34,483 nucleotides of DNA from IMG/VR virus record IMGVR_UViG_3300017517_000002, positions 1 to 34,483 of that record; one strand, given 5' to 3'. The position numbers were made by a program, and so were the translations under genes. The number at the start of each line of letters is the position of its first letter. Positions within the stretch are counted from its first letter, which is position 1. Positions 1 through 34,483 of this stretch are shown in pieces. Origin of the DNA: a virus. The notes under the pieces are model-generated. The model made no database searches. It saw only the letters and a list, made by a program, of their open reading frames with translations, and was not told the origin of the DNA.

Positions 1-252
1 AAACCCACTGGCGGTGACATTCGCGCCCGTATTGTTCTGTGCGGCTTTGAGCCCACTGGCGGTGACATTCGCGCTCGTATTGTTCTGTGCGGCTCTGACC
101 CCACTGGCGGTGACATTCGCGCCCGTATTGTTCCGTGCGGCTTCAAACCCACTGGCGGTGACATCCCCGCCCGTATTGTTCCGTGCGGCTTCAAACCCAC
201 TGGCGGTGACATTCGCGCCCGTATTGTTCCGTGCGGCTTCAAACCCAACCAC
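1..252 (-). repeat. 48-nt in-frame tandem repeat array, left end
   Basis: About five copies of a 48-nt unit; the phrase cccactggcggtgac recurs at 4, 52 and every 48 nt after. Each unit encodes VTASGF-x-AA-x-NNTG plus two residues on the minus strand. The unit length keeps the reading frame whatever the copy number, so gain or loss of units would lengthen or shorten the fibre without breaking it. The same array resumes at the right end of the window. Confidence 0.92.
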
Positions 253-843
253 TGTATGACCGCCGATAGGGTTGCCTGCGCCATCATCACCCGGCGCTTG
301 CGCGCGAATGCCCAAAGCAACACTTTCATCTCCGGCATTGGCTCTGTCCTGACCACTCCCATAATGAATAGTGTCTGTCGCCTCGCCCCCAGTGACGGTG
401 ATGCTCTTATCTGTCGTCACTGAACCAGCGTCAAGAGCGTTCGTCACGGTGGCACTGTCTGTTGTCACCGAACCAGCGGTCACACCATTGGTGACACTGG
501 CACTGTCTGTCGCCAGCGAACCAGCGTCAAGAGCGTTCGTCACAGTGGCAGTGTCTGTCGTCACTGAACCAGCGGTCACACCATTGGTGACTGTAGCGTC
601 GTCTGTGTTTACCGAACCAGCGTCAAGAGCGTTCGTCACAGTGGCGATGCCTGTCGTCACTGAACCAGCGTCAAGAGCGTTCGTCACGGTGGCGTCGTCT
701 GTATCTATTGCACCAGCATTGGTGATATTGTTTGTCTGAATGTCAATATCATTGTTCGGCACATCAATTTTCAACACACCCGCATCTTCGTCAAATTCCA
801 CATCCGGTCCACCCTCTGGACCAAGCGTTATCCGTGATGGCAT
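1..843 (-). CDS. Tail fibre/adhesin, N-terminal part (continues across the contig ends)
   Basis: The frame opens with ATG at 843 and stays open to base 1 without a stop. Because the contig ends repeat, it continues in frame at 34483 and stops at 33974, giving about 444 residues if the 18-nt overlap is collapsed. The start (MPSRITLGPEGGPDV) matches the start of the protein at 32963-33367 and is probably a shared attachment domain. Next come about six 16-residue repeats around TNALDAGSVTTD or TNGVTAGSVTTD, then 16-residue repeats VTASGF-x-AA-x-NNTG. The latter resemble the beta-roll repeats of YadA-like heads and of fibres with NTTG repeats. The gene lies between tail-terminator and tail-tube genes, so it is most likely a receptor-binding fibre. 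True repeat number is uncertain because assembly breaks here. Confidence 0.75.
   Translation of the reverse strand, partial: MPSRITLGPEGGPDVEFDEDAGVLKIDVPNNDIDIQTNNITNAGAIDTDDATVTNALDAGSVTTGIATVTNALDAGSVNTDDATVTNGVTAGSVTTDTATVTNALDAGSLATDSASVTNGVTAGSVTTDSATVTNALDAGSVTTDKSITVTGGEATDTIHYGSGQDRANAGDESVALGIRAQAPGDDGAGNPIGGHTVVGFEAARNNTGANVTASGFEAARNNTGGDVTASGFEAARNNTGANVTASGVRAAQNNTSANVTASGLKAAQNNTGANVTASGF
410..715 (-). repeat. Second 48-nt in-frame tandem repeat array in the fibre gene
   Basis: The string gaaccagcg recurs every 48 nt from 422 (422, 470, 518 and so on), for about six units. Two unit types alternate, encoding ALDAGS and GVTAGS cores, each followed by a VTTD-like segment. The unit differs in sequence from the array at 1-252 but has the same length, as expected for a trimeric beta-structured stalk built from 16-residue turns. 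Confidence 0.9.
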
Positions 844-905
844 ACGCAGTATTTAGACGCTACTCACAAAGACATTTGTGCTTAACACGCTGCGCAAGGA
901 ATCAC

Positions 906-1082
906 TCACCGCGTGATAGGGAAGGTTTCAGCTTGCTCATTCGGAAAGGTGCGGGGAAAGCCAACGTCGGGAATCGTGCCAACGTCAAGCTCACCCTGCA
1001 CGCGCAAATCATCAATGACAGTCACCTCTTCGGCTTCCAGTGTCTCACCTGACTCAACGAATAACTCACCCTTGACAATCAT
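906..1082 (-). CDS. Small structural paralogue (58 aa) of the tail-terminator N-terminus
   Basis: A 58-residue frame from ATG 1082 to TGA 906. It begins MIVKGELFVESGETLEAE and contains DLRVQGELDVG. It is clearly related to the first 37 residues of the protein at 1489-2049 (MIIEGEVFVEPGTTL and DLRVQGELDVG), and less closely to an internal VVIEGELTIEGQLTV stretch in the large tail protein at 26406-29366. The alternating pattern looks like one or two turns of a right-handed beta-helix, as in bactofilin-like folds. The start overlaps the upstream stop as ATGA, so translation is probably coupled. It may be a duplicated domain that became a separate gene, or a capping piece of the tail or fibre. 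Function unknown. Confidence 0.7.
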   Translation of the reverse strand: MIVKGELFVESGETLEAEEVTVIDDLRVQGELDVGTIPDVGFPRTFPNEQAETFPITR

Positions 1083-1450
1083 CGCACATACGCAGAGCCA
1101 CTGGTTGTGTTGCTCACACCAGAGTCGTCAACAAACTCCACCTCAAGGTGTGGTGAGACAATCCGCGTGTCAGCAACCAACGTGTTGCCTGCGCTTGTGG
1201 ACAAGTCGGCATTCTCACCGTCAGTTATCCGGCCAATCTCGGTTGTCGCATCCGATGTTGCATAAAACACAAGCTCAACCGACACATCCCCGGTTGGGTC
1301 AGCAAACACTGTCACGGTTTGGCCACGCTCTGGCACGCCATCCACGAACGACAGTGTGGTTGTGGCTGCATTTAGGTCATCGCCAACGAATGAGTCAAAG
1401 CCAAATTCGTTTAACTGCTCAAGATAGGAATTTGAATACGTGTATGGCAT
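1079..1450 (-). CDS. Hypothetical tail or fibre-associated protein (123 aa)
   Basis: A 123-residue acidic protein rich in beta-prone residues (Thr, Val, Ser, Asp), starting MPYTYSNSYLEQLNEFGF. It has no signal peptide or membrane segment, and I recognise no family. Composition and position between the tail-terminator-like gene and the fibre block suggest a virion component. The middle part (VFADPTGDVSVELVFYAT) reads like an immunoglobulin-like or beta-sandwich domain, but that is only an impression. Start ATG 1450 lies 38 nt after the upstream stop, and the 3' end overlaps the next gene as ATGA. Confidence 0.7.
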   Translation of the reverse strand: MPYTYSNSYLEQLNEFGFDSFVGDDLNAATTTLSFVDGVPERGQTVTVFADPTGDVSVELVFYATSDATTEIGRITDGENADLSTSAGNTLVADTRIVSPHLEVEFVDDSGVSNTTSGSAYVR

Positions 1451-1488
1451 ATGCTCAAATTGCAGCCAAGATTGTAAAGAGATTTGCC

Positions 1489-2049
1489 CTATGATGCAAG
1501 TCGCTCGGTGGCAACCTCAACGACATAGATAAAGTGGTCAGTCATACGGGCAATCTGTTGCGCGCGGTTGTCAGTTATATCGGTTGGCTCAATCCGGTGA
1601 TGGTTGATAGTGTCAAAGTTATCTGACTGCAAGCCACGCAGGATACCAGTCACGTCCTCTGCAATGTCAAGTGCATTTTGTTGTGTCAGTGATGTACACA
1701 TAATCTGCAACTGTCCCTCTTCTTGCTGTGTGTCCTCTGCACCTGGTGTCACGCCAAAGCGTGTCAGTGTTGTGCCACCCAACGATACGACATAGACAGC
1801 ATCGTCAGCTTCGTTCTCACGGCCACGCACAGTGGTTTCATCATAGCGAAAGACAACCGGCTTGGAGTTCGTAAAGTCAGTGTCTGTCTTGGCATCAAGC
1901 ACGGCAACCACAGTGTTGACTGGGTCACGACTGCTTGAGAAACTCCCAACGTCAAGTTCTCCTTGCACGCGCAAGTCACCAACCACATTAAACTCCACAC
2001 CCTGCAACGTCGTGCCAGGTTCAACGAATACCTCACCCTCAATAATCAT
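1489..2049 (-). CDS. Probable tail terminator/completion protein with beta-helical N-terminal extension
   Basis: 186 residues. The first 37 form the MIIEGEVFVEPG / DLRVQGELDVG element shared with the 58-residue protein at 906-1082. The remainder (VVFRYDE, RENEADDAVYVVSLGG, then QLQIMCTSLTQQNALDIAEDV and a C-terminal strand FIYVVEV) resembles siphovirus tail-terminator proteins. Those typically have a central strand with an 'I.C..T...A..IA..V..IL' helix. It directly follows the HK97 gp10-like gene and a small protein, which is the usual place for a terminator. It starts in an ATGA overlap with the upstream gene. The fold assignment is inference from pattern and position. Confidence 0.6.
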   Translation of the reverse strand: MIIEGEVFVEPGTTLQGVEFNVVGDLRVQGELDVGSFSSSRDPVNTVVAVLDAKTDTDFTNSKPVVFRYDETTVRGRENEADDAVYVVSLGGTTLTRFGVTPGAEDTQQEEGQLQIMCTSLTQQNALDIAEDVTGILRGLQSDNFDTINHHRIEPTDITDNRAQQIARMTDHFIYVVEVATERLAS

Positions 2050-2303
2050 GCTGTGATATCCTCCATCGCCATATCGCTTGGCGCGTTATGCAGTTCTTCG
2101 GCATGCGTTCGTAATACCCGCGCAGTGGCAAAGCGTTCACCACAGGTCCCACAGCATAGGCTGGTGTCTGCATTGCGTGTGCTGTCCTGTGTGTCCTGTG
2201 ACTGGATGCGCAATGCCTGGAGTTCTGCGTGAATGCCCAGCAAAATGGCTTTCACACTTGTGTCCTCTAACTGCTGCTCATATTCGTCAGTCTGAAATTT
2301 CAT
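2046..2303 (-). CDS. Small C2H2 zinc-finger protein in the connector region
   Basis: About 85 residues from ATG 2303; ATG 2327 or an upstream start at 2360 would also fit but would overlap the preceding gene more. The start reads MKFQTDEYEQQLEDTSVKAI. The N-terminal half looks helical (a short coiled coil). The C-terminal half holds CGTC-x12-H-x4-H, a classic C2H2 finger (CGTCGERFATARVLRTH). A zinc finger between neck and tail-terminator genes is unusual. It might be a nucleic-acid-binding protein coexpressed with the connectors, or the finger may stabilise a structural protein. The stop overlaps the next start as ATGA. Confidence 0.65.
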   Translation of the reverse strand: MKFQTDEYEQQLEDTSVKAILLGIHAELQALRIQSQDTQDSTRNADTSLCCGTCGERFATARVLRTHAEELHNAPSDMAMEDITA

Positions 2304-2736
2304 CGTCAATATATTCTGCTGGGTCATGTTTCCGATACCAGTCTGCTTGTGCATCTGCACCTGGTATCAAGAAGGGTTGTGGTGTGATTCCCTCTTGTGC
2401 AATTTTCCACTGGACATAATACGCTAATCCAGTATCGCCACCAACACGCCGTGCCCATTCTTTGAGCGGTTGTATAGGCGGCCAATATGGGTCTGTGCCA
2501 AACTCCATAGGTAGCGCATGGGGTTGGCTACCAACACCCCACACAACCTCCTGTCCACGCACCTCTGGAACAAACTGTGCCAGTGACATACGCAAGTTAC
2601 CACGGTCCTCTGGCACCCGCTCCATACTGACGTTTTGTCCAAACTGCGCGCCATCAATCATAAACTCTCTCAACCCGTCTGTAAAGCTTGGCCCAATCCC
2701 GTCAATCAAGCTAAAATCTATCTCTGCGTCTATCAT
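2287..2736 (-). CDS. HK97 gp10-like neck/tail-completion protein
   Basis: 149 residues. The stretch ALPMEFGTDPYWPPIQPLKE, followed by WARR and later a short helix and PQPFL, is the signature of HK97 gp10-like proteins, which bridge the head connector and the tail. The N-terminal VPEDRGNLRMSL segment also fits. It overlaps the upstream DUF4054-like connector by 4 nt. Length is normal for the family. Role in head-tail joining is established for the family; assignment here rests on motif and order. Confidence 0.78.
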   Translation of the reverse strand: MIDAEIDFSLIDGIGPSFTDGLREFMIDGAQFGQNVSMERVPEDRGNLRMSLAQFVPEVRGQEVVWGVGSQPHALPMEFGTDPYWPPIQPLKEWARRVGGDTGLAYYVQWKIAQEGITPQPFLIPGADAQADWYRKHDPAEYIDDEISD

Positions 2737-3101
2737 CGTGAGCGCACCACGCCTATCCCCATGCGGTCACGAAGGTATAAATCTTGGAATAGTCGGCCAA
2801 ACCGGGTTTCTGTCAAGGCATTCAAGGTATCACCAGAGACAGTATTGTATGAGACATTCCCACCTTCACCACTTTCACTCTGCGCTTCGCCACCTTCGGC
2901 AAGCTCCCACAAATGCGCAGTCAACAACTCTGTTGCATGGTCTTTGTTGCCAATGAGTGTTGGCAGTGTTGCCACACGGTCACCAAACTGATTTGCAATC
3001 AAATCCTCTGCTGTCTCTAACAGTGTGGACTTGACGTTGCTATCAAGCTGTTGCCACCCTTTAGCAGCATAATCCTCCACGTCGCTGACTGTGACGGCCA
3101 T
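2733..3101 (-). CDS. Head-tail connector, DUF4054-like
   Basis: 122 residues. Features of the DUF4054 connector group are visible: an N-terminal helical region (SDVEDYAAKG), the 'LLTAHLWELAEGG' helix followed by a Gly/Ser/Glu-rich linker, and the C-terminal 'LTETRFGRLFQDLY' segment that in relatives reads 'SLTRYGQEF'. These proteins form a ring beneath the portal. It starts 3 nt after the upstream gene and overlaps the gp10-like gene by 4 nt, forming a tightly coupled connector operon. Confidence 0.75.
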   Translation of the reverse strand: MAVTVSDVEDYAAKGWQQLDSNVKSTLLETAEDLIANQFGDRVATLPTLIGNKDHATELLTAHLWELAEGGEAQSESGEGGNVSYNTVSGDTLNALTETRFGRLFQDLYLRDRMGIGVVRSR

Positions 3102-3104
3102 ACG

Positions 3105-3392
3105 CTATGTTGTCTCTGCGGTATTATCAAATGCCGCACTCAGGTCAATGTCACTGCGTGGAGGCTCCGAATCAGTGATGATTGCAACCATGCGCTGTAT
3201 CTCGTCACTGGTGTGATTACCAGATAGCCAAAATGCAATCTCCATGCCTGCACTTTGCCCGTTCACATCCTCTGTGGGATGTGCTGCTGCAATCCCTTGC
3301 AACACCCATGCATCAGTGTCATTACTTAACGCTATGGCTGACACGCTGTCTGACTCTGGAATGATTGACGGAAATATGCGGTAATCAGCCAT
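3105..3392 (-). CDS. Hypothetical structural protein (95 aa)
   Basis: A 95-residue acidic protein starting MADYRIFPSIIPESDSVSAI. No membrane segment or recognisable motif. It contains a central 'AFWLSGNHTSDEIQRMVAII' segment and a Ser/Asp/Ala-rich C-terminus. It sits between two small connector-region genes, so a minor virion or assembly role is likely by position only. Confidence 0.6.
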   Translation of the reverse strand: MADYRIFPSIIPESDSVSAIALSNDTDAWVLQGIAAAHPTEDVNGQSAGMEIAFWLSGNHTSDEIQRMVAIITDSEPPRSDIDLSAAFDNTAETT

Positions 3393-3436
3393 CGTGAATG
3401 ATTTACAATCGCTGCTGTAAATCCCTATCGGTCATC

Positions 3437-3691
3437 TCACTCACGGATTGACTCAAAGGTGCGCACATCAACATCTGGCTTGGCACCACCTTCACTTTCA
3501 ATACGGGTGTCAGTGACATAACTTGACTCTTTGTTGCCAATCCGCGGCTGAATTGTCTCAAGGTCATACTTTTCTATGTCAATATCACCAAACTCTTTGT
3601 CAATCACATAAGTATCAAACGTTGCCTCTGCCCTAACCTGATGATACTCCTCTGTCAGAACCTTAGAGCGGTCACCATAGCTAAACATCAT
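3437..3691 (-). CDS. Hypothetical connector-region protein (84 aa)
   Basis: 84 residues, Asp/Glu-rich, starting MMFSYGDRSKVLTEEYHQVR. A beta-prone middle section (TFDTYVIDKEFGDIDIEKYD) and conserved-looking charged C-terminus are visible. No family recognised. ATGA overlap with the preceding gene at 3688-3691 implies translational coupling. Its place directly after the capsid gene and a helix-hairpin-helix protein suggests a capsid or connector accessory protein. Confidence 0.65.
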   Translation of the reverse strand: MMFSYGDRSKVLTEEYHQVRAEATFDTYVIDKEFGDIDIEKYDLETIQPRIGNKESSYVTDTRIESEGGAKPDVDVRTFESIRE

Positions 3692-3897
3692 TCTTGGAGT
3701 TCCTCATAGGCGCGCCGAACGTATTTGGTTGCATACTGTGGATAGCCTGCTTCGACATAATCATATGCATAATCAATGCACTCAACCACCTCTGCCTGTG
3801 TGTCAGTGGGTTCTACATCTGCATAAATGGCTTCAATCTTGTCAGCCGTTGACTCACCAACACCTGTTATCTCCAAGAGTTGCTCACGCTTGCTCAT
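3688..3897 (-). CDS. Helix-hairpin-helix protein downstream of capsid (69 aa)
   Basis: Starts at ATG 3897 (MSKREQLLEITGVGESTADK); a GTG at 3918 would add seven residues. ITGVGESTADKI is a helix-hairpin-helix motif of the 'hGhG' type seen in nonspecific DNA-binding proteins, and the same fold occurs in some head-tail connector subunits. The second half is helical with several Tyr residues (YAYDYVEAGYPQYATKY). Position immediately after the major capsid gene supports a connector role that may touch packaged DNA. Confidence 0.7.
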   Translation of the reverse strand: MSKREQLLEITGVGESTADKIEAIYADVEPTDTQAEVVECIDYAYDYVEAGYPQYATKYVRRAYEELQE

Positions 3898-3963
3898 ACA
3901 CACTGCTATGGTTGTCACTGACTTATTCGTTTGTCCTCTAAAGAAGGGTGACTGTCTGACTGT

Positions 3964-5160
3964 TTAGAAGTTCAGCTTGGCCGCAGAATCAGGCTGATGA
4001 TATTGCACATCAAACTCTATTCTGGCGTTGATGGCCTCAAGGTCACGGATTGGGTCATCATATTCTTTCATCTCAATATCCCGGTACAAGTAGATTGCGA
4101 TATTGTCACGGTCATAGACAACCGCGCCAGTGTCACCAGCCGTGTCAAAGTTCCACGTTTCTGCACTTGCTGGGTCAAGCATGCCGTTGCTTGCACGGTA
4201 TCCATCAATGCCAAGCAGTGGGAATGCCACACGGTTGCGAATACCCTCATCGTCACCAAACTCATTGGCACGTGGGATAATCGAGTTGTTCTCTGCGGTG
4301 TCAAACAAGGTCTTGGTAAACTTCGGGTGCTGGACAACGCTGTCTGGCATGAAGTCTGCAAGCTCAACTGACTCAATGCCAGCGTTAATGCTTGCAGTCC
4401 CACGGTTATCCTCCGCGCTTGTGTCAACGTCGTTGCCGGCATCCTCAACAAGCGTGGTGATAAACGCGCGGTTGACTGCGTTCTCACACTGTCGGCCAAG
4501 ATATTCCATGTTCTGCGCAATCACGTCAACAAGGCTCTGGTTAAGCAACTCTTCTGTGGCTGCCATCCCAACACCATGCTTCGTGGTGTTCCATTCCACC
4601 GTATCATATTCGCCAGCGTCATCAGTGATTGCACCACCTTCGGCAACCTTTGGGGCAAACTCAAAGTCTGCACCACGTGGGTGGTCACCACGCTGTCGGT
4701 CAACGTTAATCACGGTGGCTGCATCACGCGCTATCTTGGCCTTGCGCGCGCCTTCTATAACTGTCTCAATAATCTCCTCACGAAACAGTGTGTCAAGGTT
4801 CGCAATACTGTCCTCAAACGCCAGTGCCCGCTTGATGGCGCGGTCAGAATGCACTTTCTTGGTTTCAAATGGTCCATCTGAGCTAAATGCCCCTTTCTCC
4901 ATCACACCAGAAAGCTCACGGAAAGCAGCGCTGTCCTCGTCAAATGCATACTGCTTATCAGGCTGCTGTCCAGGTGATTCCTTGCGGTCAATCCCCAGCT
5001 TGCGATATTCACTATCGTTGACCGGCCATGCACGGCCAACATCCTGTTCACTCAGTCCGCTTGGCACACGCGGGTGTGCAAGCATCAGACCGGCCAATCG
5101 CCAGTTACTATCTCCCTTTGCGAGTTTTGCAATCTCGCGTCGTGCTTCTATTTTAGACAT
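3964..5160 (-). CDS. Major capsid protein, HK97 fold
   Basis: 398 residues. An N-terminal charged helical region (MSKIEARREIAKLAKGD, about 1-110) precedes a shell domain. In the shell domain 'DTLFREEIIETVIEGARKA' reads like the spine helix, 'TKHGVGMAATEELLNQS' like the E-loop/P-domain border, and 'DNIAIYLYRDIEMKEYDD' like the late A-domain segment. Order after protease and decoration genes is the standard one. GGAGG lies 10 nt upstream of ATG 5160, one of the clearer Shine-Dalgarno sequences here, consistent with high expression. No T or G domain insertion is apparent. Confidence 0.85.
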   Translation of the reverse strand: MSKIEARREIAKLAKGDSNWRLAGLMLAHPRVPSGLSEQDVGRAWPVNDSEYRKLGIDRKESPGQQPDKQYAFDEDSAAFRELSGVMEKGAFSSDGPFETKKVHSDRAIKRALAFEDSIANLDTLFREEIIETVIEGARKAKIARDAATVINVDRQRGDHPRGADFEFAPKVAEGGAITDDAGEYDTVEWNTTKHGVGMAATEELLNQSLVDVIAQNMEYLGRQCENAVNRAFITTLVEDAGNDVDTSAEDNRGTASINAGIESVELADFMPDSVVQHPKFTKTLFDTAENNSIIPRANEFGDDEGIRNRVAFPLLGIDGYRASNGMLDPASAETWNFDTAGDTGAVVYDRDNIAIYLYRDIEMKEYDDPIRDLEAINARIEFDVQYHQPDSAAKLNF

Positions 5161-5571
5161 TTACACTCTCCCTCCAGTAAGAACTGTGGCAACGAATCTG
5201 TCACCTTGCGCACCTGCGGCTTCATGCGCAACACCAACCGAGTTATCACTCCCTGTGCCACTGCCAACCTCACCCTCTTCACCCGTTGCGCCAAGTGAGG
5301 TAACTTGCTCACCAGCAGCCACTGCAGCACCTGCAGTCAATCGCACCCGCGCACCATCACCAAGCACCATGACGGTGTCACCAGCAGCAACAGATTGTGC
5401 TGAAACACCAATCACTTGCTCACCATCTGTGTCACTGGGTGCTACACTGTTATCACTGCTAATCTTGACGACTTGTCCGGCAAGAACGTCCTCATCAGCA
5501 GTAAATGAATATGCAGTCCCTTCAGGAGGACGCATTAATTCCACGTCGTTGAGTAATTCGCTGAAAGCCAT
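5161..5571 (-). CDS. Capsid decoration protein, DUF2190-like
   Basis: 136 residues, Val/Gly/Ala/Asp-rich and predicted all-beta, starting MAFSELLNDVELMRPPEG. Segments such as 'DVLAGQVVKISSDNSVAPS', 'IGVSAQSVAAGDTVMVL' and 'RVRLTAGAAVAAGEQV' match the repeated beta pattern of DUF2190-type decoration proteins, which bind the outside of HK97-fold capsids. It lies immediately upstream of the major capsid gene with no gap (stop at 5161, next start 5160). Confidence 0.75.
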   Translation of the reverse strand: MAFSELLNDVELMRPPEGTAYSFTADEDVLAGQVVKISSDNSVAPSDTDGEQVIGVSAQSVAAGDTVMVLGDGARVRLTAGAAVAAGEQVTSLGATGEEGEVGSGTGSDNSVGVAHEAAGAQGDRFVATVLTGGRV

Positions 5572-5628
5572 GCTTCTACGTGGGTCTTGACGGCATGTCG
5601 TAAAAGGGGTTTGCCCTTACGTGCCTAT

Positions 5629-7140
5629 TCAGTATGGATTTGGGTCACGGACAAATGAGATATTGTCGCTATCAGTGTTGTCTGCATCAACCGTTGCATC
5701 ACCACTCATGGTTTTGCGTGTGCTGCGGTCAGGTTTGTCCTCAAGCGCAGACAGCCGTTTGTCAATATGCTCTGTTGAAGCCTCAAGCTCTTGCACAATC
5801 TCAGCGTCAGGCAACTCGCTGAGTTGTTCACTGGCTGCATGCTCCATTTGCGTCACCTCTTCTTCAAGGGTTTGCATGCGCTGTTTGAGAGCCTGCATTT
5901 CCTCCATCACATCCATATCCTCCTCCTCCTCCTCGTCCATGCCTTCTTGCATGGCTGCGTCCTCGTCCTCCTCGTCGTCCTCGTCCTCGTCCTCCTGCAT
6001 GCCATACGAGGCATTTTGCATTTCCTCTTCACTGCCAGGCATATCGTCCTCCGTCAGTTCACCCATAAGCTCATCGTGCAGGCTTTGAGCCATGTCCATA
6101 ATCTCATCATCTGACATGCCCGTTGTATCAATACCTGCAGCCTCCATTGCGCTCCTCAAGTCCTCTGGGTCAGCCATAAGCAATCTTTCACTCTCGTGGG
6201 TGTAAAGGGTTCGTGCTTCACTCAAGGCAACACCTCTTTGTGCAGTCTGTCTGGCAAAGGCAGTTGGCTTTGACGCTGGGTTTGCAACCAACCCAAGCCC
6301 AGAAATGTTACCCTTCGTCAACTCTTTCATGTCACGAACTTCGTTATAGACAATCTGCTGACCCTCTGCCTGAATCTCTACTGATGGTCCTCCAAACCCT
6401 TTGGCACCATTTGTCTCAAGGGTTTGCTTGAGATTCTCATCTGCATATGCTCCAGCGCTATTGCTTGTGTCAATCTTCAAGTCAGCAAATAGCTCACCAT
6501 CGTCAGCCTTGGCATTCAGCAGCGTACCCACGTCTGACACCTCATTGTCGGTGTCATGCATAATGTTGATTGAATTATTTTCAATCACCTCAAGGTTCTG
6601 CAACCCGCGCGGGGAATACCAAATCGTCTCACCACTGCCTGAATCTGTCCAGGTGCCAGACTGCAAAATCTTGACGTTCTTGTAGACAACTTCTGTGTCA
6701 GATAACTTTTCACGCTCTATTGGCTTGGTGGAAAACTCTGCCAAGGCAAATTGCGCGCCATTGCTCAGGCTTGGCCCAATCTGTCCAGTGTCCTCTGTCG
6801 GAATCTCACGGCATTCACCAGCAATTTCAACTTGCCCAGCCGGACAGGAATCTGACTGTGTCCGCATGTCTGGCACATCGTCATCTGGCACACAGTTTGG
6901 CACAGTCCTGCCGTTTTGCTCTTTTGTGCCAACCATTGTATACCCGTCCCAACATGGGTCCTCCTGCAGCATTGCATCATCAACGGTGTCTGACTGCTTG
7001 ATAGCATCAATCTCGCTATCTGATAATGCTTGCGCGCCTTCTACAGTCCGCTTGATAGACGCACAATATGCCTCTGGGTCATCCTTGTCACCGTTGTCAA
7101 GCACACACGCATCAAAGTCCTCGTAATCAGCAAAGGGCAT
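5629..7140 (-). CDS. Prohead protease fused to acidic coiled-coil scaffold
   Basis: 503 residues in three parts. Residues 1-100 carry two small phage-associated modules: MPFADYEDFDACV / DPEAYCASIK, and DPCWDGYTMVGTKEQNGR followed by PNCVP. Residues about 130-300 look like a herpes/HK97-type prohead protease: candidate catalytic His in NIMHDTDNEVSDVG and candidate Ser in GFGGPSVEI, followed by GLGLVANPASKPTAF. Residues about 330-503 are very acidic with runs of Asp and Glu and a heptad-like MEEMQALKQRMQTLEEEV coiled coil, typical of a scaffold. A protease-scaffold fusion is common, with the scaffold removed after assembly. The protease active-site assignment is tentative. Confidence 0.75.
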   Translation of the reverse strand: MPFADYEDFDACVLDNGDKDDPEAYCASIKRTVEGAQALSDSEIDAIKQSDTVDDAMLQEDPCWDGYTMVGTKEQNGRTVPNCVPDDDVPDMRTQSDSCPAGQVEIAGECREIPTEDTGQIGPSLSNGAQFALAEFSTKPIEREKLSDTEVVYKNVKILQSGTWTDSGSGETIWYSPRGLQNLEVIENNSINIMHDTDNEVSDVGTLLNAKADDGELFADLKIDTSNSAGAYADENLKQTLETNGAKGFGGPSVEIQAEGQQIVYNEVRDMKELTKGNISGLGLVANPASKPTAFARQTAQRGVALSEARTLYTHESERLLMADPEDLRSAMEAAGIDTTGMSDDEIMDMAQSLHDELMGELTEDDMPGSEEEMQNASYGMQEDEDEDDEEDEDAAMQEGMDEEEEEDMDVMEEMQALKQRMQTLEEEVTQMEHAASEQLSELPDAEIVQELEASTEHIDKRLSALEDKPDRSTRKTMSGDATVDADNTDSDNISFVRDPNPY

Positions 7141-7214
7141 AGTATCAGATTAGCTGCCAAATAGAAGTGTGTTGTGCCTTCTTAGACACATCACCACAAT
7201 AGGTAGCACACACA

Positions 7215-8639
7215 CTACGTCAAATTGCGGGTGTCTATCGGAAAGACCGACGTGATGCCATCGTCACTCACACCAAAGCAGGTTGCCAAATCACGGTATC
7301 GGGTGGACAATCTGCCACTGATTTGCTCAATAAACTCACTGGGTGGCTTCGGGGATGCACTGCAGATTATCGGTGGTCCATCCCACGGGATACGTCCACT
7401 GATATGATAATGACCCATGCAGGCAACATCAAAGTCATGCTCAAGCAATGTCTTGACCCATTCCTTTTCCCGCGCGCTTGTCTCTGCTTGTGGTCTGCGG
7501 TGTTGGCCATGTCGCAAATGCCCGCGCAACTTGCCGTCACGCATCCAGAAATTCTTGTATGGCCGTGCTTGGCCAATCTGCATGCTGACATTTTCAAGCA
7601 CACCATAGCCTTGCAACTGTGAGATAACATTGCGGATTGACTTATAGAGGATTAAATCTGCGTTGGCTTGTTTGGACGTGCCATTGGCGCGGTGATTGCC
7701 ATGATTGCCGACTTGACAGACAACATTGACAGTGGCAAATGCGTTTGCATAGCTCTTGAGTGATGCAATCAATGGGTCAATCAATGTGTCATGCTGCTCA
7801 TCAAGCCATGCATCCAAGTCCTCAAACTGCCCGGCATAAATACCTTCATTCGTGATAAAGTCACCACCCCAAAGGATATGCGCAGTATCATAATCGCTAC
7901 CATGTTTTTCTGAGAGTGTCAAAGACTGCTCTGTGATATACTCAATAACGCTGGGTATCTGCGCTGTTGAATATTGCAAATTGCCGTCCTCGTCACGAAC
8001 CTCATCACCTGCATGCAGGTCAGTCAGGTGCGTCACCCAATCCTCTGTGCCAGTGTCTGCTGTTGGCAGCGCTGTGGGTGCATCAAGCGTCTTGAATGCG
8101 CGCACCAAGCTGTTATGACGCATTTGCCACCACTTATTAGCAATGCGGGTGCGCGTGCCTGTGTGTTCACTTGACCGCAAGGGTTCATCACCCTCAATAC
8201 CAATGGTGTTGGTTGAGGAATCAACATAGACGTGCCATCCTTGCTGCTTAATATTGCGCAAATGTGCAGCAATCACTGACTCACGCGCATCAAGCTCTTC
8301 GCTTAACTCATCAACAGAACTCCCTTGCTGCAATTGGCCAACAATAAACCGCTCACGTTTAGTAAGCTCTGTTGGGTCTGGTTCAGCATCTGAGTCAACT
8401 TCTGTCTCAGTGACTGCCTCCATATCGGGTGTGATTGTGCCATGCGCTAATCCTTCTGGTGTGTGTTCCACATGCCATGTGCCATCACGTTTCTCTATCT
8501 CAAATCCCTTTTTGCGCAAGCGTGAGCGGACTGTGCTGGTTCCACCCTTTGTGATTCCAAGCGCTGTGCTAATCTCGCCAGTCGTCCCTGGATGTGCAGC
8601 CAAAAACTCGCGCTCACGTTCTGTTGGAGGCTCTGCCAT
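7215..8639 (-). CDS. Calcineurin-like phosphoesterase with N-terminal helix-turn-helix domains
   Basis: 474 residues from ATG 8639; TTG 8690 would add 17. Residues 1-55 form a winged-helix-like unit (PGTTGEISTALGITKGG). A second HTH-like segment follows near 105-150 (LTKRERFIVGQLQQGSSVDE). The C-terminal two-thirds is a metallophosphoesterase with all signature blocks in order: LTDLHAGD, WGGDFI, GNHGNH, HLRHGQH and MGHYHIS. These residues bind a dinuclear metal centre; substrates may be nucleic acid, nucleotides or phosphoproteins. It sits inside the head operon between MuF and the prohead protease. HTH plus phosphoesterase suggests action on DNA or at DNA, which is inference. Confidence 0.85.
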   Translation of the reverse strand: MAEPPTEREREFLAAHPGTTGEISTALGITKGGTSTVRSRLRKKGFEIEKRDGTWHVEHTPEGLAHGTITPDMEAVTETEVDSDAEPDPTELTKRERFIVGQLQQGSSVDELSEELDARESVIAAHLRNIKQQGWHVYVDSSTNTIGIEGDEPLRSSEHTGTRTRIANKWWQMRHNSLVRAFKTLDAPTALPTADTGTEDWVTHLTDLHAGDEVRDEDGNLQYSTAQIPSVIEYITEQSLTLSEKHGSDYDTAHILWGGDFITNEGIYAGQFEDLDAWLDEQHDTLIDPLIASLKSYANAFATVNVVCQVGNHGNHRANGTSKQANADLILYKSIRNVISQLQGYGVLENVSMQIGQARPYKNFWMRDGKLRGHLRHGQHRRPQAETSAREKEWVKTLLEHDFDVACMGHYHISGRIPWDGPPIICSASPKPPSEFIEQISGRLSTRYRDLATCFGVSDDGITSVFPIDTRNLT

Positions 8640-8744
8640 TGCCGACACTTGGCAGTCAATGGCTAAATTAACATGGCCTTGCTCGTCCAATCAAGAGCGT
8701 TGCTGTGGATTGCACATCACTGCAGGTTTGCTACCAAGCATGTG

Positions 8745-8870
8745 TCAATACCGAAAGTTGCCGTTGCTATGCTCTTCACAATACAGAAATGGCGAATCAC
8801 TATCCTGCAAACATGTTGGATGGTTGCACTGCGGTGGTCGCAATTCCCAATGACTCTTATCGTCAGTCAT
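8745..8870 (-). CDS. Tiny Cys/His protein between MuF and phosphoesterase (41 aa)
   Basis: A 41-residue frame from ATG 8870, overlapping the MuF stop as ATGA, to TGA at 8745. It contains C-N-H-P-T-C near residue 15 and C-E-E-H near residue 34, a plausible zinc-binding set. The exact coupling to MuF supports it as a real gene. No family or function recognised. Confidence 0.6.
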   Translation of the reverse strand: MTDDKSHWELRPPQCNHPTCLQDSDSPFLYCEEHSNGNFRY

Positions 8871-9790
8871 ACGTCACGCACATAGGTTTTCCGACAATTA
8901 ATGTGTGGTGTGAACTTGCGCGCATCCGTGTCTATGTCTGGGTCTTTCTTCGCAGCCTCTTGCACTAACTCTTTGAGTTTGTCTAATGACCGTGGAATAC
9001 CGCCATGATTGGGGTTAGTCCCACTGAACGAACCACCAATCTTGTCGGCTTCGTCGCTCCCACCGATTAGCCACATACAGGCATCAGTGGTGCGGTCATC
9101 TAAGGAACCCACCCAATAGAACTTTTCGTTTTCAACCATGCCGGTTTCTTGGTATCCCTCTTCCCTGGCTTCGTTGATTAACGCTTGTGACTCTGTGCGT
9201 GCAATGCTTTCTGCATCACTGCGTGACAACCCTGCCTCTAAATCCTGCAACCTGCCTGCTATCATGTCGGTTGTCCAGCCGTCTTGCATGAGTTGCTCCT
9301 CAAAAAACAACCGCAACTGCATGAGTTGCTCACCGTCTATTGTCGCAAAGTCAGAAAAGAATGCGTCTGACATGATTGCGTCACGAATGCGCTCTTTGAC
9401 AAACGATGGCATTTCTGACTCAACTATCTCTGTGAGTGTCCGACTGCCTGCACCATGTGCAATTCCATGCTGCAACTCAAACATATCATGCTCCCAGCCA
9501 AGCCATTTGTCTGTGTCCTCATCAGCAAGCGATAATGTGCAGTGATGATTGCCATGCAATGGAGAACCATCAGCCATTGCAATTGGCTCAACGTCCTCGT
9601 CAGGAACTCGTGAGGCGAACAACTCTGGACCATTCAGTCTGTCGGCAAACCACCGCTCACGCTCCTGCTTCCATGTTTCCTCATCATACAACTCAAACAA
9701 TGACGTGTCTGAAACCACGCCATCCACAACCCGTGCAGTCTGGTTGTATTCATTCTCATCCTGGTCATATTCGCTGATTACAAGTGCCAT
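8867..9790 (-). CDS. MuF-like minor head protein
   Basis: 307 residues. The C-terminal half carries the MuF (minor head/SPP1 gp7) pattern: 'AESIARTESQALINEAREEG', then 'FYWVGSLDDRTTDACMWL', then 'FTPHINCRKTYV' where the family usually has HPNCRC-type residues. MuF proteins sit inside the procapsid near the portal and often carry extra effector domains. The N-terminal ~110 residues (ARVVDGVVSDTS, PIAMADGSPLHGNHHCTL) are not recognised and could be a separate domain. Start ATG 9790 overlaps the upstream stop as TAATG. Confidence 0.82.
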   Translation of the reverse strand: MALVISEYDQDENEYNQTARVVDGVVSDTSLFELYDEETWKQERERWFADRLNGPELFASRVPDEDVEPIAMADGSPLHGNHHCTLSLADEDTDKWLGWEHDMFELQHGIAHGAGSRTLTEIVESEMPSFVKERIRDAIMSDAFFSDFATIDGEQLMQLRLFFEEQLMQDGWTTDMIAGRLQDLEAGLSRSDAESIARTESQALINEAREEGYQETGMVENEKFYWVGSLDDRTTDACMWLIGGSDEADKIGGSFSGTNPNHGGIPRSLDKLKELVQEAAKKDPDIDTDARKFTPHINCRKTYVRDV

Positions 9791-11394
9791 TATTGCTCAC
9801 CTGGTTCTGATTCTTCAAACGCTAATGCAGTGTCAACCACATCTGATAGATAGACTCTGTGGTCAGTCGGTAAATTATCTGGTGCTTCTATCTCACCCGA
9901 CGCATAGGCTTTGGCTTTCTCAAACACTCGCTCTTGAATCTCGTCCTCAAACCCACCCGGTCCTAAAGTAATAGGATTTTTTGGTTTTCCGTTTCTATAC
10001 CTGAAATTCCCACTGTCATGGTCAATGATTTTGACTTCATCATTTGCGTCAACTATCATATTCGCACCATGCAAGTCATTATTGCCTGCGAAATAACCTG
10101 CAGAAATAGTTTCAATGAATGACTCTTCCATTTCTGGTGTCATATTTATGGCTCTGGCATTTCTAAATGTTTGACCGCTAATTCCTTGTTTAACAACATG
10201 CTCCTTGCCCAGTGAGTCTGTAGCGATGGCAGTCTCACAAGTCCCTCCACCGAACGCTTCAACAACACGCGGCCCATGAATGTTGTTTTGCCGTGCCTCA
10301 AATGACCCACTGACAACACCTGTGCTTATGTCGTTATATGCCTCAACCTCTGTTGCAAAGTCGCGTGTGCCATCCTCATACTCAAGGATGCGCATACGGT
10401 CACCAGTCGTGTTGCCACCGACTATGCCTGCCTCTCTTGCATTCTTTGACATTGAGGCATGGTTAAATGCATTTGACAAGCGGTCATCAACAGACATGTC
10501 CTGCAACTCTGTTGTTGGGGTTGGAACTCCTATCTTTCGGTCAACATCTCTGATATTGTCCAACCCGACAGAAATCGTGTTACCATCTGGTGTGGTGATA
10601 GTCACCTCACGGTCATTTATTTCTTCAATTCGACCAGAAACAACCTCCAAGCTATTATTATCAAATACCTTAATTCCATCTGTTGGGCCTAAGTTCTCAT
10701 CGACAGGTCCTGGCAACCCAAGGTCCTCACCAACTTCAGCAGCCAACTCACCACGTGGTGCTGGTTCAAACTGCAGCTTGTCCTGTGGAATGATGCCGTA
10801 AATCTCATTTAATGGAACTTCCAGCGGTCCATCTGAGGTAATCATGCGCGCAGTGTCCTCGTCCTCCAAACCTGCGAACACACCAAACTTATACTCATAT
10901 CGTCCATCAACCAATCGCTCATGACCAAGCACTGCACCCTCATCTGGCAAATCATCGTCCTCAAAAACCTCTTGCTCGCTCATCAAAGCTCCAGCAGCTC
11001 TTTCTAACTGGGCAATATCACGGTTATCTATCTCACCGTCAACATACGCTTGCACCAGCCGTTCATCCAGTGGTGCCTCAACCTCGTCAGGCTGTGTCAC
11101 ACCATCACCATCCCCGTCCTCACCATCTTCGTCCTCACTAACCGGGATATAATAGAGTCCTCCACGGTCACCCTTAACGACGTTGGCACCTTCAGGTGCT
11201 TCTGACGGGTCTTGAATGCTCACAGCGTTGTCTGGCACAGCCAAGTCACGAAGTTGGGCTAAGGCTGCGTTTTCGCGGGCTTCTTCTTCCATACCGTCCT
11301 GTGCTAACCGCAGTTGGTCAATATGTGTCATTCGACTAACAACGCGCTGTGCAATCCGACTTGGCAGTTCTTCCACTTTATCAAAGTCAGTCAT
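9790..11394 (-). CDS. Minor head protein with kinase-like C-terminal domain
   Basis: 534 residues. Residues 39-84 are the module shared with the portal (LRDLAVPDNAVSIQDP, then GDRGGLYYIP), followed by an acidic linker. Two beta-rich segments occur around 135-190 and 240-280. From about 300 onward the pattern resembles the PI3/4-kinase or actin-fragmin-kinase-like superfamily: 'RDFATEVEAYNDIS' as the Glu-containing helix, 'GNNDLHGANMIVD' near 440 as the catalytic loop (Asp, His, Asn present), and 'VKIIDHDSGNF' near 455 as the metal-binding Asp loop. So a kinase-like enzyme is likely; the substrate is unknown. Overlaps the portal stop by 4 nt. Placement between portal and MuF suggests packaging in the head. 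Confidence 0.68.
   Translation of the reverse strand: MTDFDKVEELPSRIAQRVVSRMTHIDQLRLAQDGMEEEARENAALAQLRDLAVPDNAVSIQDPSEAPEGANVVKGDRGGLYYIPVSEDEDGEDGDGDGVTQPDEVEAPLDERLVQAYVDGEIDNRDIAQLERAAGALMSEQEVFEDDDLPDEGAVLGHERLVDGRYEYKFGVFAGLEDEDTARMITSDGPLEVPLNEIYGIIPQDKLQFEPAPRGELAAEVGEDLGLPGPVDENLGPTDGIKVFDNNSLEVVSGRIEEINDREVTITTPDGNTISVGLDNIRDVDRKIGVPTPTTELQDMSVDDRLSNAFNHASMSKNAREAGIVGGNTTGDRMRILEYEDGTRDFATEVEAYNDISTGVVSGSFEARQNNIHGPRVVEAFGGGTCETAIATDSLGKEHVVKQGISGQTFRNARAINMTPEMEESFIETISAGYFAGNNDLHGANMIVDANDEVKIIDHDSGNFRYRNGKPKNPITLGPGGFEDEIQERVFEKAKAYASGEIEAPDNLPTDHRVYLSDVVDTALAFEESEPGEQ
11144..11280 (-). repeat. 137-bp duplicated module, copy A (in kinase-like gene)
   Basis: Aligns without gaps, in the same codon phase, to 12415-12551 in the portal gene. 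By hand I count about 17 mismatches in 137 positions (roughly 88% identity). It encodes ARENAALAQLRDLAVPDN, then AVSIQDPSEAPEGANVV, then KGDRGGLYYIP. The high DNA identity implies a recent duplication or ongoing recombination between neighbouring genes. Confidence 0.93.
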
Positions 11395-14159
11395 TTTGCC
11401 ACCTCTGGACCACCGTATTGCTCATATAACTCTAACACTTCATCTGAAAAATCAACACCTCGTTCAAGTTGTGCCGAGCCAACTTCTGCAACAAACTCTG
11501 TTGCATTTGTTGCTGCATACGTACTCACCTCTTCTTCTATCAGTTGGCTTGTCTCATCATCAAACTCCACTGCCCGCAATTCATCTAAACCTAACTCTTC
11601 ACTTGATAGGACATTCTTTGTGTGTTTTGCGTGCATCATTTCGTGGTAAATACTACCCTCTGGTGTTTCAGTAGCTAAGAAACCTGCATCAAACTCTTGT
11701 TGACGTGTTTCCCTATCCACTTCATCCGGGTTCACATACAAACTTCGCTGTCCTGTGTGGTATGCAGCCCCTGCTGCACTCCCTACATCATCCTGTGGGG
11801 TGTCAGTGATAGTAAACAAATCTGCATTATCTATCCCTACAAGGGAATCAAATTCATTAAGCCCATTTATCATTACATCAACCTGATTCTCTGCCATTGA
11901 GCTGACACCGACTGAAACATTCTCTGGTAGGTTCGTTTCATCCAAAACACGTTGGGTTTTGGCATCCGTTTCATTCTCAATTTCTTCACTCTCTAACCCT
12001 TCCCGGGTGGTTAGCAGTTCCTCACCATCCTCTGTCTCATACAGAACACAATCTGTGTTTTCGTCATATGCCACCACTGTAGCAGGGTTTCCACTTGGCG
12101 ATAACACATCATCGCCAGCCGATAGCACTGCATCATCATCACCATCTACATCAGGTCCTTCGTCTGGTTCAACATCTGCACCAGGAACCTCAAAGTCGTC
12201 CAGCATATCATCATAAATAAGATATTCCTCACCAGTCTCTTCTTCTGTGAACCCCACCAACGTCCCTATTTCATCTTTCTCAGTTCCAACTATCGTTATC
12301 TCATCCCCACCCTTCAATACCTTGTCTCCGGCGCGCACCTTGTCCACATCAATGGTGCCATCTGGGTTTGACCGCTCTGTAATGTCCTCTGTGTCTGTTG
12401 CTTCTTCACCTTGCGGGATATAATACAGTCCATCACGGTCACCACGAACAATGTTGGCACCTTCAGGTGCCTCTGCTGGGTCTTGAATGCTCACCGCGTT
12501 GTCTGGCACAGCCAAGTCACGAAGCTTGGCCAAGGCTGCATTTTCGCGCGCTGTGTCAAACTCCTCAACCTTACCCTCTGCCCAGCGTTGCCCTGGGTCA
12601 CCACCCCACGCTTTCCACATCATCCGACCACAATCTGCCTTGGGTTCATCTGGGGATGGCTCATCATGCCGAGCAAAAAAGCTCTTCATCCTGTTGATTG
12701 TGTCCTCACTCAAGTTCTCACCATTGACAATCTGATTGGCGCGCTCCCACCCAACCTGCGTGCCACAATCATTCGGGTTGCCTGTCTCTTCTTTCCAGTC
12801 AAGCGCGTTCTGTGCTTGGGTTTGCATCCCTGCTGTTGGGCTTGTGTCAACGTCGCTAACTGCTAACACCCGCCCATCGCTAAAAAGTTGGTCTATGCCT
12901 CCACCCATGTCCTCTTCAGGTTGCTCCTGCTGTGCAGCTTGCCCAGGTGATTCATATGACTCTCCGAGTTCCTCATCCTCAACCTCTGACAGTCCCAGAC
13001 GCTCGCGAACTTCGTTGACTGTCATGTAGTCACCGACTGACTGCACTAGTGACGCTTTCTCAGTCTGGTCCTCCAAGAATGGCTCAAACACCACCTTCAT
13101 GTGCATGGTGTGGTCAAAGGGTGCGTAATCCCGAACAATCGGCTTGAGAAACTGCTCAATGAATTGTTCACTAAAGCGCCGTCTGTCTGCCTGATTCTGC
13201 AGTGACAGCAAGTCTTTGCGCAACTCTGCTGGCATCCCCGAGCCAAGGCCATCACTGCCTTCGTTCAGGAGTTCCACCGGAATGCCAAGACTGGTTGCAA
13301 GCATGCGCATATCTCGCTCTTGGATTTTCCCAAAGTCAACAGTGGCAGGTTCTTTCAGGTCAATATCCACATCTGGTCCAGTAACCTGCGTTTCACCCGG
13401 TCCAATCTTGGCAAGTCTATTACGAACTCGTCGCAACTCGGTATCGTTTAGTTGCGTAGCTCCTTCACGTCCTGCCCGCGCATGCACAAACGGATAGCCT
13501 ATGCGCTCAGTGGCTTGGCGCATGGCTTGCTGATTTGACCGGAATGTCTCAATCTCTTCTTCTGACCGCAAGGCTTCACTTATCCCGGTCTTGTCTCTAC
13601 CAGAGCTTTTGTTAAGCACAATCATGCCTATCTCATCTGGCTCAAACTGTGGTACGTCTCCATAGCTGCCGTCTAAATGTTGCTCCCAATACAGGATATC
13701 GCCATATTCGTCAGTGACAGGCAGCATGGTCCAGGGTTCAATCATCTCAATATGTGAGAAATTGCCTGTCTGTGTCTCAACAATTTCACCCAGCGCATAT
13801 GGATACCACAGGCAGTCCTCACCAAGGTCAAGCACCAAGTCATCAAGGTGTCCGACGTTCTCATGCAACCAGTCCTCCAAGCCATCATCCTCTGCCTGAA
13901 TGTCAATGCCAGTCCCAAACTTGATTAACGCTTTGCTATGGAATGCTTGTGAGACAATCCCGCCTGACTCACGCATCTGCTTAACGTCACGCATGTCACC
14001 CTGAGATATGTCCTGTCCGGAGAATGTGACAGAGGTGTCTGTGCCTGCACCCTCCACCTGCGTTTGTGGCTTGGCATTTAACTGTCGGCGCTTGGCGCTG
14101 ACATATTCAGATGCGTAACTGCGGATAGAAGAAAAAAGACCGCTATCGTTATCTGGCAT
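11391..14159 (-). CDS. Portal protein with C-terminal HExxH metallopeptidase-like domain
   Basis: 922 residues, about twice the usual portal length. Residues 1-410 are the portal: membrane-free alpha/beta with 'LGIPVELLNEG', 'QFIEQFLKPIVRDYAPFD' and a long helix with Gln/Arg-rich residues. Residues about 480-530 carry the phage-associated 'MKSFFARH ... WKAWGGDPGQRWA' motif. Residues 537-582 are the module duplicated in the next gene. An acidic linker with two small beta units (around 600-740) leads to residues ~770-922. There IYHEMMHAKH gives an HExxH zinc motif at 839-843, and TEFVAEVG (Glu 888 or 892) offers a third ligand. The portal anchors packaging and the head-tail junction; the peptidase domain is inferred from the motif. 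Confidence 0.8.
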   Translation of the reverse strand: MPDNDSGLFSSIRSYASEYVSAKRRQLNAKPQTQVEGAGTDTSVTFSGQDISQGDMRDVKQMRESGGIVSQAFHSKALIKFGTGIDIQAEDDGLEDWLHENVGHLDDLVLDLGEDCLWYPYALGEIVETQTGNFSHIEMIEPWTMLPVTDEYGDILYWEQHLDGSYGDVPQFEPDEIGMIVLNKSSGRDKTGISEALRSEEEIETFRSNQQAMRQATERIGYPFVHARAGREGATQLNDTELRRVRNRLAKIGPGETQVTGPDVDIDLKEPATVDFGKIQERDMRMLATSLGIPVELLNEGSDGLGSGMPAELRKDLLSLQNQADRRRFSEQFIEQFLKPIVRDYAPFDHTMHMKVVFEPFLEDQTEKASLVQSVGDYMTVNEVRERLGLSEVEDEELGESYESPGQAAQQEQPEEDMGGGIDQLFSDGRVLAVSDVDTSPTAGMQTQAQNALDWKEETGNPNDCGTQVGWERANQIVNGENLSEDTINRMKSFFARHDEPSPDEPKADCGRMMWKAWGGDPGQRWAEGKVEEFDTARENAALAKLRDLAVPDNAVSIQDPAEAPEGANIVRGDRDGLYYIPQGEEATDTEDITERSNPDGTIDVDKVRAGDKVLKGGDEITIVGTEKDEIGTLVGFTEEETGEEYLIYDDMLDDFEVPGADVEPDEGPDVDGDDDAVLSAGDDVLSPSGNPATVVAYDENTDCVLYETEDGEELLTTREGLESEEIENETDAKTQRVLDETNLPENVSVGVSSMAENQVDVMINGLNEFDSLVGIDNADLFTITDTPQDDVGSAAGAAYHTGQRSLYVNPDEVDRETRQQEFDAGFLATETPEGSIYHEMMHAKHTKNVLSSEELGLDELRAVEFDDETSQLIEEEVSTYAATNATEFVAEVGSAQLERGVDFSDEVLELYEQYGGPEVAK
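12415..12551 (-). repeat. 137-bp duplicated module, copy B (in portal gene)
   Basis: Partner of 11144-11280, encoding LRDLAVPDNAVSIQDP and GDRDGLYYIP at portal residues 537-582. It lies exactly between the portal-associated part and the extra C-terminal enzyme domain, as it also precedes the kinase-like domain in the other gene. That placement suggests a connector or anchoring element. Confidence 0.93.
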
Positions 14160-14196
14160 AGCAAGACGTTAACTGTGCTATCAGTTAGGTTTTTGC

Positions 14197-14382
14197 CTAT
14201 CGCAAGTCACGTGGATATCCAGAACCAAACCCACAATCAACGCAAATATACCGCGTGCCAGATGCAGGATAGCTGTCAGATGTGAATACATGTGTGTGCA
14301 TGCAATCCCTTGCGTTTAGCTCTTGCAATGGCGTTCGTCGCTCTGCTCTATCCACAATCTCAAATGGGTGTTTGTCATCCAT
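14197..14382 (-). CDS. Small CxxC protein (61 aa)
   Basis: 61 residues ending in TRYICVDCGFGSGYPRDL. The ICVDCG knuckle plus the upstream Cys and His residues (RDCMHTHVF) could bind zinc. It ends 37 nt before the portal start and is 3 nt downstream of a ribbon-helix-helix-like gene. Function unknown. Confidence 0.6.
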   Translation of the reverse strand: MDDKHPFEIVDRAERRTPLQELNARDCMHTHVFTSDSYPASGTRYICVDCGFGSGYPRDLR

Positions 14383-14385
14383 TGC

Positions 14386-14625
14386 CTATCGCAACCGTTC
14401 AACTATGCCACGCGCAATTGCATCAATCTGTGTTGACTCCAACCTGACTGTCTCTTTGCCATCACTGGCTGACTGCACGTCATCAAGCTCAACAAACTTG
14501 CGGGTTGTTGGCGGATTGTCACTGCAACGCTGCAGAAACTCACCCCATGTCTCACTGTCCTGTTTGGATTGCTGTGCATCATGCCATGCCTCAACTGGAA
14601 CTCGTAGCGTTTTGTATTCTGTCAT
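14386..14625 (-). CDS. Small RHH-like protein (79 aa)
   Basis: 79 residues, starting MTEYKTLRVPVEAWHDAQQS. The beta strand YKTLRVP, followed by a helix and 'ETWGEFLQRCSDNPP', follows the layout of short haloarchaeal ribbon-helix-helix or antitoxin-like proteins. It probably binds DNA as a dimer. Transcription probably starts upstream at the promoter copy at 14678-14697, so its mRNA would begin with an 8-codon mini-frame (14630-14656). Confidence 0.6.
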   Translation of the reverse strand: MTEYKTLRVPVEAWHDAQQSKQDSETWGEFLQRCSDNPPTTRKFVELDDVQSASDGKETVRLESTQIDAIARGIVERLR

Positions 14626-14629
14626 TGTG

Positions 14630-14656
14630 TTATCGGGTTTGTGATTCCATCTGCAT
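14630..14656 (-). other. Eight-codon mini-ORF, remnant of a duplicated start cassette
   Basis: ATG 14656 then MQMESQTR and TAA at 14630. It sits about 25 nt downstream of a TATA-like box, exactly where the genes at 15021 and 16138 begin MEMEA. It therefore looks like a truncated fourth copy of the promoter-plus-start cassette, or a leaderless leader peptide in front of the gene at 14625. Confidence 0.55.
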
Positions 14657-14675
14657 ATGGATGTAGAATGCTATG

Positions 14676-14697
14676 CAACATAAGTATTGCTAAGTAA
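14676..14697 (-). promoter_or_regulatory. Promoter copy R4 (TTAGCAATACTTATG)
   Basis: On the minus strand the region reads TTACTTAGCAATACTTATGT. It matches the CTTAGTAAGACTTATG element of the other copies with few changes. TATA-like TTATGT lies about 25 nt upstream of the mini-ORF start at 14656. Confidence 0.6.
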
Positions 14698-15021
14698 CTA
14701 TTCTTGGCGGGTCTGGTAGTGGTCTTGCACCAGTTTTCCGGCTGCTTCCATATCTGTGGCAAACCCAACCAATTCCAGGCTTTCTGCCAGGAGGATGCTC
14801 ACGCCTCTGCAGTAGTAATGCCCCATGCCAGACACAATCTCCTCAACCGTGCCGTTGTCGTCAGTGCAAACAATTTGTTTGCGACCATTTACAAGCGAAC
14901 CCGACATGCCATAGACCCACTCATAGCCTGCTACTGTGTGGACAACTGCATTCTCAATGTTCGCTTTGTTAAGGTCTGTTACGTCGCTTACTTCTGTCTG
15001 TTGTTGTGCTTCCATCTCCAT
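14698..15021 (-). CDS. Hypothetical accessory protein sharing N-terminal MEMEA cassette (107 aa)
   Basis: 107 residues. The first codons (MEMEAQQQTEVSDV) match the start of the gene at 16138 and, less fully, 16512, at both DNA and protein level. The rest (VAGYEWVYGMSGSLVNGRKQ, GHYYCRGVSILLAESLELVG) is unrelated to them, and I recognise no family. The ATG lies about 25 nt from a TATA-like box, so the mRNA is probably leaderless. Its stop abuts promoter R4. Confidence 0.7.
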   Translation of the reverse strand: MEMEAQQQTEVSDVTDLNKANIENAVVHTVAGYEWVYGMSGSLVNGRKQIVCTDDNGTVEEIVSGMGHYYCRGVSILLAESLELVGFATDMEAAGKLVQDHYQTRQE

Positions 15022-15064
15022 ATAATTGTAGTACCCGTGTCTACATAAGTCTTACTAAGTTAGG
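15022..15064 (-). promoter_or_regulatory. Promoter copy R1, leaderless
   Basis: Minus strand: CTTAGTAAGACTTATGTAG, then ACACGGGTACTACAAT and ATATGGAG. The TATA-like TTATGTA is centred about 25 nt upstream of ATG 15021, the spacing expected for an archaeal leaderless transcript. CTTAGTAAG is itself a 9-bp palindrome and could be an operator. It lies between the recombinase stop (15068) and the gene at 15021. Confidence 0.68.
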
Positions 15065-15067
15065 ATA

Positions 15068-15778
15068 TTAACGTGAATAGATTTGCCGCAATGCGCGGTC
15101 AGTTCTGTCACCAGAGGTTTGTAGGTATTTTTCTGCAGTCTGCATTTTGGCCCAGCCAAACATTGCCTGTAGTGGTGCTGGAGCAAGACCACGGGCAACA
15201 TGGTGTGTAGCTGCTGTAGCACGCAACCCATGTGGGAATATTGCATCTGTGTCAAGCTCTGCACATTCCTCTGCCACCCGGTCCACTCTACGATTTACTG
15301 ACAACCGTGAGCGTGGATATCGCTTATACTCAGTAAAGAAACGTTCAATGACTATCTCTGTGCGTGCATCAAACCCATATGGGACTTTCCGAACGCTGTT
15401 CTGTGTCTTAGGGTGCCATCGGGTTTGCAATGCCTCTTCCCTGCTAATAGGGCCATGCGCTGCTTTGTCCTCTGCACTACGGACACAGTAGCCACACACA
15501 CCACCATCACGCCCTTTGTCGCATGGGTCATGACGTGGCACATGAATCATTTGTGTGTTCATGTCCACCCATGACCGTCGCATATGCGCTATCTCACCAG
15601 CACGAAAGCCAAGCCGTCCTGCTGCTGTAATCACAAACTGTGCCTCTAAGCGATACGGCTGGTCTAACCGATGGCTTGCCTCATAGAGCAACTCAAACTC
15701 ACGCTCTGTCAGCGCTGCCTCACGGCTGTGTCTGCAGCTATCGCTAGTCGTCGCTGGAAACTCAATGGGATGACCCAT
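15068..15778 (-). CDS. Compact tyrosine recombinase/integrase
   Basis: 236 residues. Catalytic residues are visible in order: Arg59 in GFRAGEIAHM, Lys131 in VRKVPYG, His183 and Arg186 in HGLRATAATH, Trp209 in MFGWAKMQ (the H/W position) and Tyr218 in AEKYLQ. An insertion, DPCDKGRDGGVCGYC (Cys86, 95, 98), probably binds zinc and is typical of haloarchaeal family members. Only about 20 residues precede the catalytic core, so the usual N-terminal core-binding domain is missing or minimal. It could mediate integration or dimer resolution. No att site was identified. It begins 3 nt after the gene at 15782, so it is probably transcribed from promoter R2. Its place between terminase and portal is unusual. 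Confidence 0.85.
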   Translation of the reverse strand: MGHPIEFPATTSDSCRHSREAALTEREFELLYEASHRLDQPYRLEAQFVITAAGRLGFRAGEIAHMRRSWVDMNTQMIHVPRHDPCDKGRDGGVCGYCVRSAEDKAAHGPISREEALQTRWHPKTQNSVRKVPYGFDARTEIVIERFFTEYKRYPRSRLSVNRRVDRVAEECAELDTDAIFPHGLRATAATHHVARGLAPAPLQAMFGWAKMQTAEKYLQTSGDRTDRALRQIYSR

Positions 15779-15781
15779 TGA

Positions 15782-16138
15782 TTAGTGGTCGTAAAAGCAG
15801 AGGACGTTAAAGTCGTGTGGCTCTGCAATGAATGCGTCATTCCCACCAGCCAAGCCTCCTACCTCTGGCGTACCACCGTTTTGTCCTAATGCAAATGAGA
15901 CTGCGCTCTCTCCACCTGTCAATGCGCGAGTCCAGCCGTATAGTGCTGTGCAGACAACTGTGGGAGCTGCAATGCCAATCTGCTGCTCTGCTGTCTCTGC
16001 ATCCCATAGCACCACATCTGATTCATCGTGTCCAAGGTTGCTGACCAGCGTTTGTAGCGCTGTCTGGGTCTGTCGTGCTGCTTGTTTGGCGGTCTGTGCG
16101 TCACTTACGTCTGAGAGTTGTGCTGCTTCCATCTCCAT
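15782..16138 (-). CDS. Hypothetical accessory protein upstream of recombinase (118 aa)
   Basis: 118 residues starting MEMEAAQLSDVSDAQTAKQ, sharing the start cassette with the gene at 15021. The later sequence (VVLWDAETAEQQIGIAAPTV, GWTRALTGGE, FALGQNGGTPEVGGLAGGND) has a Gly-rich stretch and no motif I recognise. It lies 3 nt upstream of the recombinase start, suggesting coexpression and possibly a partner or regulator. Confidence 0.7.
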   Translation of the reverse strand: MEMEAAQLSDVSDAQTAKQAARQTQTALQTLVSNLGHDESDVVLWDAETAEQQIGIAAPTVVCTALYGWTRALTGGESAVSFALGQNGGTPEVGGLAGGNDAFIAEPHDFNVLCFYDH

Positions 16139-16196
16139 ATGATTGTAGTACCCGTGTCTACATAAGCCTTACTATCTTAGTCTCTGAACCTGCAGT
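16139..16196 (-). promoter_or_regulatory. Promoter copy R2, leaderless
   Basis: Minus strand: CTAAGATAGTAAGGCTTATG, then TAGACACGGGTACTACAAT and ATATGGAG, nearly identical to R1 downstream of the TATA-like box. The box is about 25 nt before ATG 16138. Upstream it shares GGTTCAGAGACTAAGATAG with R3, including what in R3 is the end of the neighbouring gene, so the duplicated block carried flanking coding sequence. Confidence 0.68.
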
Positions 16197-16269
16197 CAAA
16201 GAAAAACAGAGCTTCGCTTAGTAGTTGCCGGAGGCTTTCAAACCAGTCTGTTGTAGTGCGTCCTTGATT
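16177..16269 (-). pseudogene. Open remnant ending in RFRD, no start codon
   Basis: Directly after the TAG that ends the gene at 16270, the same frame stays open for 30 codons to TAA 16177. It reads TTTDWFESLRQLLSEALFFF and ends DCRFRD. The last four residues and the bases around them match the end of the zinc protein at 16556-16771 (YYRFRD). No ATG, GTG or TTG lies within it. It is probably a relic of the duplication that copied the promoter cassette, or a former C-terminal extension of the gene at 16270. Confidence 0.45.
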
Positions 16270-16512
16270 CTATGCTTCTGTTTCTGCTGCAATGCCCGAT
16301 AGCAATTTTTCACAGCAGTCAACTGCCTCCTCATTGCGCATGTCAACATGCGGTGTGTTTGCAATCGCCTCAAGCGCAGGAATCAACACCTCATTCACCA
16401 ATTCTCTTTGTAAGTATGGGTGTTCTGCCTGCAGCGCAATCTCCAATTCTGCCGAGTCAATACCACTGTTTACTGCGTCTGCCATCGTGTCTGCGAGTTG
16501 TTCTGCTTCCAT
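16270..16512 (-). CDS. Hypothetical acidic helical protein (80 aa)
   Basis: 80 residues starting MEAEQLADTMADAVNSGI, a shorter version of the shared start cassette. It is Glu/Ala/Leu-rich and predicted helical (ELEIALQAEHPYLQRELV, VLIPALEAIANTP). No family recognised. Promoter R3 lies directly upstream. Confidence 0.65.
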   Translation of the reverse strand: MEAEQLADTMADAVNSGIDSAELEIALQAEHPYLQRELVNEVLIPALEAIANTPHVDMRNEEAVDCCEKLLSGIAAETEA

Positions 16513-16578
16513 TACGTATAATTGTAGAACCCCTGTCTACATAAGTCTTACTATCTTAGTCTCTGAACCTGTAATACC
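16513..16578 (-). promoter_or_regulatory. Promoter copy R3
   Basis: Minus strand: CTAAGATAGTAAGACTTATG, then TAGACAGGGGTTCTACAAT. Its TATA-like box is about 31 nt upstream of ATG 16512, giving a leader of only a few bases. It overlaps the last codons of the zinc protein gene at 16556. Confidence 0.62.
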
Positions 16579-16771
16579 GGCTGTCACATTCAGGACACAC
16601 CCAGACACGCATCTGCATTGCCTGGTCTGACACCCACTGCACATCTGTCTCACACAGACTGCCACAGTCACAGCGATGTGGGTCAGGCAACCAAGGCACC
16701 AAGCGGTGTGTCTCTTGGCGCGCTTTATCCGTCGTGTCTGCTATCGCATCCTGTATTGGTCGGTCTACCAC
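16556..16771 (-). CDS. Zinc-ribbon protein after terminase (71 aa)
   Basis: 71 residues from GTG 16771, overlapping the terminase stop by 7 nt. Two Cys knuckles, CDCGSLC (about 34-40) and CPECDS (about 59-64), form a zinc ribbon; the C-terminus is YYRFRD. Coupling to the terminase suggests a packaging-related or DNA-binding role, but no specific function can be read from the sequence. Confidence 0.7.
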   Translation of the reverse strand: MVDRPIQDAIADTTDKARQETHRLVPWLPDPHRCDCGSLCETDVQWVSDQAMQMRVWVCPECDSRYYRFRD

Positions 16772-18081
16772 AGGTCATCACGGTTGCCATAGGAGCCACT
16801 GAACATTGTTTGCGACACATCCGCGCCTCCATGATTGACAACCAAGCTCAATGAGTCAATCATGTCGTCATGTTGTGAGTCCGGCCATGCAAGCAGTTGC
16901 TGATGCAGAGCATCAAAAGTATCGTCACCCCAGTCAATAAACTGCACCTTGCCTGAGCTTATTGGAATACTCAGGTCAATTATCTTGTCTGCTTTGTTTC
17001 GTGTTGTCTGCAATGGCGTGGCACGCAAGCCACGGTCTTGCAACTCCTGCTGCAACCATCGTTGTGACTGATTAGCTTCGACAACCACACGCGGGTTATC
17101 GCATTGTGCTGCAATTGACTGAATGAATTGCACGCCCTCTTGCAGAGTCATGCCACGGCGCTGGATGGTATCTGCAATAAATATCTTGCCTTGTGAGGGA
17201 TGCGGATAGGCAACCGTCACACCCCAATAATCAGTGTCACGCTCTTGTGCAGCCTGTGCGTCTGCTGTGGCTGCTGGGTCCACACCAATGACTGGACTCA
17301 GGAAGTCAGGCACCACGTCAGGTTGCACGAGGCTAAACATATCACGGCTGAATGTGCCACCACCAATCTGCACAAAGAGTCCCTCAACCTCCTGCTGTCG
17401 GATTGCCTCTGGCAGGTCCATCATATCCTCGTGATAATCTGACGGTGTGTGCGGGTTGGCATATGTTGGCACACCTGTTATCGCCAAGGTGTCTGGTGAC
17501 TCAAAGACAGTGCCAGCGCCATAGTCGTATTCCTGCGTCTCACGTTCATCAACGAAAAACTCCCATGTGTGATTGCGGCCCTTGGGTGTGGTTGTCACAT
17601 AGCCATTGCGAAAGCCACCAGTCCGCAACCGCTGCATGAGAATCTCGCGCGCTCTGGGAGGCACTTCTGCCTCTTCGTCAATCCACCACCACGACAGGTT
17701 CAGTCCCTTCAGCCTCTCAACTGTGCGCCGGTTATCTGCAGACAGGATTAATGCGCGGCTGCCATTCGGCGCATGCACACCGGGTTCAACAGCATGCGCG
17801 CTTTGGAACTCCCACCCCATCTCAAACAACCCAAGGTCACGCATCTCATTGATGATAACGTCCTGCACCATCGTCCTGGTAGGTGCGACAATCGCACCAA
17901 GCTCACCAGGGTTCCAATCCAGCATATTCCGCATCGTTCGACTAATGCCGGCAAAGGTCTTGCCTGCGCCAACGCCAGACACATACGCAACATATCGGCT
18001 TTTGGATTTAGCAAACTTACTTTGCTCTGGCGTTAAATCAAATTCGGTAGGCTCACTCTGGCTCTGTGAAGTTAAAGACAA
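16765..18081 (-). CDS. terL: Terminase large subunit
   Basis: 438 residues if TTG 18081 is used. An ATPase domain has Walker A YVSGVGAGKTFAG, Walker B LSWWWIDEEAE and a TTTPKGRNH coupling motif. The nuclease domain shows the RNase H-like acidic residues: IGVDPAATADAQ, VVVEANQSQRW and DSQHDDMIDSL. It cuts and translocates concatemeric DNA into the procapsid. TTG 18081 is chosen because an exact AGGAGGTGA lies 5 nt upstream, whereas GTG 18090 falls inside that Shine-Dalgarno. Length is normal for the family. Confidence 0.92.
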   Translation of the reverse strand: MSLTSQSQSEPTEFDLTPEQSKFAKSKSRYVAYVSGVGAGKTFAGISRTMRNMLDWNPGELGAIVAPTRTMVQDVIINEMRDLGLFEMGWEFQSAHAVEPGVHAPNGSRALILSADNRRTVERLKGLNLSWWWIDEEAEVPPRAREILMQRLRTGGFRNGYVTTTPKGRNHTWEFFVDERETQEYDYGAGTVFESPDTLAITGVPTYANPHTPSDYHEDMMDLPEAIRQQEVEGLFVQIGGGTFSRDMFSLVQPDVVPDFLSPVIGVDPAATADAQAAQERDTDYWGVTVAYPHPSQGKIFIADTIQRRGMTLQEGVQFIQSIAAQCDNPRVVVEANQSQRWLQQELQDRGLRATPLQTTRNKADKIIDLSIPISSGKVQFIDWGDDTFDALHQQLLAWPDSQHDDMIDSLSLVVNHGGADVSQTMFSGSYGNRDDLW

Positions 18082-18481
18082 TTCCCTCACCTCCTACATC
18101 CACTTTGTCAGCTTGCTTTTCTTTGTTGCCACTTTCCTGCAGCCATTCCCACTTCATCTTGCGCACCTTAGCTGCCTTATACCACTTTCCCTGCTCCTCC
18201 AACTTGCGCGCGGACCTATCAAACCCCAAGTCGGTTTTTATCTCGTCGTCTCGGCCAATGTTCGTGCGCAGATAATCCTTGACGATGTTAATGTCGTCGC
18301 TTAGGGTGGATTTCACATTCCCATATCTGTCTTTGAGGTTAGTTGGTGTTATCTCAGAGTATGGGTCACGGCTTTCTTTCCACAGCCGAACAATCTCTGC
18401 GCGTTTTTGATATGCCGTGTACTCCGTCGGGCGTTTATCGGTTGGCACATCTACTGATTCATAGTCTGGATGTTCGGTCAT
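18053..18481 (-). CDS. Terminase small subunit (probable)
   Basis: 142 residues, overlapping the large subunit. It holds a helix-turn-helix-like region (YSEITPTNLKDRYGNVKSTL / SDDINIVKDYL) followed by a charged helical tail (KWYKAAKVRKMKWEWLQESG). That is the layout of small terminases, which recognise the packaging site. Assignment relies on motif and on direct coupling to the large subunit. It starts 6 nt after the methyltransferase gene. Confidence 0.75.
   Translation of the reverse strand: MTEHPDYESVDVPTDKRPTEYTAYQKRAEIVRLWKESRDPYSEITPTNLKDRYGNVKSTLSDDINIVKDYLRTNIGRDDEIKTDLGFDRSARKLEEQGKWYKAAKVRKMKWEWLQESGNKEKQADKVDVGGEGIVFNFTEPE
18087..18095 (-). promoter_or_regulatory. Near-perfect Shine-Dalgarno for terminase large subunit
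   Basis: AGGAGGTGA on the minus strand is fully complementary to the 3' end of archaeal 16S rRNA. It lies 5 nt before TTG 18081, inside the small subunit coding sequence. Most other genes here are leaderless or start in ATGA overlaps, so this site stands out and decides the start. Confidence 0.8.
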
Positions 18482-18487
18482 ATTCGC

Positions 18488-19702
18488 TTACTCATCTTGG
18501 TTTACCGATGCATCTTTTTGTCGTTTGGCCTTACCAATGCGCTTCTCAATAATGGGTTTATACGCATTTTCCTCGTCTAATTCAAACCCGACATAATCAA
18601 GGCCATTTTGGATTGCAGCCACTGCTGTAGTACCTGAACCCATGAATGGGTCTAAGATTATATCACCACGGTTTGTTGTGTTCTCTATGGCCGTCTCAAC
18701 CAAAGATACACTAAATGGAGCTGGATGTTCACCATACTCTCTTTCACCCTCATTTGCTGCGTGTGCGACATCCCATACAGACGGCGCTTTCATGGTTTCA
18801 AGCATCGGTCGTTCACGACAAAAATGGTAAATTGGCTCCCAATCAGTTTGGAATTGACCACCCTTGGGTAAGTGTGGACGGTGGTATTGGTCTTTCTTCC
18901 AGACGATATAGGAACGGCACGGTAAAGGCACACGGTCAATTATCCATGATGATGGATTTACAGTGCCATCTTGTGTGTTATGGCCTAAGTTGATGAACAA
19001 ATGACCATCTGGTTTTAGCACTCTCGCAACTTGTGCAAACACGTCACCTAAGAAGTCTCTAAACTCTTCTGTTGTTTTATCATCCGCATAATCCACAGTC
19101 TTGCTTTTACGGGTTCCTGACTGTGTTTTCTCAACATTATACGGTGGACTTGTAAACACCATATCAACACTGTCATCATCCAACCGTGTTTTCATCCCTT
19201 CCACGCAGTCCTCAAAATACACATTGTGGTTTGAGTCATACTCATATGCCACTGGTTGGCTATTATTGAGTTTAATCTCTTGCAGTAACTCGTCAATATC
19301 CTCACCGGCTGCGGTTGTGATTGATTGCACCTCATCACTCATGCCGTTGTTTAGCAGATAATCATACTCCAGCGCATCACGCTTGCGGTCATGCTCACCG
19401 CTAATCTTGTTCAGTTCCAACCGCCACAGCCTGCGCTCTGCATCGTCAAGGTCATAGAACTTGACCGGTACATCCTCAAGGCCAATCTCCTGTGCGGCAC
19501 GCCATCTATGCTCACCATCCGCTATCAAGCCGTCCATATCGGCCACAATTGGGCCATCAATCCAACCCTTGGTGCGCATGTTATCACAGAGTTTGCCAAA
19601 CATGGCATCGCTCTGTTCGTTAGGATTATCGCCATCAACGTGGAGTTCGTCTATATCCACCACGCGCTCTTGCTCTGGTTGTGGCAAGGCATCAGTTTTC
19701 AT
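18488..19702 (-). CDS. ParB/Srx-domain fused to DNA methyltransferase
   Basis: 404 residues. Residues 10-110 form a ParB-like nuclease domain (IDELHVDGDNPN, GPIVADMDGLIADGEHRWRA). Residues about 165-390 are an amino-DNA methyltransferase: catalytic motif TSPPYNV and the SAM-binding ILDPFMGSGTTAVAA near the C-terminus, the permuted beta-class order used by N6-adenine and N4-cytosine enzymes. Such fusions are frequent in phages and may protect viral DNA from host restriction. Specificity cannot be read from the sequence. It lies between early genes and terminase, probably cotranscribed with both. Confidence 0.88.
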   Translation of the reverse strand: MKTDALPQPEQERVVDIDELHVDGDNPNEQSDAMFGKLCDNMRTKGWIDGPIVADMDGLIADGEHRWRAAQEIGLEDVPVKFYDLDDAERRLWRLELNKISGEHDRKRDALEYDYLLNNGMSDEVQSITTAAGEDIDELLQEIKLNNSQPVAYEYDSNHNVYFEDCVEGMKTRLDDDSVDMVFTSPPYNVEKTQSGTRKSKTVDYADDKTTEEFRDFLGDVFAQVARVLKPDGHLFINLGHNTQDGTVNPSSWIIDRVPLPCRSYIVWKKDQYHRPHLPKGGQFQTDWEPIYHFCRERPMLETMKAPSVWDVAHAANEGEREYGEHPAPFSVSLVETAIENTTNRGDIILDPFMGSGTTAVAAIQNGLDYVGFELDEENAYKPIIEKRIGKAKRQKDASVNQDE

Positions 19703-19752
19703 GACAACACTGCCTCAATAACCAAACTGTCTGTAGTCAATCCATGTTGCAT
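19699..19752 (-). CDS. Possible 17-residue leader peptide before methyltransferase
   Basis: ATG 19752 (MQHGLTTDSLVIEAVLS) ends in a TGA overlapping the methyltransferase start as ATGA. The exact overlap is the only support; a chance frame of this length is easily possible. Confidence 0.25.
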   Translation of the reverse strand: MQHGLTTDSLVIEAVLS

Positions 19753-19788
19753 TGTCTATTGCTTTCCCACCCAGGAGGAAAAGATTAC

Positions 19789-20301
19789 CTATACCATGTG
19801 TGACGGGTTGTCACGGCCAGTGTCGAATGGTATTAGGAACTCTGCAGGAAAAGCTGGGACTGGAATCAGATAGTTGACGGCGGTGTAGCTGCCATATCGG
19901 CCATCGTTATTCACCTCAACCTTTCGCCATAGCTCACGATGCTCTTTGACCCACTGCACAATCTCATCATGCATTGGCATGATATATCCCTTTGAGTAAA
20001 TGCTGTCACCTGTTTCGTCAAGATATAGCCAGACAATCAGGTCAGCCTCTGATTTAAAAAACCAGCCAGGTTGCGCCTCTTCGTACACAGAGAATAGTTC
20101 AATCGGCATGTTGCCGGTGAAAATGTATTTCCATGCCTGTGTTTTCACGTCTATCCGGTTGTTGTCGTCACTCAGGTCAATACCAGCACGTTGGAGATGT
20201 GGATGTGTCTCATATGGATGCAGGGTTGCATCTAACAGGTCAGCAACAAATGACTCACCAATATCACCCACTGCAAGTTCCGCGTCAAAGTCATACGGCA
20301 T
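19789..20301 (-). CDS. Putative PD-(D/E)XK-type nuclease-like protein (170 aa)
   Basis: 170 residues, starting MPYDFDAELAVGDIGESFVA. The combination of an N-terminal Glu helix (GDIGESFVADLLD), 'AGIDLSDDNNRIDVKTQAW' (Asp and D-x-K spaced as in PD-(D/E)XK) and a following strand 'ADLIVWLYLD' fits Holliday-resolvase or restriction-like folds. A nuclease next to a methyltransferase could be a restriction partner or a recombination/packaging nuclease. The assignment is by motif only and is tentative. Start overlaps the upstream stop as TGATG. Confidence 0.55.
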   Translation of the reverse strand: MPYDFDAELAVGDIGESFVADLLDATLHPYETHPHLQRAGIDLSDDNNRIDVKTQAWKYIFTGNMPIELFSVYEEAQPGWFFKSEADLIVWLYLDETGDSIYSKGYIMPMHDEIVQWVKEHRELWRKVEVNNDGRYGSYTAVNYLIPVPAFPAEFLIPFDTGRDNPSHMV

Positions 20302-20570
20302 CAGTCGTCCTCCTCATTGTCTGCCTCATGACCTGGCTGCATGCGCTCAAAGCAGTCAGTTTTTGGATTGTATTCTGTGCCATGCACAAAATGGTCACCT
20401 TGTTGCTTGACTGTAATCATATCCGTTTCGTGAAACCTGTGAGTCACACCTGCACTTCGGCAAGCGCTGCAGTGATAACTGCTTCCAGCAGCAGTTGTGA
20501 TTGAGGCATGGCCGTTGGGACACCGATAACCCCACAACAACCGGGTTGCGTTGTTTCTATCAGTTCTCAT
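20301..20570 (-). CDS. Zinc-ribbon-like protein (89 aa)
   Basis: 89 residues from ATG 20570 (MRTDRNNATRLLWGYRCPNG); an upstream start at 20624 would overlap the preceding gene more. CPNGH and CSACRS form two zinc knuckles about 17 residues apart, as in viral zinc ribbons that recognise nucleic acid. The C-terminus is acidic. Function unknown; part of a chain of overlapping small genes. Confidence 0.65.
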   Translation of the reverse strand: MRTDRNNATRLLWGYRCPNGHASITTAAGSSYHCSACRSAGVTHRFHETDMITVKQQGDHFVHGTEYNPKTDCFERMQPGHEADNEEDD

Positions 20571-20910
20571 GGGTTGGGTCTTGTAGCAGGCGTTGGCATT
20601 TGGCAACCACAGCTTTTTCACCACGTTGACCGGCTGTGCGTTGAAGGTGTGTCAGTGTTGGTCTGTCAGTCAATGCCAGATAAGACAACCCACCCCAGGC
20701 AAACTGGATAATATCGTCTTGCTCTATGGCAGCTTGCTGTGTTGACAGCATTGTCTGTCGGCTGTGGTCAAAGCCACTCTTGCCCACAGTCCGCCTGGCT
20801 TGCCGCGCAATCATAACCCCATTGTTAGCCTTGATGGTGCCAAGCAGTTGCTCATACCGGCGCTTGCGTTGCTCACGCTGCTTGGCCGGTGACTGCTCAT
20901 AATCGTTCAT
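20560..20910 (-). CDS. Hypothetical basic protein (116 aa)
   Basis: 116 residues from ATG 20910 (MNDYEQSPAKQREQRKRRYE). The N-terminal half is basic and helical, with KQREQRKRRYEQLLG then MIARQARRTVGKSG, which may be an HTH-like pair. The middle (DDIIQFAWGGLSYLAL) is hydrophobic but not a membrane span. A DNA-binding protein is plausible given its charge, unusual among otherwise acidic proteins here. No family recognised. Confidence 0.55.
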   Translation of the reverse strand: MNDYEQSPAKQREQRKRRYEQLLGTIKANNGVMIARQARRTVGKSGFDHSRQTMLSTQQAAIEQDDIIQFAWGGLSYLALTDRPTLTHLQRTAGQRGEKAVVAKCQRLLQDPTHEN

Positions 20911-21127
20911 GCTCAGATGCCCGCAATGCTTTCTTGTAAATCGTCTTATCCCCACCAGTTGCGCCGTTAGTTTCTCCAGCGCAGTATTTGCATTCCCGTC
21001 TATCCATCAATGCAGGGTGGTCATCAGGAATCTCGCGATACTCACTAAGTGCTAATTGGTGGCAGTCTGGGTCACTGTGATAGATGTGTGGCTTGTTGCC
21101 ATTACCAGAGCGTGTTATCCAACGCAT
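20897..21127 (-). CDS. Small zinc-binding protein with HSDPDCHQL / CKYC (76 aa)
   Basis: 76 residues from ATG 21127. 'HIYHSDPDCHQLALSEYREI' and 'RRECKYCAGE' give a C-x(n)-C-x2-C set with nearby His, a pattern common in small haloarchaeal viral zinc proteins. The following 40 residues are basic and helical. Start follows the upstream stop as TGATG. Confidence 0.65.
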   Translation of the reverse strand: MRWITRSGNGNKPHIYHSDPDCHQLALSEYREIPDDHPALMDRRECKYCAGETNGATGGDKTIYKKALRASEHERL

Positions 21128-21378
21128 CACTGGTCACCCTTGTGTGTCCATGACATTCTGTGACGGGCAACCCCACAGGATGGACATTGTCTGGTGTCAA
21201 TCGCTCGCACAGTGTCTATCACCGTGTTGCACTGTCCGCACACGTGGACAACACCACTGCACTGTGGGCAAATCCAGCCTTGCCCGTCGTCAACAAGATT
21301 AAAGATTAGTTGTGGTGCAAACCTTGCTCCACAAGATAGCGGGCAATCTTGCACCTCTTGTAATGCGCTCTCTGTCAT
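21127..21378 (-). CDS. Double zinc-ribbon protein (83 aa)
   Basis: 83 residues with four Cys pairs: CPLSC, CPQC, CGQC and CPSC, enough for two zinc ribbons. Such small ribbons often act as transcription or translation modulators in haloarchaeal viruses; here nothing points to a specific target. ATGA overlap with the upstream gene. Confidence 0.68.
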   Translation of the reverse strand: MTESALQEVQDCPLSCGARFAPQLIFNLVDDGQGWICPQCSGVVHVCGQCNTVIDTVRAIDTRQCPSCGVARHRMSWTHKGDQ

Positions 21379-21683
21379 TGTTGCACCTCTGGCGCTGGTT
21401 TGGTATCATCCTGCATGGCTGCAGTCTGTCGCAATCTGGCTTCTGGAAATGCATACCGCTTGCCTGCAACGTCAACCTCGTGGGACTGCACAAACCGGCA
21501 TTCTATCACACGGTCATCACGGGCAAACCCAGCATTGCAATCTGCAACAGTCTGGTCATCGTCAATCGTATACTCATCGCAGCGCTCCACTGGACGGCCA
21601 ACAACAAGCATGGTGGACTGGTCGTTGCTGTCTGCAGTCACATCAACCACGTGGTCACCAACGTGCAGGGTTGGGTCACTCAT
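21375..21683 (-). CDS. Conserved haloviral protein (102 aa)
   Basis: 102 residues starting MSDPTLHVGDHVVDVTADSN. The pattern 'LHVGDHVVD ... MLVVGRPVERCDEYTIDD ... TVADCNAGFARDDRVIEC' recalls a small protein widespread in haloarchaeal viruses and plasmids, of unknown role. Predicted all-beta. ATGA overlaps on both sides. Confidence 0.62.
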   Translation of the reverse strand: MSDPTLHVGDHVVDVTADSNDQSTMLVVGRPVERCDEYTIDDDQTVADCNAGFARDDRVIECRFVQSHEVDVAGKRYAFPEARLRQTAAMQDDTKPAPEVQQ

Positions 21684-21808
21684 GACTGTGCGTCCTCGTC
21701 AGACACATCGAACTCCTGCAGCAGTGCATCGTGCCAGGTGCGGTCACCCTTGTTTTTTGTTAGCTGCTCAAACTCGTCATCGCTGAATACCACGTTAATG
21801 CTTTTCAT
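21680..21808 (-). CDS. Tiny RHH-like protein (42 aa)
   Basis: 42 residues from ATG 21808, starting MKSINVVFSDDEFEQLTKNK and continuing GDRTWHDALLQEF. The strand-helix-helix layout with 'SINVVFSDDEFEQL' is the ribbon-helix-helix pattern of small haloarchaeal regulators. Overlaps at both ends are of the ATGA type, which supports it as a real gene despite its size. Confidence 0.68.
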   Translation of the reverse strand: MKSINVVFSDDEFEQLTKNKGDRTWHDALLQEFDVSDEDAQS

Positions 21809-22113
21809 TGTGTTAACCTGTCCTCAAACTGCCGTGCAAGCTCCTCACCAAACTGTGTCATGCGCTCACTCTCGTAATGCACTGTGACTGTGGCATTGTG
21901 TCCTGTGCCACACACCATACCTGCAAGTGGCTCCACAGTGACTCTTGGCCCACCAACTGTCATGACAAGTTCCAACCCAACCACCTTGTCACGGCTGACG
22001 GTATATTCTATGTCAAGCATGTCAAGCTGGTATGGGTCCTCAATATCTGCTAACCGCTCTGCCTGACTTTCGACTAACTCAAATAGGTCTGCTTTCTCTG
22101 TCTTTTGCTGCAT
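21805..22113 (-). CDS. Conserved haloviral hypothetical protein (102 aa)
   Basis: 102 residues, starting MQQKTEKADLFELVESQAER. A short helix is followed by 'DMLDIEYTVSRDKVVGLELV' and 'VGGPRVTVEPLAGMVCGTGH', a predicted beta fold. No function known to me. It is the first gene after the promoter at 22147-22164, so it leads the small-gene operon down to 19789. Confidence 0.62.
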   Translation of the reverse strand: MQQKTEKADLFELVESQAERLADIEDPYQLDMLDIEYTVSRDKVVGLELVMTVGGPRVTVEPLAGMVCGTGHNATVTVHYESERMTQFGEELARQFEDRLTQ

Positions 22114-22146
22114 TGTCTTACCTACTTAGATGGTGGACTGCTGATG

Positions 22147-22164
22147 ATATAAGTCTTACTAAGT
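22147..22164 (-). promoter_or_regulatory. Promoter with CTTAGTAAGACTTATAT
   Basis: Minus strand: ACTTAGTAAGACTTATATC. It is identical to R1 over CTTAGTAAGACTTAT. The TATA-like box is about 39 nt before ATG 22113, leaving a short leader with TAGGTAAG. It is the same regulatory element as in the accessory island, so these operons may be co-regulated. Confidence 0.6.
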
Positions 22165-22168
22165 ATGG

Positions 22169-22462
22169 CTAAAACGCTGCGGTGTTAATCACACGTTGAA
22201 TGTTTGCATAGACTGATGCGCGGTCACCCAAGCGCCAAATAAATAGCTTTCCGTTGTTGCAAGAAAAGACAACGCGATAGTTGCCAACCCTCAAGCGATA
22301 CACCGTCTCATGCACACCATCCATGAGGATAACAGAATTGTGGTCAGTTGGCTTGCGCGTTGCAGCAACCTCATCTAAGACACTGCCAACACGCTGTCTG
22401 GTTGCTGGGTTCTCACCCTGCCATTTCCGTTTGAGACTTTTCTCAATCAGAATCTCACGCAT
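22169..22462 (-). CDS. RelE/ParE-family toxin-like protein
   Basis: 97 residues from ATG 22462 (MREILIEKSLKRKWQGENPA). The C-terminal half has the RelE-fold signature: 'YRLRVGNYRVVFSCNNGKLF' then 'WRLGDRASVYANI', including the Arg/Tyr positions used for mRNA cleavage in active members. No antitoxin gene is adjacent: upstream is a two-helix membrane protein and downstream a promoter. AAGGAC 9 nt upstream of ATG may be a ribosome binding site. Could be an mRNA interferase acting on the host or a solitary regulator. Confidence 0.8.
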   Translation of the reverse strand: MREILIEKSLKRKWQGENPATRQRVGSVLDEVAATRKPTDHNSVILMDGVHETVYRLRVGNYRVVFSCNNGKLFIWRLGDRASVYANIQRVINTAAF

Positions 22463-22468
22463 ATGCAA

Positions 22469-22660
22469 TCAGTCCTTATTAGGGCCAAACGGCAGCTTAT
22501 CAAGAGACTCTGGCGCAGACACAGCGATAATTGCAATCACCAGGATGATAAACTGTCGTTCTCCCAAGCCCCACACTGCGGCTGTCGTGCCAAACAACAA
22601 CAGTGCAAACACACCAACCCCGCGCATCACGGTTGCAAATTCCATGATAAAAATACGCAT
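22469..22660 (-). CDS. Small membrane protein (63 aa)
   Basis: 63 residues with two hydrophobic spans: 'GVGVFALLLFGTTAAVWGL' and 'FIILVIAIIAVSA'. The short C-terminus is charged (ESLDKLPFGPNKD). Its stop lies 6 nt before the RelE-like start. It might be a membrane-associated partner or an unrelated viral membrane protein. No family recognised. Confidence 0.62.
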   Translation of the reverse strand: MRIFIMEFATVMRGVGVFALLLFGTTAAVWGLGERQFIILVIAIIAVSAPESLDKLPFGPNKD

Positions 22661-22670
22661 GCAGCCACTT

Positions 22671-23135
22671 TCAGTCTTGGCCCTTTGTTAAAGCGCTGAC
22701 CACTGCGTCAGCCTGACCACGCACATAATCCTGCCCATAGACAGGTGCGAAGTGAGTCTGCAAGCGCTCTTGCATCTCATCCCATGACTCATCACTCACA
22801 CGCGCTATGTCAGGTCTGAACTCCCAATGAGAAAATACCTCAACACAGTCATCACGCTCCCATGCATGCACGTGATACTGCATGCGTTGGTTGTCTCGGT
22901 CAACACGACGCAGTGACCAGTCATGCATGTCTCCAGTGACAGGATGTTTCTTCGTTGCTTGCAATCGCACACCAAGAAACCGTGGTGCAGGCTCATAGCC
23001 ACGCAACAACATGTCACGTCGCAGAGAACCACCAGTTCTGGCAATGCCAACAAACTCCTTGCGACCAAGCGTGTAGGCTGTGTATCCACCCAACCTGCGT
23101 GCTATTGGGTCAAGCCACAATAACACCTGTTTCAC
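22671..23135 (-). CDS. Conserved haloviral hypothetical protein (154 aa)
   Basis: 154 residues from GTG 23135. 'YTLGRKEFVGIARTGGSLRR' and 'YHVHAWERDDCVEVFSHWEF' form a beta-rich pattern recurrent in haloarchaeal viruses, generally annotated as hypothetical. No catalytic motif is evident. Gap of 7 nt to the upstream gene and 10 nt to the next. Confidence 0.65.
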   Translation of the reverse strand: MKQVLLWLDPIARRLGGYTAYTLGRKEFVGIARTGGSLRRDMLLRGYEPAPRFLGVRLQATKKHPVTGDMHDWSLRRVDRDNQRMQYHVHAWERDDCVEVFSHWEFRPDIARVSDESWDEMQERLQTHFAPVYGQDYVRGQADAVVSALTKGQD

Positions 23136-23142
23136 GGTTGTG

Positions 23143-23328
23143 TCATTGTGGCAACTCTTGCTCTGCCCACTCTGGTTGTTTCTCTGTCATCACTTGGTGA
23201 ATGCAATATCGGACTGCTTGACTGCGGTTTGATATCATTGGCTCATGCTCCTGCAACTCAGCAAGGAATGTGTCCACGTTGGACCCTTTCTTGCAAATCC
23301 CCAGCGCGCGGTAATCATCGTTGCTCAT
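23143..23328 (-). CDS. Small RHH-like protein (61 aa)
   Basis: 61 residues; 'MISNRSQAVRYCIHQVMTEK' is the second-helix pattern of ribbon-helix-helix proteins (S-N-R-S-x-A-V-R). The first part (DDYRALGICKKGSNVDTFLA) may form the strand and first helix. Probably a DNA-binding regulator. ATGA overlap with the upstream gene. Confidence 0.62.
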   Translation of the reverse strand: MSNDDYRALGICKKGSNVDTFLAELQEHEPMISNRSQAVRYCIHQVMTEKQPEWAEQELPQ

Positions 23329-23720
23329 TCGACAAACTCCATGATAAGACCGTCTGTCTCAACGCGCACAAAGCCACGTTGGCCTTCAATCGGTGGCTGC
23401 ACGTCATGCACAGTGATATCTGACTGCTCAAACCCAAGGCTCCTGGCAGTATCACGTATCATCTCAGCGCGGACATGGTTGTCAGCCAGATAGCTGACGT
23501 TAGGCTTGTCGTCACGCTGGACAATAGCACGGTCAAGCAGCAAGTCAACATCCCGCTCTTTCTCACATCTCGAACATGCCATGTTGATAAGCGCATTACC
23601 ATCAAAAAACATCAAGCTGCCTCTGTGGTCCATGCGCATCTCATGCTCATGATAGTGCGGCTCGTAAATGCCAGCACGCACAAAGTCACGCTTGCTCATC
23701 CCTGGCGGATATGGAGTCAT
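23325..23720 (-). CDS. Conserved hypothetical protein with Cys knuckle (131 aa)
   Basis: 131 residues; ATG 23699 would give 124. It has an N-terminal His-rich segment (EPHYHEHEMRMDHRG), CSRCEKE, and a C-terminal beta region (FVRVETDGLIMEFVE). It could bind a metal through the His/Cys set. First gene after the TTAGCAAGACTTA element near 23786-23807, so probably the head of an operon. No family recognised. Confidence 0.6.
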   Translation of the reverse strand: MTPYPPGMSKRDFVRAGIYEPHYHEHEMRMDHRGSLMFFDGNALINMACSRCEKERDVDLLLDRAIVQRDDKPNVSYLADNHVRAEMIRDTARSLGFEQSDITVHDVQPPIEGQRGFVRVETDGLIMEFVE

Positions 23721-23785
23721 GCCATCACCACTTGTCTACTGCCGAGTTTTGTTTGCTGCATCTGCAATTACAAACACTCACCAAC

Positions 23786-23807
23786 AACTATTAAGTCTTG
23801 CTAAAAG
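23786..23807 (-). promoter_or_regulatory. Promoter-like element TTAGCAAGACTTAATAG
   Basis: Minus strand: CTTTTAGCAAGACTTAATAG. A further variant of the CTTAGTAAGACTTAT element, about 70 nt before ATG 23720, so a short leader would be needed. It overlaps the last codons of the 32-residue zinc gene. Confidence 0.5.
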
Positions 23808-23899
23808 AGGTGCATGTGCCATGTGTCATGGTTGCAGACATAGCAATAGCGCACACTGGGTGCAAGCTCCTCATTGCAGTTGTCACACTGTCGACTCAT
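23801..23899 (-). CDS. 32-residue zinc-ribbon peptide
   Basis: From ATG 23899 (overlapping the upstream stop as ATGA) to TAG 23801: MSRQCDNCNEELAPSVRYCY then VCNHDTWHMHLF. Two knuckles, CDNC and CYVC, sit 15 residues apart, a minimal zinc ribbon. The exact overlap and Cys pattern make it a credible gene although very short. Confidence 0.6.
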   Translation of the reverse strand: MSRQCDNCNEELAPSVRYCYVCNHDTWHMHLF

Positions 23900-24513
23900 T
23901 CTATGCCGGGTTCGCGTGACTGTGTTTGCTCACGGTCTGTCCACCAGTCACCATACATTTCCTGATAAGCCATAGAAAACTCTGGATGTGTCGTTGAAAG
24001 CACCTCAACAAACTTGTCTGTGTCCACCCACCACACTGATGAATCACCCTTTGGCCACTGATGCGCAATGTGACGACTCTCAAGCATCTCCTGATAGCGG
24101 TTGAGTGTTGGCCGACTGGTGCCAGCAATATCCTCAATCGCATTCTGCACGATAGATTCGTGAACCTTGACCGCATCACCAGCCTCACGGTTGATGCGGT
24201 CATCAATTCGTTGCAGTCTGTTTTTCGTCGTGGCTGAAACGGTTGAGTCTTTTTTGTTTTTTCGCTCCTCGTCCTCCAACAGTGTACCCACCCCGTCAGC
24301 AATATCCTCAACATTGTCCTCCAACCGTCGCACACGGTCAGTCAAGTCACCACCCTTAGACCCCTCAATATAGCTGCGCAGAGCGTTATTCACCTCAGTT
24401 TTCAGGTGTCCACGAATGCCACCACGGCGGTCACGAACATCCTGCCGAAACTCATTCCATAGCTGTTTGTTGACACGAACTCCAATCTGTTTCTCTGCTT
24501 CGTCCTCCATCAT
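23896..24513 (-). CDS. RHH regulator with coiled coil and C-terminal winged helix (205 aa)
   Basis: From ATG 24513; a TTG at 24531 would add six residues. Residues 5-55 look like a ribbon-helix-helix arm (KQIGVRVNKQLWNEFRQDV, then a basic RDRRGGIRG region). Residues 60-110 form a coiled coil (DRVRRLEDNVEDIADGV). Residues 120-195 are a winged-helix-like domain (VQNAIEDIAGTSRPTLNRYQ, VWWVDTDKFVEVL) typical of haloarchaeal plasmid and viral regulators. A TATA-like CTTTAAAG is about 27 nt upstream of ATG, so the transcript is probably leaderless. Likely a major transcription regulator or segregation protein acting on the repeats just upstream. Confidence 0.7.
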   Translation of the reverse strand: MMEDEAEKQIGVRVNKQLWNEFRQDVRDRRGGIRGHLKTEVNNALRSYIEGSKGGDLTDRVRRLEDNVEDIADGVGTLLEDEERKNKKDSTVSATTKNRLQRIDDRINREAGDAVKVHESIVQNAIEDIAGTSRPTLNRYQEMLESRHIAHQWPKGDSSVWWVDTDKFVEVLSTTHPEFSMAYQEMYGDWWTDREQTQSREPGIE

Positions 24514-24536
24514 AACGCTAAACTCACCCAACCGTC

Positions 24537-24544
24537 TTTAAAGT
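24537..24544 (-). promoter_or_regulatory. TATA box for the RHH regulator
   Basis: CTTTAAAG (minus strand) centred about 27 nt before ATG 24513, the archaeal spacing for a leaderless transcript. The trinucleotide repeat begins less than 20 nt further upstream. Confidence 0.55.
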
Positions 24545-24561
24545 TAGGATAAGGTAGCGGT

Positions 24562-24614
24562 TAGTAGTAGTAGTAGTAGTTGTACTAGTACTAGTAGTAG
24601 TAGTAGTAGTAGTA
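24562..24614. repeat. (TAG)n trinucleotide repeat with ACTAGTACTAGT core
   Basis: About six TAG units, then TTGTACTAGTAC, then about seven more TAG units on the plus strand. The core is palindromic (ACTAGT). The repeat lies just upstream of the RHH regulator promoter. Confidence 0.92.
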
Positions 24615-24880
24615 CCAAAACGAAAACGACAGCTACAGCGGTTGTGCTTGCTGTATCGTGTTTTCTCTCTGTGGAGTCACACTGTTGTGTGGCTGAAAGT
24701 GCAAAACAAAAAAGGATTGAATCTTTCGGCAACTGCGTGTTTTTCTGCGTCAATCAACCCGTCTCAACAACAGTGGATTGTCTGCTGTCTCATTGAGTTG
24801 AGACACACACTGTCCACAGATTGGTTCGTTCTGATAATAACCGTGGATTGTTTTGGACGTTTTGCAGACTGAGCAAATCA

Positions 24881-25105
24881 TCAGTCCAATGCCTCGGTCA
24901 CGCCACGATATGCAGCAAGTTCAATCTCACTTGCAACCTGCAGTTCTATCTGGTCCACAAGCTCACCGACATTGACTATCTCACCCTGGTCACGTGCCAC
25001 ACAGTCAAGCGCATGCTGTGCAAACTCGTCATGTGTTTGGCTGCTGTCCTTGCAGTCATCCCAGGCTTGCTTGGTTGCCTGTGAGACAGAGATGGACGGA
25101 CTCAC
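24881..25105 (-). CDS. Small RHH-like protein (74 aa)
   Basis: From GTG 25105, overlapping the upstream stop as GTGA. 'SPSISVSQATKQAWDDCKDS' followed by 'THDEFAQHALDCVARDQGEI' resembles the strand-helix-helix core of haloarchaeal RHH or AbrB-like antitoxins. The C-terminal half is acidic and helical. Last gene of the short operon starting at 25312. Confidence 0.62.
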   Translation of the reverse strand: MSPSISVSQATKQAWDDCKDSSQTHDEFAQHALDCVARDQGEIVNVGELVDQIELQVASEIELAAYRGVTEALD

Positions 25106-25191
25106 AGCGACCAGCACCCAACTGCTGCCACAGTTACGCCAGACACGGCTGTCATGACCACTAAGAAGAAGAACGTTGCTGCATCAGACAT
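25102..25191 (-). CDS. 29-residue single-span membrane peptide
   Basis: ATG 25191 to TGA 25102: MSDAATFFFLVVMTAVSG then VTVAAVGCWSL. Nearly the whole chain is one membrane span. It overlaps the upstream stop by 8 nt and the next start as GTGA, so it fits precisely within the operon. Function unknown. Confidence 0.48.
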   Translation of the reverse strand: MSDAATFFFLVVMTAVSGVTVAAVGCWSL

Positions 25192-25312
25192 CTATGCCGT
25201 CACCTCTGCACATGTGTCTCAGAGCCTCTTTCATGGACATATCCCGCTCCTTTGCAACCTCTTTCGCGTGTGCATGCACAGTCTCTGGCACACGCATCAA
25301 TGGGCTTGCCAT
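25184..25312 (-). CDS. 42-residue RHH-like regulator, first early gene
   Basis: ATG 25312 to TGA 25184: MASPLMRVPETVHAHAKEVA, then KERDMSMKEALRHMCRG. Strand 'PLMRVPETVHAHAKEVAKE' plus a second helix is the typical small haloarchaeal RHH/antitoxin layout. TTAAGAC lies about 25 nt upstream, giving a leaderless transcript. It is the first minus-strand gene after the divergent promoter, so it may repress one or both directions. Confidence 0.62.
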   Translation of the reverse strand: MASPLMRVPETVHAHAKEVAKERDMSMKEALRHMCRGDGIDV

Positions 25313-25397
25313 GCTCTACACACACACCACTGTGTCTTAACTGTTTACAAATCGTTAACTTTAAGACCTTGGGGGTTGTAGTATAGTATGTAGTAAG
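25313..25397. promoter_or_regulatory. Divergent promoter with inverted GTCTTAA / TTAAGAC
   Basis: GTCTTAA at 25334-25340 and TTAAGAC at 25361-25367 form a perfect inverted pair 20 bp apart. Each is a TATA-like box facing outward: the left one about 25 nt before ATG 25312 (minus), the right one about 35 nt before ATG 25398 (plus). GTTAAC sits between them. This is the only place where transcription of the genome diverges. Confidence 0.6.
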
Positions 25398-25595
25398 ATG
25401 GAAGAGAAAGCTAACAACGGCAAAGCGATGCACCCAAGTCAGGCAACTCCAACTGTGTCATGCAGTGACTGTGGGACACAGATTAATGAGACAACTGCTG
25501 GTGGGAATCACGTGGACGGATATCTCTGCTCATCGTGTGCAGACACAGACAAGGTCCACGCAATGATGCTCAAGATAGCAGCAGAACAGGAATAA
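25398..25595 (+). CDS. Zinc-ribbon protein, first plus-strand gene (65 aa)
   Basis: 65 residues; CSDCGTQ and CSSCADT, about 20 residues apart, form a zinc ribbon. The N-terminus is hydrophilic. It begins the only plus-strand operon and has no visible Shine-Dalgarno. Confidence 0.68.
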   Translation: MEEKANNGKAMHPSQATPTVSCSDCGTQINETTAGGNHVDGYLCSSCADTDKVHAMMLKIAAEQE

Positions 25596-25603
25596 TCGCA
25601 ATA

Positions 25604-25747
25604 ATGACCAACGAATACAAACGCAAGGTGCGAGCGCTCATGGAGGAGGGAATGACAAGAAGTGATGCGCAGGGTTATGTTGACGCACAACTATTGGCAG
25701 AACAGGCATTTAACAACAACAACGGCAGCGACAACAACGACAACTAA
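25604..25747 (+). CDS. Small protein with helical core and Asn/Asp tail (47 aa)
   Basis: ATG 25604, starting MTNEYKRKVRALMEEGMTRS and ending in an Asn/Asp/Gly-rich tail. 'RALMEEGMTRSDAQGYVDAQ' resembles a helix-turn-helix or UBA-like pair. Eight bases after the upstream gene and five before the next. Function unknown. Confidence 0.6.
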   Translation: MTNEYKRKVRALMEEGMTRSDAQGYVDAQLLAEQAFNNNNGSDNNDN

Positions 25748-25752
25748 CAACA

Positions 25753-26037
25753 ATGGAAGAACTAACTATCAACGAATGGATTGCAGTGCAAGAGAACCTC
25801 CAAGAGTTCCTCTGGGAGTTGCGTGACACACACAAGGTGGTCAAAGAGACAGACGAGTTCGTGCTGTTTGCAGATTACGCTGGTCATGAGCTGCGTGAGT
25901 TTGCCCAGGGTAACGATGTGAGTCGCATTGGACTCTATCAGGCAATGCACAATGCAGCACGCAGACACCACCGTCCAGATGGCGCAGGTGACCCTTGGTC
26001 TGTTGCTGACCCAGTCTATGTCTACAAGGCTGACTGA
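25753..26037 (+). CDS. Hypothetical acidic helical protein (94 aa)
   Basis: 94 residues, starting MEELTINEWIAVQENLQEFL. Amphipathic helices dominate; 'LFADYAGHELREFAQGNDVS' and a His-rich 'AMHNAARRHHRPDG' follow. No family recognised. Middle gene of the plus-strand operon. Confidence 0.65.
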   Translation: MEELTINEWIAVQENLQEFLWELRDTHKVVKETDEFVLFADYAGHELREFAQGNDVSRIGLYQAMHNAARRHHRPDGAGDPWSVADPVYVYKAD

Positions 26038-26088
26038 CTGACTGATTCAGACAACAACCACTCACACACCAACCACACCGCACACACA

Positions 26089-26229
26089 ATGGATTATTAC
26101 GAACCATCACCGAACGTCACCAGCGCTGCCATGCACGACAGTATCAATGAGATTGTGGCAGACAACATCCGAACAGCAGCCATGCACGGGATGCAGATTG
26201 TTGACTTTCCGACATTCAACCGCATCTGA
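26089..26229 (+). CDS. Hypothetical 46-residue protein
   Basis: ATG 26089, starting MDYYEPSPNVTSAAMHDSIN and ending PTFNRI. Regular spacing in the plus-strand operon and coding-like composition support it. No motif recognised. Confidence 0.48.
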   Translation: MDYYEPSPNVTSAAMHDSINEIVADNIRTAAMHGMQIVDFPTFNRI

Positions 26230-26272
26230 ACCAAGCACACCAAATCAAATATCTGGGGCAACAACTCATGAT

Positions 26273-26404
26273 ATGGACCCAGACGAATGGTTTGATAACC
26301 CTATTGAACATCCAGTCTTAGCTGTCGAAACATGCAATGGTCGGTTGCACCTGCAAGGCAAGAACGGCTTTATCTCTGGCGTGCCAGTCAGGATAGTACC
26401 GTGA
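26273..26404 (+). CDS. Hypothetical 43-residue protein
   Basis: ATG 26273, starting MDPDEWFDNPIEHPVLAVET and ending VRIVP; predicted small beta protein. Ends 1 nt before the converging tail gene at 26406, leaving no room for a terminator outside coding sequence. Confidence 0.5.
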   Translation: MDPDEWFDNPIEHPVLAVETCNGRLHLQGKNGFISGVPVRIVP

Positions 26405-26405
26405 G

Positions 26406-29366
26406 TTAGACAGCATCCTCATTCTGCCATCCAAGCAACTCTGAGCTAAACACAGATTGCGTGCTGCTCTTTTCAAACGCTGGGATGAGACTGCGCGTCA
26501 GCAGCGTGCCATCCTCTGCTTTTAACCCGGCTTCGGCAAATGTTTGGCCGTTGGCTTGACTATCAGGAATCAGCGCCTGCACACGAAGCTGGCCGATATC
26601 ACTAGCACGAATGTTATCACCTATCGCTGCAAGCACAGAATCATCCACTGTTTGTGACGCATAGCCAAGCCGTGGGGTTTGGTCGCGCAAACCCTGTGGT
26701 GCAAAGCGACTAATCCCAAAACGCGCAAAGGCTTGCGTTGTATCGCCTATGGTTTCTGTCGTCAATTGTGTGTTATCTGCTGTCACAAAGGTTGACCCAT
26801 CTGCACTGACCGCAATGAATTGGTCACCCGTTGTGTCATTCCATGTTGTGCGCAAGCGCGCGCGGTCAAAGCCAGATTGCACAGTGTCACTTGCAACAGT
26901 GTCCACTGCATTCACATCAGGGAATAATTCTGGACCGTCAAGAAACCCGCTTGGTTCGTTGACGGTGTTATCAAAGAAATAATTGTATTCATCGTCAGCA
27001 ATTGATATCACGTCAAGGTCAATCTCGCCATAGTCGTCATTTGTGGAACCAGTGGCTGTAAAGTCTGCATTTCCAACCCGGATTGTAATGGTGTGACTCC
27101 CTGCAGCCAACGTGCCAATATCGTCAGAGCCACCAAAGCTGGCCCACGAAAATTCAGTGAATGTTGGGCTATTCCCGGCTGAAAAGCCATTGATAAAGGT
27201 GGCCGTGCTTTGACCGTCAACCTCAAAAATCAATTCTGGGAGGACGATATCATCATCTGCTGGGTCATCTGGCGTGAACTTTCTGCGCGCGCGCAAGGTC
27301 CAGTCAGTCCAGTCATATTCGTTTGTGAACGAATAACTCACACTATCTGCAGGCTCATCTGGCGTGTCAGTTCCTTCAACGAAAATTCCACCAAACCCAG
27401 TCAACCTGCCATCCGATGCGGTATCTGCAGCTTCTTCGAACGTGCCAAAGTCCTCTTCAGCTTCAAACACAAAGTTGGACTGATAATTTTGCAGGTTGCC
27501 ATTCTGCACAAACCCTGGTTCATCTTGTGGCAGTGTCAGGTTAGATTCCCACTGGGTCTGCGTGTCCAAATCCTGCACGACAACCTCATTAAAGTCTGTG
27601 TTTATGATTTGGTCAACAAGGTCAGTGTCCTGTATTGTTGGGTCTGTGTCACCAGAGCCATAGGCATATGTCGCTGGAAATGATGGATTGAGTCCTGCAA
27701 TCACTTGTGACAGGAACTCCAAGCCATCACGCGTGATTGTGCTGGTTTCCTCTGCGGTTGGCCCAAAGCTAATCGCCATCTGTGCTGTGTCAACAGTGGC
27801 AACCTCTGTTTCAAGCCGTGACAAGGCAATCAAGTCACCAGTGACTGTTTCGCGCAATCCGATGGTTCTCACGTCTGTGGCACCCGGTGTGGTCTCATAA
27901 CTCGTGGCAGGCTTGTCCACCACCGTCAACTGGCCTTCAATCGTCAGTTCTCCCTCAATCACGACAAACGAATTGCGTTCATCGGCACCCGCTTGGACCG
28001 TCTGGGTGTCGGTGGCTTGCACGATGCGTTCAGTGGTCACATCAAAGTTTTCGACTGTGGCAACCTCTGTCGGTCCACTGACAGCACTGTCTGACCGGAT
28101 TGGTCGGTCAGTGGAGGCAGAGAACACCATCTCGAATTGTGACAACGACGTTCCTGCAAGGATTGCATCCCGCAAAGCATTGCGTCCTTCATTGACAAAT
28201 CGGCTCACGTCAGATTTGACTGTGTCCGAACCCTGCACCTCTGCATTGACTGACACACTTGCTGTTGGCTTGGTGTCTGTCGTTATGTCTGGCACGTTGT
28301 CTGGGTCACTGTCACGGTTGCTCACCCGCTTGAGCGTCTGACTCTGCTCTATCAGGATATCGTCATCTGCACCCTTCTTTGTGACAACCACCAACTCATT
28401 TGTCTCTGATAACCAGCGGGTTCTGTTTTCTGCAATCCGAAAGTCACGACGTATCCCGCGCGCCTCTATGATTATGTTGACAACCTGCCCAGGTTCTGCG
28501 TCATTTAAATCTGTTGTCGTCACAGAGCCAGTCAAACTGCTTTGCCTGCCTTGCAAGAACTCTTCACCAGCCGCAATAGCGTCATTGACATTCGTTATCT
28601 TTGGTCGGGTGATGCTATCGCCTTGCACACCTGGTCCAGCCGCACCAAGGTTGCGGGCAATCCCAAGCTGGTCACTGCTGTTGTCAACCTGCACAGACTC
28701 ATTGCCATTAGCATAGTTGACAGTCACGCGGTTGCGAGTTTCACCACCTTCTATGCCAAGGTCATGTGTCACCCAGTCACCGTTTCCTATGTCACGCGCA
28801 GTCCGTGTCAACTCTGCACGCTCAAAGCCAAACGACAGGTCTGGGTCAACACGTGGCAATTCATTCCCAGACTTGGCGCGGACACTCAACAGGAATTGCT
28901 CAACCGTGTCACCCTGATAGCTTTCGGTTAGCTCCTGGTCATCCACCACGTCAACCTGTGTTGCATCAAAACTGACGGGTGGCACGTCCTCTGTTATCAC
29001 CGTCTCAAGTGCGTCACTTATCAATGACCCAGTCAGGTCAGTGGAAACAGTGTTGCCACGCAAGAACTGGTCAAACGAATATGCCTCTACCTCCAGCCGC
29101 TCTGCACCTGCTGACTCACGCTCTGGTGTTGACACGACATAGCCAATAAAGTCAGTCTCAAACCCACTGGTGTTGTCGTTTTCATACTGAAACTCAACTT
29201 TCGTGCCACGGGTGAAAGTGTCAAACAGGCTTCCCTCAAGGTCATCAAAAAATGCCTTGGCAAAATCACCAAACGGGTTAAATGTGTTAACGGTTAGCAC
29301 GTCATATAAGCCATCTGCATCAGTCAGCGTCGTGTCATCGTTGACAATAACTTGCCAGTTGCTCAT
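26406..29366 (-). CDS. Large tail hub/receptor-binding protein
   Basis: 986 residues. The first ~340 resemble a baseplate hub or gp27-like tail protein: 'VNTFNPFGDFAKAFFDD', 'FQYENDNTSGFETDFIGYVV', 'EVEAYSFDQFLRGN', then 'RNRVTVNYANG'. Around 440-480 is a beta-helical 'VVIEGELTIEGQLTV' element related to the 58-residue and terminator-linked pieces. Residues ~680-800 ('FTEFSWASFGG', 'LAAGSHTITIRVGNADFTA') look like a carbohydrate-binding beta sandwich. The end (SDIGQLRVQALIPDSQ) is unique. Likely the tail-tip structure that includes host recognition. Domains are inferred by pattern. Start overlaps the upstream stop as ATGA. Confidence 0.7.
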   Translation of the reverse strand: MSNWQVIVNDDTTLTDADGLYDVLTVNTFNPFGDFAKAFFDDLEGSLFDTFTRGTKVEFQYENDNTSGFETDFIGYVVSTPERESAGAERLEVEAYSFDQFLRGNTVSTDLTGSLISDALETVITEDVPPVSFDATQVDVVDDQELTESYQGDTVEQFLLSVRAKSGNELPRVDPDLSFGFERAELTRTARDIGNGDWVTHDLGIEGGETRNRVTVNYANGNESVQVDNSSDQLGIARNLGAAGPGVQGDSITRPKITNVNDAIAAGEEFLQGRQSSLTGSVTTTDLNDAEPGQVVNIIIEARGIRRDFRIAENRTRWLSETNELVVVTKKGADDDILIEQSQTLKRVSNRDSDPDNVPDITTDTKPTASVSVNAEVQGSDTVKSDVSRFVNEGRNALRDAILAGTSLSQFEMVFSASTDRPIRSDSAVSGPTEVATVENFDVTTERIVQATDTQTVQAGADERNSFVVIEGELTIEGQLTVVDKPATSYETTPGATDVRTIGLRETVTGDLIALSRLETEVATVDTAQMAISFGPTAEETSTITRDGLEFLSQVIAGLNPSFPATYAYGSGDTDPTIQDTDLVDQIINTDFNEVVVQDLDTQTQWESNLTLPQDEPGFVQNGNLQNYQSNFVFEAEEDFGTFEEAADTASDGRLTGFGGIFVEGTDTPDEPADSVSYSFTNEYDWTDWTLRARRKFTPDDPADDDIVLPELIFEVDGQSTATFINGFSAGNSPTFTEFSWASFGGSDDIGTLAAGSHTITIRVGNADFTATGSTNDDYGEIDLDVISIADDEYNYFFDNTVNEPSGFLDGPELFPDVNAVDTVASDTVQSGFDRARLRTTWNDTTGDQFIAVSADGSTFVTADNTQLTTETIGDTTQAFARFGISRFAPQGLRDQTPRLGYASQTVDDSVLAAIGDNIRASDIGQLRVQALIPDSQANGQTFAEAGLKAEDGTLLTRSLIPAFEKSSTQSVFSSELLGWQNEDAV

Positions 29367-30235
29367 GATTGCACCCTGATGAGAGCCAACGTGGGTGCGT
29401 CCTCCACGTCAGTCCGTCCAGCAATCCGTTGCACCCTAAACGCCTGTGAGCCATCTGGCACCACACTAAACGAACCCATGTTAAATAATCCCTGAAAGTC
29501 AAGTTGCAACGCTGTCCGTCTAAGTCGTGGTGCTATCATATCCTTTGCAACTATCTCTGCTTTGGCTGGTCCATCCTCAACAAATTGAAACTGAATGTCA
29601 AACGCATCATACGCAGTTTTTTGATGGTCGGTATAGTTTGGCAGGTCTTGTGGTACCTGTCGAATGGTTGAATTTGGCCGTCCAACAACACGGGTGATAG
29701 TGATATCCTCAAACAGTGACACACTTTGGCTTGTGTTCTTTAACACCAATGGTCCACTGCCGCTCTCAGTCGGTGTCTGTGCAACTTGCCGTGGTGACCC
29801 ACGCACATCCCCAACAGCCGTCAGGGTTAGCTCCACGCCCACGACATTGCGTCTGCCAGGTGCATATGTAAGTTGCAACGCGCGTTGTTGCTCTGCTGCC
29901 GGACACACTGTCTGCTCAGTCACGGGATATGCGCCAGACAGATTGTTGCCTGACAATTGCAGGGTAAGCTCTTCACCACCACCTGTCTGACTGCGAATCA
30001 TATCTGCCAGCAAGATTGCATCATCATATGCTGTCGGTCCCACAAGTTGACTGACAATCCGATATTGCTCAAGTCGTGAGCGCTGGTCTTGAAACCGTGG
30101 TTGCAACTCACCGTTCTGATAAAGATTGAGCGTTGGCTTTCCAAAGTCAACAGAAAACAACGGACTGCCTGATTCCTCTAACACTGGAAAGGTCAGCGTG
30201 TCACCACGTGCCTTGTGATTAAGTGTGACCTCCAT
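29363..30235 (-). CDS. Distal tail protein (Dit-like)
   Basis: 290 residues, starting MEVTLNHKARGDTLTFPVLE, beta-rich throughout with 'YRIVSQLVGPTAYDDAILLA' and 'RRNVVGVELTLTAVGDVRGS'. The order tape measure, then this gene, then large hub protein is the siphovirus pattern in which the second gene is the distal tail protein connecting tube and tip. No decisive motif was seen, so position is the main evidence. The upstream stop and this start share bases (TAATG). Confidence 0.65.
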   Translation of the reverse strand: MEVTLNHKARGDTLTFPVLEESGSPLFSVDFGKPTLNLYQNGELQPRFQDQRSRLEQYRIVSQLVGPTAYDDAILLADMIRSQTGGGEELTLQLSGNNLSGAYPVTEQTVCPAAEQQRALQLTYAPGRRNVVGVELTLTAVGDVRGSPRQVAQTPTESGSGPLVLKNTSQSVSLFEDITITRVVGRPNSTIRQVPQDLPNYTDHQKTAYDAFDIQFQFVEDGPAKAEIVAKDMIAPRLRRTALQLDFQGLFNMGSFSVVPDGSQAFRVQRIAGRTDVEDAPTLALIRVQS

Positions 30236-31323
30236 TATCCACCACGCCTGGTTGCATTGTCTTTTCTGAACCTGCCTTGGTTGTCCTCAACTGACATGCC
30301 GTCTAAGAAGATATCCTGCGCATCTGACCCAAGAGAACCAAGGAAACTCCCACCTCCACCTCCACCACCACCACCGCCTGACTCACCGCTCAAAGCAGCA
30401 GCAGCATCATCAACCACGTCACCGACAGTCACACCGCCAGCAATCTCCACGCCACCAATCAACCCTTGCAGGTCACTCAGCCGTGACTTAATCCCGTCAA
30501 CAAACATGCCAATCACATCCTTGCCCCATTGCTTTGCATCGTCAACAAAGTCATCAAACGCTGACAGACCATTCTCTATCTCGTCAACAATTCCACCAAC
30601 AAGCGCTTTAGCGCTTTCAACCGTGGACTGATATGCATTGTCTATCCCGGTGATAATCCCGGCAATCATATCCTTACCATAATCAATTGCATTGCCAATA
30701 AAGTCCTCAATTGCAGTTTGCAATGGCACCAGGAATGCGTTAGCCTCCTCCTCAAAGTTGTGTGCTGCCTCACTAAATGAATCAATGAATGCTGCAATCT
30801 CGTCTTGGAAGTTGGCAATCAACAATATCAACGCAATCACTGCTCCAGCTATTATTAGTGGCAATGCCGCAATGGAAAGGCTTGTTAATGCTATTGCAGC
30901 AGCAAACGCAATCACAACTGCACTTGCTGTAAGAATGATAGAGACAATGGTGGCAAATGCACCTTCTGCATCGTAGATTATCCCAGCCAAGTCTAATAGC
31001 ACATCTGTGAGCGGTGTCAAGGCTGGTCGCAACACCTTGTCAACCTGGAACGTCACCGCATCTATCACTGCACCAAATGCGCCAAACACCTCACCCACCA
31101 CTGGCACCTGCGTCAGCAAGCCACCAATAGCCAAGGCCAACCCTGCCAACACTGTTGAGATAACGCCAGAAAAGCCACGGAGGAACTCTCCAAATGCAGC
31201 AGTTTGGTCAGCCATAGCCTCAACAGTGTTCTTGATTTTGTCCTCTAACACCTCCAACTCACTTTGTGTGTTCTCCACACCTTCTGGCTTGGCGCGCACC
31301 ACAACCTCTGCAACGTCAACCAT
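30235..31323 (-). CDS. Tape measure protein (short)
   Basis: 362 residues, starting MVDVAEVVVRAKPEGVENTQ, a common tape-measure opening. It has a helical/coiled N-terminus, then hydrophobic spans typical of tape measures ('GVISTVLAGLALAIGGLL', 'IVSIILTASAVVIAFAAAIA', 'LPLIIAGAVIALILLIANFQ'), then helical segments. A run of ten Gly lies near residue 325 (GES then Gly10 then SFLG). Length sets tail length, so a short tail is expected. Gly-rich hinge before the C-terminus may separate a cleaved tail-tip part. Confidence 0.85.
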   Translation of the reverse strand: MVDVAEVVVRAKPEGVENTQSELEVLEDKIKNTVEAMADQTAAFGEFLRGFSGVISTVLAGLALAIGGLLTQVPVVGEVFGAFGAVIDAVTFQVDKVLRPALTPLTDVLLDLAGIIYDAEGAFATIVSIILTASAVVIAFAAAIALTSLSIAALPLIIAGAVIALILLIANFQDEIAAFIDSFSEAAHNFEEEANAFLVPLQTAIEDFIGNAIDYGKDMIAGIITGIDNAYQSTVESAKALVGGIVDEIENGLSAFDDFVDDAKQWGKDVIGMFVDGIKSRLSDLQGLIGGVEIAGGVTVGDVVDDAAAALSGESGGGGGGGGGGSFLGSLGSDAQDIFLDGMSVEDNQGRFRKDNATRRGG

Positions 31324-31399
31324 CTACAGCCTCATAAAAAAGGTGGGACACTCTCATACCGGCTTGTTGCCACGGCATGGACAAAACCGTTCTGCCTTT

Positions 31400-31543
31400 T
31401 CAACGCTTGCTGTAAACTTGCTTATACAGCTTGACCCAAAAGTCAGTATACAAGTCCCAGACTGACATGGCACACAACATTGCAACCTCACGCTCTGTGT
31501 CTGTCCAGTTCAGCACCTCACGAGGACGGTTGCCTGTCATCAT
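31400..31543 (-). CDS. Tail assembly chaperone, second frame (T-like)
   Basis: An open frame (+1 relative to the gene at 31518, equivalently -2) running from about 31615 to TGA 31400. A separate start at ATG 31543 would give 47 residues: MMTGNRPREVLNWTDTEREV then AMLCAMSVWDLYTDFWVKLY. The 'GNRPREVLNWTDTEREVAML' pattern resembles T-type tail chaperone ends, and the frame lies exactly between the G-like gene and the tape measure. It is probably made as a fusion by frameshifting, of about 215 residues. Confidence 0.65.
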   Translation of the reverse strand: MMTGNRPREVLNWTDTEREVAMLCAMSVWDLYTDFWVKLYKQVYSKR

Positions 31544-32048
31544 GCACGTCAGACCTAAACCCGTCGCTGTGTCGCTCGCCCGGAAAGGATTGAGGTGCGC
31601 GCTGCTCCATGTTATCTAATGCTGGTCGCAACACACGCTCACTGGCAATCATAATCACATTGGTGCCATGCTCCGCATAGTAGGCTTGCCAGAAGTCATT
31701 TATGCGTGTTGTTTCCTCCCATGTCACACCACTGGTTCGGACAACCTCTGTTATCTCAGCCAGGCTATCAAGCAGTGCATGAAAGTCCGGTATCTCATCG
31801 TTCTGCTCTGCTTCTGCAAGTCCACGCACAGTGTCGAATGTGTTGCCAGGAAACCACGCCTTTACCCTTAGGTCAACATCACCAAGCTGCACCCACTCTG
31901 TCTGACCATGCTCAAACTCTTCGTCATTCTTCACAGCCTCCAGCAACGCCTGCTTTTCTGCATCCTCGTCAGCTGCTATCTCTTCAGCATCTGCAATGAG
32001 TTCTTCACGATGCGCCTCAGGGTCAATGTCAGGTTCGTTTAACTCCAT
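31518..32048 (-). CDS. Tail assembly chaperone, first frame (G-like)
   Basis: 176 residues, starting MELNEPDIDPEAHREELIAD. Acidic helical N-terminus, then 'TEWVQLGDVDLRVKAWFPGN' and 'TWEETTRINDFWQAYYAEHG', the pattern of small tail chaperones. It lies between tail tube and tape measure. Its last ~20 residues (ERHSDGFRSDVHDDRQPSS) look unlike protein and overlap the T-like frame. CAATCCTTTCCGGGCGAG at 31575-31592 includes GGGCGA, part of the Mu -2 slip site, and is a candidate shift site. Confidence 0.75.
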   Translation of the reverse strand: MELNEPDIDPEAHREELIADAEEIAADEDAEKQALLEAVKNDEEFEHGQTEWVQLGDVDLRVKAWFPGNTFDTVRGLAEAEQNDEIPDFHALLDSLAEITEVVRTSGVTWEETTRINDFWQAYYAEHGTNVIMIASERVLRPALDNMEQRAPQSFPGERHSDGFRSDVHDDRQPSS

Positions 32049-32061
32049 AAAACTCTATTAT

Positions 32062-32535
32062 TCAGGCTGTCACATCAAACTTGCTCAACGTCGCACCATC
32101 AGCCTCTATGTCAAATGTCCCATATTCACTTGTGGTTAAGTCAAAGATTGGGAATGACTCTGGGAATGGGATATTATCCACGGTTAGCTCAACGACTTTC
32201 GTGCTACCACGCTCGCCACCGTTGAATGTGCCACTGAGTGATAGCTCTGGCAACTCACTCCTGTCCTCTATCACCGACGTCGCACCCGTCGCTGGTGTGC
32301 CAAACACTTGCGTCACTATGTCGTGGTCAAACCGCGCCTGTGAAATTGAGACCGGAAACCGCATGCTTTCGTGATAGTGCGCTTCGCGAAAAATTGAATC
32401 ACCACTTTCTAACTCAACGATGGAGGAACTAATGCTGACTGTCACATTCTGGACCGCAGCCACGGCAAACGTCGTGCCGTTAATGGTCCAGTCCAGCGTG
32501 GTGGTATTCTGCAGGTGGAATGCGTCTTGGCTCAT
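32062..32535 (-). CDS. Major tail tube protein
   Basis: 157 residues, all-beta: 'LDWTINGTTFAVAAVQNVTV', 'SIVELESGDSIFREAHYHES', 'ARFDHDIVTQVFGT', then 'STKVVELTVDNIPFPESF' and a C-terminal 'TFDIEADGATLSKFDVTA'. This beta-sandwich/insertion layout and its place directly before the chaperones and tape measure fit a tail tube subunit. No other tube candidate is present. Confidence 0.75.
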   Translation of the reverse strand: MSQDAFHLQNTTTLDWTINGTTFAVAAVQNVTVSISSSIVELESGDSIFREAHYHESMRFPVSISQARFDHDIVTQVFGTPATGATSVIEDRSELPELSLSGTFNGGERGSTKVVELTVDNIPFPESFPIFDLTTSEYGTFDIEADGATLSKFDVTA

Positions 32536-32566
32536 ATGACTGCTTTAGCGGCCAAGACTAAAAGCG

Positions 32567-32938
32567 TCAGTCCTTGTCGGCTTTCTGGTCAGGTAACTCT
32601 TGCAATGCTTTGACAAGCGCAAGATAATCACTCAACTCCAACCCGTTATACCCGCCAACAATCGTCACCACGGTTATCGCAATCAGGGTTGGGTCACCGC
32701 CAAGCTGCAGAGAATAAAACCCAATGCCGAAAATCCCGATATTAACAATGATGGCGCGCAGGATTTTTAGCGTTTTTAACACTGGCAATGACCCATTTCT
32801 GAGCGTAAACTTGTATTCGTCAACCGCTTTCCGTCGCACATACCACGGGCATTTTTGGTGACTCATGACCGGTGATAGGTTGATGGCATGGTTGGCTTGC
32901 GTTACTCGCTCATGTGGTGCTATGTTCTGGCGCGCCAT
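32567..32938 (-). CDS. Two-span membrane protein, possible holin (123 aa)
   Basis: 123 residues; ATG 32866 (MSHQKCPWYVRRKAVDEYKF) would give 99. Spans 'LRAIIVNIGIFGIGFYSL' and 'LIAITVVTIVGGYNGLEL' are followed by an acidic/basic C-terminus. Haloviral holins are poorly known and lysis may not use one; placement among tail genes permits it. Membrane nature is clear; function is a guess. Confidence 0.6.
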   Translation of the reverse strand: MARQNIAPHERVTQANHAINLSPVMSHQKCPWYVRRKAVDEYKFTLRNGSLPVLKTLKILRAIIVNIGIFGIGFYSLQLGGDPTLIAITVVTIVGGYNGLELSDYLALVKALQELPDQKADKD

Positions 32939-32962
32939 AAAGACTGGCGCATAGTCATGGGT

Positions 32963-33367
32963 TTAGATTATGAAGTAGTTGCTTCCATCGCTCACCGTCT
33001 CACGCGCACCAAACTGATTGCTGATATCAATAGTGCTTTGCCCGTCAATCGTTTCGGTACCGGGTGTGGCTATCACCACGGGATTTGCAGAGCTATCTAT
33101 CTTTTTGACTGTCACAGTCTCTCCATTGGCGGGTGTCGGCAATGTTACTCCAACCGAGCCACCGGATGCGTCAGCCAACACAACTTGCCCGGTGGTTGCC
33201 GTTATGTTTGACGTGACTGTGGTGACATTATGCACGGCAGCATTGAGGAACTGATTTGACTGAAAGTCAAGACTACCACTTGGTGCGTCAATATCCAACG
33301 TGCCATTATCTTCGTCAATCAAGACAAAGGGACCGCCATCTGGTCCAATCCGCAAGCGTGATACCAT
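32963..33367 (-). CDS. Fibre-related protein with shared N-terminal domain (134 aa)
   Basis: 134 residues. The first ~45 (MVSRLRIGPDGGPFVLIDED, then NGTLDIDAPSG) match the N-terminus of the repeat-bearing fibre (MPSRITLGPEGGPDV). The rest (VTLPTPANGETVTVKKID, SSANPVVIATPGTETIDG, VSDGSNYFII) is a beta domain common in phage tail fibres and decorations. It may be a second, short fibre or a decoration using the same anchor. Confidence 0.72.
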   Translation of the reverse strand: MVSRLRIGPDGGPFVLIDEDNGTLDIDAPSGSLDFQSNQFLNAAVHNVTTVTSNITATTGQVVLADASGGSVGVTLPTPANGETVTVKKIDSSANPVVIATPGTETIDGQSTIDISNQFGARETVSDGSNYFII

Positions 33368-33433
33368 GCACTAATCATCCCACTCAATTCACAAGTCAGT
33401 TATGGCTTTTGCCGAACGACTATTGACTATCGC

Positions 33434-33511
33434 TCAGTCACGACTCTTGAGCAAGCCAAGCCAAAGCAGCAATCGTACAATCGCCACCGCAACCCGCTTT
33501 TTCAGGTTCAC
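33434..33511 (-). CDS. 25-residue basic membrane peptide
   Basis: GTG 33511 to TGA 33434: MNLKKRVAVAIVRLLLWLGL then LKSRD. A positive N-terminus and one hydrophobic stretch. It fills part of the 150-bp gap; the rest of that gap (33368-33433) shows nothing clear. Chance is possible. Confidence 0.3.
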   Translation of the reverse strand: MNLKKRVAVAIVRLLLWLGLLKSRD

Positions 33512-33517
33512 AAATCG

Positions 33518-33676
33518 TTAGGGTTGTGTCGTGTCCGCCTCGCGCATCTGTTGGTATGTCTCATGGATTTGGGCCTCAACGACTGTTTGGAGGTGATTGT
33601 CTATCTCGTCCTCGTGATAGTCACGCAATTCGGAGAGCATCCCATGATGATGCTCTGAAATGTCAAGCTCAAGCAT
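33518..33676 (-). CDS. Small charged helical protein (52 aa)
   Basis: From ATG 33676 (MLELDISEHHHGMLSELRDY), 8-nt overlap with the upstream gene; ATG 33700 is also possible. Highly charged, rich in His, Glu and Gln (DEIDNHLQTVVEAQIHETYQ), probably a helix or coiled coil. It could be a fibre chaperone by position only. Confidence 0.58.
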   Translation of the reverse strand: MLELDISEHHHGMLSELRDYHEDEIDNHLQTVVEAQIHETYQQMREADTTQP

Positions 33677-33971
33677 TGACGGTTGCTTGCTCTTCACCAT
33701 CCGCAACTGAATCAACAACTCCCACGTCATATGCAAGCTGCGCTAACTCAGTCCGTTTTACCTCTATCTCACCGGCTGCGGTTGGCGTTTCAAGTGATGC
33801 CTGCACCCACACCCCACCGTCTCGCCATCGCAATGCACCCGACGCAACCTTGACTGTGCTATCCCCTTCGTTGGCATCTGTAAGCGTCTGCAACGCTGTT
33901 GATAGGTCAGCAAGGTTTGTTACTCCAACTGTGCGACTGCCCGATATCTGTATGGTAAATTCTGTGGTCAT
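33669..33971 (-). CDS. Hypothetical protein after fibre gene (100 aa)
   Basis: 100 residues, starting MTTEFTIQISGSRTVGVTNL, beta-prone with 'KVASGALRWRDGGVWVQASL'. It begins 2 nt after the fibre stop. Fibre assembly chaperones are often encoded here, so that role is possible, but no family is recognised. Confidence 0.65.
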   Translation of the reverse strand: MTTEFTIQISGSRTVGVTNLADLSTALQTLTDANEGDSTVKVASGALRWRDGGVWVQASLETPTAAGEIEVKRTELAQLAYDVGVVDSVADGEEQATVNA

Positions 33972-33973
33972 TG

Positions 33974-34483
33974 TTATAGTGTTGCGTTTTCTGTTAGTGT
34001 GCCATCTATATTCAAATTACCGTTGGTAAGGTCCATCACCATGCGCCGATTCCCATTCCGGTCGGTGATGATTAACTGGTCGTCAGTCTGTGCGTTAATC
34101 CCTGCCTGTTGCCCGATAGCGATTAATCCCGATGCCTGATTATTGCGGATTGCCGCAACACCAATCCCAATATTATCACTGCCCATCGTCGTTGGGTCAG
34201 CAAGGCCATCACCGCGTGCGGCTGCAAGCCCAGAGGCGGTCACATCGTTGCCCGTATTGTTCGCTGCGGCTCTAAACCCACTGGCGGTGACACCAAAGCC
34301 CGTATTGTTCTCTGCGGCCTGAAACCCACTGGCGGTGACATCCCCGCCCGTATTGTTCTCTGCGGCCTGAAACCCACTGGCGGTGACATCCCCGCCCGTA
34401 TTGTTCTCTGCGGCCTGAAACCCACTGGCGGTGACACCAAAGCCCGTATTGTTCGCTGCGGCTCTAAACCCACTGGCGGTGAC
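33974..34483 (-). CDS. Tail fibre/adhesin, C-terminal part (continued from 1-843)
   Basis: Frame open from the right end, continuing the VTASGF-x-AA-x-NNTG repeats (about five units at 34240-34483), then 'NIGIGVAAIRNNQASGLIAI', 'QLIITDRNGNRRMVMDL' and 'TNGNLNIDGTLTENATL' to TAA. The end is a non-repetitive beta cap, as at the tip of trimeric fibres. See the entry for 1-843. Confidence 0.75.
   Translation of the reverse strand, partial: VTASGFRAAANNTGFGVTASGFQAAENNTGGDVTASGFQAAENNTGGDVTASGFQAAENNTGFGVTASGFRAAANNTGNDVTASGLAAARGDGLADPTTMGSDNIGIGVAAIRNNQASGLIAIGQQAGINAQTDDQLIITDRNGNRRMVMDLTNGNLNIDGTLTENATL
34240..34483 (-). repeat. 48-nt in-frame tandem repeat array, right end
   Basis: Five copies of the same 48-nt unit as at 1-252; some units differ in one to four positions (for example ACCAAAGCC or ATCCCCGCC at the variable end). 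The last 18 bases are identical to bases 1-18 of the window. Confidence 0.92.

Follow-up and report, generated by a model that had tools for sequence, protein, structure and literature searches.

A promoter-like block with a putative operator, repeated before four different small genes in an island of a haloarchaeal virus

Introduction

Repeated promoters that lie close to start codons are already known from haloviruses, having been tested for HF2 and described for HGTV-1. In HF2 (Haloferacalesvirus), the class I and class II intergenic repeats are promoters whose activity has been measured, with the BRE and TATA elements at the standard distance (PMC8707807). In HGTV-1, some 20 different small genes in one region are each preceded, about 28 nt ahead of the ATG, by a TATA-like box that is associated with an inverted repeat; gene shuffling was suggested there, and the repeated promoter motif was compared with the T4 PeSL mobile regulatory cassettes (PMC3950731). 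Also, the SAS/ESAS elements of the cluster K mycobacteriophages are repeats at the start codons of unrelated genes (PMC3203893). Two further systems touch on the locus described here: Int1 of phiCh1, the recombinase of an invertible tail-fibre module (PMC6471424), and the VapB-like proteins of archaeal tailed viruses, which have been proposed as lone antitoxins (PMC8651126). The locus bears on the question of how small viral genes whose origin is unknown gain expression.

Results

A variable small-gene island between terminase and portal

The stretch of DNA analyzed (the window) is the 34,483-bp viral record IMGVR_UViG_3300017517_000002, whose long genes lie on the minus strand. Among named viruses, those closest to it by terminase are Halorubrum tailed virus BLv36, at 57% identity, and HRTV-29, at 45%; the hosts are of the salt-loving archaeal type. 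The blocks R1 to R4 occupy a variable island of small genes that extends from a zinc-finger-type gene, placed after the terminase, to the portal, in the order zinc-finger gene, R4, gene, R3, gene, recombinase, R2, gene, R1, RHH-like gene. The assignment of the portal comes from a weak PHROG match and from homology to the long gene that relatives have in the place of the portal, annotated as portal in HRTV-29. The genes are as follows.

16765-18090, minus strand: terminase large subunit
16556-16771, minus strand: small gene of zinc-finger type (CxC...CxxC) that follows the terminase; a neighbor conserved in synteny, with 13 matching loci
16270-16512, minus strand: R4 gene, 80 aa, orphan (MEAEQLADTMAD...)
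15782-16138, minus strand: R3 gene, 118 aa, orphan (MEMEAAQLSDVSD...)
15068-15778, minus strand: tyrosine recombinase related to phiCh1 Int1 (about 48% identity), catalytic residues present; downstream neighbor of the R3 gene
14698-15021, minus strand: R2 gene, 107 aa, orphan (MEMEAQQQTEVSD...)
14386-14625, minus strand: gene behind R1, of RHH-like type (beta-alpha-alpha) and proposed as the regulator; relatives have it at the same locus
11391-14159, minus strand: portal (weak PHROG match)

The island DNA has no similarity to phages or plasmids in the searches made, and no RNA families or tRNAs were found in the region. Among 391 haloarchaeal genomes, no chromosomal homologue of the R2 gene was found in a search run without a positive control, and the R3 gene gave one marginal, unchecked match (E 7.5e-4). 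The gene bodies are orphans, and they are only candidates for acquired genes.

Four copies of one block

The 16-mer CTTAGTAAGACTTATG, scanned across the window with up to three mismatches, matches five places, each of them on the minus strand, where shuffled sequence gives an expectation of 0.07. The longer TGTAGACACGGGTACTACAATTATATG, scanned with the same tolerance, matches R2, R3, and R4 only (0 expected). The 16-mer matches and the blocks around them are located as follows.

16490-16577, minus strand: R4 block, the syntenic promoter after the zinc-finger gene plus the first codons of gene 16270-16512; 16-mer match at 16540-16555
16112-16192, minus strand: R3 block, a copy of R4 with a zinc-finger-gene scar, promoter, and the first codons of gene 15782-16138; 16-mer match at 16161-16176
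14985-15075, minus strand: R2 block, promoter plus the first codons of gene 14698-15021; 16-mer match at 15044-15059
14628-14700, minus strand: R1 block, a diverged copy upstream of the RHH-like gene; 16-mer match at 14679-14694
22148-22163, minus strand: R5, the 16-mer only, before gene 21805-22113; orthologous to L007 2917

In self-BLAST, R3 and R4 are 89% identical over 84 nt, R2 and R3 86% over 91 nt, and R2 and R4 87.5% over 64 nt. The likeness of these three spans the BRE/TATA region, the spacer with TGTAGACACGGGTACTACA, the start codon, and then 6-15 codons of the gene. R1, on the same strand as the others, is diverged but keeps the same register, CTTATG-12-CTACA-3-ATATG-3-ATGGAA, and its alignment with each of R2, R3, and R4 scores above all 500 shuffles, with R3 only narrowly. 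R1 thus appears as a weaker, in-register copy. R5 was rejected as a fifth cassette: it has only the BRE/TATA part in common with the others and belongs to a different promoter, orthologous to one in the viral contig L007.

A preliminary description of this DNA had reported four copies of a promoter-plus-start-codon block in the island, moved as a unit in front of otherwise unrelated genes. The alignment bears out the four copies, since R2 to R4 are 86-89% identical over 64-91 nt, alike beyond the TATA box, and R1 is in the same register; the fifth match, R5, had been missed, although it marks a different promoter. Movement as a unit also gains support, from similarity that runs past the TATA box through the start into 6-15 codons and from the 16-nt scar kept by R3. 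The "MQME" of R1 is not a gene start: it opens an 8-codon ORF, MQMESQTR*, and the gene lies in another frame.

First codons and the scar of copying

The R2, R3, and R4 genes have nothing in common past about 19-27 N-terminal residues, so the statement that the genes behind the block are otherwise unrelated holds. Over the first six shared codons, R3 and R4 match at 17 of 18 nt and R2 and R3 at 16 of 18, with decay beyond; for R2 and R3, a weak coding similarity continues to about codon 15-20. At R1, the short ORF ends 4 nt before the ATG of the RHH-like gene, which is read in another frame than MQMESQTR (stop TAA). Its place next to the RHH start makes coupling possible, or the ORF could be a relic of a lost gene.

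14630-14656, minus strand: 8-codon ORF MQMESQTR* at the R1 start position
16177-16192, minus strand: scar in R3, CAGGTTCAGAGACTAA, the 3' end of the zinc-finger gene, non-coding here; in place at 16556-16571

CAGGTTCAGAGACTAA stands directly upstream of the box in both R3 and R4. At R4 it is the coding 3' end of the zinc-finger gene (..YRFRD-stop), whereas at R3, downstream of the R4 gene, it is non-coding. The two copies are identical at 15 of the 15 scar positions compared, and at 25 of 25 with the adjoining GATAGTAAG; past the scar, identity falls to 0 of 3. From the box to the spacer, the non-coding identity is 33 of 36. The scar in R3 is evidence of copying, and because the 16-nt zinc-finger-gene end is in place only at R4, R4 appears to be the original and R3 a recent copy of it. 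The copying should be recent because the scar in R3 is non-coding, and selection should not conserve it. If so, the unrelated gene bodies would not result from drift after duplication.

Promoter spacing

In the block, TAGTAAG corresponds to a BRE and CTTATG to a TATA-like box, with about 28 nt to the first ATG. Counted from the beginning of CTTATG, this distance is 28 nt in R1 to R3. In the mapped promoters of HF2, the TATA element begins at -26 and the BRE lies at -33 to -37 (PMC8707807). Because the spacing agrees with these promoters, transcripts from R1 to R3 would begin at the ATG. In R4, CTTATG lies 33 nt before the start and ATACG stands where the other copies have ATG at 28 nt; therefore, a 5-nt leader is predicted. 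Judged by spacing, then, transcription would be leaderless or near-leaderless. For R4, this corrects the distance of about 25-31 nt given in the preliminary description. Counting against the promoter reading are the 5-nt leader of R4, the presumed original, and the weakness of R1, which has only an 8-codon ORF at its start position.

A dyad of constant length between TATA and start

Between the TATA-like box and the start lies the dyad TGTAG-N9-CTACA.

16523-16541: operator-like dyad in R4
16144-16162: operator-like dyad in R3
15027-15045: operator-like dyad in R2
14662-14680: degenerate dyad in R1, with 2 mismatches

There are three perfect dyads in the window (0.19 expected), four in the related contig L103 (0.06), and two in L020 (0.00). 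All nine perfect dyads from these three viruses are exactly 19 bp long, although spacers of 5-11 were allowed; their arms are kept, and the spacers vary between viruses. Kept arms with varying spacers are the usual sign of a protein-binding dyad, and the constant length is, at the level of sequence, an operator signature. In L103, one of the four dyads immediately precedes the RHH gene of that virus. Another, in L020, lies inside its RHH gene, so that not every dyad marks a promoter.

A protein on the dyad, between TATA and start, would obstruct initiation. The block may serve in activating acquired genes, as had been proposed for it, but the position of the dyad points to expression that is regulated and could be repressed, more than to simple activation.

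The RHH-like gene as candidate regulator

Among the genes found to be conserved in the locus, only the one behind R1 resembles a regulator. Its predicted structure has an N-terminal strand followed by two helices (E3-8, H10-19, H26-35), as in RHH proteins (MetJ/Arc/CopG), with a pLDDT of about 88 over residues 11-30 and of 69 for the whole model. Among ten members of its family, four match NCBIfam YlcI/YnfO (best E 5e-5) and three match Pfam VAPB_antitox (best E 6e-4). A Pfam search with the window protein alone gave no match, and a search for the RHH fold gave no significant one, the best being an F-plasmid relaxosome chain (E 3.1).

The three viruses with perfect dyads have LRVP as the RHH strand, and six relatives with other strands have no perfect dyads (Fisher p 0.012, by our own count over few, related viruses and with kinship ignored). 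The RHH-like protein is probably the ligand of the dyads and would control all copies together. This suggests that some of the VapB-like proteins in archaeal tailed viruses may regulate transcription of the locus that encodes them.

The same promoter before different genes in relatives

Searches based on terminase profiles, on the block, and on the RHH protein yielded some 20 relevant haloviral contigs. Five of them (L016, L020, L069, L076, and L079) have a similarly built promoter right after the zinc-finger gene or right before an accessory gene X, and the RHH gene comes next; in L034, the promoter runs directly into the RHH gene. The ancestral order is likely zinc-finger gene, promoter, X, RHH, with X varying among viruses. 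The sequence CTTATGTAG occurs once per record in L020, L069, L076, L077, and L079, each time at this site. In an alignment of 14 sites, every site has TTATG, and at least 90% keep TAC in the right half-site.

The search of other haloviruses that had been proposed as a check on the block finds the same promoter type before different genes. HRTV-29 and BLv36 share a 56-nt promoter at 96% identity, with different genes behind it. Moreover, four blocks are present in L103 (IMGVR_UViG_3300019925_000001); the genes that follow them encode 97, 69 (RHH), 69, and 208 aa, and two of these genes have a common AGCCATACC in their first codons. Related genomes thus combine the same promoter with different genes, as in HGTV-1 and PeSL. 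Other relatives have different promoters at the corresponding place, and L017, L021, and L028 repeat quite different ones. In relatives, the promoter is usually fixed and the gene behind it exchanged, so that movement of genes matters as much as movement of the promoter.

Pattern searches on viral contigs delimit this family. The wider pattern TTATGTAG-N4-GGGT-NN-TACA gave 12 matches, among which the true relatives by position are four contigs (L016, L020/L070, L069, and L076). The exact narrow-block pattern found nothing, and CTTATGT-N11-CTACA-N3-ATATG gave three matches, all set aside as low-GC chance matches. The R2 block met only chance matches in phages, and the 391 haloarchaeal chromosomes held only two 3-mismatch matches to the block, no more than a reversed control pattern. 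Starts with ATGGAAG also occur in the unrelated HGTV-1. The likeness of first codons between different viruses is therefore partly a general bias, and similar first codons in other viruses were dropped as proof of movement.

Discussion

The block appears to be a real, conserved viral promoter with a built-in putative regulator-binding site, copied before four different small genes. The copies, the scar, the synteny, and the constant-length dyad are seen in the DNA itself, whereas the position of the transcription start, the route of recombination, the ligand of the dyad, and the direction of control are inferences. We put the probability of the whole at roughly two in three: a regulated, (near-)leaderless promoter-operator-start unit would have been copied, with R4 as the original and the RHH-like protein as probable controller. 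R4 would hold the original place, between the terminase and zinc-finger genes and the accessory genes, where relatives have the promoter once. The copied segment would begin with the 3' end of the zinc-finger gene and extend into the first accessory gene as far as about codon 6-15, and copying would have gone from R4 to R3 and then to R2, R1 being older or more decayed. Every copy would have been joined to an unrelated gene, so that all newcomers received a common promoter, operator, and start region. Illegitimate recombination between viruses with such zinc-finger-promoter-X-RHH loci would be the simplest route: if the end of an X gene were joined to the zinc-finger-gene end of another, closely related genome, units of zinc-finger-gene end, promoter, and X would be stacked and a scar left. 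Binding of the RHH-like protein to the dyads would place all copies under one viral switch.

Tandem gene duplication would make the R2, R3, and R4 genes paralogues whose bodies diverged while promoter and N terminus were constrained. The units are indeed in tandem and on the same strand, and the similarity of R2 and R3 extends weakly beyond the shared start. However, the protein lengths differ (80, 107, and 118 aa), and the non-coding scar, identical in R3 and R4, marks a recent copy, yet the bodies have no detectable similarity. Because of the scar, we regard duplication as unlikely. The scar also weighs against the idea that no block was copied, and that the promoter and the start region are alike through constraint in cis by a single regulator and by the transcription machinery of the host. 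Dyad arms and TATA conserved across divergent viruses with varying spacers would agree with such a constraint, as would the recurrence of ATGGAAG starts in unrelated viruses, but it leaves unexplained the zinc-finger-gene end in R3, the shared codons 3-15, and the spacer ACACGGGTA, which is identical in R2 and R3 and variable between viruses. As a general account we find it improbable, though for R1 it may apply.

The third alternative is a site-specific cassette system, in which the tyrosine recombinase would recombine the blocks and swap promoter-gene units as in an integron or the invertible module of phiCh1. This relative of Int1 lies between R3 and R2 and has its catalytic residues (R58, K123, H182, R185, W208, and Y217), R2 and R3 are direct repeats flanking the R3 gene and the recombinase, and the dyad is a short inverted repeat. 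On the other hand, the dyad arms are of only 5-7 bp, the ends of the phiCh1 inversion are unlike the block, and Int1 acts on inverted tail-fibre genes (PMC6471424), whereas the repeats of the window are direct. Other Int1 relatives (L064, L065, L086, and L087) have no block-like repeats around the gene, and in L103, with its four blocks, no such recombinase was found by search. A site-specific mechanism is not supported by these comparisons, and we consider it improbable.

Copying of the promoter-operator-start unit could have a wider consequence, possible but rather doubtful at present. The RHH strand and the dyad would form operator-regulator pairs private to a lineage, and accessory genes captured by splicing onto the copied unit would join the viral regulon at once; the pair would then define immunity or exclusion groups like phage stoperator-type systems. 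The copied unit, its original place, and the scar of copying are readable directly, and the putative operator is fixed in form, with an obvious candidate for its regulator. This makes the locus a simple system for testing gene capture, regulation, and the joint change of regulator and operator.

Comparison with known systems

The window has multiple short intergenic repeats close to starts, as does HF2, where short repeated intergenic promoters have positions conserved among relatives and virus-encoded regulators were suggested (PMC8707807). However, the class I repeats have the TATA (beta) motif CTTTAAGT and a transcription start at a G in the gamma motif CGTCTNNTAGAG (PMC8707807), and neither motif was found in the block sequences. 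Neither shared first codons nor a 19-bp dyad of the TGTAG type is described for HF2 (PMC8707807), and its promoter activity was measured, whereas the promoter role of the block is predicted from sequence.

With HGTV-1, the window shares a TATA box and an inverted repeat before several unrelated genes. In the HGTV-1 starts read, the TATA box is preceded by the inverted repeat (CTCCTCGTGGCACGAGGAG), whereas the dyad of the block lies between TATA and start; these starts have no long stretch of shared codons and no sequence match to the block. A PeSL-type inverted repeat upstream of the promoter, with a stem-loop at the end of the previous gene, was not found in the block.

The SAS/ESAS repeats are likewise tied to starts, some with inverted repeats that differ in sequence between phage subgroups, but they are bacterial, consisting of a 13-bp element just upstream of the start codon with 17-bp inverted repeats upstream of the element, and are not TATA promoters (PMC3203893). 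In phiCh1, as here, a homologous recombinase adjoins repeats. Those of the window are direct rather than inverted, unrelated in sequence, and outside tail-fibre genes, and sequence comparison found no inverted repeats flanking the recombinase and related to the phiCh1 sites. Repeated promoters near starts are therefore not new; what is new are the copied codons, the scar that gives the direction of copying, the fixed-length putative operator downstream of TATA, and the presence of an RHH candidate in the locus itself.

Repeats in the window

A repeat comparison within the window located tail-fibre-like 48-nt repeats at both ends of the record, all in the same orientation:
1-343, 48-nt repeats, tail-fibre-like
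410-745, 48-nt repeats, tail-fibre-like
34130-34473, 48-nt repeats, tail-fibre-like

Both record ends probably lie within a single repetitive gene, in a genome that would be circularly closed or permuted. Also, positions 979-1082 and 1946-2049 (104 nt), the latter lying at the start of gene 1489-2049, are 73% alike and possibly reflect paralogous fibre-region genes. The portal gene (922 aa) contains an internal 150-nt direct repeat (11132-11281 and 12403-12552, 85-88% identity), and in BLv36, a Halorubrum tailed virus, the corresponding region is divided between two genes. Moreover, an intergenic run of TAGTAG/TACTAG repeats at 24562-24615 could be an origin or a regulatory region.

Promoters in related viruses

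A second conserved promoter type is found at 22114-22163 of the window and in three related haloviral contigs (L007 2917, L006 2879, and L037 644), where it reads CTTAGTAAG-TATTAAGTG...CTTACTAACTAAGTG. Among these relatives, the gene that follows is a homologue of the window's gene 21805-22113 in L007, and other genes take this position elsewhere. In another relative, L021, a 32-bp exact repeat with a TATA-like box (3111-3142 and 4207-4238) lies 5' of two different genes, and in L020 a perfect TGTAG-N9-CTACA dyad, the operator-like element, falls within the coding sequence of the ribbon-helix-helix-like gene (3057-3075).

Finally, a comparison of BLv36 with HRTV-29 reveals a 56-nt promoter that is 96% identical (L008 19872-19927 and L062 10643-10698 in this pair); the terminases and the genes after this promoter are strongly different.
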